From: Labilibaculum antarcticum
GTDB lineage: Bacteria; Bacteroidota; Bacteroidia; Bacteroidales; Marinifilaceae
Direction of reading: 5' to 3'
NCBI RefSeq assembly: GCF_002356295.1
Contig: NZ_AP018042.1
Location: forward strand, 4,744,361 to 4,808,360
Length of the DNA: 64,000 nt
Positions 1 to 64,000 of the stretch are shown here, in pieces; position 1 is the first letter of the stretch; each line of letters begins with the position of its first letter. The notes under the pieces are model-generated. The model made no database searches. It was not told the origin of the DNA and worked only from the letters and a program-made list of their open reading frames with translations. The translations under genes were made by a program, and so were the position numbers.

Positions 1-1
1 G

Positions 2-1789
2 TTCTCCAGCGATGGTAGTAAATTGTTGGTGAGTAGCAATGAAACGGGTATTTACAACCTGTTTGAAATTCCTGTTGACGGATCTCCTGCTAAACAATTG
101 ACGAATTCGGAAAAGGAATCTTTTTTCGGATTGGCTTATTTCCCAAACAGTGATAAGGTGCTTTTATCCTACGATCAGGGGGGGAATGAGAACAATCATA
201 TTTACATGAGAGATGTGGATAGTACGATTACCGATTTAACTCCTTTTGAAGGCGCAAGAGCAGGATTTTGGGGCTGGGACCGCGATGAGAAATCGTTTTA
301 CTACCAAAGCAATAAGCGAGATCCAAAATTTATGGATTTGTATCAGATCGGTCTGGAATCCATAGAGAAAGGCGATTTTACTGCAAAAATGTTGTATGAA
401 AATAACGACGGATTGGATGTTGCCGCCAAAAGTAAGGACAATAGATATCTTGCCTTGACCCAAAGCATAACTACAAATAACAACGAAATGTATTTGTACG
501 ATCGGAAATCGGGCAAGAAAAAGCACATTTCAAAACATTCTGGCGATGCCACTTACAATCCTCAGTTTTTTAGTTTGGATCATAAGTATTTGTACTATTT
601 AAGTAATGAAGATTCGGATTTTGTTTATCTGAATAAATACGACATTGAATTGGGTGAAAAGGAAATGGTTTTTAAGGCCGATTGGGATGTTTGGTATGCT
701 TACGATTCGTACAATGAAAAATACCGGATTATTGGGATTAATGAAGATGGCAAAACGAATGTTAAGATGATCGATTTGGCAACGAATGAGGAAGTGAAAC
801 TGCCCGAAATAAAAGGTGGTGACATAAAATCAGTGGGTCTGACAAAGGATGAGAGTCGTGTCCGTTTGGTTGTTGGAACCTCTGTTTCGCCTAATAACAT
901 TTATGTTTTTGAACTGGGAGATGCTGAAGCGAAAAAATTGACTGAGACTTTAAATCCCGAAATAGATCCTGCTAATTTGGTTGAGGCAAAAGTGGTTCGT
1001 TACGAATCGTTTGACGGTGTTATGATTCCAGCCATTTACTATCAGCCTAAAATTGCGGCTACAGATCGTAAAGTTCCTGCTGTTGTATGGGTTCATGGTG
1101 GTCCGGGTGGACAATCGAGAGTGAGTTACTTCTCTTTAATTCAGTTTATGGTGAACCATGGCTATGCTGTTTTGGCGGTAAATAATCGTGGCAGTAGTGG
1201 TTATGGTAAGGAGTTTTATGCGATGGATGACAAGAAGCATGGTGACGAGGATTTGAAGGACTGTATTTGGGGAAAGGAATTTTTGGCCTCGACAGGTGTT
1301 GTTGATGAAACAAAAATTGGAATTATTGGCGGTTCGTATGGCGGTTACATGACGATGGCTGCATTGGCTTTTACTCCTGAGGAATTTGAGGTGGGTGTTA
1401 ATATTTTTGGGGTGACCAATTGGTTGCGTACCTTAAAATCAATTCCTCCTTATTGGGAATCATTCCGTAAGGCTTTGTATGCCGAAATTGGTGATCCTAC
1501 AACCATTGATTCTGTTGCCTTATATAATAAATCGCCACTGTTTTTTGCTGATCAAGTAACGAAACCACTAATGGTGTTGCAGGGAGCAAATGATGTTCGT
1601 GTTTTGAAAGCGGAATCGGATGAGATTGTTGACGCTGTGAAAAAGAATGGTGTACCTGTTGAATATATCGTATTTGATGATGAAGGGCATGGTTTCCGTA
1701 AAAAGGAAAATGAGATTAAAGGATACGGTCAGGTTGTAGTATTCCTTGATAAGTATTTGAAGAAAGAAGAAGTTGTTGCGACTGAATAG
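2..1789 (+). CDS. S9 family prolyl oligopeptidase-type peptidase, 5' end outside window
   Basis: Serine peptidase of clan SC, family S9, which cleaves peptides, usually in the periplasm. The reading frame is open to the first base of the window, so the true start and any signal peptide lie upstream; the first in-window start candidate is a TTG at 23. The N-terminal two thirds is a beta-propeller of WD40-like or TolB-like blades. The C-terminal third is an alpha/beta hydrolase with the oxyanion-region motif HGGPGG, nucleophile motif GGSYGG (Ser codon 1334-1336), the Asp of GANDVRV (codon 1592-1594) and the His of DEGHGF (codon 1688-1690), so the catalytic triad is complete. A bidirectional terminator follows. 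Family is certain; substrate is unknown. Confidence 0.93.
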   Translation, partial: FSSDGSKLLVSSNETGIYNLFEIPVDGSPAKQLTNSEKESFFGLAYFPNSDKVLLSYDQGGNENNHIYMRDVDSTITDLTPFEGARAGFWGWDRDEKSFYYQSNKRDPKFMDLYQIGLESIEKGDFTAKMLYENNDGLDVAAKSKDNRYLALTQSITTNNNEMYLYDRKSGKKKHISKHSGDATYNPQFFSLDHKYLYYLSNEDSDFVYLNKYDIELGEKEMVFKADWDVWYAYDSYNEKYRIIGINEDGKTNVKMIDLATNEEVKLPEIKGGDIKSVGLTKDESRVRLVVGTSVSPNNIYVFELGDAEAKKLTETLNPEIDPANLVEAKVVRYESFDGVMIPAIYYQPKIAATDRKVPAVVWVHGGPGGQSRVSYFSLIQFMVNHGYAVLAVNNRGSSGYGKEFYAMDDKKHGDEDLKDCIWGKEFLASTGVVDETKIGIIGGSYGGYMTMAALAFTPEEFEVGVNIFGVTNWLRTLKSIPPYWESFRKALYAEIGDPTTIDSVALYNKSPLFFADQVTKPLMVLQGANDVRVLKAESDEIVDAVKKNGVPVEYIVFDDEGHGFRKKENEIKGYGQVVVFLDKYLKKEEVVATE

Positions 1790-1810
1790 ACAAAACAAAT
1801 AGGAACAAAA

Positions 1811-1846
1811 AAAAATGCAGTAACCATTGGGTTACTGCATTTTTTG
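1811..1846. terminator. Bidirectional intrinsic terminator
   Basis: A perfect 15-bp inverted repeat (arms 1811-1825 and 1830-1844) with a 4-nt loop, flanked by an A-run on the left and a T-run on the right. It lies between the convergent S9 peptidase and superoxide reductase genes and can serve both. Confidence 0.9.
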
Positions 1847-1863
1847 TATTTATTAACGAGTAG

Positions 1864-2244
1864 TTATTCTGCAATTTCTACTAATTTTTCATCGGAGTGC
1901 CATAAGCCATGCTTTGTGCAGTAAGCTGTAGCGGTTAGTTTCATTTTACGAGAGGGTACTACGTAAAAATCTACTTCAGCCTGATTGGCTTCACCACCTA
2001 AAATTCCTGTTGAAAAATTAGCTTGTGTTAACATTTTCTCACCATCCCAAAGTTGAAGCCAAGCTACATAATGATCTAAATCATCTGGGTGAGAATAAGC
2101 ATCACCAATTTTCACTTTTACTTTGAATTTTTCACCTTTTTTAGCTGAGTCATCACAGTAAACGAATGCAGAATGTCTGTCGATATAATCTTTCTTAGCT
2201 TCACCATCAATGGTGTTAATGTCTTGGTACTTGTTAATTTTCAT
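1864..2244 (-). CDS. Superoxide reductase (neelaredoxin / class II SOR)
   Basis: Reduces superoxide to hydrogen peroxide at a mononuclear iron centre in the cytoplasm without making oxygen, typical of anaerobes that meet oxygen. The 126-aa length fits the neelaredoxin class, which lacks the N-terminal desulforedoxin domain; no such cysteines are seen at the N-terminus. Iron ligands can be placed at His24, His52, His58 (the HPDDLDH motif), Cys109 and His112 (in YCTKHGLW). The position before the first His pair, often Glu-Lys, is Asp22-Arg23 here. The gene lies 63 bp downstream of a peroxiredoxin on the same strand. That pairing makes sense because the peroxide produced by this enzyme is the substrate of the other. 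Confidence 0.92.
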   Translation of the reverse strand: MKINKYQDINTIDGEAKKDYIDRHSAFVYCDDSAKKGEKFKVKVKIGDAYSHPDDLDHYVAWLQLWDGEKMLTQANFSTGILGGEANQAEVDFYVVPSRKMKLTATAYCTKHGLWHSDEKLVEIAE

Positions 2245-2307
2245 GTTTTGTTTTTTTGATTTTATTCCCGGATAAATCCAGGATGAGAGGATTGTTTTGT
2301 CTTTTTA

Positions 2308-2940
2308 TTAGTTTTTGCTTAGGTAGTCGGCAACACCTGCAGCAGTAGCTTGCATCGCTTCTTTTCCTTTGTTCCAGTTTGCAGGACAAACTTCGCCATT
2401 TTCTTCGAAATGCTGTAATGCATCAACCATACGAATTGCTTCATCAACACTTCTTCCCAATGGTAAATCGTTAATTACAGAGTGACGAACAGTTCCTCTT
2501 TTATCGATAAGGAATAAGCCACGGTAAGCAACAGGTTCTCCGGTAGAAACAGCATTTCCTTCTTCATTGTAATCGTACTCTGATGCTAATACACCATAGT
2601 TTTCAGAAATTGTTTTCGACAAATCGGCCACCAAAGGATAAGTTACACCTTTAATTCCACCTTTATTTTTCTCAGTATTTAACCACGCAAAGTGAGAATA
2701 CGGTGAATCAACAGAACAACCAACTACCGCTACGTTTCTAGCCTCAAATTCTGCTAATTTTTCCTGAAAAGCGATCAATTCTGTAGGACAGACGAAAGTG
2801 AAATCAAGAGGATAGAAGAAGAATACTACTTCTTTTTTTCCAATATACTGGTCCAATGAAAATTCTTCAACAATTTGATTTCCGTTTATCACAGCGCCAG
2901 CAGAGAATGAAGGTGCTTTTTTTCCAATTAAAGTTTGCAT
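2308..2940 (-). CDS. Typical 2-Cys peroxiredoxin (AhpC/Prx1 type)
   Basis: Thiol peroxidase that reduces H2O2 and organic peroxides in the cytoplasm. The peroxidatic Cys51 sits in DFTFVCPTE and the resolving Cys near residue 185 in GEVCPANW; length 210 aa is normal for the Prx1/AhpC1 class with a C-terminal arm. It is the first gene of a likely two-gene unit with the superoxide reductase. A very good Bacteroidota promoter (2989-3020) lies about 50 bp upstream of the ATG, with a small palindrome in its spacer. Reductant (thioredoxin or AhpF-like) cannot be told from the window. Confidence 0.93.
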   Translation of the reverse strand: MQTLIGKKAPSFSAGAVINGNQIVEEFSLDQYIGKKEVVFFFYPLDFTFVCPTELIAFQEKLAEFEARNVAVVGCSVDSPYSHFAWLNTEKNKGGIKGVTYPLVADLSKTISENYGVLASEYDYNEEGNAVSTGEPVAYRGLFLIDKRGTVRHSVINDLPLGRSVDEAIRMVDALQHFEENGEVCPANWNKGKEAMQATAAGVADYLSKN

Positions 2941-2988
2941 ATTATTTCGATTTTAAATTATTGTTAATCTTGTTTATTGTAACGCCTG

Positions 2989-3020
2989 CAAATGTAGAAT
3001 TGATTTGACTAAGTCACAAA
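2989..3020 (-). promoter_or_regulatory. Bacteroidota-type promoter for the peroxiredoxin gene
   Basis: On the minus strand the -33 element TTTG (3017-3020) is followed after 20 nt by TACATTTG (2989-2996), an exact match to the published Bacteroides consensus TAnnTTTG. The spacer holds TGACTAAGTCA (3006-3016), an 11-bp palindrome that could be an operator. Confidence 0.75.
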
Positions 3021-3168
3021 TTATATTAATCAATAATCTTTATACCAGCATCGAGAGAATTAATATCATAGGTGATAGATTCTTTAACTATTCAGTCTTT
3101 CAGAGATATCAAATTGCCGGCAAAGGATAAAGTCTCATAAAGTTTTTATTTGAAGGATAATTTTTAGT

Positions 3169-3196
3169 TTTGTAGAAGTGAACAAATTTAGCTTTG
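3169..3196 (+). promoter_or_regulatory. Possible promoter for the esterase-like gene
   Basis: TAGCTTTG (3189-3196) matches TAnnTTTG exactly and lies about 60 bp before the ATG. The TTTG at 3169-3172 is only 16 nt upstream of it, shorter than usual, so the upstream element is uncertain. Confidence 0.45.
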
Positions 3197-3256
3197 ATAG
3201 AATTGTTTTAATTTTTAAGATGTTCCCGGAAAAGCTATAAAACGAATAAAAAATAA

Positions 3257-4069
3257 ATGCAAGAGTTTGATAATATTATAGAACTTACTGATTTTGAGGG
3301 TTGTGCTGGAAAAATAAATGTATCGATATTTAAAACGGGAGCAAGATCCTGGGTTCCGTACTTTGTTTACCTACCTCCTAATTGGAGTCCAAATGAAACC
3401 TATCCTCTGGTGCTGTTTTTACACGGACAAGGTGGTGATGAAGGTACTTTTAATAAATATGTTCAGGCAGAACAATTGAATGAATGGATTACAAATGGAG
3501 ATATTGAGCCGCTTGTGATTGCTGGAATTCGTGGAGATAATGATCGCGATAACGTTCAGTGGTTTGCAGAGGAAAATGAAAGTCTTTTGGTAAAAGAGCA
3601 AGGAGGTGAATTCATACAGTTTTGTCAGAATTCTTTTCATGCAGGAGATCATGGAAAACAGATTTCTATTGAAGGTCATTCACGTGGTGCGGCTGGTGCC
3701 ATTCATTACTATTTAAAATATCCGGGTTTGTTTTCGTCGATTGTTGGTATGGGTTATGTAAGTGACTACACTCTGGAGGATAATTTCTTCCTTGGGCGAA
3801 AGAATTTAGAGGCATTAAAAAGGGAATCAACATGGCTGAAACTTGAAATTGGTACTGAGGATAGTTTTGTTCGGAACAAGAATCGAAGAGCATGTTTTGA
3901 GATGCATCAGTTCTTAAAAGAAAATTCGATTGAGCATTCTTTTGAAATATTGCATGGAGTAGAACATGGTTTTGATACTTATTGGAATTATTACAGTGAT
4001 GAAGAAATGTTGAATGGTTTGGCTCATTTGAAGTTTCATGAGCGTAGCAGAAAGAGAAATTGTAGGTAA
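3257..4069 (+). CDS. Alpha/beta hydrolase, esterase/dienelactone hydrolase-like
   Basis: Probable carboxylesterase or peptidase-like hydrolase with no signal peptide, so likely cytoplasmic. The fold is shown by the oxyanion-loop motif LVLFLHGQGG (residues 51-60), the nucleophile elbow GHSRG (Ser142), the acid in GTEDSF (Asp202) and the His in GVEHGFD (His237). The order and spacing are those of the polyhydroxybutyrate-depolymerase/prolyl-oligopeptidase branch. It stands alone between a promoter region and a MORN-repeat gene on the same strand (64-bp gap). Catalytic class is well supported; substrate is unknown. Confidence 0.82.
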   Translation: MQEFDNIIELTDFEGCAGKINVSIFKTGARSWVPYFVYLPPNWSPNETYPLVLFLHGQGGDEGTFNKYVQAEQLNEWITNGDIEPLVIAGIRGDNDRDNVQWFAEENESLLVKEQGGEFIQFCQNSFHAGDHGKQISIEGHSRGAAGAIHYYLKYPGLFSSIVGMGYVSDYTLEDNFFLGRKNLEALKRESTWLKLEIGTEDSFVRNKNRRACFEMHQFLKENSIEHSFEILHGVEHGFDTYWNYYSDEEMLNGLAHLKFHERSRKRNCR

Positions 4070-4133
4070 ATACTTCGCTTAATATGGAAAAAGTTAGCTA
4101 TTTTGTACATAATTATTAAAAAATTGATTTCAT

Positions 4134-5216
4134 ATGAACTTAGCCCGCTATTTATTCGTTTTTATCGTACTTCTTCCGTTTGCCAGTATAGCTCAGGATA
4201 CTGTATATTTTAATCAGGATTGGCTGGCTGCTGAGAAAGAGAACGCTCAGTATTTTTCTACGATAAATCCAATTACTGAGAATCAATTTTTGGTAAAGGA
4301 CTTCACAATTGATAAGGTGCTTCTGTCTGAATATCATTATAAGGGTTTACAAGCAAATATAGATTGGAACAAGCTTTACGAAGTAGGTTTTAATCAGTAT
4401 GCAGTGGAGAATGGTACTAGTCGTAATTATTATCCTTCAGGTTCGATAAAAAAGGAGTTTGAATATGTAGACGGAGAACAGAAAGGCATGGTGACTTTAT
4501 GGTGGGAAAATGGAAAAAAGGAAAAAGAATTTTTTGCTGTAAATAATATTGCAAATGGAATTTACTCAGAGTTTTTCGAAAGTGGAGAGCCTAGTTTAAG
4601 TGTGAAATTTCAAAATGATACTTTGCATGGTCCTGCTATCTATTATTATCCGAATGGTAAGATATCCCATATGGGGAAGTTCAATAAAGGAATTAAGTTT
4701 GGAATTTGGACATACCTTTCGGAAGATGGCAAGCCAGTTGCCGAAGAATTATACCAAGACACATATTTTATTGATGGAGCTGATGTTAATATTAGTTTTC
4801 CGGAAGGAGTGTGGTATTTATCGGAGAGGTACAAGCTTGATGACAGATTGAGTTTCCTTTTTTACAGACTTGCAATGAATGAAGATGAGAATATAGAAGA
4901 TTTAGCATCTTGTCTGATTTCTTTGGAAGATGTTCCATTGGATATTGGACTGATTGATTATTCCTCGTTCAGAAGAAGACGCCTCTCGGTGGATGTAAAG
5001 AGAGTAATTACAAAGGAGAAAGATCTATTTACTCTTCCTCAAAGCATTGGTTATTTCGCGAATCATACCGATTCCAATAATAATGAGCGAACAACTATTG
5101 TTTTGCATTCTGTTCAAGCTGGAGTTGGAATGGAATTAGTCCTTGACTGTTCAAGTGAAAATTACGAAACTTTAAAAGAGGAATTTGAATACATACTGCA
5201 ATCTCTTAAAAAATAA
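4134..5216 (+). CDS. Exported MORN-repeat (MORN_2/YwqK-like) protein
   Basis: A secreted or periplasmic protein of unknown function. Residues 1-20 form a signal peptide ending SIA-Q. From about residue 95 to 205 there are four or five repeats of the form Y-x-x-G-x-x-x-x-E...G-x-x-x-G-x-W, for example YPSGSIKKEF, WWENGKKEKEF, FFESGEPSLSV and YYPNGKISHM, which is the MORN_2 pattern. The C-terminal 150 residues have no recognised domain. Such repeats often mediate protein or lipid contacts. Some databases call relatives YwqK-family antitoxins, but nothing here suggests a toxin partner. The MOSC gene follows 25 bp downstream. Confidence 0.75.
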   Translation: MNLARYLFVFIVLLPFASIAQDTVYFNQDWLAAEKENAQYFSTINPITENQFLVKDFTIDKVLLSEYHYKGLQANIDWNKLYEVGFNQYAVENGTSRNYYPSGSIKKEFEYVDGEQKGMVTLWWENGKKEKEFFAVNNIANGIYSEFFESGEPSLSVKFQNDTLHGPAIYYYPNGKISHMGKFNKGIKFGIWTYLSEDGKPVAEELYQDTYFIDGADVNISFPEGVWYLSERYKLDDRLSFLFYRLAMNEDENIEDLASCLISLEDVPLDIGLIDYSSFRRRRLSVDVKRVITKEKDLFTLPQSIGYFANHTDSNNNERTTIVLHSVQAGVGMELVLDCSSENYETLKEEFEYILQSLKK

Positions 5217-5241
5217 TTGCAAAAATATTTTAAACCAAAGA

Positions 5242-5868
5242 ATGAAAGTCGTTTCTACAAACATAGGGGAAAGTGTTGAAATCAATTATCACGGAAAAAT
5301 TGAAAAAACAGGCATGTATAAATATGCTGTCGATCAGGCAATTTGTTTGGCGAAGAATGATGTCGTTAACGACTCGGTAATTGACCGAAAGTATCATGGT
5401 GGTGCAGATAAAGCCTGTTATTGGTACTCGGAAAAGCATTATGAATTTTGGAAAGAGAAATTCCCCCGTTCGGATTGGAATTATGGAATGTTTGGAGAGA
5501 ATTTAACCATTTCGGAATTAGATGAAGGAAACATTAAAATTGGTGATGTCTTTAAAATTGGAAATGCCAAGGTTCAGGTTTCTCAACCCAGACAACCGTG
5601 TTACAAACTAAATTACCGTTTTGATTGCAGCAGTATGGTTCGTCAATTTATAGATGCTGGTTTCCCGGGCATATACGTTCGTGTGCTTGAGGAAGGAGAA
5701 GTAAGAAAAGGTGATGAATTAATTTTGCTTGAAAGCAGAGAAGAAAGCCTTTCAATTAGAGAGGTGTACAATTTATTATATGAATCTTCCAAAGATGAAC
5801 TAAAACTCGATAAAGCAATATCTGATCCTGCACTTGCAGTAAGTTGTAAAAAAGATCTAAAGAAATAA
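5242..5868 (+). CDS. MOSC domain protein (YiiM-like)
   Basis: MOSC domains bind molybdenum cofactor or catalyse sulfur and N-hydroxylated-base chemistry; YiiM relatives reduce N-hydroxylated purines. Recognisable motifs are DRKYHGGADKACYWYS (early), MFGENLT (middle) and the conserved Cys in QPRQPCYKL. I chose the ATG at 5242 because the protein then begins MKVVSTNIG, the usual MOSC start. The frame stays open upstream to an ATG at 5185, but that start would add 19 untypical residues and overlap the MORN gene by 32 bp. Length is 208 aa. It is probably co-transcribed with the MORN gene, and a strong terminator follows. Confidence 0.85.
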   Translation: MKVVSTNIGESVEINYHGKIEKTGMYKYAVDQAICLAKNDVVNDSVIDRKYHGGADKACYWYSEKHYEFWKEKFPRSDWNYGMFGENLTISELDEGNIKIGDVFKIGNAKVQVSQPRQPCYKLNYRFDCSSMVRQFIDAGFPGIYVRVLEEGEVRKGDELILLESREESLSIREVYNLLYESSKDELKLDKAISDPALAVSCKKDLKK

Positions 5869-5869
5869 G

Positions 5870-5897
5870 AAAGGACAGCATCTGCTGTCCTTTTTGT
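5870..5897. terminator. Intrinsic terminator between convergent genes
   Basis: Inverted repeat AAAGGACAGCA / TGCTGTCCTTT (5870-5880 and 5883-5893) followed by a T-run. It ends the MOSC gene on the plus strand and may also serve the convergent lipoprotein gene. Confidence 0.85.
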
Positions 5898-5900
5898 ATG

Positions 5901-6635
5901 TTAACTTCCTAGTATTATTTTTCGGATTAATGCTTCATGGTCGGTTCCCGATACATCCATATTAAATCCTATTTTATAGATCAAACCATTGTACCAGGTG
6001 TAATATTGTGATGATCCAGTGGACTCCTTGTCCAATAGGTTATCCTCTTCAATGAATTTATAATAATCAAACATTCTTGGCCAAATTCCAGCTGCTGGTT
6101 TGTAATACAATGGATGAGTTCCCTCCAATACTAATTTTTGATAATTACTAGGAAGATTTTCTTCCATCGCTAAAGTGGTTTCAGGGTCTAAAAAAGGATC
6201 TTCAGGATATTGAGTTATCGAGATAATAAAGAAATCTTTAAAATCGGTTTGGTATCCTGTTGTATTCTCTAAATAAGAGAACTGAACTTGAAATACCAAT
6301 TTGTTGAATGCATTCCATGAAGTTACAATATTTGCTTGTTGCTGTGCAGGTGTAAATGGCAAATCATCTATAGATAAAAGGTTTATCTTATCTCTCATAA
6401 CGGAAGGAATACTTGATAATGCCTGAGAAAAACTTACGGGAGCATAATAGTCAACTTTCTCGCGAAATTGTAATAATTTAAAATCATAGTTATAGGTGTG
6501 ATCTCTACCATCAACTTCATTCAAACTTTCCAGCAATGCTTCGTTTTCATCAATATAACCTGAATATTCGTTGTCTTTTGCACATGAAAAACTTCCAATG
6601 ATGAAAAGTATAATGAAAAAATAATGACGTTTCAT
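5901..6635 (-). CDS. Hypothetical lipoprotein
   Basis: Not recognised. The N-terminus is a lipoprotein signal peptide with lipobox IGSFSC (Cys18), followed by polar CAKDNEYSG, so the protein is probably anchored in the outer membrane or periplasm. The mature 226 residues contain several aromatic-rich stretches and no familiar motif. It is transcribed alone, with a 134-bp gap to the upstream M28 peptidase gene on the same strand, so joint transcription is possible but not shown. Confidence 0.7.
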   Translation of the reverse strand: MKRHYFFIILFIIGSFSCAKDNEYSGYIDENEALLESLNEVDGRDHTYNYDFKLLQFREKVDYYAPVSFSQALSSIPSVMRDKINLLSIDDLPFTPAQQQANIVTSWNAFNKLVFQVQFSYLENTTGYQTDFKDFFIISITQYPEDPFLDPETTLAMEENLPSNYQKLVLEGTHPLYYKPAAGIWPRMFDYYKFIEEDNLLDKESTGSSQYYTWYNGLIYKIGFNMDVSGTDHEALIRKIILGS

Positions 6636-6769
6636 AATGATGTAATTAGGTAAATCAATAGTAACAATACAAACATACGTAAAAAATGATTTTATGTTAT
6701 GTCTTGTTTAAAATTAAATAACTAAAAAATAACTTTTTGGCTCTAATTACGGTCATTACATACAGTGAG

Positions 6770-8290
6770 CTAATTTTCGTTTGCGAGTTCCCACGCAGTT
6801 AAAAATACAAGTTCAGATACTCGTTTTATGGCCTGAAAATCTATCTTTTCGGCTGTGTCGCTTGCTTGGTGATAGTCTTTGTGTAAGCCGTTAAAATAAA
6901 AAATAGCGGGAATCCCATGTTTTACAAAGGATGCTTGATCTGAAGCTCGATACAGAAAATTATCAGGCGTATCGTATTTGTAATCAAGCTGTAATTTTGT
7001 GCTGATCTGATTTATACTATCGGATATGACTTTCAATTTGGGCTTAAGATGATTGGCTCCCAGCAAGTAAATATAATCTGTGGTATCATGAAATTGGTCG
7101 TATCGGCCCAGCATATCCAAATTTAAATTCCCAACAATTTTCGATAAAGGCACCGGTGGGTTGTCAGTAAAATATTTTGATCCGTACAAACCTTTTTCTT
7201 CGCCGGTAAATGCAACAAATACAATACTTCTTTTTGTTTTATGTCCATTATCACTTGCTTCCTGAAATTTTCGTGCAATCTCTATGATTGACGCAGTTCC
7301 TGAAGCATTATCATTCGCTCCATTGAATATTTCACCATCTTTTTTTCCAATATGATCGTAATGAGCAGAAATAACTAAAACTTCTTCCTTTTTATCGGTT
7401 CCCGGCAAAAAGGCGAACACATTCTCAGTACTTACTTCCTTGTATTTTAAGCTGAAATTAAAAGCAAACTTTCGATTTGCTTGTTCGCTTTGGTTTACCT
7501 GATTAGTCGCTAATATTTGTTTTAATCTTTTTGGTTTAATTTGAAGAAGTGCACTGGCAACAGAATTTGAGATTGCTCCTTGAAAGGTGTTCATTCTGCT
7601 TTTGTATTTGGTAAAAGATTGGTTCGAACTTATGGAATCAAAAGGATTAGATTTACCATTAATTTCCGATTTAAGCTTCATTCCTCTAGGAGATATTGCT
7701 TTTCTCTTGTTCAGTAATCCCTTGTATTGATTGTTTTGATTTGGATTGCAAAACAGAACCAATTTGGCTTTGGAAGCAATCACAATATCATTTGATTTTA
7801 TGGCTGCAGCATACAGATTAGAGCTTAGAAAAAGAACTGCTTTATTGGAGTAATCTTTGTTGGTATAGCTTGTGTCAGGGGCAGTTCCTAAAAAAACGAG
7901 ATCCATACTATCGTTTGAATAATTCGTGAATCCTGAAATAAGAATGTCTTCGTAATTTTTAAATTCTTTATCCAAGTTTTTGATTTCCGCCCCAGACTGT
8001 TCTTGTTTGTAAACTGAGAAATTCTGAAAGTATTCTAGACTGTCTTTAGTGCCTGAAGGATTAATTAAATGCGCATTTAGAAATTGTTGATGAATATATT
8101 TAGCTGCAAGCTTTTGCCCTTTACTACCGGTGTCTCTTCCTTCCATATTATCCGAGGCTAGTACTACAACATCGTTTTGTATACGACTTGTCGAAAGTGA
8201 TTTGGAATAGTGCAGAGCAAGGCTGTCTTGAGCATTTAAAAGAGAAAAATTACTTACTGATATAAAAAGGATAAAGATTATTAATCGCAT
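6770..8290 (-). CDS. M28 family zinc aminopeptidase, exported
   Basis: Co-catalytic di-zinc aminopeptidase that trims peptides in the periplasm or outside the cell. A signal peptide spans residues 1-20 (ending LNA-Q). A diverged protease-associated-type region precedes the catalytic domain. The M28 ligands can be read in order: His310 (SAHYDH), Asp327 (GANDNASG), catalytic Glu364-Glu365 (TGEEKG), Asp392 (LDMLGR) and His474 (YHQASDT). Length of 506 aa is normal for the PA-containing subgroup. The catalytic set is complete. It is divergent from pcm (168-bp gap). Confidence 0.92.
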   Translation of the reverse strand: MRLIIFILFISVSNFSLLNAQDSLALHYSKSLSTSRIQNDVVVLASDNMEGRDTGSKGQKLAAKYIHQQFLNAHLINPSGTKDSLEYFQNFSVYKQEQSGAEIKNLDKEFKNYEDILISGFTNYSNDSMDLVFLGTAPDTSYTNKDYSNKAVLFLSSNLYAAAIKSNDIVIASKAKLVLFCNPNQNNQYKGLLNKRKAISPRGMKLKSEINGKSNPFDSISSNQSFTKYKSRMNTFQGAISNSVASALLQIKPKRLKQILATNQVNQSEQANRKFAFNFSLKYKEVSTENVFAFLPGTDKKEEVLVISAHYDHIGKKDGEIFNGANDNASGTASIIEIARKFQEASDNGHKTKRSIVFVAFTGEEKGLYGSKYFTDNPPVPLSKIVGNLNLDMLGRYDQFHDTTDYIYLLGANHLKPKLKVISDSINQISTKLQLDYKYDTPDNFLYRASDQASFVKHGIPAIFYFNGLHKDYHQASDTAEKIDFQAIKRVSELVFLTAWELANEN

Positions 8291-8457
8291 GCCAAACTCT
8301 TAAATTAGTACACTTGAAATTGAATTCAAATTAATAAAATTTGCTTTCCAATTCGCATTTATGCTCTATTTTTCTGCATTAAGTGATAGCTTACGCACTT
8401 TTCGATTCCTTTTTTGTGCCTAAAGTCGTAACTTTAACTAAATAAGGAATTTGAAAT

Positions 8458-9174
8458 ATGAAAGTCTTCAGTCTTTTACTCTTATTGATATTTTCATTTG
8501 GAGAATTTAGTGAAGTTGCTAATCTGCAGGAGATGGAATTTGAGAAACTTCGGATAAATATGGTCATCGATCAGATAATGAAAAGAGGAGTGGATGATCC
8601 TCTTGTTATTCGTGCCATGGAAAAAGTGGAAAGGCATCTGTTTGTTCCGGCTAGTTTACAGAGTTTTGCTTATCAGGATCGCCCTTTACCTATTGGGGAA
8701 GGACAAACCATTTCACAACCCTATATTGTTGCTTATATGAGTCAGTTGCTCAATTTGAATTCGAAAAGCAAGGTTTTGGAAATAGGCACAGGCTCTGGGT
8801 ATCAGGCGGCTATTCTGGGAGAGATTTGTGCTGAAGTTTATTCCATCGAAATTGTTGAATCATTGCAGAGAAGGGCGGCTTTTGTTCTGGACTCCTTAAA
8901 ATATGAAAATGTAAAAACCTTTTGCCGAGATGGTTATTTGGGTATGGAAGATCAGGCTCCCTTTGATGGAATTATCGTGACTTGTTCTCCGACAGAAATT
9001 CCCGAAGCCTTAATTGCTCAACTGGCAGAAGGAGGCCGGTTGGTAATTCCTGTGGGAGAGAAGAATGTTAAAAAGTTAGTTCTTCTAAAGAAACAAAATG
9101 GGAAAATCAGCAAACAGAATGTACTTCCCGTTCGATTTGTTCCAATGGTTGATGAAAAAGGGAAGTCCTATTAA
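8458..9174 (+). CDS. pcm: Protein-L-isoaspartate O-methyltransferase, with signal peptide
   Basis: Uses S-adenosylmethionine to methylate isoaspartyl residues in damaged proteins and start their repair. The SAM-binding motif I is VLEIGTGSGYQ (about residues 107-117), preceded by the substrate-loop motif GEGQTISQPYIVAYM. Unusually for a cytosolic repair enzyme, residues 1-16 look like a signal peptide or membrane anchor (KVFSLLLLLIFSF), so the enzyme may act in the periplasm, where SAM supply is a puzzle. A downstream in-frame ATG (8533, before EFEKLRINM) would give a cytosolic form. It is convergent with the next gene, with only 2 nt between the stop codons. Confidence 0.88.
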   Translation: MKVFSLLLLLIFSFGEFSEVANLQEMEFEKLRINMVIDQIMKRGVDDPLVIRAMEKVERHLFVPASLQSFAYQDRPLPIGEGQTISQPYIVAYMSQLLNLNSKSKVLEIGTGSGYQAAILGEICAEVYSIEIVESLQRRAAFVLDSLKYENVKTFCRDGYLGMEDQAPFDGIIVTCSPTEIPEALIAQLAEGGRLVIPVGEKNVKKLVLLKKQNGKISKQNVLPVRFVPMVDEKGKSY

Positions 9175-9176
9175 AT

Positions 9177-9680
9177 TTATTTCTTCTTTTTATAAACCCC
9201 TTCAAACTGAATACTCCAAATTTTACCATCGTCGATGGTCGATTCCCAAATTTGCTTTACATCTCCATTTGGCATTATAATCCAGCTAATTCTATGAAGC
9301 GACTGATCTTCTCCCATATAGGAGTCTGTACTACTGGATAAAACCATTTCCCCCTTCTCAAAAGCTCCTTTTAGCAGTAGATTATTTCCGTTTTTATCAA
9401 CCCAAATTTGTTGCCATTGGTCAATCTTATCGTTGTAAAAGCTATAGCTGGTGCCTGTAAAATTCTCCTTTTCGGATACCCAATTTTCTTGTAACAGATA
9501 ACCATCTTGCAGCAGATTAACTGTGTTGTGACCTACGAGTTCATCATTTGTATAAACGTCCCATTCTCCCAACCAAAAATCGAATTGCCTATGCTTAGAA
9601 GTAGCATTGTCAGCAATCGAGTTTTGCGAAAAGGAAACAAAATATAAAAGAATAAAAATGGGTAAAAGAAAACGTTTCAT
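9177..9680 (-). CDS. Exported protein resembling DUF1579
   Basis: A 167-aa protein with a signal peptide (residues 1-18, ending VSFSQ). The mature part opens with HRQFDFWLGEWDVY, a signature of a family of small, presumed lipocalin-like beta-barrel proteins of unknown function, and has further Trp-rich strands (WQQIWVDKNG, ISWIIMPNGDVKQIW). No catalytic residues are evident. It is convergent with pcm and separated by 45 bp from the DUF302 gene upstream on the same strand, so the two could be co-transcribed. Function is unknown. Confidence 0.7.
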   Translation of the reverse strand: MKRFLLPIFILLYFVSFSQNSIADNATSKHRQFDFWLGEWDVYTNDELVGHNTVNLLQDGYLLQENWVSEKENFTGTSYSFYNDKIDQWQQIWVDKNGNNLLLKGAFEKGEMVLSSSTDSYMGEDQSLHRISWIIMPNGDVKQIWESTIDDGKIWSIQFEGVYKKKK

Positions 9681-9725
9681 GACGCAATTTTAGGAGGTGA
9701 AACACAAAATTAAAAACTCACGGGA

Positions 9726-10121
9726 TTATTCTTCTTCCAAATAAGTTAGGCAACGTTCCAGTCTATTTTTTAATTCGACAGCAAATGGCTGTAATTCTTC
9801 GTTTTCTATTACATTAAAAGCAGCCGTCGGATCCATTATAGAAATATCCACATGACCATTATCTTGTTCAATTACAGTTACATTACATGGCATCATGATA
9901 CCAATTTGATCCTCAACCTGAAACGCTTTGTAGGCAAAAGAAGGGTTGCATGCACCTAAAATTCGATACTTTTTAAAATCTACGTCAAGTTTTTCTTTCA
10001 AAGTAGCTTTTACATCAATATCGGTTAATATTCCAAACCCTTCGGTTTGAAGAGCTTTGGTCATACGGTCGATGGCATCGTCGAATTTAAAATTCGTACT
10101 TAGACGGATAAAATAACTCAT
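9726..10121 (-). CDS. DUF302 domain protein
   Basis: A 131-aa cytoplasmic protein that fits DUF302 along its whole length: the N-terminal strand-helix FDDAIDRMTKALQTEGFG, then DVKATLKEKL, the conserved LGACNPSFAYKAF and the Cys-containing strand IGIMMPCNVTV. DUF302 proteins are found with thiosulfate, heavy-metal and redox genes in many bacteria, but no biochemical role is settled. Both cysteines (in LGACNP and MMPCNV) are conserved family positions. Family assignment is firm; function is not. Confidence 0.85.
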   Translation of the reverse strand: MSYFIRLSTNFKFDDAIDRMTKALQTEGFGILTDIDVKATLKEKLDVDFKKYRILGACNPSFAYKAFQVEDQIGIMMPCNVTVIEQDNGHVDISIMDPTAAFNVIENEELQPFAVELKNRLERCLTYLEEE

Positions 10122-10220
10122 AGTTATAATTATTTTGGTGTAAATTAATGGTGTCGCAAAATTTTAGGCATTCATTAAGTTATGAAAAAATGCGTGAACT
10201 GTAAAAAATAAAAACGGAGA

Positions 10221-10778
10221 CTAAATATTCTGATCGTATTTTGTTTTGTTGTATTTTCTTCTTGGTGAAAGTTCACATGCTTTTATTAAAAACCATATCA
10301 GAAGTGAGAATGCAAGAATTCTTACATATCCTAATACTGGTTCGTATTCAAGGCCAAGTGGGCCTGGTACGTAGGTGGTAAGCATTATTACACTAAGAGG
10401 AATGAAAATAAGCATTAATACGATGAGAATAATTGCAGCTTCTTTGTGAACTCTTCGAATTAGGAGGCCAACCCCGCATACTAATAATACAAATCCTAAA
10501 ATAGTAACCATTTCGTAAGTTGAATTTGAAATTGCGGAGAACATATGCTCAAAAGGTGTTGGAAGGAGTATATGTATGGATCCAATCGATATAAAGCCGA
10601 CTCCATAGGCAAAACGCAAACGATCATTTCTCGAAAATTTCATGAGGTATTTGCTAAAGCGGGAGGTAAGCCACACCAAAACAAATGAAATTAATATGAC
10701 AAGCAAGAATAACATTGACTGAGTATTAAAATGTATAAGGTATTGAGTCAATATACGAATTTGATCTTTTGCCTGCAA
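10221..10778 (-). CDS. Integral membrane protein of unknown function
   Basis: Five hydrophobic segments can be seen in 185 aa (about residues 20-40, 55-75, 87-107, 113-133 and 148-168), with a basic C-terminal tail RRKYNKTKYDQN. The second segment, VGFISIGSIHILLPTPFEHMF, is a little like DoxX-type membrane proteins, but this is only a resemblance. It lies 85 bp beyond the terminator-bearing end of the BlaR1-like gene and is probably transcribed separately. Confidence 0.6.
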   Translation of the reverse strand: MQAKDQIRILTQYLIHFNTQSMLFLLVILISFVLVWLTSRFSKYLMKFSRNDRLRFAYGVGFISIGSIHILLPTPFEHMFSAISNSTYEMVTILGFVLLVCGVGLLIRRVHKEAAIILIVLMLIFIPLSVIMLTTYVPGPLGLEYEPVLGYVRILAFSLLIWFLIKACELSPRRKYNKTKYDQNI

Positions 10779-10813
10779 GTGGCTGAGGCTAAAATTTTAT
10801 GATGATAAATGCA

Positions 10814-10846
10814 AAAGACCACATTGGTGAAATGTGGTCTTTGTAA
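10814..10846 (-). terminator. Intrinsic terminator of the BlaI/BlaR1-like operon
   Basis: A perfect 12-bp inverted repeat AAAGACCACATT / AATGTGGTCTTT (10814-10825 and 10831-10842) lies 22 bp beyond the stop of the M56 gene. The T-run is short. Confidence 0.75.
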
Positions 10847-10863
10847 AAATAATTTTGTACTGG

Positions 10864-13743
10864 CTATTCTTTTAATCGAATGACCACGGCGCCATTTTTG
10901 GCTTCTTTCCCATACTGATTTGTCGCTTTTTCATCTTTTAATACCGTAATGTAATCGATATTATTAGCGTCAATCTTATTCATTTCCTCAGCTGATATTT
11001 TTTCACCATTTATAATATAAAGAGGTTCATCCTTATTTGTATTCCCTAGGAATTTGACAGACGAGTTTATGCTTGAAAATTTGGTTTTAAGAGTAATTAC
11101 AATAACCCCATTTTTAGCTTCTTCACCATACTTTTTAATTGCATTTTCACCTTTTAGCACATCCATACTTTCAATATCGTCGGGGTTTATCTTGTTTGCT
11201 TTTTTTGCAGATATCTTTTTCCCATCAACAATGTAAAGTGGATTATTGATTGATGCTCCCTTAATTTTCACAACAGGTGCATTTTTTGAACTTTGAATTT
11301 TACTGGTGATTTCAATAACACCATTTGTACCTTTTTTACCGTACTTTTTAATGGCCTGTTCACCTTTAATAACATTCATCGACTCAATCGATTCTGGTTT
11401 TATTTGATCCATTTCTTCACGATAAATTTTTTCCCCATCAAGAAAATATAAAGGTGAATTATTCAGATCTCCTAAATTAAGCTTGCTAGTGGAATTCTTT
11501 TTTTGATCATTCGATTTACTGGTGATTACAATAACTCCATTTTTGGCTTCTTTCCCATATAATTTACTTGCAGAGGCATCTTTAAGAACACTAATTGATT
11601 CAATTTCGTTTGGTGAAATCTGTTCCATTTGCGTACGAGTGATTTTTTCCCCATCTAAAATTATAAGCGGTTGTTTATCTGGATCGCTAATGCTGGAATG
11701 GCTTTGTGGTAAACCTTTTCTGGTTTCGGGTGATTTTCTTATACTTTCTTCCAATTCATGGCGATATTCATCAGAATTAACTTTCTGAATATGTTCCTGA
11801 ATTCTTGTCTTACTTTCTTTAATTTGCCGATTTATTTTTTCCTGAAACTCCGGAGACTCAATTTTTTTCAATTCTTGTTCAATGTTCTCACGCTGTTCCT
11901 TCATTCTATTTTCAAATTCTCCTGATTCGAATTTCGCCTTGTGTTGTTTAAGAGATTCTTTAGCGTCTTCAAGCTGTTTTTTAAGTTGATCTTGAAACTC
12001 CTTTGAATTCATTCGTTCAACGGTTTCCTTGAGTTCAGACTTAAGTTGGTCTTTTTCCTTCTTATTTAATTCAGTAGTCAACTCTATTTCCTTCAAGTGA
12101 TTTTCAAGTTCCATTTTCTGTAATTCTTGTTTCTTGGCGAAATTCCCATCGGTTAATTCTTTTAATTGTTTGTCGATTTCAATTTGCTGTTCTTTCATCT
12201 CATCCTGAAAATCAACAGAATTAAAATCAAGATCTTTTAATCCTTCCTGAAGTTCTTTTCGCATTTGGTCAACATCAAGGTCAATTTTCATGTCCTTCAT
12301 TTCTCTTTCTGCCGACTTCATTTCTTTCAACTGCTCTTTTATGATCTCATCGGCCTTCATTTTCACCCATTTGTCTGATTTTACAGAATCTTTTGGGAAA
12401 TTAAATTCAGGAGCATCAAAAGAATTAAAAGGCATGTCTAAGGCTGCAGGTAGTGGAGGCATAGGTGGCATTTCCAATAGTTCCATTTCTTCTACCTCTG
12501 CTGCTTCTTCCACTTCTGTGACTTCTTCAAGCTCAGTTTCAGCTGCAACTACTTCTGTTTGGTTTTTGTTCTTTTTTTTCTGATCATTTTTTGAGTTGGC
12601 ATTCACCAAATCAATAGGAAGGGCTTCCATCTGAATGGACTTCTCAGCTTGATTTGTTGTTTTGTCAAGGATGTTGATTTTCGAATAGAATGCTTTCTGA
12701 GAATCTGTATTCCCTGAAATTGCAAAATTCGAAATCAGGAACAAACCTGCGAACAGGAGCGTAAATACGCCGCTAAGCATAAATCGTTCTCTTCTTGGAT
12801 TGGTTGAGGCTTTAGGTCTAAGAATACGTTTAATCCGATTCAAAACTTTTCCCTTTTTACCAGAGAATCCCAACACCATTTCATACTGTTTTTTTCTGAT
12901 TGCTTCCATATTATTTAATGCTTTAATTAAAGGTAAGGATTCACCACAAACCGTAACCGCCAGATCGTCACAAATGTGCTCTCTTTCGGCATTTACCACA
13001 GAAGATAGCCACCAAACAACAGGATGATAAAAGAATACTAATTCAATAATGCCTTGAATGAATTGCAGCAAATAATCGTGTCTGCGAATATGTGCCAATT
13101 CATGTGCTATGATAATTTCCAATTGATTTTCGGGGATTCCGCTTAGCATGGAAACCGGAAGAAGTACAATTGGTTTAAAATATCCAATTACAGAAGGAAT
13201 GTCGAGTAGACCCGATTCCTTAAAAAGAATGTTTTGCTTCAGATTGTATTTTAACACCAACCGATTGGCAATGGCCATATACTTAGATCGCAAAGGATAG
13301 GTTAGGTGCTTTTTTAATTTTAGGGTTTGAATGTATTTTAAAATCAAGTTTATGGAAAGAAAGAGCATTCCAATCATCCATATATTAACCAGATAGGGGA
13401 ATGTATTTTCCAATTGAGCTTGTAATTGAATCCATAGTCTGGCAAAGAAGCTTTCTTCCTGCTGAACGAATCCAATTGTTTTTATTTGAGCTGCAATATC
13501 GCTTACAGCTATGCTTGTATTGGAAGGAATATAACGGTAAAATGTTATTGCCGAGGCAACACATATTAGTATCAGTCCTAAGCCTGAAAAGGCATAACGT
13601 ATTCTTGCATTGTCTTTTGAGATAAATCGGAATAACAGCCAAATAAGACCTCCAATTACCATCGCTTGCCATAAGGAATGCACCAGAGTCCAGCCAATCG
13701 TATGGCTTAATTCATATAAATCGAAATTATTTATCAGTTCCAT
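10864..13743 (-). CDS. M56/BlaR1-like membrane metalloprotease with coiled coil and four plug-like repeats
   Basis: A probable membrane sensor-protease that inactivates its partner BlaI repressor, as BlaR1/MecR1 do. There are four membrane segments (about residues 19-40, 51-70, 118-137 and 323-342). The gluzincin motif HELAH is at 214-218, with NAEREHICDD (251-260) supplying the third zinc ligand. A Glu/Pro-rich linker (400-450) and a long charged coiled-coil region (460-670) follow. Residues 692-959 hold four copies of a unit resembling the SusC/RagA plug end, with the pattern PLYxxDGEKI...IxxIxVLK...YGKEAKNGVIVIT, starting at 692, 764, 835 and 907 (period 71-72 residues). The penicillin-binding sensor domain of classical BlaR1 is absent. 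The start overlaps blaI by 17 bp, which indicates coupled translation. Confidence 0.9.
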   Translation of the reverse strand: MELINNFDLYELSHTIGWTLVHSLWQAMVIGGLIWLLFRFISKDNARIRYAFSGLGLILICVASAITFYRYIPSNTSIAVSDIAAQIKTIGFVQQEESFFARLWIQLQAQLENTFPYLVNIWMIGMLFLSINLILKYIQTLKLKKHLTYPLRSKYMAIANRLVLKYNLKQNILFKESGLLDIPSVIGYFKPIVLLPVSMLSGIPENQLEIIIAHELAHIRRHDYLLQFIQGIIELVFFYHPVVWWLSSVVNAEREHICDDLAVTVCGESLPLIKALNNMEAIRKKQYEMVLGFSGKKGKVLNRIKRILRPKASTNPRRERFMLSGVFTLLFAGLFLISNFAISGNTDSQKAFYSKINILDKTTNQAEKSIQMEALPIDLVNANSKNDQKKKNKNQTEVVAAETELEEVTEVEEAAEVEEMELLEMPPMPPLPAALDMPFNSFDAPEFNFPKDSVKSDKWVKMKADEIIKEQLKEMKSAEREMKDMKIDLDVDQMRKELQEGLKDLDFNSVDFQDEMKEQQIEIDKQLKELTDGNFAKKQELQKMELENHLKEIELTTELNKKEKDQLKSELKETVERMNSKEFQDQLKKQLEDAKESLKQHKAKFESGEFENRMKEQRENIEQELKKIESPEFQEKINRQIKESKTRIQEHIQKVNSDEYRHELEESIRKSPETRKGLPQSHSSISDPDKQPLIILDGEKITRTQMEQISPNEIESISVLKDASASKLYGKEAKNGVIVITSKSNDQKKNSTSKLNLGDLNNSPLYFLDGEKIYREEMDQIKPESIESMNVIKGEQAIKKYGKKGTNGVIEITSKIQSSKNAPVVKIKGASINNPLYIVDGKKISAKKANKINPDDIESMDVLKGENAIKKYGEEAKNGVIVITLKTKFSSINSSVKFLGNTNKDEPLYIINGEKISAEEMNKIDANNIDYITVLKDEKATNQYGKEAKNGAVVIRLKE
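10867..11670 (-). repeat. Four tandem plug-like coding repeats (about 215 bp each)
   Basis: Within the M56 gene, four diverged repeats encode units starting at residues 692, 764, 835 and 907. Each has a start like PLYIVDGKKI, a centre like IESMDVLKGE and an end like YGEEAKNGVIVIT. The linkers differ more than the cores, which points to old duplication followed by divergence. Confidence 0.85.
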
Positions 13744-14125
13744 TTTGATCCGGATTTTCGATGTTATTAATTAGCTTTTTAATTTCATTTAGTTCCTTAG
13801 TTGAGCATTTTTGATTGCCCAAAGCCTGCAGAACCATTCCGGAGGTTGATCCACCAAATAACGTGGAAATAAATTTATCGATTAGCTGATTTTTAGTTTC
13901 TTTTTCTTCCACAATGGCCTTATAAATATGGGTTCTTGAATTCATATTACGTTCAAGTATCCCTTTCTCAGTCATTATTTGCATTAGCTTAAGAGTGGTA
14001 GTGTAACCTACATTTCTTTCCGACTTTAATTTGTCATTTACAAATCGAACATTCGATGGACCGTACGTCCAAAGGACTTGTAATATTTCTAATTCTGCTG
14101 CGGTTGGCTTACTCTTCTGTGGCAT
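13727..14125 (-). CDS. BlaI/MecI/CopY family transcriptional repressor
   Basis: A 132-aa winged-helix repressor. The N-terminal domain reads LTAAELEILQ-like (PTAAELEILQVLW) and continues YTTTLKLMQIMTEKGILERN, the recognition helix and wing of the BlaI family; the C-terminal helices (LIDKFISTLFGGSTSGMV) form the dimer region. It is the first gene of the operon and overlaps the M56 protease gene, its expected inactivator. Three matching palindromes lie 22-95 bp upstream of its start codon, one exactly between the -33 and -7 elements, so autorepression is strongly predicted. The inducing signal is unknown. Confidence 0.93.
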   Translation of the reverse strand: MPQKSKPTAAELEILQVLWTYGPSNVRFVNDKLKSERNVGYTTTLKLMQIMTEKGILERNMNSRTHIYKAIVEEKETKNQLIDKFISTLFGGSTSGMVLQALGNQKCSTKELNEIKKLINNIENPDQNGTDK

Positions 14126-14146
14126 CTTGTTGTGGTGATTTCCGTT

Positions 14147-14164
14147 ATACGATTGTTTTCGTAG
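14147..14164 (-). promoter_or_regulatory. Predicted BlaI operator 1
   Basis: ATACGA-N6-TCGTAG. It has the same 18-bp geometry as the two sites upstream, with one mismatch in the outer base. It lies just downstream of the predicted -7 element and would overlap the transcription start region. Confidence 0.75.
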
Positions 14165-14165
14165 A

Positions 14166-14196
14166 TAAAGATATACGAAAACATTCGTATAACAAA
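14166..14196 (-). promoter_or_regulatory. Predicted promoter of the BlaI/M56 operon
   Basis: On the minus strand, TTTG (14193-14196), a 19-nt spacer, then TATCTTTA (14166-14173), which matches TAnnTTTG except for the last base. Operator 2 fills the spacer. Confidence 0.65.
14173..14190 (-). promoter_or_regulatory. Predicted BlaI operator 2
   Basis: A perfect inverted repeat ATACGAA-N4-TTCGTAT that fills the spacer between the -33 and -7 elements. Binding here would block RNA polymerase. Confidence 0.85.
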
Positions 14197-14202
14197 ATTT
14201 TA

Positions 14203-14220
14203 ATACGATAGATTTCGTAG
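14203..14220 (-). promoter_or_regulatory. Predicted BlaI operator 3
   Basis: ATACGA-N6-TCGTAG, the third site of the same form. It lies upstream of the -33 element, with 30 bp from its start to the start of operator 2. Confidence 0.75.
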
Positions 14221-14455
14221 TTAAATAATTTAAGTAGCCGATTTAGCAAGGGGAAATGATTCTAAATACTTACTCAATCAGCTATATCTCTTTACTTACT
14301 GCTTTTTTTTTCGTAAATTATAGCATACCGATTAATCTCAAAATAATGGGTAGAAGTAAGAATGAGAAATCAAAACCCCAGTTGGCCATGCCAATTAAAG
14401 GTTATTAAAACCTTATGTAGAGTACTTATATTTTAACCGTAAGATCCAAAGTATT

Positions 14456-14929
14456 ATGCCTATTCGTAAATTGAAAGAGTTTTTAGATGAGAGACATATT
14501 AAATATGTAACGATTCGTCATTCGTCAGCCTACACCGCTCAGCAAATTGCAGCATCGGCCCACATTCCTGGTAAAATGCTCGCCAAAACAGTTATGATTA
14601 GAGTAGATGGAAGGATGTGCATGGCTGTATTGCCTGCATCTTATTTGATTGACTTTGATTTATTAAAAAAAATGCTGGGATGTAAAAAAGTAGAGTTGGC
14701 GCATGAGCAAGATTTTAAAGATATATTTCCACAATGTGAAGTGGGAGCCATGCCTCCATTTGGTAATTTATACGGTCTGGAGGTTTATGTGGCTGAAAGT
14801 TTAATTGAAGATGATGATATCGTATTCAATGCAGGGACTCATACCGAGCTTATCATGCTTTCTTATGAGGATTTCCATAATTTGGTTGAACCTATTACAT
14901 TGAAGTTTACACATAAAAGTTATGCTTAA
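14456..14929 (+). CDS. YbaK/EbsC family aminoacyl-tRNA deacylase
   Basis: A trans-editing enzyme that hydrolyses mischarged tRNAs, acting in the cytoplasm. The 157-aa protein covers the YbaK fold: the conserved Lys region GKMLAKTVMI (about residues 39-48), the motif GAMPPFGNLYGL (about 100-111) and FNAGTHTE (about 123-130), which builds the substrate pocket. It is a stand-alone domain not fused to ProRS. Which mischarged tRNA it clears cannot be read from the sequence. It is a single gene with its own upstream region, divergent from blaI. Confidence 0.88.
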   Translation: MPIRKLKEFLDERHIKYVTIRHSSAYTAQQIAASAHIPGKMLAKTVMIRVDGRMCMAVLPASYLIDFDLLKKMLGCKKVELAHEQDFKDIFPQCEVGAMPPFGNLYGLEVYVAESLIEDDDIVFNAGTHTELIMLSYEDFHNLVEPITLKFTHKSYA

Positions 14930-14970
14930 CTAAGTAACATGAAACAAATAGTTGATTCTTTTTCCCGTTC

Positions 14971-15957
14971 TTACTTCTTTTTAATTTTTAGATAGTTTTC
15001 TTTTATTCCTTCGCATAACCATATCGCTAAGGCTTGTCTGTTTTCTGATTTTAGAAATCGCAACTGATCTTTTTTGTTATTGATATTCCCTAATTCAATA
15101 AATACAGAAGGAGGTGTTGTAGTTTGCAACATGTATAATCTTCTTGTGCCAATAGTCCCATTGTATCCGCGATTAGGCTGGAATTTTGCATATTTATCTT
15201 TCATTTTTTGCTGTAAGCTTAGAGCTAAAATTTTGCCTTCTTTGCTTGCTGAATGATGATAGAAATATACATCGGTGCTGTTTCCTTTACTTCTTGAGTC
15301 GAGATGGAGGATAACTAAACGTTGGTAAGTTGTTTTTTTCTCGTTACGGGCTAAAATATTTATTGCAGCAGCTCTTTGTTTTAATCGGCGAGTATGTTTT
15401 CGGGGTATTTTCTGTGAAGGATAGCAACGTTCGTCATGATCTGGTTTAAGGTAAGCGTCATCTCGAATTCCATCATTAGGGTCTTTTATAATAAAATGCA
15501 CTTTTGCTCCACGAGAAAGGAGCTCTTCACCCATTCGAAGTACAATGTCATAGGCATATTCGTCTTCTGCTATTTTTTTACCCGAAATTGTGCCTACTGC
15601 ACCTGGATCCGGTCCACCATGTCCGGCCACCAAGTATAAAACGGCACCACTCATTGAATTATCAACTTGTTCTACGTTTTGATGATCTTTGCCTAAAATG
15701 GAAGCTTGAAGTAGTCTGAAACGCGAAGGTATTTCGTATTTTTCACCTGCAATTAAATCACCATTTTTGGTAAACCTGCCTTTATTTACTTCTTTGAATT
15801 TTGCTAAATCCTTGTCTGGAGAAACATTGTTACGCAAAAGAAAGGAGTTGAAGCCTTCACCATTTTTCGCAGAACTCCATTCGTAATTTCCCTGAGCGAA
15901 TATAAGAGTTGAATTTATTAGTAAAACAGCAATAGAGATGAGTATGTATCGGAGCAT
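14971..15957 (-). CDS. N-acetylmuramoyl-L-alanine amidase (Amidase_3), exported
   Basis: A zinc amidase that cuts the bond between muramic acid and the peptide in peptidoglycan, acting in the periplasm. A signal peptide covers residues 1-21 (ending FAQ). Residues 28-75 have a LysM-like flavour (FNSFLLRNNVSPDKDLAKF...GEKYEIP). The catalytic domain has His113 (VAGHGG), Glu131 or Glu133 (AEDEYAYD), His218 (VILHLDSRSKGN) and the catalytic Glu288 (FIELGN), so all zinc and acid residues are present. It ends with the usual NxxDxxxL helix region. It faces the YbaK gene convergently. Confidence 0.92.
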   Translation of the reverse strand: MLRYILISIAVLLINSTLIFAQGNYEWSSAKNGEGFNSFLLRNNVSPDKDLAKFKEVNKGRFTKNGDLIAGEKYEIPSRFRLLQASILGKDHQNVEQVDNSMSGAVLYLVAGHGGPDPGAVGTISGKKIAEDEYAYDIVLRMGEELLSRGAKVHFIIKDPNDGIRDDAYLKPDHDERCYPSQKIPRKHTRRLKQRAAAINILARNEKKTTYQRLVILHLDSRSKGNSTDVYFYHHSASKEGKILALSLQQKMKDKYAKFQPNRGYNGTIGTRRLYMLQTTTPPSVFIELGNINNKKDQLRFLKSENRQALAIWLCEGIKENYLKIKKK

Positions 15958-16046
15958 ATTTGGTTGTCAAATTTTAAGAGATAATAAAGCTACTCGATTT
16001 TTTAGCAGATCTTATTAAATCAATAATAATTGGTAGAGTTTACGGA

Positions 16047-16916
16047 TTACTCATTATTAATTGTTTTTGAATCAATAGCGTATGCGGTGAAAATCCCATA
16101 GCCCCCAGTTACATTGGAATGAAGATTTACTTTGTTGAAAAAAGGTAAATCATCACGGTTGTGATAGGAAGTTATTGAACGTTCATACTTAAAGTAATCT
16201 GATGTAATGTGGTACAGTTCTATTTTATATTCTTGAAACAGGTCTGAACTATCAAATAACCCATTGTAAACGTATATACTAATGTTGTTACCATCTAAAT
16301 TCTCATCGGTGAATGTACGACTACCACGAAGCATATTTTGCTGAATACCAAGGGAGTTTTCTGCTAAATTACCATTGAAAATAATGTCATCGCTATAATA
16401 ATCAATTGTGGATATTGTGTTGCCATCAATTGCTTTCAGTAAAATCATATAATAATTTTCCTGCAATTTTTTATCCTGAAATTGAATGGTAAATTCTATT
16501 TTATTTTCTTCTTTAACTTGATAGTTTAGATTTGATATTGCTACTTTCTCCACTACTTCAGTTTCAGATTTAGCTGTTTCTAAATCGGGATGGGAAACTT
16601 CAATCTGATAGGAGTTATTTGCTGCCAATACATTTGAATTCAAGGAGTACCAGCCATTGCTTTCATGTATCAGATAGCCTAATTTCTGATTGTTTTGGCT
16701 TATCTCAACATTGGCAGTAGTTAAAGGGGAGTTCGCATTTTTATTTTGAAACCCCGAACTCTTACTTACATGAACCCTGAGTAAACTATCGACTCCTATT
16801 AGTGCATTAATCACCAATTTAGGTTCTTCATCCGGTATAGGAACCTGCAATTCTTCTTCACAGGAGATATGAAGGAAAAGGATGCAGATATTGAGAAAAA
16901 GTAATCGGTATTTCAT
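16047..16916 (-). CDS. DUF4249 lipoprotein
   Basis: A surface or periplasmic lipoprotein that accompanies a TonB-dependent receptor. The lipobox is LHISC (Cys19), followed by EEELQVPIPDEEPKLVINALI, the usual DUF4249 opening. The rest is a beta-rich domain with the typical adhesion-like segment VSKSSGFQN. DUF4249 genes regularly sit directly downstream of STN/CarboxypepD-type TonB receptors, as here (101-bp gap). It is probably the last gene of the operon that starts with the sigma factor at 23140. Ligand is unknown. Confidence 0.85.
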   Translation of the reverse strand: MKYRLLFLNICILFLHISCEEELQVPIPDEEPKLVINALIGVDSLLRVHVSKSSGFQNKNANSPLTTANVEISQNNQKLGYLIHESNGWYSLNSNVLAANNSYQIEVSHPDLETAKSETEVVEKVAISNLNYQVKEENKIEFTIQFQDKKLQENYYMILLKAIDGNTISTIDYYSDDIIFNGNLAENSLGIQQNMLRGSRTFTDENLDGNNISIYVYNGLFDSSDLFQEYKIELYHITSDYFKYERSITSYHNRDDLPFFNKVNLHSNVTGGYGIFTAYAIDSKTINNE

Positions 16917-17017
16917 ATGATAATTATTTGTTTTTTAGTTGCCAGATGGAACTTACCTGGTAATCATTTCCTTGTGTGTGAAAAGTATTATACATGGACG
17001 TTTCATAATAACTCTTC

Positions 17018-19609
17018 TTAAAATTTATAGGAATAACTTACACTTGGAAGAAAAGAAAACAGACTAATCTGCTTTAAACTATATGTGGTGGAACCAAATT
17101 CGTTTTGATTTTCGCTAATGGAAACGTAGTTGGCATTTTTTCGGTTGTACACATTATTAATACTTAGGTTCCATGTTCTTATTCCATGTTTCTTAAATTT
17201 TCTGAAATTGATTGAAAAATCCATTCTGTGATAGTCTGGCAATCTAAATCCATTTCGATGTGAAAAAATGGGTACTGAAGATATACTTCCGGGGGAGTAA
17301 GGGGAAACCGCATTCACATTTGTTGAGGAAAGTGTTGCAGGTAAACCGCTTCCATACACCCAGGCTATAGAAAAATCGACCTTCTTACTTAATTTTTGAT
17401 TGAAAAGTACCGAAAAATCGTGACGGCGATCGTAAGGAGAAGCAAATGTTTTACCCGAATTTATTTCTGGATATTTTACATGCGATTTGGAAAGTGTATA
17501 GGCCATATTACCCGTAGTTTTGCCATTGGTTTTACTCAGGTTAAATTCCAATCCTTTGCTCCATGATTTTCCTGCTACAACCATCTTTTCCCAGTCGGCA
17601 CCTACGTTTTGGAAAAAGGAAGCATCGCTGAATTCCAAAACATTGCGGGATAATTTGTGATAGTATTCTGCTGAGAACTTTACTGATTTGGAAATGGAAT
17701 AATTCGTTCCACCGGTATATTGAAATGAGTCGATAGGCTTAATTTTGCTGGTTACCGGCAACCAAAGGTCGGTAGGCAGACTTAAAGAGCTGGTAGTGAC
17801 CAGATGAAGATATTGAGTCATTTGGGAAAAACTTCCCGTAAGGGTCCATTTTGGATTCAAATGATATTGTGTACTAAACCTAGGTTCGAGAGTAGAGTAG
17901 TAGGTTCCTTCAACAATAAAGCTACTCCAACGCGATCCTATATTTACAAGGAATTTTTTGCCGAATTGAATCTGGCATTCTCCAAATAAAATTATTTCTT
18001 TTGAACTGATAATTTGATCGTTAGATGTGTTTTGTTCGTCTTGATCGTTGTTTCGGTACAGTTCGCTGCCAGGTTTGGTGTGATGAAGTGAGGTTTCCAT
18101 TCCAAATTTCAAGTAATGTTTAGCATCAGGAATCCAGTCAAATTCTGTTTTAAGGGAGAAATCACGAATACCTGATCTAAATTGATAGTTGTAGTTTTCC
18201 TTAAAACTTTCATCTTCATTTTGTGTTGATCTCTTATCCTTAACTAAAAAAGTGTACCTGCTTAGTATCAAGGATGTATTGGCGAAAAGGTGATTGCTGT
18301 AAACATGATTCCAGCGAAGCGAATTTGTGAAATTGCCCCATCCAACCTTATTTTCAGTCTTCTCTTTTGATGTGGCTGTTCGTTCTTCCGTATTTTTCAC
18401 CTTAATTAAATCGCCACCCCAATAAGTGCTGAAGAAAATCTTATCGCGCTGAGAAAATTTATGCGTGAGTTTAAAATTTAAATCACCGAAATAGTATCCG
18501 GCGTTTATATCACTATCGGCTAAATCCAAAATACCATTTACCAGCAAATCGAGATAGGAGCGACGAACGGAAAGATTAAATGTTGTTTTGTCCTTTTTAA
18601 TTGGACCGTGCAAGTTAAACTTCGCAGTCAGCAAACCAATACTAAAATCGCCACCTAATTTTTTTGAATTCCCATCTTTCATTCTAATGTCAAGAACCGA
18701 GGAGACTCGGCCTCCGTAATGTGCCGGAAATCCACCTTTTATCAATTTTACGTGGTTGATTGCATCGGGATTAAATACAGAGAATAAACCCAGTAAATGA
18801 GAGGAATAGTAAACGGGAACATCATCGAGAAGAATTAAATTTTGAGAAGGGGAACCATTTCGAACGATAAATCCTCCAAGACCTTCGTTGGAGGTCTGAA
18901 CTCCGGGAAATTGAACTAAATTCTGAAATAGATCATTTTCTCCTAAAATACCTGAATTGCTAAAGCTTTCGGAGGTTAGCGAACTGGTACTTACAAATTG
19001 ATGATTGATGTTATTGCTCTTTTGATCGGCAAGCACTTTAATCTCATTAAGAATAGAATTAGGCTGTAGTGAGATATTAATGCTGGTATCTTGTTTTGGG
19101 TTTAGATCAATGATAATATTCTGATAGCCCACATAGGAAATTTGCAGTTGATGGGCTTTTTGATTGAGTGTAAAGCTGTAAAACCCAAAGTTATTGCTAA
19201 TTGTTCCGGTGTAATCTTCTAAATTGACAATACTCGCATTAATAAGAGATTCCCCTGTTTCAGAATCGGTTACGAATCCACTAATGCTGTATTTTCGTTC
19301 TGATGGAGGAATTCCAACTAAAAATATTTTATTGTCCCTATTGATGATTTTAAATGCTTTTGTATCAATAATCTCGTTAAGAAAGTATTTTAAACTTCCC
19401 TTTAAAGAGGGGAGTTTTATGTATTGATTTGTATTTAATTCGCTGGTGTAGCTAAATTCAACACCAGTTTGTGAACTTATTTCGTTCAATAACTCATGCA
19501 AAGGATAAGCAACATTCTCAAATTCTAATTGTTTAGACAAGACCGATTCCTGACAGAAAACTGAAGAGGAGAGGAGAAGGAAAGAAAATAGAATCAAAAA
19601 TTTTCTCAT
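17018..19609 (-). CDS. TonB-dependent transducer/receptor with STN and CarboxypepD_reg domains
   Basis: An outer-membrane active transporter that also signals to a FecR anti-sigma factor. I chose the ATG at 19609 because it begins a clean signal peptide (MRKFLILFSF...SVFCQ); the frame stays open 33 bp further upstream. In order: STN signalling domain (about residues 25-98), CarboxypepD_reg-like domain (105-185), plug (225-325, with FIVRNGSPSQNLILLDDVPV and GGFPAHYGGRVSSVLD), then a 22-strand-type barrel ending in the aromatic-terminated strand SVSYSYKF. The complete fecI-fecR-receptor set upstream indicates cell-surface signalling. Substrate is unknown; iron chelates are usual for such systems, but nothing here proves it. 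Confidence 0.92.
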   Translation of the reverse strand: MRKFLILFSFLLLSSSVFCQESVLSKQLEFENVAYPLHELLNEISSQTGVEFSYTSELNTNQYIKLPSLKGSLKYFLNEIIDTKAFKIINRDNKIFLVGIPPSERKYSISGFVTDSETGESLINASIVNLEDYTGTISNNFGFYSFTLNQKAHQLQISYVGYQNIIIDLNPKQDTSINISLQPNSILNEIKVLADQKSNNINHQFVSTSSLTSESFSNSGILGENDLFQNLVQFPGVQTSNEGLGGFIVRNGSPSQNLILLDDVPVYYSSHLLGLFSVFNPDAINHVKLIKGGFPAHYGGRVSSVLDIRMKDGNSKKLGGDFSIGLLTAKFNLHGPIKKDKTTFNLSVRRSYLDLLVNGILDLADSDINAGYYFGDLNFKLTHKFSQRDKIFFSTYWGGDLIKVKNTEERTATSKEKTENKVGWGNFTNSLRWNHVYSNHLFANTSLILSRYTFLVKDKRSTQNEDESFKENYNYQFRSGIRDFSLKTEFDWIPDAKHYLKFGMETSLHHTKPGSELYRNNDQDEQNTSNDQIISSKEIILFGECQIQFGKKFLVNIGSRWSSFIVEGTYYSTLEPRFSTQYHLNPKWTLTGSFSQMTQYLHLVTTSSLSLPTDLWLPVTSKIKPIDSFQYTGGTNYSISKSVKFSAEYYHKLSRNVLEFSDASFFQNVGADWEKMVVAGKSWSKGLEFNLSKTNGKTTGNMAYTLSKSHVKYPEINSGKTFASPYDRRHDFSVLFNQKLSKKVDFSIAWVYGSGLPATLSSTNVNAVSPYSPGSISSVPIFSHRNGFRLPDYHRMDFSINFRKFKKHGIRTWNLSINNVYNRKNANYVSISENQNEFGSTTYSLKQISLFSFLPSVSYSYKF

Positions 19610-19672
19610 GTAGAGTATAGGTTCAAAATGAATATCTGTCAAATTTACAATATGTTCTTATAAACGACAAAG

Positions 19673-19723
19673 GGAAGTCCGAAGACTTCCTTTTCATGAA
19701 TTGATATTACTCCTGATAGGAGT
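19673..19723. other. Two intercistronic hairpins before the TonB receptor gene
   Basis: GGAAGTC-N4-GACTTCC (19673-19690) and ACTCC-N5-GGAGT (19709-19723) lie between the 151-aa gene and the receptor gene. Neither is followed by a strong T-run on the minus strand, so they may be processing or attenuation points rather than full terminators. Confidence 0.45.
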
Positions 19724-19747
19724 TCTCTGTAAACTTATCGTTGAAAA

Positions 19748-20203
19748 TTAATTTACTTTCTTAAAAATATATCTGGTGATATAGATACCATTTCCATCGC
19801 CTTTACCACTGTCGCTTTCAACACCACTGGTCACAAAGGCAAGTTCCCACCCCTCAGCGCTAAGCGTGTTTATTTTTGAGGAAGTTAATGCATCGTTCGA
19901 AGCTATGTTTTGAAAATTGATACCTGCGATACTATAAAAATTCAATAATTTTGTTTCAGCAAATTTGTCAACTTTAGCATCGGAGCGCTTCACATCTTTC
20001 TGCTTGCTTTTTTTGCCGTCGGTTCTTTCTGTGGTAAAAGCTTCGGCATCAATACTAGCTTTTTCTTCAATTATTCGTGAACGTCCAATTCCCATAGGAA
20101 CTATTGATTCTACCGAAGTAATAACTTTGTAGTGAACGGTTTGAGCTTGTGATTCAAAAACAAATCCAAATGCGATAATCGCAATAAATAATAACTTCTT
20201 CAT
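19748..20203 (-). CDS. Small exported protein of unknown function
   Basis: Not recognised. It has 151 aa with a clear signal peptide (MKKLLFIAIIAFGF...SQAQT). The mature part is rich in charged residues (KKSKQKDVKRSDAK) and ends with a strand pattern GWELAFVTSGVES...GIYITRYIFKK, which recalls small DUF4177-like domains (GWELV...). It lies inside the sigma/FecR/TonB-receptor operon, so it may be an accessory of that surface system. Confidence 0.6.
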   Translation of the reverse strand: MKKLLFIAIIAFGFVFESQAQTVHYKVITSVESIVPMGIGRSRIIEEKASIDAEAFTTERTDGKKSKQKDVKRSDAKVDKFAETKLLNFYSIAGINFQNIASNDALTSSKINTLSAEGWELAFVTSGVESDSGKGDGNGIYITRYIFKKVN

Positions 20204-20254
20204 TTTACTTTTTTAATATTTGGTTGTAGGTTAATTGTTAATTTTTGTTTTGAA

Positions 20255-20947
20255 TTATTCGTAAAGATAAATTTGTCTTCTATCCTTCATGATAATGATT
20301 TTTTTACCACCTGCATATCCATCTTCTTCATCCAAACGATATCTTTTTTCCCTTTCTAAATAAATTGTTGCAGAGCCAGGATAAAGGTTTCTCATGTCAT
20401 CGGAGTCCAGATAAATGTATTCTGCATTTCTTCGGCTGGCAGTCTTACTAATAGTTGTTCCCGATTGCTCAATACTTATGGTAATACTCTCATCGTAACC
20501 CAAAGGCGAACCATTCCAGTACAATCTTCCCGATGAAAACAAATCAATTTCGTCTAAGTCATTAGGGATTGTTGTATAGGCAATGTCATCGGTATAAATG
20601 CTGTTCACAAAATCTCGATCCCAGCTTTTATTATAGATGAAATCAACATCAGCAAAACCTCTCGTTTTCCATGTATACTCATGAAATAGAGGCCAATAAT
20701 CGTGATGTCTTTCCCCATTAAATTTCACGTTCGAATCTTCAACCAATTTGATATGAACACCAGAGCTATTTCTTACCTTGAATTCTGCACTTGCAGTAGT
20801 TTCATTCTTATAGTTATCGTATACAAGCTTATAAGACTGATAAACCGGAGTGTCATAAGCCAAGTCGTTCGAATTAATTTTCTCACAACTAACAAAGCTG
20901 AATCCCGATAAAATGACGAATAGGTATGTAAATAATTGTCGTGTCAT
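20255..20947 (-). CDS. Hypothetical lipoprotein in the sigma/FecR operon
   Basis: Not recognised. The ATG at 20947 starts a lipoprotein signal (MTRQLFTYLFVILSGFSFVSC, lipobox Cys21); the frame is open to 21016, but the extra 23 residues have no signal-peptide character and overlap the upstream gene. The 230-aa product is rich in Tyr and Asp (DSDDMRNLYPGSATIYLERE). It lies 17 bp after the barrel protein gene, so it is probably co-transcribed and co-localised with it at the outer membrane. Confidence 0.62.
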   Translation of the reverse strand: MTRQLFTYLFVILSGFSFVSCEKINSNDLAYDTPVYQSYKLVYDNYKNETTASAEFKVRNSSGVHIKLVEDSNVKFNGERHHDYWPLFHEYTWKTRGFADVDFIYNKSWDRDFVNSIYTDDIAYTTIPNDLDEIDLFSSGRLYWNGSPLGYDESITISIEQSGTTISKTASRRNAEYIYLDSDDMRNLYPGSATIYLEREKRYRLDEEDGYAGGKKIIIMKDRRQIYLYE

Positions 20948-20964
20948 AATTTTGTGTTTTCGTT

Positions 20965-21498
20965 CTAGAATGCAATTCCAACTGTAAGTCCTGCTCTTAA
21001 TGTAAAGCCATCCCAATTATCGGTATCAAAATCTTCTTCAGCTCCCGATTTCGTATCCAGATTAATGCTTGTGTAACCCGGACCAAAAAACCATTCAAAG
21101 CTTACTCTTTTCTTAAAAATATACTGCTGACCAATGATCAAACCTGCACCAAATCCATTTAAGGTGGCTTCATCATTAGCATCATTCTCCAAATTATAAT
21201 TCAAATAACGAGCATAGGGTGCTACGAAAAATCCTTTTGGTGCTGGTGATTCTGAAAGATAAAAACGGTATTCCGGAGTAATTCCCCAACCTCTTACCTT
21301 GGTGTCGTCCCAGGTATTGCCTGTATACAAAAGACCCAATTGAATACTGCTGTTGTCGTTTAACTTGTGCTCTACAAAAAATGATCCTGTGCGCACTAAC
21401 GGACTTAGTAAATTGGCTTTTATAATTGTGTTTTGTGCTTTTGTAAAGCTCACACTAGCAAGCATGATAAAAGCGAATAATAGAAACTTGTTTTTCAT
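20965..21498 (-). CDS. Small outer-membrane beta-barrel protein (DUF3575-like)
   Basis: A 177-aa protein with a signal peptide (residues 1-21, ending TKAQ) and alternating strands typical of an eight-stranded barrel: IIKANLLSPLVRTGSFFVEHKL, GWGITPEYRFYL, GFFVAPYARYLNY, FGAGLIIGQQYIF and the last strand LRAGLTVGIAF ending in Phe. The opening NLLSPL..T.S.F.E. is like DUF3575. It follows fecR by 18 bp. It may assemble with the lipoprotein encoded next, but that is inference. Confidence 0.72.
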   Translation of the reverse strand: MKNKFLLFAFIMLASVSFTKAQNTIIKANLLSPLVRTGSFFVEHKLNDNSSIQLGLLYTGNTWDDTKVRGWGITPEYRFYLSESPAPKGFFVAPYARYLNYNLENDANDEATLNGFGAGLIIGQQYIFKKRVSFEWFFGPGYTSINLDTKSGAEEDFDTDNWDGFTLRAGLTVGIAF

Positions 21499-21516
21499 GT
21501 GATTTAGATTTTTGAC

Positions 21517-22494
21517 TTATTTCTTTTTGTCAGAAATAATTAGGTGATTTCCTTTTTTAACTGTTTTAACCCGTAAGTGCAATTCCAATTCAGTAATTAC
21601 CTCATCAATACTGGCGTTATCAAAATAACTGTTGAATTTTAAAGTGTCCAGTCTTTCACATTTGTTAGTAATTCTAACATTATAAAAATTCTCAAGGTAT
21701 TTAAACACTAATGGAATAGGCATGTCTTTAAATCGAAGGACTCCAGTTTTCCAAGAATCAAAATTAGGTTCATTGTTCACCGATTCAGTAATGAACGAAT
21801 CATATAAAATTCCTTTTTCTCCTTTTGTAAGGTAAATCACCTCTTGTGTTTCTTGATTTTTCAGGCTGACTTTTCCAGAATTAACACTTACAACAGTTGC
21901 TCCATCCATTTCATTTTTAACATTGAAGCTGGTACCAAGCACTTCAATTATTGCATTTCCGGATTTGATTATAAATGGTTTGGTCGGGTCGGGCTTAACT
22001 TGAAAGTAGGCTTCTCCTTCCATTTCTACATTTCTTACGTCTGAATTAAAATGTTTAGGATAAATAATTTTACTCTTCTTGTTTAAAAAGACCTCAGTTC
22101 CATCAGCCAACACAATTTTATCTTTTGTTTGCATGCTTTTGGTTTGAGCATATTTACCAAAACCTGGTGTTGTCTGATACAGATAAACCAAACTAAGAGA
22201 GAGTAAAACAAGAACAGTGGCAGCATATCGCATAAACAGGTTAACTTTTTTCAGTCGAACTGTTTTTCCTGATTTTGCTTTAATGATTTTCCAATCTGCT
22301 TCTTCATCAATTTTTTGGAATACCTCAATCTCTTTGCTCGATTTCCAAATCTTCTGCATTTTAAGAAAGTTCTCTTCATTTGCAGAATCAGCTTGCATCC
22401 ATTCCTGGAATTGTTGCTTGTCCTGATCAGATGATGTTCCTTCCAAAATGGAAAATAAAAATTGCTCGTCGATATGTTGATTGTTCTGTTTCAT
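21517..22494 (-). CDS. FecR-family anti-sigma factor
   Basis: An inner-membrane regulator that holds or activates the FecI-type sigma factor and reads the STN domain of the TonB receptor. The ATG at 22494 (MKQNNQHIDEQFLFSILEG) is chosen over one at 22551 because the longer form would overlap sigma by sequence of no family character and would cover the predicted promoter. It has a cytoplasmic DUF4880-like N-terminus, one membrane span (about residues 85-103, ATVLVLLSLSLVYLYQT), a FecR beta-domain (GTEVFLNKKSKIIYPKHF...GEAYFQV...VLGTSFNVK) and a C-terminal DUF4974 domain (FKDMPIPLVFKYLENFYNVRI), which is the STN-contact part. Confidence 0.92.
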   Translation of the reverse strand: MKQNNQHIDEQFLFSILEGTSSDQDKQQFQEWMQADSANEENFLKMQKIWKSSKEIEVFQKIDEEADWKIIKAKSGKTVRLKKVNLFMRYAATVLVLLSLSLVYLYQTTPGFGKYAQTKSMQTKDKIVLADGTEVFLNKKSKIIYPKHFNSDVRNVEMEGEAYFQVKPDPTKPFIIKSGNAIIEVLGTSFNVKNEMDGATVVSVNSGKVSLKNQETQEVIYLTKGEKGILYDSFITESVNNEPNFDSWKTGVLRFKDMPIPLVFKYLENFYNVRITNKCERLDTLKFNSYFDNASIDEVITELELHLRVKTVKKGNHLIISDKKK

Positions 22495-22503
22495 TTTGCT
22501 GTT

Positions 22504-22541
22504 TCTAATGGTAAGACAAATAAGAATGACTACACACGTAT
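22504..22541 (-). promoter_or_regulatory. Predicted sigma-FecI promoter in front of fecR
   Basis: On the minus strand: ATACGTGTG (22533-22541), 13 nt, TTGTCT (22514-22519), 4 nt, ATTAGAAA (22502-22509). The same three blocks with the same spacing lie before the sigma gene at 23201-23240. The GTC core of TTGTCT resembles ECF-type -10 elements. Confidence 0.65.
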
Positions 22542-22564
22542 TCGAATTCAAAAAAAATGAAAAA

Positions 22565-23140
22565 TTATTTTAATGCGTTCAGTAAGTAAATAATAAGAAG
22601 TGTTGCCAGCATTGGACCAATCTTTACTCGTAGGCTTTTCAAAGCTTTCGAGATTTGAGTTTCAACGGTTCTTTTCGAAATCCCTAACTGGTCGGCTATC
22701 TCCTGATTGGTAAATCCATCCATTCTATTCAGTTTAAATATTCGCTGACATTGTTCAGGCAATTCATCAATGGCTTTAAAAAGGGCATATTCCAATTCGG
22801 TTTGTTCTAAAATTTTATCTGCTTCCAAGCTAAAACCAGAACTTAAATATTTTATGTTTTCATGATGAGTTGCATGATTTTTTCTTTGCCGGATGGTATT
22901 TAAGCAAGCATTTCGCACCGAAGTATACAAATGTGCCTTGGCGGAAGTATGAATTTTCACAGATTCCCGATGATCGAACAGATGCACAAAAACATCTTGT
23001 ACAATTTCTCTTGAATCATCGAAATCGGACAGGAATTTATTGGCATAAGCCGTTAAAACAGAATAGTGCTCTTTAAATAGTTGCTCTATTCTTGTTTCCG
23101 TCAGGTTTTCGAATGCTTGGGTTTTTAGCGCGTGTTCCAT
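22565..23140 (-). CDS. ECF sigma factor, FecI-like
   Basis: An RNA polymerase sigma-70 factor of the extracytoplasmic function class, 191 aa. Region 2 (about residues 20-90) includes LTAYANKFLSDFDDSREIVQDVFVHLFDHRES; region 4 (about 125-180) includes LPEQCQRIFKLNRMDGFTNQEIADQLGISKRTVETQISKAL as a helix-turn-helix, quoted here in part. A hydrophobic tail (LATLLIIYLLNAL) ends the protein, as often in Bacteroidales FecI homologues. It leads the operon sigma, FecR, barrel, lipoprotein, exported protein, TonB receptor, DUF4249. It probably drives its own promoter (see the matching 40-bp elements). Confidence 0.93.
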   Translation of the reverse strand: MEHALKTQAFENLTETRIEQLFKEHYSVLTAYANKFLSDFDDSREIVQDVFVHLFDHRESVKIHTSAKAHLYTSVRNACLNTIRQRKNHATHHENIKYLSSGFSLEADKILEQTELEYALFKAIDELPEQCQRIFKLNRMDGFTNQEIADQLGISKRTVETQISKALKSLRVKIGPMLATLLIIYLLNALK

Positions 23141-23200
23141 GGTTAATACTGAAGTCGGTTATGCATGCAATGCTAATTTTTAAAAAAGGAATTTAAGCTC

Positions 23201-23240
23201 TTTCTAATCAATAGACAATTAAAAGGGGCGGCACACGTAT
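23201..23240 (-). promoter_or_regulatory. Predicted autoregulated promoter of the first sigma gene
   Basis: On the minus strand: ATACGTGTG (23232-23240), 13 nt, TTGTCT (23213-23218), 4 nt, ATTAGAAA (23201-23208). All 23 block bases and both spacings match the element before fecR at 22502-22541. It is about 65-100 bp upstream of the sigma start codon. Confidence 0.65.
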
Positions 23241-23848
23241 CATAAATTGAAAAAAAATCAATTTTGTTGTGTTTGGTGCTCGTGAGAGAACCAATGATTA
23301 TTTAATTATGGAGATACTTTTGTATTTATCACTGAGAGCCTCACTTGTAGTGAGACCCTCAGGTTTTGATAGAATAGATAGGCTCCCGGCATGATAATGG
23401 ATCAATTTACCCGGAGCGAAGGCTTTCTTTTTATAATGGAATACCCTTCGCACTCGGACGAAGGCTTCTTTTTCTTCATAAAATCCCTTTCGCTCCAATG
23501 CGAAGGTCTCTTTTTAATCAAAACACATGTTTCGCAGTAATGCGAAGGTCTTATTTTCATCAAAAGCCTATTTCGCATTGGTGCGATGGCTTAATCAGCA
23601 CCATTGAGGAACCATCCGCAAGAAGCGAAAGGGCTTCCAGCACCAAAATGGATGCTTCGCTCTGGAGCGAATTGGAGCCCATATACAATTTGACACTATA
23701 GATGGTGGTGAGATGTAAGTGATTCTCTACTAGGAAAGATTCTACTATGGGTGAGACATAAAAACACCGAAACTTGAGAGCTTCGGTGCTTGAATGCTAC
23801 CGTTTTATAACCTGCATGAGTGATTGTTGAAGGGATTTACAGCCCCTT
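23241..23848. other. Long gene-free stretch between the sigma gene and a membrane protein gene
   Basis: No credible protein gene is present. The stretch holds an A/T-rich palindrome (AAATTGA-N7-TCAATTT at 23244-23264), the 42-bp array and a hairpin CACCGAA-N10-TTCGGTG (23765-23788) without a T-run. Short ORFs on both strands here come from the array. Confidence 0.7.
23405..23680. repeat. Seven-unit tandem array, 42-bp period, each unit with a hairpin
   Basis: Diverged units of 41-42 bp each carry TTCGC-N6-GCGAA or a variant, followed by GG and a pyrimidine-rich stretch. The right arms end at 23420, 23462, 23504, 23546, 23587, 23629 and 23671 (steps 42, 42, 42, 41, 42, 42). The best stems are CCTTCG/CGAAGG at 23445, a 7-bp stem at 23487-23506 and TTCGCTC/GAGCGAA at 23656-23671. 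The plus strand stays open as 14-codon repeats containing RRS(L/Y)F. An older related hairpin CTCAC-N5-GTGAG lies at 23340-23354. No start codon or gene context supports a protein. Confidence 0.85.
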
Positions 23849-24382
23849 TTAATTTTCCACTTCCCCAAAATTTTTCTTGTTGATTCGAATGATCCAGGCA
23901 GCAATAGCTTTGGAGTTAGTTACTAAAAGATATCCAAATAGATATTGAAACAAAGAGCAAATTGAATAGATAAGCGATGCTTTCTCTTGAGGGAAGTCTC
24001 TGGTCAGGTGGCTTATTATCTGACTAATGCTTGATATGACATATGGAAAATGAAAGATCAGAATGTACAGCCCAAAAATCACCAATGAAATTTCCAGAAT
24101 TTTACTGTAATTAGGATCGATTGCTAAATTGATGTCAAAGTCTTCCTTACAGATTTTCTTCGCTACTCTTGATGATTTAAAGATTAATAAATAGCCAATG
24201 ATAAAAGTGATTACTCCTCCTGCCAAGAATAATCCCAAACCAACAAAATCCATATAATCAGGAATGTTTTGGGTGAACATCGATTTAATAAAGTGCAGAT
24301 CTTTAAGATAAAGAAGTGCGGCAATAACTACATAGATTCCAAAGAGTTTAAGAGCAAGGTCAATAATGTTGGATTTTTTCAT
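23849..24382 (-). CDS. Four-span membrane protein of unknown function
   Basis: Not recognised. It has 177 aa with four hydrophobic spans (about residues 8-26, 42-68, 88-118 and 136-157), charged loops and a basic tail ending RINKKNFGEVEN. The two halves each begin with a LxLxLFGIYV / LEISLVIFGLYI motif, which suggests an internal duplication of a two-span unit. It stands alone, bounded by long AT-rich gaps on both sides. Confidence 0.6.
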   Translation of the reverse strand: MKKSNIIDLALKLFGIYVVIAALLYLKDLHFIKSMFTQNIPDYMDFVGLGLFLAGGVITFIIGYLLIFKSSRVAKKICKEDFDINLAIDPNYSKILEISLVIFGLYILIFHFPYVISSISQIISHLTRDFPQEKASLIYSICSLFQYLFGYLLVTNSKAIAAWIIRINKKNFGEVEN

Positions 24383-24531
24383 CTTTAGTTTGTGTGATTA
24401 GTTCAGGATAAAGTGCAATTTTTTAGAAACATAAAATTAGAAAAACAATTCAATGAATAGTGCAATTATGCTATTTGAATGGTTCTATATTATGAATTAT
24501 TTAGAAACAATTTTACCTGCATTTTCTCACA

Positions 24532-24570
24532 TAAAAAAATGGCTTTGCATTTACGCAAAGCCATTCTTTT
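24532..24570 (-). terminator. Intrinsic terminator of the DUF819 gene
   Basis: Stem ATGGCTTTGC / GCAAAGCCAT (24539-24548 and 24555-24564); on the minus strand it is followed by seven T residues. It lies about 40 bp beyond the stop codon at 24606. Confidence 0.88.
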
Positions 24571-24605
24571 AAATATGAGAATTCACATTCTTTGTGTTTT
24601 GATTA

Positions 24606-25778
24606 TCAATAGCTTAAATATAAGGCAATGGAAACACCAACAAAGGTTCCGATGATGTAACCTAAAATACCTACCAGAATAGCAGGTGTTACCAGCTTCT
24701 TTTGTCCCATAGAAGCTGCCATAGGAGCTGCAACCGATGGTCCCATGATGTTTGCTGCCGATGAAATAACTACCTCGTAAACATCCAGTTTAAAGAGTTT
24801 GGCCAATGCCAGCATAAACAGAAAATGGAAGAGCATAATGGTTAGGTAAAATCCCAATACGGCCGGGCCAATGCTAAATATCTGTGTCATGTTGGTAGCC
24901 GCACCAATTACTGCTAAAAAGATGTACATCATCCACAAACCAAGCGAGAAGGCTGTGTCTTCCAATGGTTTTAGTCTCTTTGGAAAGAAGTTCGCGGCAA
25001 GAACTGCTAAAACAGTAATTACCAATATGCTAAGGTTTAATTTTGTGTGCAATAAGTCTTGAAGATAGGGCGTTAAAAGGGTTCCTGCGCCTGCAATAAA
25101 TGCGGCGATAAAAATAGAAACGGCTACCCGCTCCAAGGTCATTGGGAATTGTGCTTTTTCTAATTTTGAAACATCCTCCACTTCGTTTTCTTTCTTTGGC
25201 TTTACAAAAAAGCGTGATAAGAATAGGAGAGAAGGAGTCAGGAACAGGAACAGTGTATATAAGTTTGATACAAAATTATCAACAGCAATGGTTGCTGTAA
25301 ATAACGGATTGCTGCTGAAATTCAATATTTCTGCCGCTGCAATGAAGTTTACACTTCCTCCAATTAATGTTGCTGCGATAACTCCTGCTGTGTTTCCTGA
25401 ATTGGCGCCCAAATCAATAAACGAAAAGGCAATGAAACAACCAAGAACAATGCCGATAGCACCCAGAATGTATGCAATCAAAAGTTTTCCGCTTTCTTTT
25501 ACAATTTTAAGGATGTTGGAACTAAACAGCAACATGGGAATGGAGATAGGAATAAAATAGGAAAATACCATATTGTACACATCCACTTTAATGGTTGGGT
25601 TTGATGCTACAGGAACCACTCCGGCCATTGCCAGTATGGACATGGATATCATGGTAACTAAAATTCCGGATAGTTTACCGAACCATTTTTTGTGTTCTGA
25701 ATAGAGACCAAAAGCCGCGGCTCCTGCTATCACGAAAAACAAGACTAAATTGTTTTCGGGAGAGATTAATGATTGCAT
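24606..25778 (-). CDS. DUF819 family integral membrane protein
   Basis: A 390-aa inner-membrane protein with about ten spans. It is recognised by its opening LISPENNLVLFFVIAGAAAFGLYSE, the repeated glycine-rich helices GGSVNFIAAAEIL and ANIMGPSVAAPMAASMGQKKLVTPAIL, and the end GTFVGVSIALYL. Such proteins (YjcL-like) look like secondary transporters, but their substrate is unknown. The ATG at 25778 is used because it begins the hydrophobic family N-terminus; the open frame reaches 25895 through sequence rich in Asn, Asp and Pro with no family character. Transcribed alone, with a terminator downstream. Confidence 0.85.
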   Translation of the reverse strand: MQSLISPENNLVLFFVIAGAAAFGLYSEHKKWFGKLSGILVTMISMSILAMAGVVPVASNPTIKVDVYNMVFSYFIPISIPMLLFSSNILKIVKESGKLLIAYILGAIGIVLGCFIAFSFIDLGANSGNTAGVIAATLIGGSVNFIAAAEILNFSSNPLFTATIAVDNFVSNLYTLFLFLTPSLLFLSRFFVKPKKENEVEDVSKLEKAQFPMTLERVAVSIFIAAFIAGAGTLLTPYLQDLLHTKLNLSILVITVLAVLAANFFPKRLKPLEDTAFSLGLWMMYIFLAVIGAATNMTQIFSIGPAVLGFYLTIMLFHFLFMLALAKLFKLDVYEVVISSAANIMGPSVAAPMAASMGQKKLVTPAILVGILGYIIGTFVGVSIALYLSY

Positions 25779-25880
25779 AGGTGTTTGATTTAGATAATGA
25801 GGAACGAATATATTTGGATTTTTGCCGAAAAGCAAAGAATCAGGCCTATTTGTGTCTCCAAATATCGAGTTTAACTTATA

Positions 25881-25925
25881 AAAAAAGAACCTCAAATCCG
25901 TTTTGGTTTTGAGGTTCTTTTTAAA
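25881..25925 (-). terminator. Intrinsic terminator of the helicase gene
   Basis: Long inverted repeat AAAAAGAACCTCAAA / TTTGAGGTTCTTTTT (about 25882-25896 and 25909-25923) just beyond the helicase stop codon. A- and T-runs on both sides allow action in both directions. Confidence 0.88.
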
Positions 25926-25934
25926 TCATATTGA

Positions 25935-27215
25935 TTATTTTTTTTTCTTTTTAGGAGCTTTTTTGGCAGGCACCTTCTTTTTAGATTTTTTCTTTTTTGG
26001 ATTATCCAGAAAATCTTCAGCTTCATTCATCAATTCCTTCAAGCTCTTTGCGTAGTCTTCAGAAAAATCGATGGTCGCTGAATAATCTCCTTTCGAGATG
26101 TCCATTACCTGAATTTCGGTGCCTGTAAATTCTTCTACATCAGCTAATAACTTTTTCTCTTCTGTTGGGTCACAGAAAGAGATGGCCAATCCTTTTTGCA
26201 CGCCACGACCCGTTCTACCTACACGGTGAACGTAATTTTCAGCAACATCAGGCATGTCATAGTTCACCACATAATCAACATTTGGAATATCGATACCACG
26301 TGCACTTACATCTGTTGCAATCAAGATTTTTACTTCTCCTGTTTTAAAAGCATTTAAGGCAATTAAACGATCATCCTGTTCGCGATCTCCATGAATGGTT
26401 TGTGTTTCTATTCCTACACGTTGCATGGCTTTGTGAACACGTTCGGCTCTAACTTTTGTTCGCACAAAAACAAGTATCTTGCTTTCTACATGTTCCTTAA
26501 TCATACGTTCTAAAAAGAAACGCTTGTCATCCATTCCAACAAAAGCAACACCATGTTCTACATTTTTAGATACAGGATCTTTAGGCGAAATTTGAATTCG
26601 AATAGCACTTCGAACCAGCGAATAGGCTAGTTTTTTAATTTTAGGAGTGATGGTCGCTGAAAAAAACAAGGTTTGACGATTCTTTGGAAGAAAACAGATC
26701 AAATCCTGAATGTCCTTTATGAAACCTAAATCCAACATGTGATCGGCTTCATCCAATACCAGCGTTTCTACTTTATCAAGCTGAATAAATCCCTGATTGG
26801 TTAAATCGAACATTCTACCTGGAGTAGTTATTAGTATGTCGATTCCATCTTGCAAACTCGCTATTTGAGGAGCCTGTTCAACACCTCCAAATACACAAAA
26901 GCTTGTTACTTTGGTATGTTTTCCAATTTTTTGAAAAACTTCGGTAATTTGAATCGCCAGCTCGCGGGTAGGCACCATTACAACACATTTAATGCCGTTG
27001 CTGCTTTTACTCTTTTTTCCTTTGTGCAGTTTGTCGATGATAGGAATCGCAAATGCAGCTGTTTTTCCTGTTCCGGTTTGAGCAATTGCAAGCACGTCTT
27101 CTCCACGAACAATTGGGGGAATGGCTTTGAATTGGATATCGGTAGGTCTGTTAAAACCTAAATCTTCCAAATTTCTTTTAATATCGGGGGAAAAACTATA
27201 TTGACTAAATTTCAT
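25935..27215 (-). CDS. DEAD-box ATP-dependent RNA helicase (RhlE-like)
   Basis: Unwinds RNA duplexes in ribosome assembly, mRNA decay or cold adaptation. All family motifs are present: Q motif (FNRPTDIQ, residues 21-28), Walker A AQTGTGKT (45-52), PTRELA (82-87), TPGRM (131-135), DEAD (155-158), SAT (about 185), the Ib/IV element VFVRTK, ATDVSARGID and HRVGRTGR. The C-terminus is a lysine-rich tail of about 25 residues (PKKKKSKKKVPAKKAPKKKKK, in part), typical of RNA-binding RhlE tails. Single gene with its own terminator. Confidence 0.95.
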   Translation of the reverse strand: MKFSQYSFSPDIKRNLEDLGFNRPTDIQFKAIPPIVRGEDVLAIAQTGTGKTAAFAIPIIDKLHKGKKSKSSNGIKCVVMVPTRELAIQITEVFQKIGKHTKVTSFCVFGGVEQAPQIASLQDGIDILITTPGRMFDLTNQGFIQLDKVETLVLDEADHMLDLGFIKDIQDLICFLPKNRQTLFFSATITPKIKKLAYSLVRSAIRIQISPKDPVSKNVEHGVAFVGMDDKRFFLERMIKEHVESKILVFVRTKVRAERVHKAMQRVGIETQTIHGDREQDDRLIALNAFKTGEVKILIATDVSARGIDIPNVDYVVNYDMPDVAENYVHRVGRTGRGVQKGLAISFCDPTEEKKLLADVEEFTGTEIQVMDISKGDYSATIDFSEDYAKSLKELMNEAEDFLDNPKKKKSKKKVPAKKAPKKKKK

Positions 27216-27317
27216 TTTTTGTGTTCAGATGATTTTATCGGACAAAGATAGGTGTAAAATATGATTTTGTTGGGTTCCTAATAAGCTTGTTGGCAAAAGG
27301 GAACTTAAATTAAGTTT

Positions 27318-28313
27318 TTACTGTTTTTTAAGTGTTTTTGTTTCCACCCGATATCTGAAATAGCCATAACCACCAATTACTATGGTTCCAATAAAAGTTA
27401 ATCCATTGGAAAGAATTCCGAAGCTGATTCCTGCGTTAGGATCCAGCTGAAAGGCAAGAAATAATTGAAGAAGCAGGAAATGAGTTGTTCCAATTCCTCC
27501 CGGACTTGGTAACGCCCAACCAATTCCACCAATGAAAAGAATTACAATTGCAAAACTGAATGGGTATCCTGATGTTTCGGGCAAGCAAAGCAGGTAGATG
27601 TAATTTAAGACAACGAGCATTGTCCAAATTAGCAGTGTCAACAAAATAAACTGGAATCTCTTCTTGAGAAGTAATCCTTGCTTAAGCGATAGAAACATAC
27701 TTTGTAAGAATTCAACGATCTTTTTTATTGGACGACGCTCCGATTTTTTTATTCTGCGTAAGCTAATCAAGAAAAGAATAAACAGAGCAAGTACAGCAAT
27801 CGGAATTACATACAAATAGCGGTAGCCGTAAATATGAGAAATACCACCTATTGTTGATTCAAAAATTCCCTGTAAACGATCCATTTCAAAACAAAATACA
27901 GCAAATATACCAAGACCTAAGATCAACATATCGTAAGCTCGCTCGGCCATAACGCTACCCATCGAAACGGCAACAGGAACTTTCGTTGTTTTTTGCAGTG
28001 ATGTGCAACGAATTATTTCACCGAATTTTGGGGTGAAACTATTTACCAAGTAGCCCAGAAGGAGAGAGGTTAGTACTTTGTCTGATTTTGGATATGCTCC
28101 AGATTCTTCCATTAACAGTTTCCAGCGTAAGGCTCGCAAATAAAAAACGATGAACAAACAGATGAAGCTAAGTAGTATGAAAAAATAGTCAGCATTCGCC
28201 AGGCTTTCCCATACTGGAGCCATTGGCTTATCACGTAATGTGAGAAACAAAAAAACGGAACCAATTATTATTCCAATTGAATTTTGTAATATTTTTTTTA
28301 TTCGACTTCTCAT
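27318..28313 (-). CDS. Flippase-like membrane protein (LPG synthase transmembrane-type, UPF0104)
   Basis: A 331-aa integral membrane protein with about eight spans, of the family of the N-terminal lipid flippase domain of MprF and of YbhN. Useful motifs are YLRALRWKLLMEESG (after the second span), LLGYLVNSFTPKFGEIIR and, near the end, GWALPSPGGIGTTHFLLLQLF, the conserved PxPGGxG loop. It probably moves a lipid or lipid-linked molecule across the inner membrane; the substrate is not known. No catalytic LPG-synthase domain is attached. Confidence 0.85.
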   Translation of the reverse strand: MRSRIKKILQNSIGIIIGSVFLFLTLRDKPMAPVWESLANADYFFILLSFICLFIVFYLRALRWKLLMEESGAYPKSDKVLTSLLLGYLVNSFTPKFGEIIRCTSLQKTTKVPVAVSMGSVMAERAYDMLILGLGIFAVFCFEMDRLQGIFESTIGGISHIYGYRYLYVIPIAVLALFILFLISLRRIKKSERRPIKKIVEFLQSMFLSLKQGLLLKKRFQFILLTLLIWTMLVVLNYIYLLCLPETSGYPFSFAIVILFIGGIGWALPSPGGIGTTHFLLLQLFLAFQLDPNAGISFGILSNGLTFIGTIVIGGYGYFRYRVETKTLKKQ

Positions 28314-28416
28314 TTATTGAAGTTACGGATTTGTTAGTTTTTTTGTAAAGGAATACAAAAATAGAAAGACTTTTAGAATATTTTGTTTCAAAGCAAATTA
28401 AAATCGGATGAAGTGA

Positions 28417-28827
28417 TTATTTCTTGATGGTTTGATAGGCCTCCTTCAGCCAGTTTTTTAATTGCTGATCAAACTCAGATAACTCACCAATGGCAAGGCG
28501 ATGTAAAACTCGATTTCTGGATATTCTTTTGCATAGGTAAATTGGAAATTGATCTTCTTCCCGATGCAATTGAAACTCCAATACCAAATGATTCTTTTTT
28601 GTGTAAACCGACAAAAAGGTTGCGCCTATCTTAAACTGTATACAAGTTTTTAAGTAAATAATTTTGACGTTTTCGAATGTTGTAAGATAGGATAGGAGGA
28701 CTTCAAATAGTTCGGAAATATCTGAACTCGTTTTCTGTAAATGAGTCTCTTTATCAGTAATGTAGCAAGAATGATATTGGTTGGGGCCCAATAATGTTCT
28801 TTTACAATTTGGACAAATATAGGTCAT
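28417..28827 (-). CDS. DUF5655-like protein with a small zinc-binding start
   Basis: A 136-aa cytoplasmic protein that starts YICPNCKRTLLGPNQYHSC: two Cys in CPNC plus His and Cys in YHSC, a likely zinc site. The rest fits DUF5655 (FEVLLSYLTTFENVKIIYLKTCIQFKIGATF...FQLHREED...RISRNRVLHRLAIGELSEFD, in part), a presumed nuclease-fold or DNA-repair-associated family of unknown function. It lies 20 bp downstream of the STN-protein gene on the same strand, so it may be read through from that operon although its product looks unrelated. Confidence 0.75.
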   Translation of the reverse strand: MTYICPNCKRTLLGPNQYHSCYITDKETHLQKTSSDISELFEVLLSYLTTFENVKIIYLKTCIQFKIGATFLSVYTKKNHLVLEFQLHREEDQFPIYLCKRISRNRVLHRLAIGELSEFDQQLKNWLKEAYQTIKK

Positions 28828-28847
28828 GCGAAATTTTAAAATCGAAG

Positions 28848-30428
28848 TTATTTTGTAGTATCCAGAGCAACTTGCTGCATGCTGGTGCTAATTCTTTTAA
28901 TGGCTTCTTTAATATTATCTTCGGGCTTAATGAATGTCTGATTTCCCCAGAAATGGTTGTCGTAAGTAAGATTTTCGGTTGAAAGAATTGTTGTTGGCAC
29001 AATGGTTTCACGATGCTTAAATCGTCTCACATTAATGGTATCTAATTTTGTTGTTGCCATCTCGAATGAAGTTGAGAAAGTCTGTGAAAAGAACTTTTTT
29101 TTATTTTTAACCTTAAATTTTAAATTACCCAATGTGTGATTTAGAAAATATTTTCCGTTGATATTTCGATAGTTTACAGCATATTGAATATGTAGAGCTC
29201 TGACTTTAGTTTTTGCATTTGCTTTGCTAATGAATTGATTTGTTAATTCAGGCAATCGATCTTTATTATAGCCAAATTCGGCGCCAATAATGGCTAAACT
29301 TCTGGTTTCAACGATCAGCTTGCCTTCCAAAAGAGGCATATTCAAATTTGGTTTCGGCTGAAATTCAATGATGTAAACGGTTCGGTTGTTAAATGTACTG
29401 ATGTCGGATAAGTGGTAGTTGTATAAATGTATAAATTCAGGATTCAGGAATTCGGGTGGGTTTTGTACAATATCCAGCATCAAACAACCCTGAATACCTC
29501 CTTTTAATCGAAACGATATGGTATCCAAACGAGATACGTCATAAATTTTACGACTCTTGAATATTTTCACTTTATCGGTAAGCTCATTCTCCGAATACGG
29601 ATTTTTGTAGATATCTAAAACAGATTCGAGATAAATCATATACTTATTGTTTTTAAGTACCGATTCCCTATAAAAAGAGGTGAGGTTAGCCGCGTTTTGC
29701 GGATAGTTAATGTCTATTCTATTTATAGCAGCCTTTAGTATCGATCTCGGATCATTATTTCTAATTACAACCTCCTGAAGTGAAATGAAATCCTCCTTTA
29801 ATTGGATCTCAAGTTGATTATTTAAAATCTCAGAAACAGGTATTTCAAAATTTTTAAAGCCAACATAGGAAACAACAAGTGTGTCTTTACTATTTTCCGA
29901 TGAAAGAGTGAGCGCAAATTCACCATCCTGATTGCTAATTGTACCAACATGCTTGCCTCGAATACCAATACTCGCATAGGGCAAGGACATTTTAGCTGAT
30001 TGATTTGTTACTTTGCCACTAATATTTCGGTACGAAATGTAAGGAATAATGCTTGAGGTGACAGGTTCGTTTGTTCTGTATAAGGCGGGTACAATAATGA
30101 TATGCCTATTAACTACCTGGAATGTAAGACTGGTATCTTGAATTATTTTCCGCAATAATACTTCGAATTCAATATCATTAGCTTTAAGACTAAGCTTTTC
30201 GTTATTTGTAAATAAATCGGAATTATAGGTGAAATAGCAGTTGTTTTTTGCCGCAAGAGAATCCAATGCATCATTAATACTTAGTTCTGTGATATCAATT
30301 GAAATCTTATTTTGTAAGAGTGATTCCTGAGCCGAAAGGGTAGATTGAGCAAAGCATATCAAAAGCACAAGCAATGCATAAGAAAGCTTGCTTCGTACTG
30401 TTTTTTGATATGTTTTTCTGCTTTTCAT
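28848..30428 (-). CDS. STN + CarboxypepD_reg protein without a beta-barrel
   Basis: A 526-aa exported protein with a signal peptide (about residues 1-34), an STN domain (about 40-112: ISIDITELSINDALDSLAAK, then YFTYNSDLF), a CarboxypepD_reg beta-sandwich (133-215: ISGKVTNQSAKMSLPYASIG...VSYVGFKNFEIPV, in part) and a 310-residue C-terminal region shared with the gene at 32315-33613 (SFYRES...NNKYMIYLESV, IYDVSRLDTISFRLKGG). STN domains normally sit on TonB-dependent barrels and touch FecR. Here there is no plug or barrel. Encoded 12 bp after fecR in one operon with a sigma factor, it probably acts as a periplasmic or cell-surface signal input for that FecR. Confidence 0.85.
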   Translation of the reverse strand: MKSRKTYQKTVRSKLSYALLVLLICFAQSTLSAQESLLQNKISIDITELSINDALDSLAAKNNCYFTYNSDLFTNNEKLSLKANDIEFEVLLRKIIQDTSLTFQVVNRHIIIVPALYRTNEPVTSSIIPYISYRNISGKVTNQSAKMSLPYASIGIRGKHVGTISNQDGEFALTLSSENSKDTLVVSYVGFKNFEIPVSEILNNQLEIQLKEDFISLQEVVIRNNDPRSILKAAINRIDINYPQNAANLTSFYRESVLKNNKYMIYLESVLDIYKNPYSENELTDKVKIFKSRKIYDVSRLDTISFRLKGGIQGCLMLDIVQNPPEFLNPEFIHLYNYHLSDISTFNNRTVYIIEFQPKPNLNMPLLEGKLIVETRSLAIIGAEFGYNKDRLPELTNQFISKANAKTKVRALHIQYAVNYRNINGKYFLNHTLGNLKFKVKNKKKFFSQTFSTSFEMATTKLDTINVRRFKHRETIVPTTILSTENLTYDNHFWGNQTFIKPEDNIKEAIKRISTSMQQVALDTTK

Positions 30429-30440
30429 CCGGCAAGTGAA

Positions 30441-31463
30441 TTACTTAAGTTCTTTTTTCAGTATAATTTGATTACCATTCTTTTCGTAGCTTAAGTTATG
30501 TGGGCGACATAAGTTTTCCAGAACATCAGTAAGAGGTGTTTGGTTGAATGATGTTGTGATTGGTAAATTCTGAATTGCTGTGTCGTTGAATTCAATATTA
30601 ACCTGATAAGTTCGATTTATTACTTTGGCTACATCTTGTAAACTCATCGCTTTAAAAACCATTAAATGAGTTTTCCAGGAGAGGTAATTTTCATCTTTTT
30701 GTATGGTTTTCTCAAGTAAATCATCTTGTAATATTCCAAAATCACCTTTTTCAAGAATAATTTTATTATTTGGTTCTTTTGCAAGTGAGAATTGAACTTT
30801 ACCTGTTTCAACCAGAACTTCCACATGCTTATTGGAAGCATTCACATTGAAGGATGTCCCCAAAACTCTAACTTCTGCATTCCCAACTGAAATAATGAAT
30901 GGTTTGGCAGGATTCTTAGTAATGGTAAAAAATGCTTCACCAGTTAGTTTTACCCGTCTTTCATTTCCCGAAAACGACTTCTCGTAAACCAATTCCGATT
31001 TGCCATTCAGGTTTACGATGGAACCATCAGCCAAAGTTATCGATTTGCCACTTTCATATAATTCAGATGAGATACTTTGGTAAGGAGCAAGCTTATCTGT
31101 GTAGATATGGTATGATGCTAATCCAAGACCAATGGTAATCACCAACATGGCTGCAATCTGTATCAACGTCCTGGTGTTTTGGAACGAAAACAGAGGAACT
31201 GCCTTTAGGGTATTATTCTTTTTAGAATTGCTTAAATTCGATTTTACTGCCGACCAAGCCGCATCAACATTAAATAGTTGTTGAACTTTGTTAACCTCTT
31301 GAATTAGGCCCAAATCTTTATTGGATGCAGAAACAATTTCGGCATACTCAGGATTGGAATCAATCAACTTTTCAAATGTCAATTTTTCCTCTGCGCTCAT
31401 TTCTCCACTTAGATATTTCGAAATGATTTCCCACTCAATTTTATGTGATGTATTTTTTTTCAT
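30441..31463 (-). CDS. FecR-family anti-sigma factor (second system)
   Basis: A 340-aa membrane regulator. The N-terminal cytoplasmic helix bundle (ISKYLSGEMSAEEKLTFEKL) is the sigma-contact region. One membrane span is at about residues 95-117 (TLIQIAAMLVITIGLGLASY). The FecR beta-domain (SITLADGSIVNLNGKSELVY...GEAFFTITKNPAKPFIISVGN) and a DUF4974 end (FKAMSLQDVAKVINRTYQVNIEF) follow. It lies 5 bp from the sigma gene and 12 bp from the STN protein gene, so the three form a tight operon. Confidence 0.93.
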   Translation of the reverse strand: MKKNTSHKIEWEIISKYLSGEMSAEEKLTFEKLIDSNPEYAEIVSASNKDLGLIQEVNKVQQLFNVDAAWSAVKSNLSNSKKNNTLKAVPLFSFQNTRTLIQIAAMLVITIGLGLASYHIYTDKLAPYQSISSELYESGKSITLADGSIVNLNGKSELVYEKSFSGNERRVKLTGEAFFTITKNPAKPFIISVGNAEVRVLGTSFNVNASNKHVEVLVETGKVQFSLAKEPNNKIILEKGDFGILQDDLLEKTIQKDENYLSWKTHLMVFKAMSLQDVAKVINRTYQVNIEFNDTAIQNLPITTSFNQTPLTDVLENLCRPHNLSYEKNGNQIILKKELK

Positions 31464-31468
31464 TTTGT

Positions 31469-32023
31469 TTATAGCACAATAATTCCAATGTAATCTTTTA
31501 AACTTTTCCGGAAGGCTTTTAAGGCCTTTCCCATATTCGCTTCAACGGTCTTTACCGAAATAGATAATTTGTCGGCAATTTCCTGATATTTTAGACCTTC
31601 AAACCGACTCATTTTAAATATTTGACTGCAACGATCGGGTAAATTCGTAAGAGTTCTATTTACAATATTATGAATGTCTTTTTCTTCTACCGAATCTATT
31701 GGTAATGAGTTCTCTTGTTTGTTGTTTTTAATGTATTCTTGGTACTTTTTTTTTACACCTCTTTTTCGCAATACCTGCAGACTATTAAAATAAGTTGCCT
31801 TGTAAAGGTACGCTTTTAATGAAGTGTGTATTTTTAAGGTTTTTCTGTTTTCCCATAACTGACAAAACAATTCCTGAACAATTTCTTCTGATTGATTTGT
31901 GTCTCTCACAAACCGCAGAGCGTAATGACATAGTAAAGGGTAATATTCTCTGAATAACTTTTCAAACTCCTGTAAGTTACCACTTTGTATGTTCTTAAGT
32001 ATCGTATCTGTATCTTCCGACAT
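31469..32023 (-). CDS. ECF sigma factor (second system)
   Basis: A 184-aa FecI-like sigma factor. Region 2 is seen in LFREYYPLLCHYALRFVRDTNQSEEIVQELFCQLWENRKT (in part) and region 4 in LPDRCSQIFKMSRFEGLKYQEIADKLSISVKTVEANMGKALKAF (in part). It begins the operon with fecR and the barrel-less STN protein. Unlike the first sigma system, its upstream region has no copy of the 40-bp promoter element, so the two circuits are probably insulated. Confidence 0.93.
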   Translation of the reverse strand: MSEDTDTILKNIQSGNLQEFEKLFREYYPLLCHYALRFVRDTNQSEEIVQELFCQLWENRKTLKIHTSLKAYLYKATYFNSLQVLRKRGVKKKYQEYIKNNKQENSLPIDSVEEKDIHNIVNRTLTNLPDRCSQIFKMSRFEGLKYQEIADKLSISVKTVEANMGKALKAFRKSLKDYIGIIVL

Positions 32024-32186
32024 TTTAGTATCTCTTCCTGTGTTTTAAAAAGCTTGTTACACTTTCTAAGTTAGGATTTTTCAATCAGTAGAGGAAAGAT
32101 CTTCAATATTATTGTTGATATTTTCATTATAAAAATGGCAATAATTTAGATTTTTCTTTTCTCGATAATTGATTCCTGTATGGATG

Positions 32187-32246
32187 AAAAGAACCGTTCT
32201 TAAATTTTTCATGTTTCCCCAAGCATGAGTGAACGGTTCTTTTCTG
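32187..32246 (-). terminator. Long terminator hairpin downstream of the paralogue gene
   Basis: Inverted repeat AAAAGAACCGTTC / GAACGGTTCTTTT (32187-32199 and 32231-32243) with a second small hairpin (CATG...CATG) in the loop. It ends the minus-strand gene at 32315-33613 and separates it from the sigma operon. Confidence 0.82.
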
Positions 32247-32314
32247 GTTTTGAATTCAGTGGGTAAAGGTTTAAAAGATAACTAACTCCTGTATGTTCTG
32301 AATTCAATATTTCA

Positions 32315-33613
32315 TTATTTCATTTTCCTCTTCAGTTTTCTAATTGCTGATTCGATCGATTGATCTGGTTCAATTGTATTATATGCTCCCCAGAAATTGG
32401 CGTCAGCAAAGTTGCTTACTTCTTCAACCATTACCTGATTTGCTTTAAATTTATTATCTCTTTTAAAGCGTACAATATTTTGTTCTTCGCGGTCGGTAAT
32501 AGCAATTTCGGTCATTGCAGTATAGTTAGTATTGAAAAGCTTGCGTTTCCAGTTGCATTTAAAATTAATTTCTCCTCTTGCATAATTGAAATACCATTTA
32601 CCATCCTTTTCGTGATAGTTAACAAAGTAATCGGCTGAGGTAGGAGTTACTTTTACACCTGCAGGTTTACGTTTAATAAACATGCGAGTTGCTTCCTCTT
32701 CATTACTTAGGTTCAAGCTAAATTTTGCACTTGCTAAGGCTAAATTTGTTGATTCAACATACAGTAATCCATAATACAGTGGAATATCAATGTTTTCTTT
32801 TTGTTTGAATTCAATTACGTAATGAATTTTGTCGTTAATCTTAGTAATTGATTTAATTGAAAAATTATAGTTGTCGATGAAGTCTTCTGAAAGCAAATTG
32901 TAAGGATTTTTCACAACATCTAAAAGTAGTGATGTGTATGGTCCGCCTTGCAATTTGAAAAGTAGTGTATCCATTTTCTTTACATCCTGACTTTTACGGC
33001 CTTTGTAAATTTGAATCTGGTCATCTCTCATTTGTCTGTAACCCGATTTATGAACATTTACAACAGCTTCAGAAATAGCCACGTAAGAACGGTTTTTCTT
33101 CACTGTTTCGCGATAGAAACCTTTCATCATATTTGGTTCTGTAGAATAGTTCTGAGATACTTTAGCCAAAATACTTTTCACCAAAAATAAAGGATCTAAT
33201 GGGTAAATGTTAATTTGATCCAACGGAATTGTAACCGATTCCAGTTTAAAGATATTTCTCTTTTCCTTTAACGAATTAATAGGGATTTCGAGATTTTTGT
33301 ATCCGATATAAGTAACTTCAATTTTACTGACAGGAAGATCTTTGGCGATTTTTAAAAGAAATTCTCCATCATTGTTCGATACTGTAGCAACATTAACACC
33401 TTTTACAGTTATTGTTGCGAACATTAGAGGTTCGTTAGTGTTTGCATCCTGAATCTTCCCTTTATAAACATCGTATTTTAAAGTGTCGATTACTTGTTGC
33501 ACTTTGTTTTTTTCTTTACTGATATTTCCCTCTGCGGCCATTACATTGCTAAAAGAGAAAAACAAAAAAGCAGAAAGAATAATTGCGAAATAAAATCTAA
33601 TTTTTGTTTTCAT
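32315..33613 (-). CDS. CarboxypepD_reg protein, paralogue lacking STN
   Basis: A 432-aa exported protein (signal peptide about residues 1-26, ending NVMAA). It has a CarboxypepD_reg domain (about 50-135: YKGKIQDANTNEPLMFATIT...VTYIGYKNLEIPI, in part) and a 290-residue C-terminal region that matches the STN protein at 28848-30428 along its length: GFYRETVKKNRSYVAISEAV, IYKGRKSQDVKKMDTLLFKL and LLLDVVKNPYNLL align to FYRES, IFKSRKIYDVSRLDT and LMLDIVQNPPEFL. It is a paralogue without the STN domain. It has its own terminator, so it is transcribed apart from the sigma operon, though on the same strand and just upstream. Confidence 0.8.
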   Translation of the reverse strand: MKTKIRFYFAIILSAFLFFSFSNVMAAEGNISKEKNKVQQVIDTLKYDVYKGKIQDANTNEPLMFATITVKGVNVATVSNNDGEFLLKIAKDLPVSKIEVTYIGYKNLEIPINSLKEKRNIFKLESVTIPLDQINIYPLDPLFLVKSILAKVSQNYSTEPNMMKGFYRETVKKNRSYVAISEAVVNVHKSGYRQMRDDQIQIYKGRKSQDVKKMDTLLFKLQGGPYTSLLLDVVKNPYNLLSEDFIDNYNFSIKSITKINDKIHYVIEFKQKENIDIPLYYGLLYVESTNLALASAKFSLNLSNEEEATRMFIKRKPAGVKVTPTSADYFVNYHEKDGKWYFNYARGEINFKCNWKRKLFNTNYTAMTEIAITDREEQNIVRFKRDNKFKANQVMVEEVSNFADANFWGAYNTIEPDQSIESAIRKLKRKMK

Positions 33614-33884
33614 GGCAATATGTTTTATTTAATAATAGATTTAATAGTTTGAGAAAACCGATCGTGTATTTTCTTGTCTCTACTACTATGATGCATGAAA
33701 GGAATTATACCCTATCCGTTTTTTCACTTTTTTTATTGAAATGGATATTTTCTAATTGTAGAGCCTATTTTTTTACATCCTTAATATGTCCTATATTTAT
33801 ATGAAATCAAATAAATAGCTTCTTAGCGATTCTATTTACATCAGAAAAGTAACCTGAAGAATTGAATAGTAACAAGTTAAGTTT

Positions 33885-34604
33885 ATGAAAGTAGATTATT
33901 GTGAAAAGGATCTTATTTTAAAAGTATATCCAACTGTTGTAGGCTGTTTTGAAGATGGTTGGAGTGTTTTGAAGAATAACTTTTTAATTTTATTGCTTGC
34001 AATTATAGTTGTCGGGATTATCGATACTCCGATGGGATACAATCAGATGGGATGGGAAGATCAGGATTCATTTAATCTCGGATTTTTCTCATTAAAATTT
34101 CTGAGCTTTATCTATTACCTGTTAATTATTACTCCATTCAAATATGGTGTAGATTGGATGTTTCTGAAAGCGTCGAGGAAAACAGAACCGCAATTCGAAG
34201 AGATATTAGATGGATTTAAGAAATTCTTATTCGTGATTTTGAGCCATTTATTGGTGATTGGAATAGTTGGAGTAGGCTTTTTGTTTCTTATTATTCCGGG
34301 AATTTATTTGGCTTGCAAGTTGATTTTTGTACCCTTTTTAATAATGGATAAAAAAGCAGATCCAATTCAGGCAGTAAAGCTTAGTTTTTATTTAAGCAAA
34401 GGATACTTTTGGACAATTTTTGGAATGGGGATTCTTTCCTTTTTTGTATTAATATTAGGACTTATATGTATGATTGTTGGGGTTTTTGTCTCAATTGTTT
34501 GGATACACTCGGCTTTTGCAGTTCTTTACAAAGCCTTAGATGATTTGCATTTTGAGGAAGCTTGTGAATTAGCTGGGGTTTCTCCTGAAAGTGTTAAAAT
34601 TTAA
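33885..34604 (+). CDS. Integral membrane protein of unknown function
   Basis: A 239-aa protein with a short cytoplasmic start and about five or six spans (about residues 34-54, 75-95, 113-145, 160-180 and 185-210). The pattern LLVIGIVGVGFLFLIIPGIYLACKLIF then PIQAVKLSFYLSKGYFW resembles the DUF975/YciC-like or glycerophosphodiester-membrane-domain family (membrane helix, IPGIYL, then a short amphipathic AVKxS helix). This is a fold-level resemblance; function is unknown. Single gene, convergent with nadA. Confidence 0.65.
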   Translation: MKVDYCEKDLILKVYPTVVGCFEDGWSVLKNNFLILLLAIIVVGIIDTPMGYNQMGWEDQDSFNLGFFSLKFLSFIYYLLIITPFKYGVDWMFLKASRKTEPQFEEILDGFKKFLFVILSHLLVIGIVGVGFLFLIIPGIYLACKLIFVPFLIMDKKADPIQAVKLSFYLSKGYFWTIFGMGILSFFVLILGLICMIVGVFVSIVWIHSAFAVLYKALDDLHFEEACELAGVSPESVKI

Positions 34605-34626
34605 AATTTCAAGATTCAGATCATAA

Positions 34627-34660
34627 GAAAGGGAGACCCTATTGGATCTCCCTTTTTGTA
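34627..34660. terminator. Intrinsic terminator between convergent genes
   Basis: Stem AAGGGAGACC / GG-A-TCTCCCTT (34629-34638 and 34644-34654, one bulged base) followed by five T residues. It serves the membrane protein gene and possibly nadA. Confidence 0.78.
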
Positions 34661-34676
34661 TTGTAAGTTTCTAATA

Positions 34677-35603
34677 CTATTTAATCAAGTGTCTTGATAA
34701 ATCAAGCATTCGAACAATTGGTGCTTTTGCTTTTTCCATTACATCATCGGGTAAAATGATTTCAGGTTTTTCATTCTTTAATGCCAGATATATTTTTTCC
34801 ATTGTGTTCAACTTCATGTAAGCACAATCATTGCATGAACAAGTTTCATCGGCAGGAACAATTAAAAATTCTTTGTTAGGAGAATCTTTTTGCATCTGAT
34901 GAAGAATACCCGTTTCAGTAGCTACAATGATTTTTTTGGATGCACTGTTTTTAGAGTAGTCTAACATTGCGGTGGTTGAACCTACAAAATCGGCAAGTAA
35001 CAATACAGGATGCGCACATTCTGGGTGAGCAACAAGTACAGCATCAGGATTTTCGATTTTCATTTTCATGATTTTCTCCGAAGAAAGAATATCATGAACT
35101 TCACAGGTTCCATCCCAAAGAACCATTTGTCGGCCTGTAACTTCATTAACATATCGTCCCAGATTTTTATCCGGAGCAAAAATTATTTTTTGCTCTTTCG
35201 GAAAGGATTCAACAATTTGAACTGCATTTCCTGAGGTGCAAATCACATCTGATAAAGTCTTTATTTCGGCAGTACAGTTGATGTATGAAATAACGATATG
35301 ATCGGGGTGAAGTGCTTTAAATTTACGAAAATCGTCAGCCGGACATGATTCTGCAAGAGAACAACCAGCCGCCAAATCGGGTAAAAGTACTTTTCGGGTC
35401 GGATTTAATATTTTGGCAGTTTCAGCCATAAAATGAACGCCTGCAAACAAAATAATGTCTGCATCTACTTCAGAAGCCTTTTGCGCTAGAGCCAAACTAT
35501 CGCCTTTAAAATCGGCTATCTCTTGTATGTCAGGGGTTTGGTAGTAGTGGGCAAGAATTACTGCATTCTTTTCTTTTGCTAATTGAAGAACCTTATCTTT
35601 CAT
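34677..35603 (-). CDS. nadA: Quinolinate synthase A
   Basis: Condenses iminoaspartate with dihydroxyacetone phosphate to quinolinate in de novo NAD synthesis, using a [4Fe-4S] cluster. The 308-aa protein starts at the family motif [23 protein letters not shown] (in part). Likely cluster cysteines are Cys81 (AAGCSLA), Cys167 (WDGTCEVH) and one of those in CSCNDC (255-260). HPEC near 193-196 is also conserved. nadB and nadC are not next to it. A promoter with TTTG-N19-GATATTTG lies about 45-75 bp upstream. Confidence 0.95.
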
Positions 35604-35647
35604 CAGGTAAATATTTGCTTAGTCTCTCGTTAGGTTAAATTCAGGTG

Positions 35648-35678
35648 CAAATATCCTTAAATTATCGCGAAAATCAAA
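35648..35678 (-). promoter_or_regulatory. Predicted nadA promoter
   Basis: Minus strand TTTG (35675-35678), 19-nt spacer, GATATTTG (35648-35655), one mismatch to TAnnTTTG. Confidence 0.5.
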
Positions 35679-35709
35679 CCAATATTTCATGTTTTGGCTT
35701 TTAAACGGC

Positions 35710-38700
35710 TTATTTTGATTGAGGAATGTGCAAGTAAAATATACTTCCTTCGCCTATTGTGCTTTCAACCCAAATTTTACCACCATTCGTTTCTGCAAAT
35801 TCCTTACATAGCAAAAGTCCTAATCCTGTTCCCTTTTCGCCGGCGGTTCCTGTTGATTTGAATTTTAGATCGATTCGGAAAAGTTTATCCAGATTTTCGC
35901 TGGCTATGCCAATTCCATGATCTATAATTTGAACCTCCAGAAATTCATTTTTATCTTGTATGTCAACCTCAATTTGACTCTTGGGCTCCGAGAATTTTAT
36001 TGCGTTGTTAATGAGATTTCTCACAATTAAGCTACACATGTTTTGATCAGCAAAAGCGATATTTTTCTCTGAATTGAGCAAAATAATTTTGATTTCTTTC
36101 TTTTCAGCAGATGCTGTATACAAACAAATTGACTGCTCAACCAAATCAGTCAGGTTAAAGATTTCAGCTTTAAAATCAATCTTATCTGTTTGTGATTTTG
36201 ACCAGGTCAATAGATTTTCCAATAATGTATAAATGTGTTTTACCGATTCATGAACTTTTCGAATACCGGTTCTTTTTTCCTGATCTTCCACAGAGTCAAA
36301 ATTTTCATGAATCATTTCACTAATTGAAAGCAGACTTGTGAATGGATTCTTTAAATCATGGGAAATGATTCTAAAGAACTTGTCTTTTGTGGCATTCAAT
36401 TCTTTCAATTGCAGGTTTTGACATTTGATTTTTTCGTTTTGTTGAGTTAGTAATCTGTTCGTTTTGGCATTAAGTAAAAATCGATAAACAAAAATTGTTA
36501 TTATCGTTCCCATTATTATTTCAATGAAAACAAACCACCAAGTCATGTAAAATGGTGGGAATATTTCAATGAAAAGTTCTTTTGAATGCTTATTCCATTG
36601 TCCATCTTGATTTTGAGCTTTAACCTGCAAAACATATTCTCCCGGAGAGAGATTGGAGTAGGAGACATAGTTGCGATTTCCAGAATTAACCCACTTCTTT
36701 TCGAGACCTTGCAGCCGATAGGTGTAGTTGATTTTATCGGAAGAATAGGAGGATAAAGACGAAAATTCTATGGAGAAGAATCGTTGATCGTATTCTAGTT
36801 CAATACTATCGGTGTAAGCAATACTCTTTTTGAGATAATAGGAATCGCTTTCTTTGGAGTATTGAATTTGATTATTGAAATTTTCAGCATTAGAGTTATC
36901 AACCAGAACTTCCTGTCCATGAATTTCCAGTTTGGTAAGAACAATATTATAAGATCTTTCTTCGATGAATTTTAAATTCGGATCAATAACATTTAAACCA
37001 TAAACACCCCCAAAATATAACTTTCCACTTTTCCCTTTGTGATAAGCTCCGCCATTAAATTCTTTACTTTGTAATCCATCATCAACGGTAAAGTTTTTTA
37101 CAGAATAATCTTGTGTTGAAAATTTAGCAATTCCATTATTAGTACTCAACCAGAGGTTTCCGAATGCATCAGGTAAAACTCCATAAACAACATTGTTGGG
37201 TAATCCTTCTTCAATGCCAAAATGAGAAAACAGACCGGTTTGGGAATCGAAACGATTTAATTTAGTATTGGTTCCCAGCCAAAATATACCATCCTCGTCC
37301 TCGTAAACAGAGAAAACAACATTATCTGACAAACCATTTTTAGTGTTGTCGTAGTATTGATAACTTTTAAATGTGTTGTTTTTTTTATCGTATATGTTTA
37401 CGCCACCTCCGTATGTGCCAATCCATAACAGGCCTTTCGAATCTTCATATATCGAAGAATAAATAAAGTTGTGCGATAGGCTTTTTGTATCTCCGTCTAT
37501 GTGTTTGTACTGGGTGAATTTATTGGTTTTATCATGGTAACGATTTAGACCGCCTCGGGTTCCAACCCAAATAATCCCTTCACTGTCTTCAAAAATTACC
37601 CGAACAGAATTGTCACAAAGAGAAGTACTGTCATTCGAGATGTGTTTGTATTGAGTTTTATTACCTGTAAAAGGGTTTAGCTTGAATAATCCTTCACCAT
37701 CTGTTCCTATCCAAATATTATTTTTTCTGTCTTCAAACACCTTTCGTATTGCCGAATAGGGATCATTAACTGATTTTCGCACATCGTAATGAACGAAACT
37801 ATCCCTTTTTACGATGTATTTTGAAATTCCCTTGTTGTTTGTTCCAATCCAAAGGTCACCATTGTGATCTTCCCATGTAGACCAGACAAAGTTGCTGGCT
37901 AAACTGTTTTCACTTAAGGGATTATTTTTAAAGAGTTCAAATTTATGTGATTGGGGATTGTATATACTGATTCCTGCGCCAAATGTTCCAATCCAAATAA
38001 TTCCATTTCTATCTTCATAAATACAGTTTATTGAGTTCTCTGATAAACTTTGAGGATCTGCAGAATTGTTTGTATCGTGCGATGTTTGATTGCTTACTGG
38101 ATTAATCCGATAGATTCCAGATCCGAACGTGCCAAACCAGATTTCTTCATTGCTGCTTTTAAGTATTGGTTTGTTTGTACTTATCGAAAGACTGTTGGTT
38201 ACTTCAAACGACTTTACTGCTTTGTGGAATATTTTGGAAGAATTATCTGTTTTGAATAGTGCTTTATTAGTCACAATCCATAAGCTATTTATCCTGTCTG
38301 GCAAAAGGTTTTCTATATGCAGTCCGTTTAAAAAGAGTTGTGCATTTTCAGTTAATGAATCTCTTGAAATAGAAAGTAAACCATTGCTGGTTCCAACCCA
38401 TAAATAATTATCAGCGCTTGCAAGACTTGTTACATTCCATTTTGAATCAGATTTTGGTAATTCTATTTCTTTGAATGATTTTTTTTCAGAATCGTAATGA
38501 AAAAGCCCAAGTTTAGTGCCGATCCAGAAGTTTTTGGTATCCGCAAGAAAACAATTGATTTTTGAATCTAAGCCTTTAGGATAATTATGCTTTTCAATAG
38601 TTCCCTGTTTAGTATTAATGCAGGTAATTCCTTTCAGACTGCCTACCCACAACCGATTATTTTGATCTTCATATAGATGAGTGATCGTGTCATTACTTAA

Positions 38701-39081
38701 TTGATTATTGGGTTCTATGCCTCTGTACTGAGTGAAAATTTCGCTTACCGGATTAAATTGGGTTAATCCACCTCTGGAACCAAACCATAAATTTCCCGAA
38801 CGATCTTCAAGTACTTGTTCAATCCATTTGTTTGAGATGCTATTGGAGTTTTCAGGATCGCTTCGGTAAATTGTAAAGTTTTTACCATCGTAACGATTCA
38901 ATCCATCTTCTGTGCCAAACCACATAAACCCTTTCGAATCCTGAAAAATACAATAGACGGAGCTGAGTGACAGACCTTCATTGATGGTAATTCTCTTGAA
39001 TCGAATATTATTTTGTTGAGAAAAAAGGGTAAGAGTACAAAATAGCCCAACAAATAATAGAATCAGTTTAGATCTGGTCAT
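35710..39081 (-). CDS. Two-component regulator-propeller sensor histidine kinase
   Basis: A large membrane sensor kinase, about 1123 aa. The ATG at 39081 (MTRSKLILLFVGLFCTLTLFSQ) is a clear signal peptide; the open frame reaches 39216 but the extra 45 residues lack signal character. Two seven-bladed periplasmic Reg_prop propellers follow, with about a dozen blades marked by IWIGT or LWFGT (for example GFMWFGTEDGLNRYDG). Then come the Y_Y_Y domain (YRLQGLEKKWVNSGNRNYVSYS, in part), one membrane span (about FVFIEIIMGTIITIFVYRFL), HisKA with phosphoacceptor ISHDLKNP, and HATPase with N box NLINNAIKFS, DHGIGI and GTGLGLLL. There is no receiver or AraC domain, so this is not a hybrid system; its response regulator must be encoded elsewhere. 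Confidence 0.92.
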   Translation of the reverse strand: MTRSKLILLFVGLFCTLTLFSQQNNIRFKRITINEGLSLSSVYCIFQDSKGFMWFGTEDGLNRYDGKNFTIYRSDPENSNSISNKWIEQVLEDRSGNLWFGSRGGLTQFNPVSEIFTQYRGIEPNNQLSNDTITHLYEDQNNRLWVGSLKGITCINTKQGTIEKHNYPKGLDSKINCFLADTKNFWIGTKLGLFHYDSEKKSFKEIELPKSDSKWNVTSLASADNYLWVGTSNGLLSISRDSLTENAQLFLNGLHIENLLPDRINSLWIVTNKALFKTDNSSKIFHKAVKSFEVTNSLSISTNKPILKSSNEEIWFGTFGSGIYRINPVSNQTSHDTNNSADPQSLSENSINCIYEDRNGIIWIGTFGAGISIYNPQSHKFELFKNNPLSENSLASNFVWSTWEDHNGDLWIGTNNKGISKYIVKRDSFVHYDVRKSVNDPYSAIRKVFEDRKNNIWIGTDGEGLFKLNPFTGNKTQYKHISNDSTSLCDNSVRVIFEDSEGIIWVGTRGGLNRYHDKTNKFTQYKHIDGDTKSLSHNFIYSSIYEDSKGLLWIGTYGGGVNIYDKKNNTFKSYQYYDNTKNGLSDNVVFSVYEDEDGIFWLGTNTKLNRFDSQTGLFSHFGIEEGLPNNVVYGVLPDAFGNLWLSTNNGIAKFSTQDYSVKNFTVDDGLQSKEFNGGAYHKGKSGKLYFGGVYGLNVIDPNLKFIEERSYNIVLTKLEIHGQEVLVDNSNAENFNNQIQYSKESDSYYLKKSIAYTDSIELEYDQRFFSIEFSSLSSYSSDKINYTYRLQGLEKKWVNSGNRNYVSYSNLSPGEYVLQVKAQNQDGQWNKHSKELFIEIFPPFYMTWWFVFIEIIMGTIITIFVYRFLLNAKTNRLLTQQNEKIKCQNLQLKELNATKDKFFRIISHDLKNPFTSLLSISEMIHENFDSVEDQEKRTGIRKVHESVKHIYTLLENLLTWSKSQTDKIDFKAEIFNLTDLVEQSICLYTASAEKKEIKIILLNSEKNIAFADQNMCSLIVRNLINNAIKFSEPKSQIEVDIQDKNEFLEVQIIDHGIGIASENLDKLFRIDLKFKSTGTAGEKGTGLGLLLCKEFAETNGGKIWVESTIGEGSIFYLHIPQSK

Positions 39082-39265
39082 TGGATGCGGAGGTTTTTGT
39101 TTGTTATACAAATTAGTGAAAAATTGTGAAAGTTTCTTATTGCTGAATGGGCAATTGTTGGAGATATTTTTGAGAAAATAATTAAAAGATGTTATGCTAT
39201 GTAATATAGAATACATACTTTTATTACTTGTTAAGTATTAATTAAATCACACAAAAAAATCACAC

Positions 39266-40027
39266 ATGGAATTAATTAACCTACCAAAACCAGATCGCAG
39301 CAAATCTGGTTTAAGTAAAGTAAAAGTCATTATGGGGATAGGGCTTTTATTGTTGTCATTCAGTCATTTATGTTTTGGGCAACATAGTAAGACATTTCAA
39401 GCAAATTCTATGAGGGTGTTTGAAGGAAATATTTTGAAAGATCCAAATTTGCTAAAATTAAGGGTTAAGAAATCTCAGGTTGGCACATTTTATTTATGTG
39501 AAGATTGGAAAAAAACTGATATTTATATGGTGACAGATAGCAGTATTATAAAAGGGATGGAAACTCGAATTGATTTGCGAAGAAATGAGCTGGAAATTAA
39601 GTATAAGGGGGAAGTAAAGGTATTGCCGAGCTATCGTATAAGAAGTATCGTTTTTACTGATGATGAGGATTTGTTTGTTACAGAGAATCTATTAAAATCT
39701 TCTCAAAAAGGCTTTTATAAAGTATTAATTGATGATGAAAATTCTTTACTATGCAAGTATAATACTAAAGTACAGCCATCAAGTTATAATATGCAATTGG
39801 ATGCTGGGAAAAAATCAAGTTCAATAATAAAAGTACATAGTTACTTTGTTTGTAAAGGAACCAGCTTAATTGAATTAGGAAAAACGAGAGGTAAATTAAA
39901 GAGACAATTTAATGAACAACCTAAATTATATGATTTTATTAAACAGAATAAAATAAATCCTAAAAAGGAAGAAAGCTTAATCTCTTTTGTTGGTTTTTTA
40001 AATGAAAATCATTTAAATGCAAACTAG
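39266..40027 (+). CDS. Exported protein of unknown function, divergent from the propeller kinase
   Basis: Not recognised. It has 253 aa with an N-terminal hydrophobic segment after a polar start (VIMGIGLLLLSFSHLCFGQH), likely a late signal peptide or anchor. The mature protein has beta-type segments (RIRSIVFTDDEDLFVTENLL) and two Cys (FYLCEDW, SLLCKYN). Codons are AT-richer than the neighbours. Being divergent from the sensor kinase with a shared 184-bp intergenic region, it could be a target or accessory of that system; this is inference from position only. Confidence 0.62.
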   Translation: MELINLPKPDRSKSGLSKVKVIMGIGLLLLSFSHLCFGQHSKTFQANSMRVFEGNILKDPNLLKLRVKKSQVGTFYLCEDWKKTDIYMVTDSSIIKGMETRIDLRRNELEIKYKGEVKVLPSYRIRSIVFTDDEDLFVTENLLKSSQKGFYKVLIDDENSLLCKYNTKVQPSSYNMQLDAGKKSSSIIKVHSYFVCKGTSLIELGKTRGKLKRQFNEQPKLYDFIKQNKINPKKEESLISFVGFLNENHLNAN

Positions 40028-40057
40028 CTTATGTTGAGTGTTGACTTCTTTTACACT

Positions 40058-40089
40058 AAAAGTTATCTCGTAAGAGGTAACTTTTTTTT
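40058..40089 (+). terminator. Intrinsic terminator
   Basis: Stem AAAAGTTATCTC / GAGGTAACTTTT (40058-40069 and 40074-40085) followed by T-run. It ends the exported-protein gene and stands 16 bp before cutC. Confidence 0.85.
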
Positions 40090-40104
40090 ATATATTATTA
40101 TAAA

Positions 40105-40860
40105 ATGAAAACATCACTGCTTGAAATATGTTGTTACTCTGTTCAATCAGCAATTATTGCAGAACAATCTGGTGCTGACCGAATTGAATTGTGTGCAGGT
40201 GTTCACGAAGGAGGAACTACCCCTAGTGCTTCCTGCATTAAAATGGCTAAAGAATTAGTAAGAATACCAGTTCATGTAATTGTACGATCGCGTGGTGCTG
40301 ATTTCTGCTATTCTGATATTGAGTTTGAGTGTATGAAGTTGGATATTAAATACTGTAAAGAAGTAGGAGTGGATGGTGTTGTATCTGGTGTTTTACTTTC
40401 TGATGGAAGCATTGATGTGGAAAGAACCAAGGAACTTATCGATTTGGCAAAACCAATGAATTTCACCTTTCACAGAGCTTTTGATATGGTGAAGGATCAT
40501 TTTAAAGCCTTGGAAGAATTAATAGAGATTGGAGCCGATCGAATTCTCACATCTGGAGGAGAGCAAACTGCAGTATTGGGTCAAGATTTACTGAAAGACT
40601 TAGTTGAAAAGGCTAGTGGACGAATAGTGATCATGCCGGGAAGTGGAATAAGTCATGAAAATATTTTGAGTTTAAAAAAACACACTGGTGCTGAAGAGTT
40701 TCATTGTTCCGCAAAGTCTTTAGTAAGAGGTAAAATGGAATATCAGAATCCTAAAATAGCAATGGGAGGCGAAGAAAAGGTGCCTGAATTTGAATTTTAT
40801 GAGGCAGACTCCCAGAAAATTCGTAAAATTGTAAGCATCCTAAAAGCCGAGGACTTATAA
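40105..40860 (+). CDS. cutC: CutC family protein
   Basis: A TIM-barrel protein historically linked to copper handling. The 251-aa protein starts at LLEICCYSVQSAIIAEQSGADRIELCAG (in part), the hallmark CutC opening, and contains PVHVIVRSRGADFCYSD, FTFHRAFDM and EIGADRILTSGGEQTA. The copper role has been questioned in Escherichia coli, so function is open. It starts 16 bp after the preceding terminator, which suggests a promoter within that short gap or reading through. The transglutaminase-like lipoprotein gene starts 15 bp further on, so the two are probably one operon. Confidence 0.9.
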   Translation: MKTSLLEICCYSVQSAIIAEQSGADRIELCAGVHEGGTTPSASCIKMAKELVRIPVHVIVRSRGADFCYSDIEFECMKLDIKYCKEVGVDGVVSGVLLSDGSIDVERTKELIDLAKPMNFTFHRAFDMVKDHFKALEELIEIGADRILTSGGEQTAVLGQDLLKDLVEKASGRIVIMPGSGISHENILSLKKHTGAEEFHCSAKSLVRGKMEYQNPKIAMGGEEKVPEFEFYEADSQKIRKIVSILKAEDL

Positions 40861-40875
40861 CTAATTATTCTACTA

Positions 40876-43506
40876 ATGAGGAAGATTTCTATCCTTCTGC
40901 TTAGTCTCATTTTCTTTTGGGGCTGTTCCGATGTACATTTTATTCAAGACAGTGCCGTTCGTGCAAAAGTTTCCAAACGATTCGAAAAGCGAAAAGAATT
41001 TGCATCTAATCGGTCAAATGAACTTTTCTCTGTATTTCAGAAAAATATTACTACTGAAGAAAAAGAAGCATTACAATTTCTGTATGCCTACATGCCTTTG
41101 TGCGATTTGGCTGATTATAATGGTGATTTCTTTTTACAACAAGTGAGATCTTCGTTTGAGGCGAGAGAAAGTTTTGAGTGGGGAAATAAAATTCCTGATG
41201 ATTTATTTCGCCATTTTGTTTTGCCGTATCGCGTGAATAATGAAAATTTGGATTCAGCCAGATGGGTATTTCTGAAAGAGTTAAAACCAAGATTAAAGGG
41301 CATGTCGATGAAAGAAGCTGTGCTCGAAGTGAATCATTGGTGTCACGAAAAAGTAAATTACGCACCAACTGATATTCGCACAAGCGGACCACTTAGCATT
41401 GTGAGAACTTCATGGGGCCGATGTGGTGAAGAATCAACATTTACCGTTACTGCTTTACGATCTGTAGGCATTCCTGCCCGTCAGGTTTATACTCCACGTT
41501 GGGCTCATAGCGATGACAATCATGCTTGGGTTGAAGTGTGGACAGATGGTAAATGGTCTTATTTGGGAGCTTGTGAGCCCGAACCAGATTTGAATATGGG
41601 TTGGTTTACCGAACCTGCCCGCAGAGCAATGCTGGTGCATACCAAGGTTTTTGGTGATTTTGAGGGGAATTATGAAGTTGTAAAGCGTTCAGATAATTTC
41701 ACTGAGATTAATGTAGTGGAAAACTACGCTGATGTGAAGAAAATTTACGTGCAGGTAGTTGATCAATCAGGTAATTCAGTTGGAAATGCAAAAGTAGATT
41801 TCGGACTGTATAACTATGCAGAGTTTTATCCAATTGCCAGTAAGAAAACTGATGCTGATGGATTGACTTACCTAACCACAGGTTTGGGTGATCTATTGAT
41901 CTGGACCAGTAAAGATGGAGAGTATGCTGGCAGGAAAATCAGCGTTAAGCGAACTGATACGCTTCGTTTGGGATTAGGACGTGGTTTTTACGGAGATAAA
42001 ATTACCGATTTAAATATGGTTCCTCCGGTAGAGAAAGATCCTTATTCAGTTGATGAGAGCAAAAAGAAGCAAAATGATATTCGCTTGTCTTATGAAGACA
42101 GTATTCGCGTGCAATATCGAACTACTTTTATCGATTCAATCACTGCCAGTAGTTTAGCAGAGAAAAAATCTTTGGATTCAGAAATGATCTGGAAGATATT
42201 CAAGAAAAGTCAAGGAAACTGGAAGGAGATTCAAAAATTTATTGAAGCTACATCTGCTGAGAATGGTTCTTTTGCAGTAGATCTTCTTAATTTAATTGCT
42301 GATAAGGATTTGCGAGACACGCGATCTGAAATCCTATTAGATCATTTGAATAATACGATCGAAAAATACAAGCTGGATGATTACAATTCAAAGGAAGTTT
42401 ATTTGAACTGTGTTTTGAATCCAAGAATCAGCAACGAGTGGGTAATTGCTTACCGAGGATACTTGCAAAAGGCATTTCAAGATCAATTTACTGGTGAACG
42501 GGCAGAGAGAGTTGAGCAAATTAAGCAATGGATTTTAAGCGAAATTCAAATTACGGAAGTGGAAAATTATTACAACTTGCCAATTACTCCTAAAGGTGTT
42601 TCTGAATTGAAAATTTCGAATGCAGAGTCTAGGGATGTGTTTTTTGTAGCTGTTTGCAGAAGTTTAGGAATTCCTTCGCGTTTGGAGCCAGCAGAAAAAA
42701 CACCACAGTATTTCGATGGCAAAGAATGGATGAATGTTTACTTCGAAAAACAAATTGTGAATCAGCCAATTACGGGGTTTGTAATGTTGAATAATACCGC
42801 AAAGGATTTTGATCCAGGTTATTATATGCATTTCACCATCGGGAAAATGATTGATGGTGTTTATGAAAGCCTTGATTATGGTTGGGATTTTAAATTATCC
42901 GATTTGCCCGCTACATTAGAGTTAGAGGTTGGCAAATACAGATTGGTAACAGGCAAGCGTGGCGCTGACGGGACCGTTTATACACATTTGAATCATTTTG
43001 AAATTAAGAAAGATCAGACCACTAAAATTGATTTGGTGTTTAGAGATCCAAAGGTGGAAAGTAAGATGTTGGGTCATTTGGACACTAAAATGATTGTTGC
43101 CAATGATAAAGGGGAAGAAGTATCGCTCGGATCATTGGAGAAGCAGAATGCGATTGTATTGATGTGGCTGGAGCCTGGAAAGGAGCCAACTCGTCATTTA
43201 ATGGAAGAATTTAGAGATACCAAAAAGCGATACCAGGAATGGGATGGGAATATTGTTGTAATACAGGCGGAAGAAATCGCCACGGAGAACTTCTCCGAAG
43301 CTTTTTTTGTCAATATGCCATCGAATCACGAGCTGTACAAGGATAAAAATAATGAGTTGATTACACAGGCTAAAAAAGTGTTGGGCATTACAGGTAAAAT
43401 TGAAAAGCCACTCATATTGGTTTTACATTCCAATGGCGATATTAAATTCGCTTCACGCGGATATAAAATAGGAATACATGAGCATTTGCTTAAAATGCTG
43501 GATTAA
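40876..43506 (+). CDS. Transglutaminase-like domain lipoprotein with thioredoxin-like end
   Basis: An 876-aa lipoprotein (lipobox FFWGC, Cys17). A transglutaminase-like cysteine protease domain has Cys183 in WGRCGEES, His216 in NHAWVEVW and an acid near 234-238 in ACEPEPDLN, so the Cys-His-Asp triad looks complete. Residues about 280-350 form a carboxypeptidase-regulatory-like beta domain (VSVGNAKVDFGLYNYAEFYP-like). A middle helical region contains a second, incomplete papain-like segment (RDVFFVAVCRSLGIPSRLEP). The C-terminus looks like a diverged thioredoxin fold (SLEKQNAIVLMWLEPGKEPTRHLMEEF) lacking the CxxC. It probably cuts or cross-links proteins at the outer membrane. Confidence 0.82.
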   Translation: MRKISILLLSLIFFWGCSDVHFIQDSAVRAKVSKRFEKRKEFASNRSNELFSVFQKNITTEEKEALQFLYAYMPLCDLADYNGDFFLQQVRSSFEARESFEWGNKIPDDLFRHFVLPYRVNNENLDSARWVFLKELKPRLKGMSMKEAVLEVNHWCHEKVNYAPTDIRTSGPLSIVRTSWGRCGEESTFTVTALRSVGIPARQVYTPRWAHSDDNHAWVEVWTDGKWSYLGACEPEPDLNMGWFTEPARRAMLVHTKVFGDFEGNYEVVKRSDNFTEINVVENYADVKKIYVQVVDQSGNSVGNAKVDFGLYNYAEFYPIASKKTDADGLTYLTTGLGDLLIWTSKDGEYAGRKISVKRTDTLRLGLGRGFYGDKITDLNMVPPVEKDPYSVDESKKKQNDIRLSYEDSIRVQYRTTFIDSITASSLAEKKSLDSEMIWKIFKKSQGNWKEIQKFIEATSAENGSFAVDLLNLIADKDLRDTRSEILLDHLNNTIEKYKLDDYNSKEVYLNCVLNPRISNEWVIAYRGYLQKAFQDQFTGERAERVEQIKQWILSEIQITEVENYYNLPITPKGVSELKISNAESRDVFFVAVCRSLGIPSRLEPAEKTPQYFDGKEWMNVYFEKQIVNQPITGFVMLNNTAKDFDPGYYMHFTIGKMIDGVYESLDYGWDFKLSDLPATLELEVGKYRLVTGKRGADGTVYTHLNHFEIKKDQTTKIDLVFRDPKVESKMLGHLDTKMIVANDKGEEVSLGSLEKQNAIVLMWLEPGKEPTRHLMEEFRDTKKRYQEWDGNIVVIQAEEIATENFSEAFFVNMPSNHELYKDKNNELITQAKKVLGITGKIEKPLILVLHSNGDIKFASRGYKIGIHEHLLKMLD

Positions 43507-43554
43507 CTTGAATTGAAGAATAAATTCAGAAGATTGCTTCAAAGGAATAAATAA

Positions 43555-43590
43555 AAATGCCACTTCAATTTGTTGAAGTGGCATTCCTGT
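43555..43590. terminator. Bidirectional terminator between convergent genes
   Basis: Perfect 13-bp stem AATGCCACTTCAA / TTGAAGTGGCATT (43556-43568 and 43573-43585) with a 4-nt loop, between the transglutaminase-like gene and deoB. The T-run is weak on the plus side; A-run on the left. Confidence 0.82.
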
Positions 43591-43628
43591 TTATTATCTA
43601 ATTCTTTTTCTAATGTAAAAAGAGATTT

Positions 43629-44810
43629 TTAATTGTAAAGTTCTTCTGCAAAACTTCCTTCTACTTTGTTGCCCAATAAAAGTTCTTCAATGGTAGCGGC
43701 AATATCGGTAAAAGATGTTCTAGTTCCCAAATCAACATTTTGTTTGATGTTTTTACCAAACACCATTATTGGAATGTATTCGCGGGTGTGATCAGTTCCT
43801 GGGTAGGTTGGATCACATCCGTGATCGGCGGTTAAAATCAGGATTTCATCCTCTTTTAAATTGGCTTGAATTTGAGGTAAATAACGATCAAATTCCTCCA
43901 GGGCTGCTTTGTATCCTTCTGGGTTTCTACGATGTCCAAACATCATGTCGAAATCAACCAGATTTGTGAAAATCAAGCCTTTTGAATCTTCTTTTAAAGC
44001 AATTAGGGTTTTATTGATCCCATCTACATTGTCCTTATTGGTTCCGCGGGTATCAGTAATTCCTTGTCCGGCAAAAATATCTTTTGTTTTACCAATACCG
44101 ATAACATCCAATCCATTAGCACTTAATCGATCGAGAACAGTAGGAGCGGGTGGTAAAACAGAATAATCGTGACGATTCGTTGTTCTGGCAAAATTTCCTT
44201 TTCCACTTCCCAAGTATGGACGTGCAATTACACGAGCTACAGGCTCCAATTCAGTGCAAATTTCCAATGCTATTTCACAAGCGCGGTATAATTCTTCTAA
44301 AGGAATAATTTCTTCGTGAGCAGCGATTTGAAACACCGGATCGGCAGAAGTATAAATAATCCAGTTGCCCGATTTCATTTGTTCTTCTCCGTATTCATCA
44401 AGAATAGCAGTTCCTGAAGCAGGCTTGTTTGCCATTACTTTTCGGCCGGTTCTTTCTTCGAATAACTGAATGGTTTTTTCTGAAAATCCATTCGCATAGG
44501 TAGGAAAAGCACGTTCCAGCTTAACTCCGGCAATTTCCCAATGACCAGTTGTTGTGTCTTTGCCTTTCGACGCTTCTGCAGCCTTCCCGTAAGCACCATT
44601 TACATTGTTGTTTAAGGCAACACCCATAATATCAGTTAGGTTACCCAAACCTAGTTTTTGCATGTTTGGTAAATGAATACCATTGCAATGTTTGGCTATA
44701 TTTCCAAATGTATTGGAACCAACATCTCCAAACTCTTCAGCATCTGGCAAATAACCAACGCCAGCGCTATCCAGCACTACAATTGTAGCACGTTCTATTT
44801 TAGGAATCAT
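43629..44810 (-). CDS. deoB: Phosphopentomutase
   Basis: Interconverts ribose-1-phosphate and ribose-5-phosphate (and the deoxy forms) in nucleoside salvage; a di-manganese enzyme of the alkaline phosphatase superfamily, 393 aa as usual. Metal and substrate motifs are visible: VVLDSAGVGYLPDAEEFGD with Asp14, the phospho-Thr site in KDTTTGHWEIAG, SGKGNFARTTNRHDYSV, and TADHGCDPTYPGTDHTREY. All expected ligands are present. Single gene; deoA and deoD are not here. Confidence 0.95.
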   Translation of the reverse strand: MIPKIERATIVVLDSAGVGYLPDAEEFGDVGSNTFGNIAKHCNGIHLPNMQKLGLGNLTDIMGVALNNNVNGAYGKAAEASKGKDTTTGHWEIAGVKLERAFPTYANGFSEKTIQLFEERTGRKVMANKPASGTAILDEYGEEQMKSGNWIIYTSADPVFQIAAHEEIIPLEELYRACEIALEICTELEPVARVIARPYLGSGKGNFARTTNRHDYSVLPPAPTVLDRLSANGLDVIGIGKTKDIFAGQGITDTRGTNKDNVDGINKTLIALKEDSKGLIFTNLVDFDMMFGHRRNPEGYKAALEEFDRYLPQIQANLKEDEILILTADHGCDPTYPGTDHTREYIPIMVFGKNIKQNVDLGTRTSFTDIAATIEELLLGNKVEGSFAEELYN

Positions 44811-44973
44811 AAACTTGTGTTTAAAGTATGTATTAATATACTGATGAAGGGTTGTTTAGGTAGTGCGGCAAAGATAAATAAAAAAGTCTGGAAAAGTAAA
44901 ATAGCAATGATTAAAAAGTCTGCAATTGTGTTTTAACTATCGATTTTGTGCAAAGACTGTAGTTCGGGAGTAG

Positions 44974-45014
44974 TAAAAAAAGAATCCCCCAAACAAATAA
45001 ATGCATGGGGGATG
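44974..45014 (-). terminator. Intrinsic terminator of the ABC-F gene
   Basis: Stem ATCCCCC / GGGGGAT (44984-44990 and 45007-45013); on the minus strand the hairpin is followed by a T-run of seven. It lies 24 bp beyond the ABC-F stop. Confidence 0.82.
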
Positions 45015-45036
45015 AAATATATAGGTTTTATTTAGA

Positions 45037-46701
<1,665 letters not shown>

Positions 46702-46774
46702 TTAAATCTGATCCTATTGAATGATTAAGTTTTGGTAATTTTTGAATATGGGAGATATGAACAAAAAAAAAAGT

Positions 46775-48850
46775 TTAATTTGAATTTAAATTTGTAGAAA
46801 GAACGGATGCAATTTCATTTGTATCTTCGCCCGCAGGAATGGTGAATCGGAAAGTCGTGCCAACATTTATTGTACTCTCGACCCAAATGTCACCTCTGTT
46901 TTGCTCTATAAATTGTTTGCAAAGCAGCAAGCCTAATCCATTTCCCTTTTCACCTTTGGTTCCTAATTGAGACTTCGAATTGTCAAATTGAAAAATATCG
47001 GATATCAGATCTTCGGATATTCCTATTCCACTATCTTTTATCCATATTTCAATTGAATCATCTTTTTGCTTCGCACCGATAACAATAATTCCTCCTGATG
47101 GCGTAAACTTCAAGGAGTTGTTAATCAAATTACGAATTACTGTATCCAGCATTTGGCGATCGGCAAATACAAATAGAGTCTCGTCGAGAAGTAATTGAAG
47201 ATGTATGCTTTTTTGTTTTGCTACACTCGAATAAGTGTGAAGATTACTCTCTAGAAGAGGTTTTAATGAGAGAATAGCTGGTTTGTAAGGTAGCTTACCC
47301 GATTGATTTAATGACCAGGACAAAAGATTATCGGTTAGGCTCAATACATTATTTATGCATTCTTCCATATCGTTACCACTTTCCTCAAGTAGATCATACT
47401 TTTTTTGCTGAACAAATATTTTCATCAGCTGTGCAAGGTTGTAGACAGATGCTAAAGGAGATCGAAGGTCGTGCGAAATGATTTGAAACAACCTGTTTTT
47501 GGTTTTGTTGGAATCTGTTAAAGCCTCATTTTTTTGGTCCAAAAGAGTTTTATGCCATTTAATTCGCTTATTTTGCAATTGCAGTAATCGATTTGTATTT
47601 TTCTTTTGATAGTAAGAGCGGACAATAAAAATCGCATAAGCCAATAGTAAAAACAATAATACCACCAGACTGTTTCGTTGCCACATTTTACTCTTGTTGT
47701 CTTTTTCTAATAGGGCAATTTGTGTTTCTTTCTTTTCCGATTCATATTTTTCTTGAATCTCTGCTATTTCTTTCAGATTTTCATGGTTGAAAATACTGTC
47801 TTTTAGCAGTTCATAATTAGCGAAATAGTGCAATGCACTATCGCCCATATTTAAATGTGTGAAAATTTTAAAGAGTTCTTTATTACAATCTTTTTGGTAC
47901 TCAATATTTTGGGTCTCTACCGCAAGACCAAGAGCTTTTTTGCGATACTCTAAGGCTTTAGTATATGCTCCTTGTTGATAAAAAACATGAGCAAAACTGT
48001 TAAGTGTTGTTATTATTAGATTTTTATTTCCTATTTTTTCTTTTAGTTCCAAACTCTGATTTAAGTACTCCAAAGCAAGTGGATAGTTACCCATTTCAAA
48101 AAAACAAGAGCCCATGTTGTGGTAGGTTTGGGCTAGCTTGTACTTATTGGGCTTTTCTTTTATAATATCAAGATTGCTTTTGTAATAATTTAATGCTTCT
48201 TGAAATTTATTTTGAATGGATAATATATTGGCAATGTTAGTATTTGAGCTATATAAAGATGAAATTTGATTCTCCCTTTTGAAAATTTCCTCAGCCTTGT
48301 TGTAATATTCAAGGGCCTTGCTGTATTCTTTTAAATCCTTATATACGAGTCCAATACTATTATAAGATAAGGATAACTCAAAGGTCATGGACTTTTTTTC
48401 GAAATATTTTATACAAGCAAATAAATCAACAATAGCCAGATTGTGTTTATTCATATTTCGATAAACGATTCCTCTGTTTATGTAAGTGTTATATATACCA
48501 ATAGAGTCTTTTGAAATTGTAAATTTATCAAGAGCTTTATTAAAAAAAGAAATTGACTGAGTATAGTCTTCCTTACGGAAATGCACTAAAGCAATGCGAA
48601 TGAAGGCATTTCCAGCTCCCGAGTAGTTTTCGGATTCTTCTGCATATTTTATAGCTTCCTCTGCATAATGAATTGCTTCAACTGGTAATTTCCGATAGTT
48701 CTTGCCTGTCCACTCATTTAAGAATTCAATTTTTAAATTGAATTCTGAAATTGAATCTAATTTTTTGTCAATAGAATCTAAATTCTGAGTAAAAGCTACG
48801 GGCTTTGCTATAAATAAAAATAAGATTAATAACAAGACAAGGTTTCTCAT
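46775..48850 (-). CDS. TPR-containing sensor histidine kinase
   Basis: A 691-aa membrane kinase with a signal peptide (residues 1-21, ending AFTQ). About six or seven TPR units (residues 60-360; examples AFIRIALVHFRKEDYTQSISFF and YNSIGLVYKDLKEYSKALEY) lie in the periplasm. A short coiled coil and one membrane span follow (about 395-415, SLVVLLFLLLAYAIFIVRSYY). The kinase core has HisKA with ISHDLRSP and HATPase with NLINNSLKF, DSGIGI and GNGLGLLLC. No receiver or output domain. Partner regulator not adjacent; the small gene at 48966 lies 115 bp upstream. Confidence 0.92.
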   Translation of the reverse strand: MRNLVLLLILFLFIAKPVAFTQNLDSIDKKLDSISEFNLKIEFLNEWTGKNYRKLPVEAIHYAEEAIKYAEESENYSGAGNAFIRIALVHFRKEDYTQSISFFNKALDKFTISKDSIGIYNTYINRGIVYRNMNKHNLAIVDLFACIKYFEKKSMTFELSLSYNSIGLVYKDLKEYSKALEYYNKAEEIFKRENQISSLYSSNTNIANILSIQNKFQEALNYYKSNLDIIKEKPNKYKLAQTYHNMGSCFFEMGNYPLALEYLNQSLELKEKIGNKNLIITTLNSFAHVFYQQGAYTKALEYRKKALGLAVETQNIEYQKDCNKELFKIFTHLNMGDSALHYFANYELLKDSIFNHENLKEIAEIQEKYESEKKETQIALLEKDNKSKMWQRNSLVVLLFLLLAYAIFIVRSYYQKKNTNRLLQLQNKRIKWHKTLLDQKNEALTDSNKTKNRLFQIISHDLRSPLASVYNLAQLMKIFVQQKKYDLLEESGNDMEECINNVLSLTDNLLSWSLNQSGKLPYKPAILSLKPLLESNLHTYSSVAKQKSIHLQLLLDETLFVFADRQMLDTVIRNLINNSLKFTPSGGIIVIGAKQKDDSIEIWIKDSGIGISEDLISDIFQFDNSKSQLGTKGEKGNGLGLLLCKQFIEQNRGDIWVESTINVGTTFRFTIPAGEDTNEIASVLSTNLNSN

Positions 48851-48965
48851 ACGAAATTCGATTAAAACTAATGACCAATTTAAGGTAAAAAAAAATGAAT
48901 GATAAATATCGGAAAGGTATAATTTAGTAACCCGATTTTCATCATTCTTTGGTAAGTTCTAATAA

Positions 48966-49322
48966 CTATGGGTTGGTTGTTTCTGCATCATCATAATTCA
49001 CATCAGTTCTATTTTCTTCAGCAGTATTTGCAACCGAAGTACTCAAACTTGATGAGTCTATTACAGTCATAATCACTTTTGTGATTTCTTCTGAAGGTCC
49101 TTGTTTTAGAGGAACTGCAAATTCAACAATATCGGTTTCTGTAGAACCATTAGTGGTAACAGATGCTGTTACTGTCCATATTTTTTTTCCGTCTTTTTCA
49201 ATAAGACCTTGATCTATGGAACTAAGAGCATAATCTTTGGGTAAAGAAACTACGGAATTAAGAGTGTAAACTCCAGTGGCTTCTGATTTCGTAAGGTTCA
49301 CAAAGGGTTTGAATGATTTCAT
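48966..49322 (-). CDS. Small hypothetical protein
   Basis: Not recognised. It has 118 aa, no signal peptide and no membrane span. The middle part is beta-rich (KIWTVTASVTTNGSTETDIVEFAV) and the end is Ser/Thr/Asn-rich (SSSLSTSVANTAEENRTDV). It starts MKSFKPFVNLTKSE. It lies just upstream of the TPR kinase on the same strand and might be an accessory, but nothing in the sequence proves it. Confidence 0.55.
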   Translation of the reverse strand: MKSFKPFVNLTKSEATGVYTLNSVVSLPKDYALSSIDQGLIEKDGKKIWTVTASVTTNGSTETDIVEFAVPLKQGPSEEITKVIMTVIDSSSLSTSVANTAEENRTDVNYDDAETTNP

Positions 49323-49432
49323 AGGTAAGTTTTACTTGTTTAATTTTTAACAACTTAAAGTGGATTAAAAGTAAGAAAATCTCTTTACATATCAAATACA
49401 ATTAATACATAAAAATAAAGTAAGCTTAAAAC

Positions 49433-49466
49433 AAAAAAGGATTCCTATTAAAAATAAGAATCCTTC
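49433..49466 (-). terminator. Intrinsic terminator of the aldo/keto reductase gene
   Basis: Stem AAGGATTC / GAATCCTT (49437-49444 and 49458-49465) with an A-run on the left, which is a T-run on the minus strand. Confidence 0.78.
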
Positions 49467-49488
49467 TAGTATGTACTATTTGAAGTAC

Positions 49489-50475
49489 TTAATTAATGAT
49501 ATCTTGAATTTCTTTTAACTCAAAAGCTTCAAAATGCAGATTGTTTACCGAATTGATGTTTTGTTCGAGTTGATTCACCGAACTTGCTCCGACCAATACC
49601 GAAGTAATTCGTTCATCTTTCAGTAGCCAGGCAATTGCCATTTGAGCCAAACTTTGTCCGCGTTTTTCTGCTATTGCATTCAGAGCTTTAACTTTAGCAA
49701 TTACTTTTTCAGTAATTTGATCTTTCTGCAAAAATCCATGCGATTTAGCTGCTCTTGAACCTTCAGGAATTCCTTTCAAATATTTGTTGGTCAACATTCC
49801 TTGTGCCAAAGGAGAGAAGGCAATGCCTCCAATTCCATCTTCTTCCAAAACATCTAAAAGGCCATTTTCAGCCCAGCGATCAAACATGGAGTATCTTGGT
49901 TGATGAATTAGGCAAGGAGTTCCCAGTTCACGCAATATTCTTGAGGCTTCACGGGTTTGATCAGCACTGTAATTTGAAATTCCTGCGTATAATGCTTTAC
50001 CCTGACGAACAACATGGTCAAGCGCCATCATCGTTTCCTCAATTGGCGTGTTAGGATCAGGACGGTGTGAATAGAAGATATCGACATAATCGAGCCCCAT
50101 TCTTTTCAGACTTTGATCCAAACTTGAAATCAAATATTTTCGTGATCCCCAATCGCCATAAGGTCCCGGCCACATTCCATATCCGGCTTTGGTCGAAATA
50201 ATCATTTCATCACGATATTGCTTTAGGTCTTTGTTAAAAATTTTCCCGAAATTTTCTTCGGCAGAACCTGGAGGTGGTCCATAGTTATTGGCCAAATCGA
50301 AATGGGTAACACCACGATCGAAGGCATGAAAAATAATTTGTTTGAATTCATTGTAGACATCTACATGTCCGAAATTGTGCCACAGTCCTAATGAAATTGC
50401 CGGCAGCAATAAACCACTTCGGCCGCATCTGCGGTAGGGCATATCATCATATCTGTTTTCAGATGCTTTATACAT
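49489..50475 (-). CDS. Aldo/keto reductase, YghZ-like (L-glyceraldehyde-3-phosphate reductase type)
   Basis: An NADPH-dependent carbonyl reductase with a TIM-barrel fold. The 328-aa protein starts MYKASENRYDDMPYRRCGRSGL, as YghZ does. Catalytic residues can be placed at Asp and Tyr in FDLANNYGPPPG, Lys in MIISTKAGYG and His in FYSHRPDP. The cofactor-binding segment VLVGASSVNQLEQNI lies near the end. YghZ reduces methylglyoxal and L-glyceraldehyde-3-phosphate; the same role is likely. The gene is single with a terminator on its downstream side. Confidence 0.92.
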   Translation of the reverse strand: MYKASENRYDDMPYRRCGRSGLLLPAISLGLWHNFGHVDVYNEFKQIIFHAFDRGVTHFDLANNYGPPPGSAEENFGKIFNKDLKQYRDEMIISTKAGYGMWPGPYGDWGSRKYLISSLDQSLKRMGLDYVDIFYSHRPDPNTPIEETMMALDHVVRQGKALYAGISNYSADQTREASRILRELGTPCLIHQPRYSMFDRWAENGLLDVLEEDGIGGIAFSPLAQGMLTNKYLKGIPEGSRAAKSHGFLQKDQITEKVIAKVKALNAIAEKRGQSLAQMAIAWLLKDERITSVLVGASSVNQLEQNINSVNNLHFEAFELKEIQDIIN

Positions 50476-50585
50476 TCCAAGTTGAATTTTAATGAAAATG
50501 TAAGATAGGAATTAATGCACAATTTCTTTGTCCCATTTTTTGCAATGAATTAAAAAAACGGAACAATCGTTTGAAATTAGTATCA

Positions 50586-50620
50586 TAAAAAAAAAGCCAC
50601 AGGGAATTCCTGTGGCTTAT
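50586..50620 (-). terminator. Intrinsic terminator of the phosphate regulon
   Basis: Stem AAGCCACAGG / CCTGTGGCTT (50594-50603 and 50609-50618) with a nine-base A-run to its left, a T-run on the minus strand. It lies 19 bp beyond phoR. Confidence 0.9.
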
Positions 50621-50638
50621 ATTTCTTTATACTCGCAT

Positions 50639-52453
50639 TTAAATTTCCTTTTTAAGCGAAAAGAAAAACTCAATTCCCTTTTCTTTTCGTTTTTTAACAA
50701 AGATTCTCCCTTTGTGATAGGCAACTGCATTTTTTACGATTGATAGACCTAAACCCGTGCCACCCATTTTTCTCGAACGACCATTATCGGCCCGATAAAA
50801 ACGTTCAAATATTCGTGGCAGATGTTCTTCTTTTATTCCAATTCCATTATCGGTAAATGAGAAGTAATGGTAATTCGTATCTTGAAAATAATGTTCAATG
50901 TCGATTTTACAGCCTTCTCCTGCGTATTGTATCGAGTTGTCAATCAGGTTTCTGAAAATTGAATCCAAGAGTTCAGGATTGCCTTTAATAGTAAGATCAC
51001 TTGGGAATATGAGTTCTATTTCCATATTTGCTTCAGCCAATTTCAATTCAAAATCGGTTACCATATCTGTTACTATTTCATTCACATTTACGTCTTCAAT
51101 GGAGAATAGCTCATTAGCTTCTTCAATTTTCGTGAGAAAGGAGATATCCTGAATTAAATTCGATAAACGATTAACCTGCAGACAAGAACGTTCGATAAAT
51201 TGTGCTTTTTTGTCTTCGGGCATGGTGGGATTGTCCTTAATAGTTTCCAGAAAACCGGAGATAGCAGTTATAGGAGTTTTCAATTCGTGTGCTATATTAA
51301 GAGTCATTTCCTGTTTAATGGTTTTTTCATTTTCCAGTTTGGTGATGTCATTAACTGAGATTTCGAAATTTCCGTCGGTAAAAACAACCACCTGAAACAA
51401 GAAAACTTTATGTCCGATTGTAATGGTTTTTTTCGTGCTGATAATATCAATGTTTGGGATGTAATTCGTTTCCAACTCTTTGATGTTTCTGTCGATAAAA
51501 TCAGTGATTTCAAGCAATTCAGGAAGCTCAAACAGTTCCTGATAATTGTGACTCGATATATGCGACAAATAATTGATGTAATCAATAAAATGACTGTTCC
51601 AGAGAATCAGGTTCTTTTTTTTATCAAATATGGCAACACCTTCCTGTGCAATCTGAAGGTGCATGATTAGTTTCTCCTTCTCTTGACTAAGAGCTTCGGT
51701 TGTATTGCTTAGTTTGCGGTAAATTTTTACAATTTGGTGACTAATTTCACCCAATTCTGTTTTTCCAAAATCCTCGTTCGGATCGATTTCTCTGTTATGT
51801 GCTGCATTAATTGCGAACTTACGAAGCTTTGCAATCGAATTTCCAAAATGCTCGGTGGCGTAAATTAGAAAAACTACGGTTACCCCAAATAAGCCAAGCA
51901 AAAAGTAAAAGAATAGGGAGTTTGCCTTTAAAAAGTCAAGCACACTTTCGTTGATTGGAAGAGCCGTTCGAACAAAATATTCGTAATAGTTTTTGGAATA
52001 GTAGTAATACGATTGTCCGGTAGAACCCGATAAACGGATATTACTTCCTTTTTGAGAATGCAAAGATTTTTGAACTTCGGGTCGCTTCATGTGATTATCC
52101 AGTCTTTCCAGGTTATCCACATACGAATCATACACAACTTTACCTTTTCCGGTAATAACCGATATTCTAATGTCTTTGTCGGGCATTAAGGCACGCAATG
52201 TATCAATCTCCGAAAAATTAAGACTTGCATTCAGATCTTTTTTTCGAATAAGCTCATGTACTTGTTCGGTATAAATGTTTAGAGCATATTCTAATTTTTC
52301 ACGACGGTATAATCGTTCCTGATTGTATTGAAATCCGCCTATTAAAACAGAGAAGATCAGTACGATGATAAAGAAGAAAAAGAACAACTTCTTTTTGTAT
52401 TTTGATCCGGATTTTGGAATGGGTTTTTGCATGTATTTATAGATTTGGGACAT
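50639..52453 (-). CDS. phoR: Phosphate-sensing histidine kinase, PhoR type
   Basis: A 604-aa inner-membrane kinase. Two spans frame a periplasmic region (spans about residues 22-44 and 178-200). A HAMP-like stretch, then a PAS domain (about 265-360, EGVAIFDKKKNLILWNSHFIDYI). HisKA with phosphoacceptor AHELKTPI and HATPase with NLIDNSIQYA, DNGIGI and GGTGLGLSI complete it. The start codon overlaps the stop of the response regulator by one base (TAATG), which couples translation. As the last gene of pstSCAB-phoU-phoB-phoR, it is the sensor of the cluster; an alternative ATG (M8) is possible. Confidence 0.93.
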   Translation of the reverse strand: MSQIYKYMQKPIPKSGSKYKKKLFFFFFIIVLIFSVLIGGFQYNQERLYRREKLEYALNIYTEQVHELIRKKDLNASLNFSEIDTLRALMPDKDIRISVITGKGKVVYDSYVDNLERLDNHMKRPEVQKSLHSQKGSNIRLSGSTGQSYYYYSKNYYEYFVRTALPINESVLDFLKANSLFFYFLLGLFGVTVVFLIYATEHFGNSIAKLRKFAINAAHNREIDPNEDFGKTELGEISHQIVKIYRKLSNTTEALSQEKEKLIMHLQIAQEGVAIFDKKKNLILWNSHFIDYINYLSHISSHNYQELFELPELLEITDFIDRNIKELETNYIPNIDIISTKKTITIGHKVFLFQVVVFTDGNFEISVNDITKLENEKTIKQEMTLNIAHELKTPITAISGFLETIKDNPTMPEDKKAQFIERSCLQVNRLSNLIQDISFLTKIEEANELFSIEDVNVNEIVTDMVTDFELKLAEANMEIELIFPSDLTIKGNPELLDSIFRNLIDNSIQYAGEGCKIDIEHYFQDTNYHYFSFTDNGIGIKEEHLPRIFERFYRADNGRSRKMGGTGLGLSIVKNAVAYHKGRIFVKKRKEKGIEFFFSLKKEI

Positions 52454-53142
52454 TAGTTTGTTCTAGTTTCAAAATAGTAACCGTAGCCAGATTTCGTTTT
52501 AATAAATTTGTGATATTCACCAATTTTCTTTCGTATTCGTCTCACATTAACATCTACTGTTCGGTCACCAATAAAGCTGTCGTTTGCCCAAACAATACTC
52601 ATTATTTCTTCTCTGGAATATATTCTTCCTGTATGACTGATGAGCAATCGAAGTATTTCGTATTCGGTTTTGGTTAAACCAATGTCTTTGCCATCAATAC
52701 ATACTTTTTTCGATTCCGAGATCATTTTCAAATCTTCAAACTCGAAAATAGGATCTTCCTTTGAATCAGAAAAAATACGTTTGCAAATTACATTAATTCT
52801 TGCAATTATTTCCTTTACCGAGAACGGTTTGGTGACATAATCATCTGCTCCGGCATTAAAACCCATCAACCTGTCAGCTTCGGTTGTTTTGGCTGTTATA
52901 AATAGAATTGGTTTGGCTTCCAGATCGGGGTTTCTTCGAATTATTTTTGCTAAATCGAGCCCTGAAATTTCTCCCATCATAATATCTAAAAGGAAGAAAT
53001 CGTAGGTTTTAAGTTCTAATTTCAAAGCTTGTTCTGCTGAGTAGGCAACATCTACATCAAATCCTTCCTGTTTAAGGTTGAATTGGAGGATTTCGCATAA
53101 ATCCTCTTCATCATCAACCACTAAAATCTTTAAATCCTTCAT
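52453..53142 (-). CDS. phoB: OmpR/PhoB-family response regulator
   Basis: A 229-aa two-domain regulator. The receiver has acidic residues in LVVDDEEDL, the phospho-Asp in FFLLDIMMG (about residue 53), Thr in LFITAKT and Lys in YVTKPF. The C-terminal winged helix contains GLTKTEYEILRLLISHTGRIYSREE and DVNVRRIRKKIG. It overlaps phoR by one base and follows phoU by 78 bp. Its likely target is the Pho box before pstS at 57865-57904. Confidence 0.94.
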   Translation of the reverse strand: MKDLKILVVDDEEDLCEILQFNLKQEGFDVDVAYSAEQALKLELKTYDFFLLDIMMGEISGLDLAKIIRRNPDLEAKPILFITAKTTEADRLMGFNAGADDYVTKPFSVKEIIARINVICKRIFSDSKEDPIFEFEDLKMISESKKVCIDGKDIGLTKTEYEILRLLISHTGRIYSREEIMSIVWANDSFIGDRTVDVNVRRIRKKIGEYHKFIKTKSGYGYYFETRTN

Positions 53143-53220
53143 GCTTGGAATTCTTTTCCTGAGTTTTGGTTCAAAAAGTTGAGTTTTAAGTTTTAGTAGT
53201 TCATCAACTTTACTAGTTGC

Positions 53221-53916
53221 TTACTGATCCTCCTCAGGCAATTCCTGATGACGTAAATCAATTCCTTGCTGGTAATAAATGGCCGCTTCGGCAATATTTG
53301 TTGCATGATCGGCAACTCTCTCAATATTGCCAAGTATGCTGTTGAAGTTTAACAGATTAAAAATCGCCGTTGAGTCACTGCCATTGGGTGAATTTTTTCG
53401 AACCATTCTTCTCAGAATCGTGGATTGCATTTCGTCAACAATCTCATCGTTTTTAATGGCCCAGATTGCATACTCCCGATCTCCGTCTATGAAGGAGATT
53501 AGTGCTTTTTTAACCATTTTCTCACTCAGCGACAACATGTTTAAAACCGAGTCTTTATGATCGTCGTGAATTGTGGGAGGATCCATTTTATGGAAAAACC
53601 GCATGATGTTATTTAGCTGATCACCGATCCGTTCTGCAGATCCAATTATTCGAAAATAGGCAACTAAAAGGCGTAACTCGCTTGCCATTGGGTGTTGCAA
53701 ACCAATTATTTGGATGATCGTATCGTTTATTTTTAATTCAAACTGATCAATTTTAATTTCGTTCTTTTTAAAGGTGTTGGGAAGCCCTTTATCGATTTTA
53801 TCTAAGCCATTAGTTACAACTTCTTCAAGAATTTCAAATTGTTGAAAAAGCAGTGATTGCATTTTACTGAAATCATGATCAAGCTTTTCAAATTTTTTAT
53901 CTTTATTGATTGACAT
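53221..53916 (-). CDS. phoU: Phosphate transport regulator PhoU
   Basis: A 231-aa all-helical cytoplasmic protein with two PhoU repeats that couple the Pst transporter to PhoR. Typical metal-binding and helical motifs are LRLLVAYFRIIGSAERIGDQLNNIMRF (in part) and ILGNIERVADHATNIAEAAIYYQQG (in part), the ExxxxxxD-type pattern RIGDQ and RVADHATN. It lies between pstB (49-bp gap) and phoB. Confidence 0.94.
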   Translation of the reverse strand: MSINKDKKFEKLDHDFSKMQSLLFQQFEILEEVVTNGLDKIDKGLPNTFKKNEIKIDQFELKINDTIIQIIGLQHPMASELRLLVAYFRIIGSAERIGDQLNNIMRFFHKMDPPTIHDDHKDSVLNMLSLSEKMVKKALISFIDGDREYAIWAIKNDEIVDEMQSTILRRMVRKNSPNGSDSTAIFNLLNFNSILGNIERVADHATNIAEAAIYYQQGIDLRHQELPEEDQ

Positions 53917-53965
53917 TTTTTGCGAATTTGCATTGTTAGTATTGAAATTAGTTAATCAATGAAAA

Positions 53966-54823
53966 TCAACCAAATTTCCCGGTTAGGTATTCTTCTGTTC
54001 GTTTGTCCTTAGGCATGGTAAACATCTGTTTGGTTTTACCATATTCCACCAATTCACCTAAATACATAAACATTGAATAATCTGATATTCTTGCCGCTTG
54101 CGACATGTTGTGAGTAACCAAAACAATTGTAAAATCTTTTTTTAATTTCACTAAAAGATCTTCAATTTTAGCCGTAGCAATTGGGTCTAAAGCGGAGGTA
54201 GGTTCATCCAAAAGAATAATTTCGGGTGTGTAAGCAAGTGTTCTGGCAATACACAAGCGTTGCTGTTGTCCTCCCGATAAAAATGTTCCTCTGCTATGAA
54301 GAGAGTCTTTCACTTCGCTCCACAAACCAACTTCCCGTAAAGATTTTTCTACAATTTCATCCTTTTCTTTTCGTTTCAATTTTATTCCATTTAAAAGATA
54401 ACCGGCAATTACATTGTCGTAAATGCTCATGGTTGGAAAAGGATTGGGGCGTTGAAAAACCATTCCAATCCTTCTTCTCAATAGAATAGGGTTCATCTCG
54501 TAAATGTCATCTTTGCCAAGATAAATAGTGCCCTTGTTGTGTGTATCAGGATTCAATTCGTGCATTCGGTTAATGGCTCTAAGCAATGTGCTTTTACCAC
54601 AACCGGATGGGCCCATAATCGCAGTGATTTTATTTTTTGCAATTCCCGCAGAAACATCGTTAATGGCATATTTGTCTCCGCCGTAGGAAAGCGATAGTTT
54701 ATCGATGTTAATAATAGGAGATTCTATATTTTCTATTGGGTTTTGCATCATGGTGTTGACTTTGTTTGTTTTTTTTGTAACTCTTTTTTCAGCTTCCTTT
54801 TTTTCTAATACTGTACTTTCCAT
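53966..54823 (-). CDS. pstB: Phosphate ABC transporter ATP-binding protein
   Basis: The ATPase of the high-affinity phosphate importer. It has Walker A GPSGCGKST, Q loop MVFQRPNPFP, signature LSGGQQQR, Walker B ILLDEPTSALD and H-loop VTHN, all complete. The frame begins 19 bp inside pstA. The first 24 residues (ESTVLEKKEAEKRVTKKTNK) are lysine- and glutamate-rich and not usual for the family; the Met-Met at 25-26 may be the true start, which would shorten the protein by about 24 residues. Confidence 0.95.
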   Translation of the reverse strand: MESTVLEKKEAEKRVTKKTNKVNTMMQNPIENIESPIINIDKLSLSYGGDKYAINDVSAGIAKNKITAIMGPSGCGKSTLLRAINRMHELNPDTHNKGTIYLGKDDIYEMNPILLRRRIGMVFQRPNPFPTMSIYDNVIAGYLLNGIKLKRKEKDEIVEKSLREVGLWSEVKDSLHSRGTFLSGGQQQRLCIARTLAYTPEIILLDEPTSALDPIATAKIEDLLVKLKKDFTIVLVTHNMSQAARISDYSMFMYLGELVEYGKTKQMFTMPKDKRTEEYLTGKFG

Positions 54824-55698
54824 CTTTTTGCGATTGCTTTAGCAGTAAGGTTTAAACATAAAATCAAAAATAACAAGAACAATGATGCACTCCAAATCAT
54901 GTCTACCAGATTTGGATCGTTGTAAAATTCCCATATCAATAGAGGAATAGCACTTGATGGTTCTGTAATGTCTGTGCTGATAGCAGCACTTCCCAATGCA
55001 GTTAGCATCAAGGGGGCCGTTTCTCCTGCAATTCGTGATATACCAAGAATTACACCCGAAAGAATTCCACTAATGCCTGATGGCAACACGACTCTTAGCA
55101 TGGTTTTGTGATAGGGAACGCCTAAAGAAAGTGCTGCTTCCTTTAAAGTGTCGGGGATCATCTTTAGAGTCTCCTCGGTTGAACGTACAATTGAGGGCAG
55201 CATCATTATGGAAAGGGCCACACTTCCCGCTAAGCCCGAAAAGCCTCCGGTAATAGGTTTTACGATCCAAATGTATCCAATAACTCCAAGAACAATAGAC
55301 GGAACACCCTGTAACATATCTACAATAAACCGAACGACACCAGCGAAGTTTCCTTTCGAGTTTTCAGCCAAATACATGCCGCAAATAATTCCCAGCGGAA
55401 TTGCGATTAATGAGGCCATGCCTACGATGATAAGTGTACCAACAATTCCGTTTGCGATACCTCCGGGAATAACCTCATTATTAGTAACAGCTACCATTGC
55501 TTCCATGGTGTCTGGGGCCACTTTATAAAAGAAGCTGATGTTAATTTGCTTGTATCCCTTTTTTATTAATTCGAAAAGAATCAGGAAAAGAGGTACGCTT
55601 GAGAGAAAAGCCAAAAATATAAGCATATAAGTGAATAGCTTATCTTTAAGTAATCGTCCTTTAAGCCTAGCGTTTGATATTTGAGTGGATGTATTCAT
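54805..55698 (-). CDS. pstA: Phosphate ABC transporter permease PstA
   Basis: A 297-aa inner-membrane permease with six spans. The EAA loop is EAALSLGVPYHKTMLRVVLP. The opening span is LKDKLFTYMLIFLAFLSSVPLFLI and the conserved GIPSIVLG-like loop is LQGVPSIVLGVIGYIW. It overlaps pstB by 19 bp and follows pstC by 19 bp, so it is part of the pstSCAB operon. Confidence 0.95.
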   Translation of the reverse strand: MNTSTQISNARLKGRLLKDKLFTYMLIFLAFLSSVPLFLILFELIKKGYKQINISFFYKVAPDTMEAMVAVTNNEVIPGGIANGIVGTLIIVGMASLIAIPLGIICGMYLAENSKGNFAGVVRFIVDMLQGVPSIVLGVIGYIWIVKPITGGFSGLAGSVALSIMMLPSIVRSTEETLKMIPDTLKEAALSLGVPYHKTMLRVVLPSGISGILSGVILGISRIAGETAPLMLTALGSAAISTDITEPSSAIPLLIWEFYNDPNLVDMIWSASLFLLFLILCLNLTAKAIAKRWKVQY

Positions 55699-55717
55699 TC
55701 TATATATCTTATTTCGG

Positions 55718-56572
55718 TTAAGCCGATAATTTTTTCATGATTAATTTGCCGAGGTAGTTTACAATACCTGTGATTACAAATAAGAGCAATCCTATTTCAA
55801 CCAAAGAAGTATATTTTAAACCATCAGCTTCACCAAATTGGTTGGCGATTAAACTTGCCATGGTGTTTCCTAAATCGAAAATCCCAGTTGGAATTTTGTT
55901 GGAGTTACCGATTAGCATGGTTACTGCCATTGTTTCTCCAATTGCTCTTCCTAAAGCCAGAATGTATCCTGCGAAAATTCCTGAACCTGCATTAGGGATA
56001 ATGACCGTTTTTACAACTTCGAAGCGGGTCGCACCTAAGGAGTAGGCCGCTTCCTTTAAGCTGCCTGGAACCATTGAAATAACTTCCGATCCAAGAGAGG
56101 ATGCGTAAGGGATTATCATGATAGCTAGGATAATGGAAGAGGTGAAAATCCCAAATCCCTGAGCGTTTAGCCCTAGGTCGATAATTACGGGTCGTAAAGC
56201 ATAAAATCCCCATAAACCATATACAACGGATGGGATTCCTGCCAGTAGATCGACTACAGATCGTAAAAAGGATGGTAATTTACCATTCCTGAAATATTCG
56301 CCTAAAAATAATGAGATTGAAAAGGCGAATGGAAATGTTAATAGTAATGCCAGAATTGAAGTAACCAGTGTTCCAATGATAAAGGGGAGAGCACCATATG
56401 ATTCTCTTCCTTGGGTTGGATTCCAGTCAGCGGAATAAATAAAACCAAACCCAAATTCCTTAAATGAGGGGATTGCCCCAATAAATAGGGTAGTTACGAT
56501 TCCTAAAGCGATTAATACTATTAAAACGCCACTACCAATTAAAAGATATCGAAATATTTTCTCGCTGTTCAT
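55718..56572 (-). CDS. pstC: Phosphate ABC transporter permease PstC
   Basis: A 284-aa permease with six spans. Typical motifs are GFIYSADWNPTQGRESYGALPFIIGT (in part), LLAGIPSVVYGLWGFYAL, the EAA loop EAAYSLGATRFEVVKTVIIPNAGSGI (in part) and LGRAIGETMAVTMLIGN. It is encoded 117 bp downstream of pstS. A large hairpin sits in that gap. Confidence 0.95.
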   Translation of the reverse strand: MNSEKIFRYLLIGSGVLIVLIALGIVTTLFIGAIPSFKEFGFGFIYSADWNPTQGRESYGALPFIIGTLVTSILALLLTFPFAFSISLFLGEYFRNGKLPSFLRSVVDLLAGIPSVVYGLWGFYALRPVIIDLGLNAQGFGIFTSSIILAIMIIPYASSLGSEVISMVPGSLKEAAYSLGATRFEVVKTVIIPNAGSGIFAGYILALGRAIGETMAVTMLIGNSNKIPTGIFDLGNTMASLIANQFGEADGLKYTSLVEIGLLLFVITGIVNYLGKLIMKKLSA

Positions 56573-56596
56573 AAGCTTTGAACGGTTCCTGTTAAA

Positions 56597-56671
56597 TAGT
56601 AGCTTGCTTCCAATTAAGTCTGGAGAGCTTTTTTATTGTGAGAATAAAAAAAATTGAAAGCAAGCTTACTA
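56597..56671 (-). other. Large intercistronic hairpin between pstS and pstC
   Basis: Imperfect inverted repeat: plus-strand TAGT-AGCTTGCTTC-CAATT (56597-56615) pairs with AATTGAAAGCAAGCTTACTA (56652-56671). The loop carries an A-rich stretch that reads as T-run on the minus strand. It may stop part of the transcripts or protect the pstS mRNA 3' end, so that PstS is made in excess over the permeases. Confidence 0.65.
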
Positions 56672-56689
56672 TTGTAATTAATCAGTTTG

Positions 56690-57742
56690 TTATTTTAAAG
56701 ACTTACCCTTGTAGGTAACGGCACTCAAAACAGCTTTAGCTTTAGCTGCAGCAGCTTCAGGAAGCGGTGCGTAATGCACTTTAGTTGTTTCTTTTTGTGC
56801 ATCCGAACCAATAACCCATTCAATCAATTTGATGGTTTGAACAGCCTGGTCTAAACTTCTGTTCTTATAGTCCTGCTCTTTGTAGATAATCAACCAAGTG
56901 AAACTTGAGATAGGATATCCATCTACCGCATCCGTGTTTGTTAAGCTAACACGTGTATCGGCTGGAATTTCACCTTTTGCCGAAGCACTTACTGACTCAA
57001 CAGAAGGTTTAATAAAGTTACCCGCTAAATTTTGAAGGCTTGCTACGGGAATATCCTGAGCAAATGCATACTCCGATCCGATGTAACCAATAGCACCTTC
57101 TGTTTGGCTAATAGTTCCGGCAACTCCGGGATTTCCTTTAGCACCAAGTCCAACCGGCCAAAGCAATGATTTTCCTGTACCCACTATTTCTTTCCAATCG
57201 GCACTTACTTTACTCATGTAATCACTAAAAATGAAGGTTGTACCACTTCCGTCTGAACGGTGAACAACAGTAATTGCCAAATCGGGTAATTCAATATCTG
57301 GATTTACAGCAGTAATTTTAGCATCGTTCCATTTCGTGATTTTACCCATGAAAACACCTTCCATTAATTCTGGCGTGAATTTTAATTCTGGTTTGCCAGG
57401 AAGGTTGTAAGCAGCAACAACAGCACCTAAACAAGTAGGAATGTGAAGAACTTCACCAGGCATTTCTGCTAATTTTTTATCGTCTAAAAATGCATCACTT
57501 GCACCAAAATCAACAATTTCATCTTTCAAGCTGCGAATACCGCCACCCGATCCAATTCCACCATAAGTAACCACAAGACCTTTTTCTGAAGAGTAATTCT
57601 TGAAAATTTTGTTGTAAAATGGTTGTGGAAAAGTTGCACCGGCACCAGTGATGGTCTCAGCTTTCTCTTTTCCTGAGCCTCCGCAACTAGTCATAAGAGT
57701 GACTGCGATAATTGCAGTTAGAAGCAGTTGAAATTTTTTCAT
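56690..57742 (-). CDS. pstS: Phosphate ABC transporter substrate-binding lipoprotein
   Basis: A 350-aa periplasmic phosphate-binding protein, here lipid-anchored (lipobox VTLMTSC, Cys20). The phosphate pocket motifs are ITGAGATFPQPFYNKIF, GIGSGGGIRSLKDEIVDFGASD (in part) and VHRSDGSGTTFIFSDYMSKV. It is the first gene of the phosphate regulon and the one directly below the Pho box. Complete length. Confidence 0.96.
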   Translation of the reverse strand: MKKFQLLLTAIIAVTLMTSCGGSGKEKAETITGAGATFPQPFYNKIFKNYSSEKGLVVTYGGIGSGGGIRSLKDEIVDFGASDAFLDDKKLAEMPGEVLHIPTCLGAVVAAYNLPGKPELKFTPELMEGVFMGKITKWNDAKITAVNPDIELPDLAITVVHRSDGSGTTFIFSDYMSKVSADWKEIVGTGKSLLWPVGLGAKGNPGVAGTISQTEGAIGYIGSEYAFAQDIPVASLQNLAGNFIKPSVESVSASAKGEIPADTRVSLTNTDAVDGYPISSFTWLIIYKEQDYKNRSLDQAVQTIKLIEWVIGSDAQKETTKVHYAPLPEAAAAKAKAVLSAVTYKGKSLK

Positions 57743-57847
57743 CTTTTTAAGATTTTAGTTTAGAACTATTGTTCTGGTATTTATTAAAATATTTATATTT
57801 CACTTTTAACAGCAGAAGAGAAGCATGCTCCTCATCTGTTGGTACTG

Positions 57848-57904
57848 CAATGTTATGAAGCTAATATTACAGGAATGTTACAGGAATGTTAAATAAACGT
57901 TACA
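57848..57904 (-). promoter_or_regulatory. Predicted Pho box plus pstS promoter
   Basis: Plus-strand heptamers TATTACA, TGTTACA, TGTTAAA and CGTTACA start at 57865, 57876, 57887 and 57898, exactly 11 bp apart; on the minus strand they read as T(G/T)TAAC(A/G)-type direct repeats. A TAACATTG element (57848-57855), one mismatch from TAnnTTTG, lies 9 bp downstream on the minus strand. An 11-bp period equals one helical turn and is what PhoB/PhoP dimers read in Escherichia coli and Bacillus subtilis. Confidence 0.8.
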
Positions 57905-58082
57905 TCTTTTAAGTTACTGAATAAAAGGGTGTAAGTGTCGTGTTTTTTTGGAAAAATAAAAAGATGTATCCTTTTACATGTGAATATTGTTCAGAAAAGA
58001 GATTAAATTATTTTTCACATTGCCTTTAAAGCCCGGTATTTCTAATTCTTAATTCTTAATTTTGAATTTAAAATAATTAGAT

Positions 58083-58205
58083 ATGAAACGTCCATGCCAA
58101 AGTGATTTTGACATACAGGAAGATGATTCTTGCAGCATGGTAAGTTCTCCCGATAAATTTGGGACAGGCTATATGGCAACTAAAAAACAAATTTTAAACC
58201 TATGA
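58083..58205 (+). CDS. Possible 40-aa small protein overlapping the sirtuin start
   Basis: ATG at 58083 runs 40 codons to TGA at 58203-58205 and overlaps the sirtuin ATG (58202-58204) as ATGA, a layout used for translational coupling. The product begins MKRPCQSDFDIQEDDSC and ends ATKKQILNL; it has two Cys and an acidic first half. I do not recognise it. It could be a real small protein, a leader peptide or chance; the exact ATGA overlap is the main support. There is no other gene in the 340 bp between it and pstS. Confidence 0.4.
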   Translation: MKRPCQSDFDIQEDDSCSMVSSPDKFGTGYMATKKQILNL

Positions 58206-58948
58206 AAGTTTATATTCAGAAAGCTGCAGAATTAATAAGGAATTCGAAAGCCATGATTGCATTTACAGGAGCTGGAGTTTCAGTTGAAAGTGGAATACCT
58301 CCCTTTCGGGGAACTAATGGATTATGGAGTCGATACGATCCGCAATGTCTGGATCTGGATTTTTTTCATTCTCACCCCAAAGAATCATGGACGGCCATTA
58401 AAACGATATTTTATGATTTTTTTGGAAACGCAAAATTCAACGAGGCTCATCGAGTATTGGCTGATTTTGAGGCAAAAGGAATTCTAAAGACCTTGGTGAC
58501 TCAGAACATAGACAATCTGCATCAGATGGCCGGATCTAAGAATGTTCTGGAATTTCATGGTAATTCGCAGAAACTGATTTGTCCGCAATGTAAAAAGATG
58601 TATGTGCCCGAAGAGATTAATTTGGACGTGTTGCCACCCTTGTGTGTAAATGATGGTTTCATTTTAAAACCTGATTTTGTGTTTTTCGGGGAAGGAATTC
58701 CTGAAGAAGCTTACCGCAGATCAATTTTAGCCGCAAGAAAGGCCGATGTGGTGCTAATAATAGGAACCACAGGAGAGGTAATGCCTGCATCCATGATTCC
58801 TAGCGAGGCAAAGCGGGCAGGAGCAACAATTATCGAAATAAATACCGAGCCATCCAATTATACCAATCGTATTACAGATATTTTTCTAGAGGGGAAGGCG
58901 AGTGAAATATTGCTGGAATTGGAGGGGTTGATTTATCCAGAAAAATAA
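58202..58948 (+). CDS. cobB: Sirtuin, NAD-dependent protein deacylase
   Basis: Removes acyl groups from lysines using NAD. A 248-aa Sir2 domain with GAGVS (23-27), GIPPFRG, TQNIDNLHQMAG with QNID at 101-104, catalytic His119 in EFHGN, and KPDFVFFGE. The zinc ribbon is irregular: Cys127 and Cys130 (CPQC) are present and Cys148 is the third ligand, but the fourth position is Asp151 (LCVNDG instead of the usual CxxC). Asp might replace Cys as ligand. The 3' end of this gene has a diverged copy at 59930-59998. Confidence 0.92.
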   Translation: MKVYIQKAAELIRNSKAMIAFTGAGVSVESGIPPFRGTNGLWSRYDPQCLDLDFFHSHPKESWTAIKTIFYDFFGNAKFNEAHRVLADFEAKGILKTLVTQNIDNLHQMAGSKNVLEFHGNSQKLICPQCKKMYVPEEINLDVLPPLCVNDGFILKPDFVFFGEGIPEEAYRRSILAARKADVVLIIGTTGEVMPASMIPSEAKRAGATIIEINTEPSNYTNRITDIFLEGKASEILLELEGLIYPEK

Positions 58949-59323
58949 ATTAATTCATATAATTGAGCAATTAGAGAAGAGGTATTAGGTGAGAGCTTAG
59001 TGCCTTATTTTTTTGTGGTATATAACTTTTGATAATTTTATCAAATTACTTGTGCTACATCAGTTGGGATTTTTTTAAAAATCTTTATTGTAGTCTTAAA
59101 TTAGTAAGAGGGTGTCCGAAAAGTTCAATCTTATTGTCATTCTGAGCTTGTCGAAGAATCTTTCACTTTGGATCACAGATGTTTCGACTTCGCTCAACAT
59201 GACGTTTTCTAGTGAAATTTTACTTCTCGGACATTTTCTTTTGTTGCTACATCTTTTTATATAACAGTTAAAGGGCAATGTTAAATAATTGGTACTTTAG
59301 TAGATCAAAATAATACATTGAGA
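58949..59323. other. Intergenic stretch holding a MITE-like element
   Basis: Between the sirtuin gene and the 192-aa gene. It holds one inverted-repeat element (59112-59234) and otherwise AT-rich sequence with no credible gene; short ORFs on the minus strand here come from the element. Confidence 0.65.
59112..59234. mobile_element. MITE-like inverted-repeat element (about 123 bp)
   Basis: Terminal inverted repeats GTGTCCGAAAAGT (59112-59124) and ACTTCTCGGACAT (59222-59234) match at 11 of 13 positions. Inside, GTCATTCTGAGCTTGTCGAA (59136-59155) pairs with TTCGAC...GCTCA...ATGAC (59183-59203) as a second palindrome. Such GTCATTCTGAGC / TTCGACTTCGCTCA elements are common dispersed repeats in Bacteroidota genomes. 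No transposase is encoded, so mobility would need help in trans. Confidence 0.75.
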
Positions 59324-59902
59324 ATGAAAGGAAACATATACATTAAAGCTCTGGAGATTGGGTTTGAGAATCAAACTACAGGTATATCATTTAGTAAAGT
59401 TGTGGAGGAGTTAGGTATAGAGAAAGACCTTGAAAGTCCTGTGTTTGCCTGTAATTTTACAATTTGGTTTTACACTAATTTTTATAATCCAGATGCAGAA
59501 GCAAGTGTAAAATATAACAGCACAGGCCCGCCCTATATTACTCCTGTTACACTTGATGAATTAAAGGAATTTAAAACCGAAAAGTCATTTATAAAAGGTG
59601 AAGCCACACAGAAGTATATCGACTATTTAGAATTAAAGGAGGCTAGAGAGTCTTCACAGATAGCGAAAATGTTTGCGTACGCATCGATATTTATAGCCAT
59701 ATGTTCAATCATTGTGTCTCCAATCGTTAGCAATTACTTATCCGAATCTCCTACGCCTGTAATTGTAACTGAGAATAGGGATAATTCAAACGATTTGATT
59801 TATCAGAAGCTCACTGAAATAGATTCCACGATTAATCAAGTAGTTAAAGACTTCAATCAAACGAAACTAAAACAACTTGTGGTCACAGCGCCAAAAAAAT
59901 AG
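59324..59902 (+). CDS. Membrane protein of unknown function in a rearranged segment
   Basis: A 192-aa protein; the ATG at 59324 is preferred over a TTG at 59318. An N-terminal cytoplasmic region (about 1-110) has a helix-turn-helix-like look (IKALEIGFENQTTGISFSKV), then one membrane span (about 118-138, YASIFIAICSIIVSPIVSNYL) and a periplasmic coiled-coil tail (KLTEIDSTINQVVKDFNQTK). Not recognised. It is flanked by the MITE-like element and by a partial sirtuin 3' end, so it may have been inserted here. Confidence 0.6.
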   Translation: MKGNIYIKALEIGFENQTTGISFSKVVEELGIEKDLESPVFACNFTIWFYTNFYNPDAEASVKYNSTGPPYITPVTLDELKEFKTEKSFIKGEATQKYIDYLELKEARESSQIAKMFAYASIFIAICSIIVSPIVSNYLSESPTPVIVTENRDNSNDLIYQKLTEIDSTINQVVKDFNQTKLKQLVVTAPKK

Positions 59903-59929
59903 AATTGGGAACTTGTGATAAGGAATAAG

Positions 59930-59998
59930 GAAATATTTCTGCCAATAAAAGCCGGTGAAATATTGCTGGAATTAGAGGAGCTGATTTTTCAGAATTAA
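59930..59998 (+). pseudogene. Remnant of a sirtuin gene 3' end
   Basis: The last 70 bp before 59998 encode FLPIKAGEILLELEELIFQN then stop. This aligns to the intact sirtuin end FLEGKASEILLELEGLIYPEK. The 19-bp stretch GTGAAATATTGCTGGAATT is identical in both (58902-58920 and 59955-59973), the offset being 1053 bp. No other sirtuin sequence precedes it. It is a decayed duplicate or the displaced end of an older allele. Confidence 0.75.
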
Positions 59999-60244
59999 AG
60001 ACTTACTATTTTGATTAATTGGCTTTTGCAGACGGGTTTCAGAACTTTATAATGTCTTGCAAATCCCGAAAGGGTGTTTCAAAAGCCTAATTTATAAAGT
60101 ATAATAGAGGAAAATATTTTATATTTGTTATCGATTTTCAAATGATGATGTGATTAATCACAGTTTAAATCATTGGTAATCTTAAGTTTGAAAACTGGAT
60201 CATCCGGTTATAATATTGAAAGTAAAAAATCAAAATAGAATTTC
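59999..60244. other. Upstream region of fabG
   Basis: No gene or clear hairpin apart from the predicted fabG promoter at 60187-60218. Confidence 0.55.
60187..60218 (+). promoter_or_regulatory. Predicted fabG promoter
   Basis: TTTG (60187-60190), 20-nt spacer, TAATATTG (60211-60218), one mismatch to TAnnTTTG; about 26 bp before the ATG. TATAAT also occurs at 60209-60214. Confidence 0.5.
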
Positions 60245-60991
60245 ATGAAATTATTAGAAGGAAAAACAGCTATTATTACCGGTGCATCTCGTGGTATTGG
60301 TAAAGCAGTTGCAATCGAATTTGCAAAACAAGGTGCTAATGTTGCTTTTACTGATTTGTTCTACAATGAGCAGGCAATCGAAACTGAAAAAGAAATTGCT
60401 TCTTACGGCGTTAAAGCCAAAGGATATGCATCTGATGCAAGTAACTTTGCTGATACTGATAGAGTTGTAGCTGAAATTGTAGCGGAATTTGGTGCTATTG
60501 ATATCTTGGTGAACAACGCGGGTATCACAAAAGATACTTTGTTAATGCGTATGACTGAAGAACAGTGGGATATGGTGATCAACGTGAACTTGAAATCGGT
60601 ATTCAACTTTACCAAGGCAACTACAAAAACAATGTTGAAGCAACGTAGTGGTTCTATCATCAACATGAGTTCAGTAGTAGGGGTAAGTGGAAATGCAGGT
60701 CAATCGAACTATTCAGCTTCTAAAGCGGGTATTATTGGTTTTACTAAATCGGTAGCTAAAGAATTAGGCTCCCGTGGAATTCGTTCTAACGCGATTGCCC
60801 CAGGTTTTATCATTACTGAAATGACTGGTAAACTTCCTGAGGATGTTGTGAAAGAATGGGCAAGTAAAATTCCATTGAAAAGAGGTGGAACTCCGGAAGA
60901 AATCGCAAAAACCTGCGTTTATTTAGGTTGTGATCTTTCTTCTTACGTAACAGGACAAACCATTCACGTTTGTGGTGGTATGAACATGTAA
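60245..60991 (+). CDS. fabG: 3-oxoacyl-ACP reductase
   Basis: NADPH-dependent short-chain dehydrogenase of fatty-acid elongation. A 248-aa Rossmann protein with cofactor motif ITGASRGIGKA (Gly-rich loop about 13-19), NNAGITKD, catalytic Ser in NMSSVVG, Tyr and Lys in YSASKAG, and the adenine-site Asp region. It ends ITGQTIHVCGGMNM-like (YVTGQTIHVCGGMNM), the FabG signature end. Other SDR reductases are possible, but the fit to FabG is close. Single gene followed by a terminator. Confidence 0.92.
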   Translation: MKLLEGKTAIITGASRGIGKAVAIEFAKQGANVAFTDLFYNEQAIETEKEIASYGVKAKGYASDASNFADTDRVVAEIVAEFGAIDILVNNAGITKDTLLMRMTEEQWDMVINVNLKSVFNFTKATTKTMLKQRSGSIINMSSVVGVSGNAGQSNYSASKAGIIGFTKSVAKELGSRGIRSNAIAPGFIITEMTGKLPEDVVKEWASKIPLKRGGTPEEIAKTCVYLGCDLSSYVTGQTIHVCGGMNM

Positions 60992-61010
60992 GCAATACCA
61001 AAATATTTTT

Positions 61011-61048
61011 AAAGAGGGTGCCTATAACCAGGTCACCCTCTTTTTTGT
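61011..61048 (+). terminator. Intrinsic terminator of fabG
   Basis: Stem AAAGAGGGTG / CACCCTCTTT (61011-61020 and 61034-61043) followed by T-run, 20 bp beyond the fabG stop codon. Confidence 0.9.
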
Positions 61049-61156
61049 TTTTTGGATTCTTAGTTTTGTCTGATCAATTTTAATTTTCAGGTAAATGTGT
61101 TGGCCGGCAGTTGCTTGTAATGCTTATAGTGGGTCGTTTACATGAAAAGTGTACAA

Positions 61157-61191
61157 TAAAAAAATAAGGGCGCCCATTATTGGACGCCCTC
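61157..61191 (-). terminator. Intrinsic terminator of the oligoendopeptidase gene
   Basis: Stem AGGGCGCC / GG-A-CGCCCT (61167-61174 and 61182-61190, one bulge) with an A-run to its left, a T-run on the minus strand; 24 bp beyond the stop codon at 61215. Confidence 0.82.
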
Positions 61192-61214
61192 TTCATATAA
61201 GTAGCTTCTAGCGA

Positions 61215-63122
61215 TTACATTTTGATCTTATCAATTTCGATGGCTAATTGATCAACCAACTTATCCAATTGATTAATAACAGCCAACATAGCTTCTGGTT
61301 TCGACAAGTCAACACCAGCTTTTTTCAATTGTTCCATAGGGAAATCGTTACCACCCGATTGTAAAAGAGTTGTGTATCTTTTCAAAGCATCCTGTTTCTC
61401 TGTTTTGCTTCCTTCGGTTACATCCTTATATAATTTGGCCGACGATGCAAAACAAGTTGCATATTGGTACACGTAGTAAGGAGAGTTGTAGAAATGAGGG
61501 ATTCTTGTCCAAGGATAGTTCGAATATTGTGTTTTTTCAGAAACATCTCCATAATACTGGTCAGCAATTTCGCCCCAGGTATTTGTAAGAATTTCAGCGT
61601 TTACAGGCTGTCCTTGCTCCACCATAGTGTGAACCTGATATTCGTAATCAGCAAACATTGTTTGAGCAAAAAAGGTTCCAATAATTCCCTCAATAGACTG
61701 AGTTAGTAAAGCAATACGCTCTTTCGGATCTTTGGTTGTTTTCATCATATAATCCAACAACAAACGCTCATTAAAGGTAGAAGCAACCTCGGCCACAAAA
61801 ATAGTGTAATTAGAAGTTGTAAAGGGCTGAGTCTCGTTCGATAGAGTTGTGTGCATGGTATGACCTAACTCATGAGCCAAAGTAAATACATATTCCAGTG
61901 TTTCATCGTAATTTAATAGCATGTATGGATGCACACCGTAAACGCCTGCTGAAAATGCTCCGGAACGTTTTCCTGGGTTTTCATAAACATCCAACCAACC
62001 ACTAGCGGTTGCTGTTTTTAATTTCGACTGATAATCCTTACCCAAAGGCAAAACCGATTCAGTGACTATTTTAACTGCTTCATCATATGGAAATTTCTTA
62101 TCAAAATCAACCAAACTGATTGATCCGTCAAATCCATAGTATTTTTCCAAGCCCAATACTTTTTTACGAAGCTTGTAATATTTCTGAACTGGCGCAGTAT
62201 TTTCTTTTACAGTCTTAATCAAGTTCAAATACACATCTTTCGGTATGTTGTTTCCTTCCAAAGATGCATCTAAACATGTTTCATAATTTTTGGCACGAGC
62301 ATTTGCCCATTCAGCCTGGATAATGCCGTTGTAAATTGCGGCATAAGTATTTTTATTCTTGTAGTACACATCGTAAATTGCTTCATAAGCCTTTCTACGG
62401 TCTTCTTGAGTTAGTGTACTTGAGCTGGTAATTTGAGAGTACACACCTGGTGTTACCGTAACTTTCGAACTATCCGATAATTCAATTTCCTGAAATTCGA
62501 TATCCGTGGTTGATAAAGCCGAAAATACAGATCCCGCAGTTCCGGATACCTGAGAGTAGTAAGAAACCATTTTACCCAATTCTTCGCTTAAAACATGCTT
62601 TTGTAAACGATACATGTCCATTAATTCGAATTCGTAAATTTTTAAGTCTTTGTTTTCAGCAAGCCACTGTTTCATTGTAGCTTCTGGAATTGCAATCATT
62701 TCCGGCGAAATCCAAGCTGTGGTTGGCCCAAAGCTTGCAAACAAAAGTCCAACTCTCTGTAGTTTTGCCTGTAATTCCATATTGCGGGTATCAACCGTGC
62801 TTTGGAAAGAAACAAATTGATATACTTTGTAAGCTTTTTTCATTAAGCTCTCTTGTGCAGTCATCAACTTTAGTAGGTTATCAGAACTTTCACCAAGAGT
62901 TCCTTTGCAGGATATGATTTTCTCCATGTCACCCGAAATTGCTTTGAAATCAACTTCCCAGTCGTCCCAGCTTTCATAAATATCACTAAAATTCCATTTG
63001 TATTTTTCTGGTATTTCTTCGCGAGTCTTGTAATTTACCTGCGCATTTGCCTGCAAACAGATTGTTGTCGCAAAAGCAACAGCAAGTAGTCCTTTTCCCA
63101 TTTGTTTTAAATTCATTTTCAT
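61215..63122 (-). CDS. pepF: Oligoendopeptidase F (M3 family), exported
   Basis: A zinc peptidase that cuts short peptides. It has the M3 active site HELGH (residues 417-421, in FTLAHELGHTMHTTLS) and the third ligand region FVAEVASTFNERLLLDYM. Length of 635 aa is that of PepF plus a signal peptide (residues 1-27, ending ANAQ), so unlike the classical cytosolic enzyme it is exported. A second Met (M3, at 63116) is an alternative start. It is transcribed alone. Confidence 0.93.
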   Translation of the reverse strand: MKMNLKQMGKGLLAVAFATTICLQANAQVNYKTREEIPEKYKWNFSDIYESWDDWEVDFKAISGDMEKIISCKGTLGESSDNLLKLMTAQESLMKKAYKVYQFVSFQSTVDTRNMELQAKLQRVGLLFASFGPTTAWISPEMIAIPEATMKQWLAENKDLKIYEFELMDMYRLQKHVLSEELGKMVSYYSQVSGTAGSVFSALSTTDIEFQEIELSDSSKVTVTPGVYSQITSSSTLTQEDRRKAYEAIYDVYYKNKNTYAAIYNGIIQAEWANARAKNYETCLDASLEGNNIPKDVYLNLIKTVKENTAPVQKYYKLRKKVLGLEKYYGFDGSISLVDFDKKFPYDEAVKIVTESVLPLGKDYQSKLKTATASGWLDVYENPGKRSGAFSAGVYGVHPYMLLNYDETLEYVFTLAHELGHTMHTTLSNETQPFTTSNYTIFVAEVASTFNERLLLDYMMKTTKDPKERIALLTQSIEGIIGTFFAQTMFADYEYQVHTMVEQGQPVNAEILTNTWGEIADQYYGDVSEKTQYSNYPWTRIPHFYNSPYYVYQYATCFASSAKLYKDVTEGSKTEKQDALKRYTTLLQSGGNDFPMEQLKKAGVDLSKPEAMLAVINQLDKLVDQLAIEIDKIKM

Positions 63123-63405
63123 TCGATGTGATTAATGTTCGTTAAAATAGATATTATATGTTAAAGGCTTAAATATAAAATTTCGATAGCAAACCATTGT
63201 AGTTTTTTCGATGTATGCGCTATAGGTCGGGATGAAACACATAAAATTAGCGGGAGTTTAAAGTCAACACATTAATTTCTTTAGCAAAGTTGAAATAAGT
63301 AGCCCTATTGATAGGGATAAGCCTATTTCTAAATAAGCTATGTTCCTTGACTTTAGTGTCTTAATGTGCTAACTTCTTGTCTATTCACTAAAAGGAGGAT
63401 AGAAG
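63123..63405. promoter_or_regulatory. Divergent regulatory region with palindrome before the haemoglobin gene
   Basis: Between pepF and the globin gene. CCCTAT-TG-ATAGGG (63303-63316) is a perfect inverted repeat about 90 bp before the globin ATG, a possible regulator site. ATAAGC(C)TAT occurs twice just after it. A TTGACT at 63348 with TAACTT 18 bp downstream resembles a general sigma-70 promoter. Confidence 0.45.
63391..63398 (+). promoter_or_regulatory. Strong Shine-Dalgarno sequence of the globin gene
   Basis: AAAGGAGG ends 7 nt before the ATG at 63406. Almost no other gene in this window has such a site, which is normal for Bacteroidota, so this one stands out. Confidence 0.85.
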
Positions 63406-63771
63406 ATGAGCGAGACACTTTATGAGAGATTAGGAGGAACAGAGGGAATAACAAAAATTGCCGGCAACGTGGTCGATTTGCATTTGGTAAATCCAGCGAT
63501 AGCAACCCGGTTCGAGAATGCGAAGATGGATGTGGCCGCTTTGAAAAATGGTGCTGCCACTTTTTTTATTGCGGGTACCGGCGGACCTGTTGTGTACAAA
63601 GGATTGGATATGCTTGCCACACATAAAGGCTTAAATATTAGCGATACGGAGTTCTTGGCTGTACTATCCGATATGATGAAAGCCTTGGATATGAATAATA
63701 TTGGTCAGCGGGAGAAAGAGGAGGTTATATTCGTACTGTACAGCATGAGAGAAGAAATAGTTGCTGTGTAA
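63406..63771 (+). CDS. Truncated haemoglobin (group 1-like)
   Basis: A 121-aa globin that may bind oxygen or nitric oxide. It starts TLYERLGGTEGITKIAG, the standard trHb opening, and the proximal haem ligand is His73 in ATHKGLNISDTEF. The B-helix position usually filled by Phe-Tyr (FYxRV) is Val-Val-Asp-Leu-His (VVDLHLVNP), so the B10 tyrosine that shapes the distal pocket is missing; His26 lies nearby. The gene has a strong Shine-Dalgarno site and looks GC-richer than its surroundings, so lateral transfer is possible. It may be linked in function to the oxidative-stress genes at the other end of the window. Confidence 0.85.
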   Translation: MSETLYERLGGTEGITKIAGNVVDLHLVNPAIATRFENAKMDVAALKNGAATFFIAGTGGPVVYKGLDMLATHKGLNISDTEFLAVLSDMMKALDMNNIGQREKEEVIFVLYSMREEIVAV

Positions 63772-63792
63772 ATTAATTTTTAATGATTGAAA

Positions 63793-63825
63793 ATAGCGAC
63801 TTATCTAAGTCGCTTAAATTTTTGA
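63793..63825 (+). terminator. Intrinsic terminator of the globin gene
   Basis: Stem AGCGACTTA / TAAGTCGCT (63795-63803 and 63806-63814) followed by AAATTTTT, 23 bp beyond the stop codon. The 175 bp to the window end hold no visible gene. Confidence 0.82.
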
Positions 63826-64000
63826 TTCATAGGGGAATTGTAATCCCTTACTTCATGTATATTTCATTTTTACCCCTTACTGATTTTGTCTCAATAAAAA
63901 AGGGTTTTGCTTCATTATCAAATGCTTTCGCTGATCGTAAAGATAAATTTAACAGTTCCTAAATCTGTTATTTTTGAAAAATTTTGCGTCTAACTTCAGT

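Follow-up and report, generated by a model that had tools for sequence, protein, structure and literature searches.

A conserved sigma-FecR cassette of Labilibaculum antarcticum pairs a barrel-less STN protein with its STN-less paralogue

The window analyzed here is a stretch of 64,000 nucleotides from Labilibaculum antarcticum (contig NZ_AP018042.1, positions 4,744,361 to 4,808,360). Four of its genes follow one another on the minus strand in the order PAR (33613-32315), ECF sigma factor, FecR and STNp (30428-28848), where STNp is the STN-domain protein and PAR is its STN-less paralogue. The coordinates and reading frames of the initial annotation proved correct on recheck. The features of the locus are:

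33687..33714, minus strand: promoter-like site of ECF type, TAGGGTATAATTCCTTTCATGCATCATA; the PAR start codon lies 101 nt downstream
32315..33613, minus strand: PAR, exported, with a CarboxypepD_reg domain and the C-terminal domain but without STN; proposed regulated effector
32186..32244, minus strand: PAR-sigma intergenic hairpin, a candidate partial terminator or attenuator (-22.4 kcal/mol, z -4.73)
31469..32023, minus strand: ECF sigma factor, TIGR02985 (Bacteroidota FecI-like), 170.7 bits against a cutoff of 126.4
30441..31463, minus strand: FecR-type anti-sigma factor, PF04773 (FecR) and PF16344 (FecR_C); profile match to PupR 6ovk_R, E 2.2e-8
30459..30662, minus strand: STN-like subdomain at the C terminus of FecR, FecR_C (PF16344 residues 268-335, with an additional weak match to STN)
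28848..30428, minus strand: STNp, exported, with STN, CarboxypepD_reg and C-terminal domains; proposed sensor
30087..30308, minus strand: STN domain of STNp (model residues 41-114; PF07660; PupA signalling domain 2a02, TM 0.71)
29763..30023, minus strand: CarboxypepD_reg_2 / SusC N-terminal-extension-like domain of STNp (PF13715; SusCdex NTE 9hfj, TM 0.85)
28851..29762, minus strand: C-terminal domain of STNp; remote structural similarity to LolA/RseB

The third gene of the sigma operon had been described as encoding STN, CarboxypepD_reg and an unknown C-terminal domain but neither plug nor barrel, and the profile searches and AlphaFold2 agree with this. Pfam placed STN at residues 66-115 of STNp (31.6 bits against a cutoff of 28.4) and CarbopepD_reg_2 at residues 136-222, no plug or barrel model of Pfam or NCBIfam matched the protein, and its last 304 residues had no Pfam match even at E<=10. 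The SusC/RagA model TIGR04056 was matched over its first ~80 positions only, at 56.6 and 40.1 bits, below the cutoff of 368. PAR, whose sole Pfam match is CarbopepD_reg_2, is indeed a paralogue of STNp minus the STN domain; the C-terminal domains of the two proteins are 33% identical. Neither C-terminal domain matched the DUF5686 model (PF18939); distant relatives alone match part of it, with two such proteins (L070 and L083) aligning to positions ~122-189 and a third (L034) being a DUF5686 protein.

AlphaFold2 modeled the C-terminal domain of STNp with a pTM of 0.80, and the top five Foldseek matches to this model all belonged to the LolA/RseB superfamily (probability 0.95-1.00). However, the TM-scores of these matches were only 0.26-0.36, and the likeness to LolA and RseB is therefore tentative and remote at best. 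A sequence search of the PDB with the same domain returned no relative, only chance matches, mostly to kinases. The possibility of an overlooked barrel domain was rejected, as modeling revealed none and the outer membrane barrels OmpF and NalP ranked far lower among the fold matches (probability 0.13-0.23). We also rejected the idea that STNp is the degenerate relic of a transporter, because its C-terminal domain has been conserved within an old, separately inherited clade.

Comparison of the neighborhood across relatives showed that the four genes recur together more often than expected by chance, and that in 40 of the 40 whole cassettes fetched the order PAR-sigma-FecR-STNp was complete and identical. 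PAR is not a mere neighbor of the circuit but the first gene of an ancestral cassette. Nor is the system peculiar to this genome, as 90 of the 295 genomes sampled across the order encode the C-terminal domain. The tree contains a single, ancient STNp/PAR duplication, after which the circuit was lost repeatedly and the promoter-like site was lost with it. On the PAR tree the circuit changes at least six times, and site and circuit agree in all five independent pairs. Two apparent PAR-only loci that retain the site (L191 and L195) were rejected as counter-examples, since both are cassettes cut by contig ends.

The promoter-like site upstream of PAR is a conserved alignment block. The motif TAGGGT-N16-ATCNTA precedes PAR in 58 of the 61 cassettes, compared with none of the 14 genomes that have PAR but no circuit. 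The site in the window scored 38.9 bits (shuffled-sequence maximum 6.8 bits) and is the one perfect match to TAGGGTW-N15-ATCNTA in the 5.72 Mb genome. At 1.82 Mb, coding sequence contains a 22-bit site that was taken as chance. Similar sites (22.5 bits) also occur close to a different sigma-FecR locus of the genome, and related ECF sigma factors may therefore have the site in common. In the alignment searched, the region upstream of the sigma operon has no PAR-type site in Labilibaculum and Marinifilum, which makes autoregulation of the sigma factor uncertain in these genera.

The initial annotation gave PAR a terminator of its own, which was only partly borne out. There is a strong hairpin between PAR and the sigma gene (32244-32186), but its U-run is short and the corresponding Marinifilum stretch folds no more stably than its shuffles, so the hairpin may be either a terminator or an attenuator. 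A generic terminator scan did not call the hairpin, probably owing to its loop size.

Three roles had been suggested for PAR, i.e. competitor, partner or regulated target, and the data favor the last of these. PAR has a dedicated promoter-like site that is lost together with the circuit, which suggests that the neighboring sigma factor uses this site, whereas PAR, lacking an STN domain, is unlikely to compete for FecR. In an RNA-seq table for P. merdae, a carboxypeptidase-like gene (NQ542_RS07340, by name a candidate PAR) and an 'STN and carboxypeptidase regulatory-like' gene three tags away (NQ542_RS07355, by name a candidate STNp) were both down ~4-fold, the expression change being one seen during growth with sialic acid and not under stress (PMC12893687).

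Contact between STNp and FecR via the STN domain is suggested by homology and by the invariant pairing of the two genes. Positions 131-324 of the FecR alignment profile are those that match PupR, the structure of which (6ovk_R) was solved in complex with an STN domain, and work on transducers shows that their free STN domains bind anti-sigma factors and protect them (PMC11637429, PMC7186176). Co-variation between STN and FecR, assessed by distance correlation, was too weak to be of use, with a partial rank correlation of 0.23 against 0.00 for FecR's cytoplasmic part.

We consider it probable, though well short of certain, that the cassette is a FecR-type signalling circuit in which soluble periplasmic STNp is the input and PAR the main output. 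STNp would be exported via a cleavable signal peptide and stay in the periplasm, where in the resting state its STN domain would bind the periplasmic part of the neighboring FecR and, by analogy with FoxA/FoxR and PupB/PupR, shield it from proteolysis. The LolA/RseB-like C-terminal domain would sense a ligand or state of the envelope that is probably hydrophobic, and ligand binding would alter or break the STN-FecR contact, leading to degradation of FecR and release of the sigma factor. The freed sigma factor would then recognize TAGGGT-N16-ATCNTA and raise PAR, with read-through raising its own operon in most relatives. As PAR has the C-terminal domain of STNp without the STN domain, we propose that it binds the same ligand as a chaperone, carrier or sink, thereby closing a feedback loop; the class of ligand, the proteolytic step and this function of PAR are all inferred. 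The initial annotation called the locus a surface-signalling system with a non-transporter input. The type of circuit and the barrel-less STN protein both stand, but 'surface' is probably a misnomer, because STNp and PAR both look periplasmic.

An unlikely alternative is that STNp is a detachable signalling subunit, in which STN and CarboxypepD_reg supply the N-terminal portion of a split TonB-dependent receptor. The C-terminal domain of STNp would then dock on a barrel whose gene lies elsewhere, and this barrel would do the sensing at the surface. The first 222 residues of STNp are laid out like a SusC N-terminal extension, and across the phylum 80 of the 83 proteins with STN and CarboxypepD_reg among the matches listed exceed 800 aa. 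However, no barrel gene accompanies the cassette at the loci compared, and PAR, which has no STN, bears the same C-terminal domain and is also found on its own. An equally doubtful reading is a general envelope-stress response, in which STNp would report mislocalized lipoproteins or lipids in the manner of RseB/MucB and PAR would be one of several targets. The best fold matches include RseB and LolA3, MucB (RseB family) senses lipid to free MucA (PMC7400510), and in some variant circuits ABC-2 exporter genes lie directly upstream of the sigma gene; yet the fold match is weak, this genome has a single perfect promoter-like site, and the sole published expression hint concerns sialic acid rather than stress. 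Least probable of all is that PAR is no target of the neighboring sigma factor, that its site belongs to another sigma factor and that the gene order is inherited linkage only. The site does resemble the one near the other sigma-FecR locus, but the circuit and the site have been lost jointly in independent lineages, and in variant circuits where PAR is not adjacent the site sits upstream of FecR or the sigma gene.

Returning to STNp as a soluble periplasmic input, the sensor most likely arose when a copy of the effector acquired a grafted STN domain. That a lipid-binding effector was duplicated and gained STN, giving FecR signalling an RseB-like lipid or lipoprotein sensor for the effector's own ligand, is a tentative extension that we would not put above a possibility. 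A second STN graft, a retropepsin-PDZ protein with STN, adjoins FecR in three genomes. If the grafting reading is true, STN grafting (STNp; aspartyl protease-PDZ) would be a general way for Bacteroidota to link periplasmic proteins to sigma/anti-sigma pairs. FecR signalling is understood mainly as transporters reporting their cargo. An ancient, widespread, transporter-free circuit with a sensor that duplicates one apparent target would widen the range of inputs open to sigma/anti-sigma pairs of this kind, which are very numerous, and it offers a small, tractable system of four genes and one promoter-like site, with relatives that keep the effector but have lost the circuit. Our literature searches on DUF5686 and on barrel-less STN systems found no such system described.

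The closest known systems are FecI-FecR-FecA, PupI-PupR-PupB and FoxI-FoxR-FoxA, which likewise have an ECF sigma gene adjoining a FecR-type anti-sigma gene, an STN-like C-terminal end on the anti-sigma factor within a PupR-type periplasmic region (juxtamembrane plus STN-like subdomain), STN on a third protein and a target gene beside the regulator. Unlike them, the present system has no transporter, STNp having neither plug nor barrel, and its target is the STN-less paralogue of STNp. RseA-RseB and MucA-MucB (sigma-E / AlgU) may be comparable in that a soluble periplasmic protein, here with a tentative LolA-like fold, guards an anti-sigma factor, but RseB has no STN, whereas here the anti-sigma factor is of FecR type, an STN-to-STN contact is proposed, and the sensing domain is common to sensor and effector. 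The DUF5686 (PF18939) proteins of Bacteroidota also have CarboxypepD_reg and, after it, a region related to this C-terminal domain, but continue for 300-400 more residues where STNp and PAR end, and the DUF5686 protein L034 lacks STN. The RefSeq automatic name 'STN and carboxypeptidase regulatory-like domain-containing protein' already covers the STNp architecture (PMC12893687), with no function or circuit found described for it in the papers searched. SusC/RagA TonB-dependent transporters with STN, five of which in this genome (1124-1252 aa) carry STN and CarboxypepD_reg and have a FecR gene close by, share the N-terminal order of these two domains with STNp, which differs from them in lacking plug and barrel and in being half as long.

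The cassette occupies the minus strand of the window, and its four genes are given here in transcription order:

33613-32315, minus strand: PAR, the STN-less paralogue (432 aa), first
32023-31469, minus strand: ECF sigma factor, second
31463-30441, minus strand: FecR anti-sigma factor, third
30428-28848, minus strand: STNp, the STN protein (526 aa), fourth

The spacers are 5 nt (sigma/FecR), 12 nt (FecR/STNp) and 291 nt (PAR/sigma), the last containing a strong hairpin (32244-32186; -22.4 kcal/mol, z -4.73). STNp consists of a signal peptide, an STN domain, CarboxypepD_reg_2 and a 304-residue C-terminal domain that has no Pfam match; PAR shares this layout apart from the STN domain, with a signal peptide, CarboxypepD_reg_2 and that C-terminal domain again, at 33% identity. 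Reading the sequences by eye revealed neither a lipobox nor a C-terminal aromatic beta-signal in either protein. Pfam domains, protein lengths and the structural model confirm the initial annotation's description of a barrel-less STN partner of sigma/FecR adjoining an STN-less paralogue. The closest relatives of STNp are from Labilibaculum (69-84% identical). Among the STN-bearing proteins found in the source genome (closed, 5.72 Mb) STNp alone falls short of barrel length, the five others being 1124-1252 aa, and in a phylum sample 80 of the 83 listed matches spanning STN and CarboxypepD_reg belong to proteins of at least 800 aa. A DUF5655 gene (28417-28827) lies 20 nt downstream of STNp, a position seen only in Labilibaculum/Marinifilum loci; it is probably outside the cassette.

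Structure prediction of the C-terminal domain, as the initial annotation had proposed, favored Lol/RseB-like folds. AlphaFold2 gave a mean pLDDT of 75.9 for STNp and a pTM of 0.80 for the C-terminal domain alone, whose five best PDB matches were a DUF1329 protein, a LolA-superfamily protein, Porphyromonas LolA3 (two chains) and E. coli RseB (probability 0.95-1.00, E 2.5e-7 to 1e-3), yet with TM-scores of only 0.26-0.36. A Lol/RseB-like half-barrel is therefore the likeliest reading of the predicted fold, rather than an established one. An outer membrane barrel was rejected, as such barrels score far below the Lol/RseB-like matches. The full-length model pairs its STN domain with the PupA signaling domain at TM 0.71 and its middle domain with the SusCdex N-terminal extension at TM 0.85. 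The C-terminal domain is also linked by sequence, via intermediate proteins, to DUF5686.

With the C-terminal domain alone as query, matches were found in 90 of 295 genomes of the order, in reading frames of bimodal length (422-488 and 504-583 aa, with one exception of 373 aa). In 48 of the 82 genomes parsed from the search listing the two forms share a strand, the short one lying 2.1-3.2 kb upstream of the long one, and in all 40 of these pairs that were fetched the order was PAR-sigma-FecR-STNp; the neighborhood comparison suggested initially thus revealed a conserved cassette. The identical arrangement occurs in Labilibaculum, Marinifilum, Dysgonomonas, a Prevotella-labelled MAG and further genera. 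As the PAR/sigma gap is just ~10-40 nt in some relatives, PAR was probably the first gene of the operon ancestrally. In Dysgonomonas-type cassettes (rows L030-L032 of the FecR alignment, A2) FecR is shorter, ~280 aa against 340 aa in the window, and most of its N-terminal cytoplasmic region is missing.

In the tree, nearly all STNp proteins fall in one starred clade (39 rows, with 4 divergent STNp just outside) and all PAR proteins in another (51 rows, support 100); the hosts group in largely the same way within each clade. The tree therefore shows a single old duplication, at which STN was gained or lost, after which both copies were inherited jointly and the regulatory half was lost repeatedly. 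Distant STN-less outgroup relatives suggest that the STN-less form is the older, with a root support of only 90 and long outgroup branches.

Aligning PAR upstream regions identified a block whose conservation far exceeds that of its flanks, TAGGGT-N16-ATCNTA, which recurs in distant genera and has one perfect match in the source genome, 101 nt upstream of PAR. The strict pattern is present in 43 of 59 cassettes and another 13 score above every shuffled sequence; counting two cut by contig ends, 58 of 61 cassettes carry the site. It was found in none of 14 PAR-only loci, which keep PAR without the circuit; PAR-only genomes are scattered across the PAR tree, requiring at least six circuit changes. 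Site and circuit are associated (Fisher p 1e-12, uncorrected for kinship) and go together in all five phylogenetically independent pairs (sign test p 0.06, given the small number of pairs). In variant circuits without an adjoining PAR, the site is mostly upstream of sigma or FecR. Conservation, absence from PAR-only loci and placement in the variants together are good evidence, short of proof, that the cassette sigma reads the site and has PAR as its main target, the role that these comparisons favor among those initially offered (competitor, partner or regulated target). A one-mismatch copy (G000:C1:78030-78057, locus L120) precedes the FecR gene of a SusC-type STN circuit by 20 nt; the motif may be common to related ECF sigmas.

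Published RNA-seq of Parabacteroides merdae on sialic acid names just 15 genes with a decrease of more than 4-fold (PMC12893687 Table 2). Two of them, both ~4-fold down, are annotated as carboxypeptidase-like regulatory (NQ542_RS07340) and as STN and carboxypeptidase regulatory-like (NQ542_RS07355). Separated by three tags, as PAR and STNp would be, they are candidate counterparts by name and tag spacing; in the passages of PMC12893687 examined we found no discussion of either.

Some loci differ in gene content. In three genomes (G516, G357 and G444) an extra gene between FecR and STNp (L202:3659-5218, L203:3588-5156, L204:1623-3188) encodes STN, a retropepsin-like aspartyl protease and PDZ; the domains were read in the G516 copy, and the other two copies came from a separate search. 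Relatives without STN (~405-450 aa) occur commonly across the order, while the STN form turned up in these three genomes alone. The gene gives a second instance, again within a FecR locus, of STN grafted onto a periplasmic protein that is not a barrel, and its product might act on FecR as a protease delivered by the STN domain. In four others (G349, G437, G512 and G568) ABC-2 type exporter permease and ATPase genes (L221:3355-5730, L225:3324-5612, L224, L226) replace PAR directly upstream of sigma-FecR-STNp, assigned by Pfam in G349 and G512 and by gene length and position in G437 and G568. The window itself contains a second sigma-FecR locus (17018-23140), which also encodes a DUF3575 protein, a 253-aa protein of unknown type and a CarboxypepD_reg plus plug protein of 874 aa. 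In Labilibaculum the sigma and FecR genes of this second locus are conserved next to the first.

The periplasmic part of FecR matches PupR, for which there is a solved structure bound to the STN domain of PupB (6OVK; PMC7186176). The FoxA signaling domain, once cleaved off its receptor, binds the anti-sigma factor FoxR without inducer and shields it from proteolysis (PMC11637429), which makes a soluble STN protein plausible in mechanistic terms. The RseB-family protein MucB guards MucA, releasing it when lipid binds (PMC7400510). Combining a PupB/FoxA-type STN contact with MucB-type lipid release, we infer a mechanism in which STNp would guard FecR, possibly against proteolysis, while its C-terminal domain would sense an envelope ligand, probably hydrophobic; sigma would then induce PAR, which would handle the same ligand. 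The initial idea of surface signaling with a non-transporter input is thus partly supported and sharpened to a FecR-type circuit with PAR as its likely target. The cassette represents a new variant of FecR signaling and not a new category.
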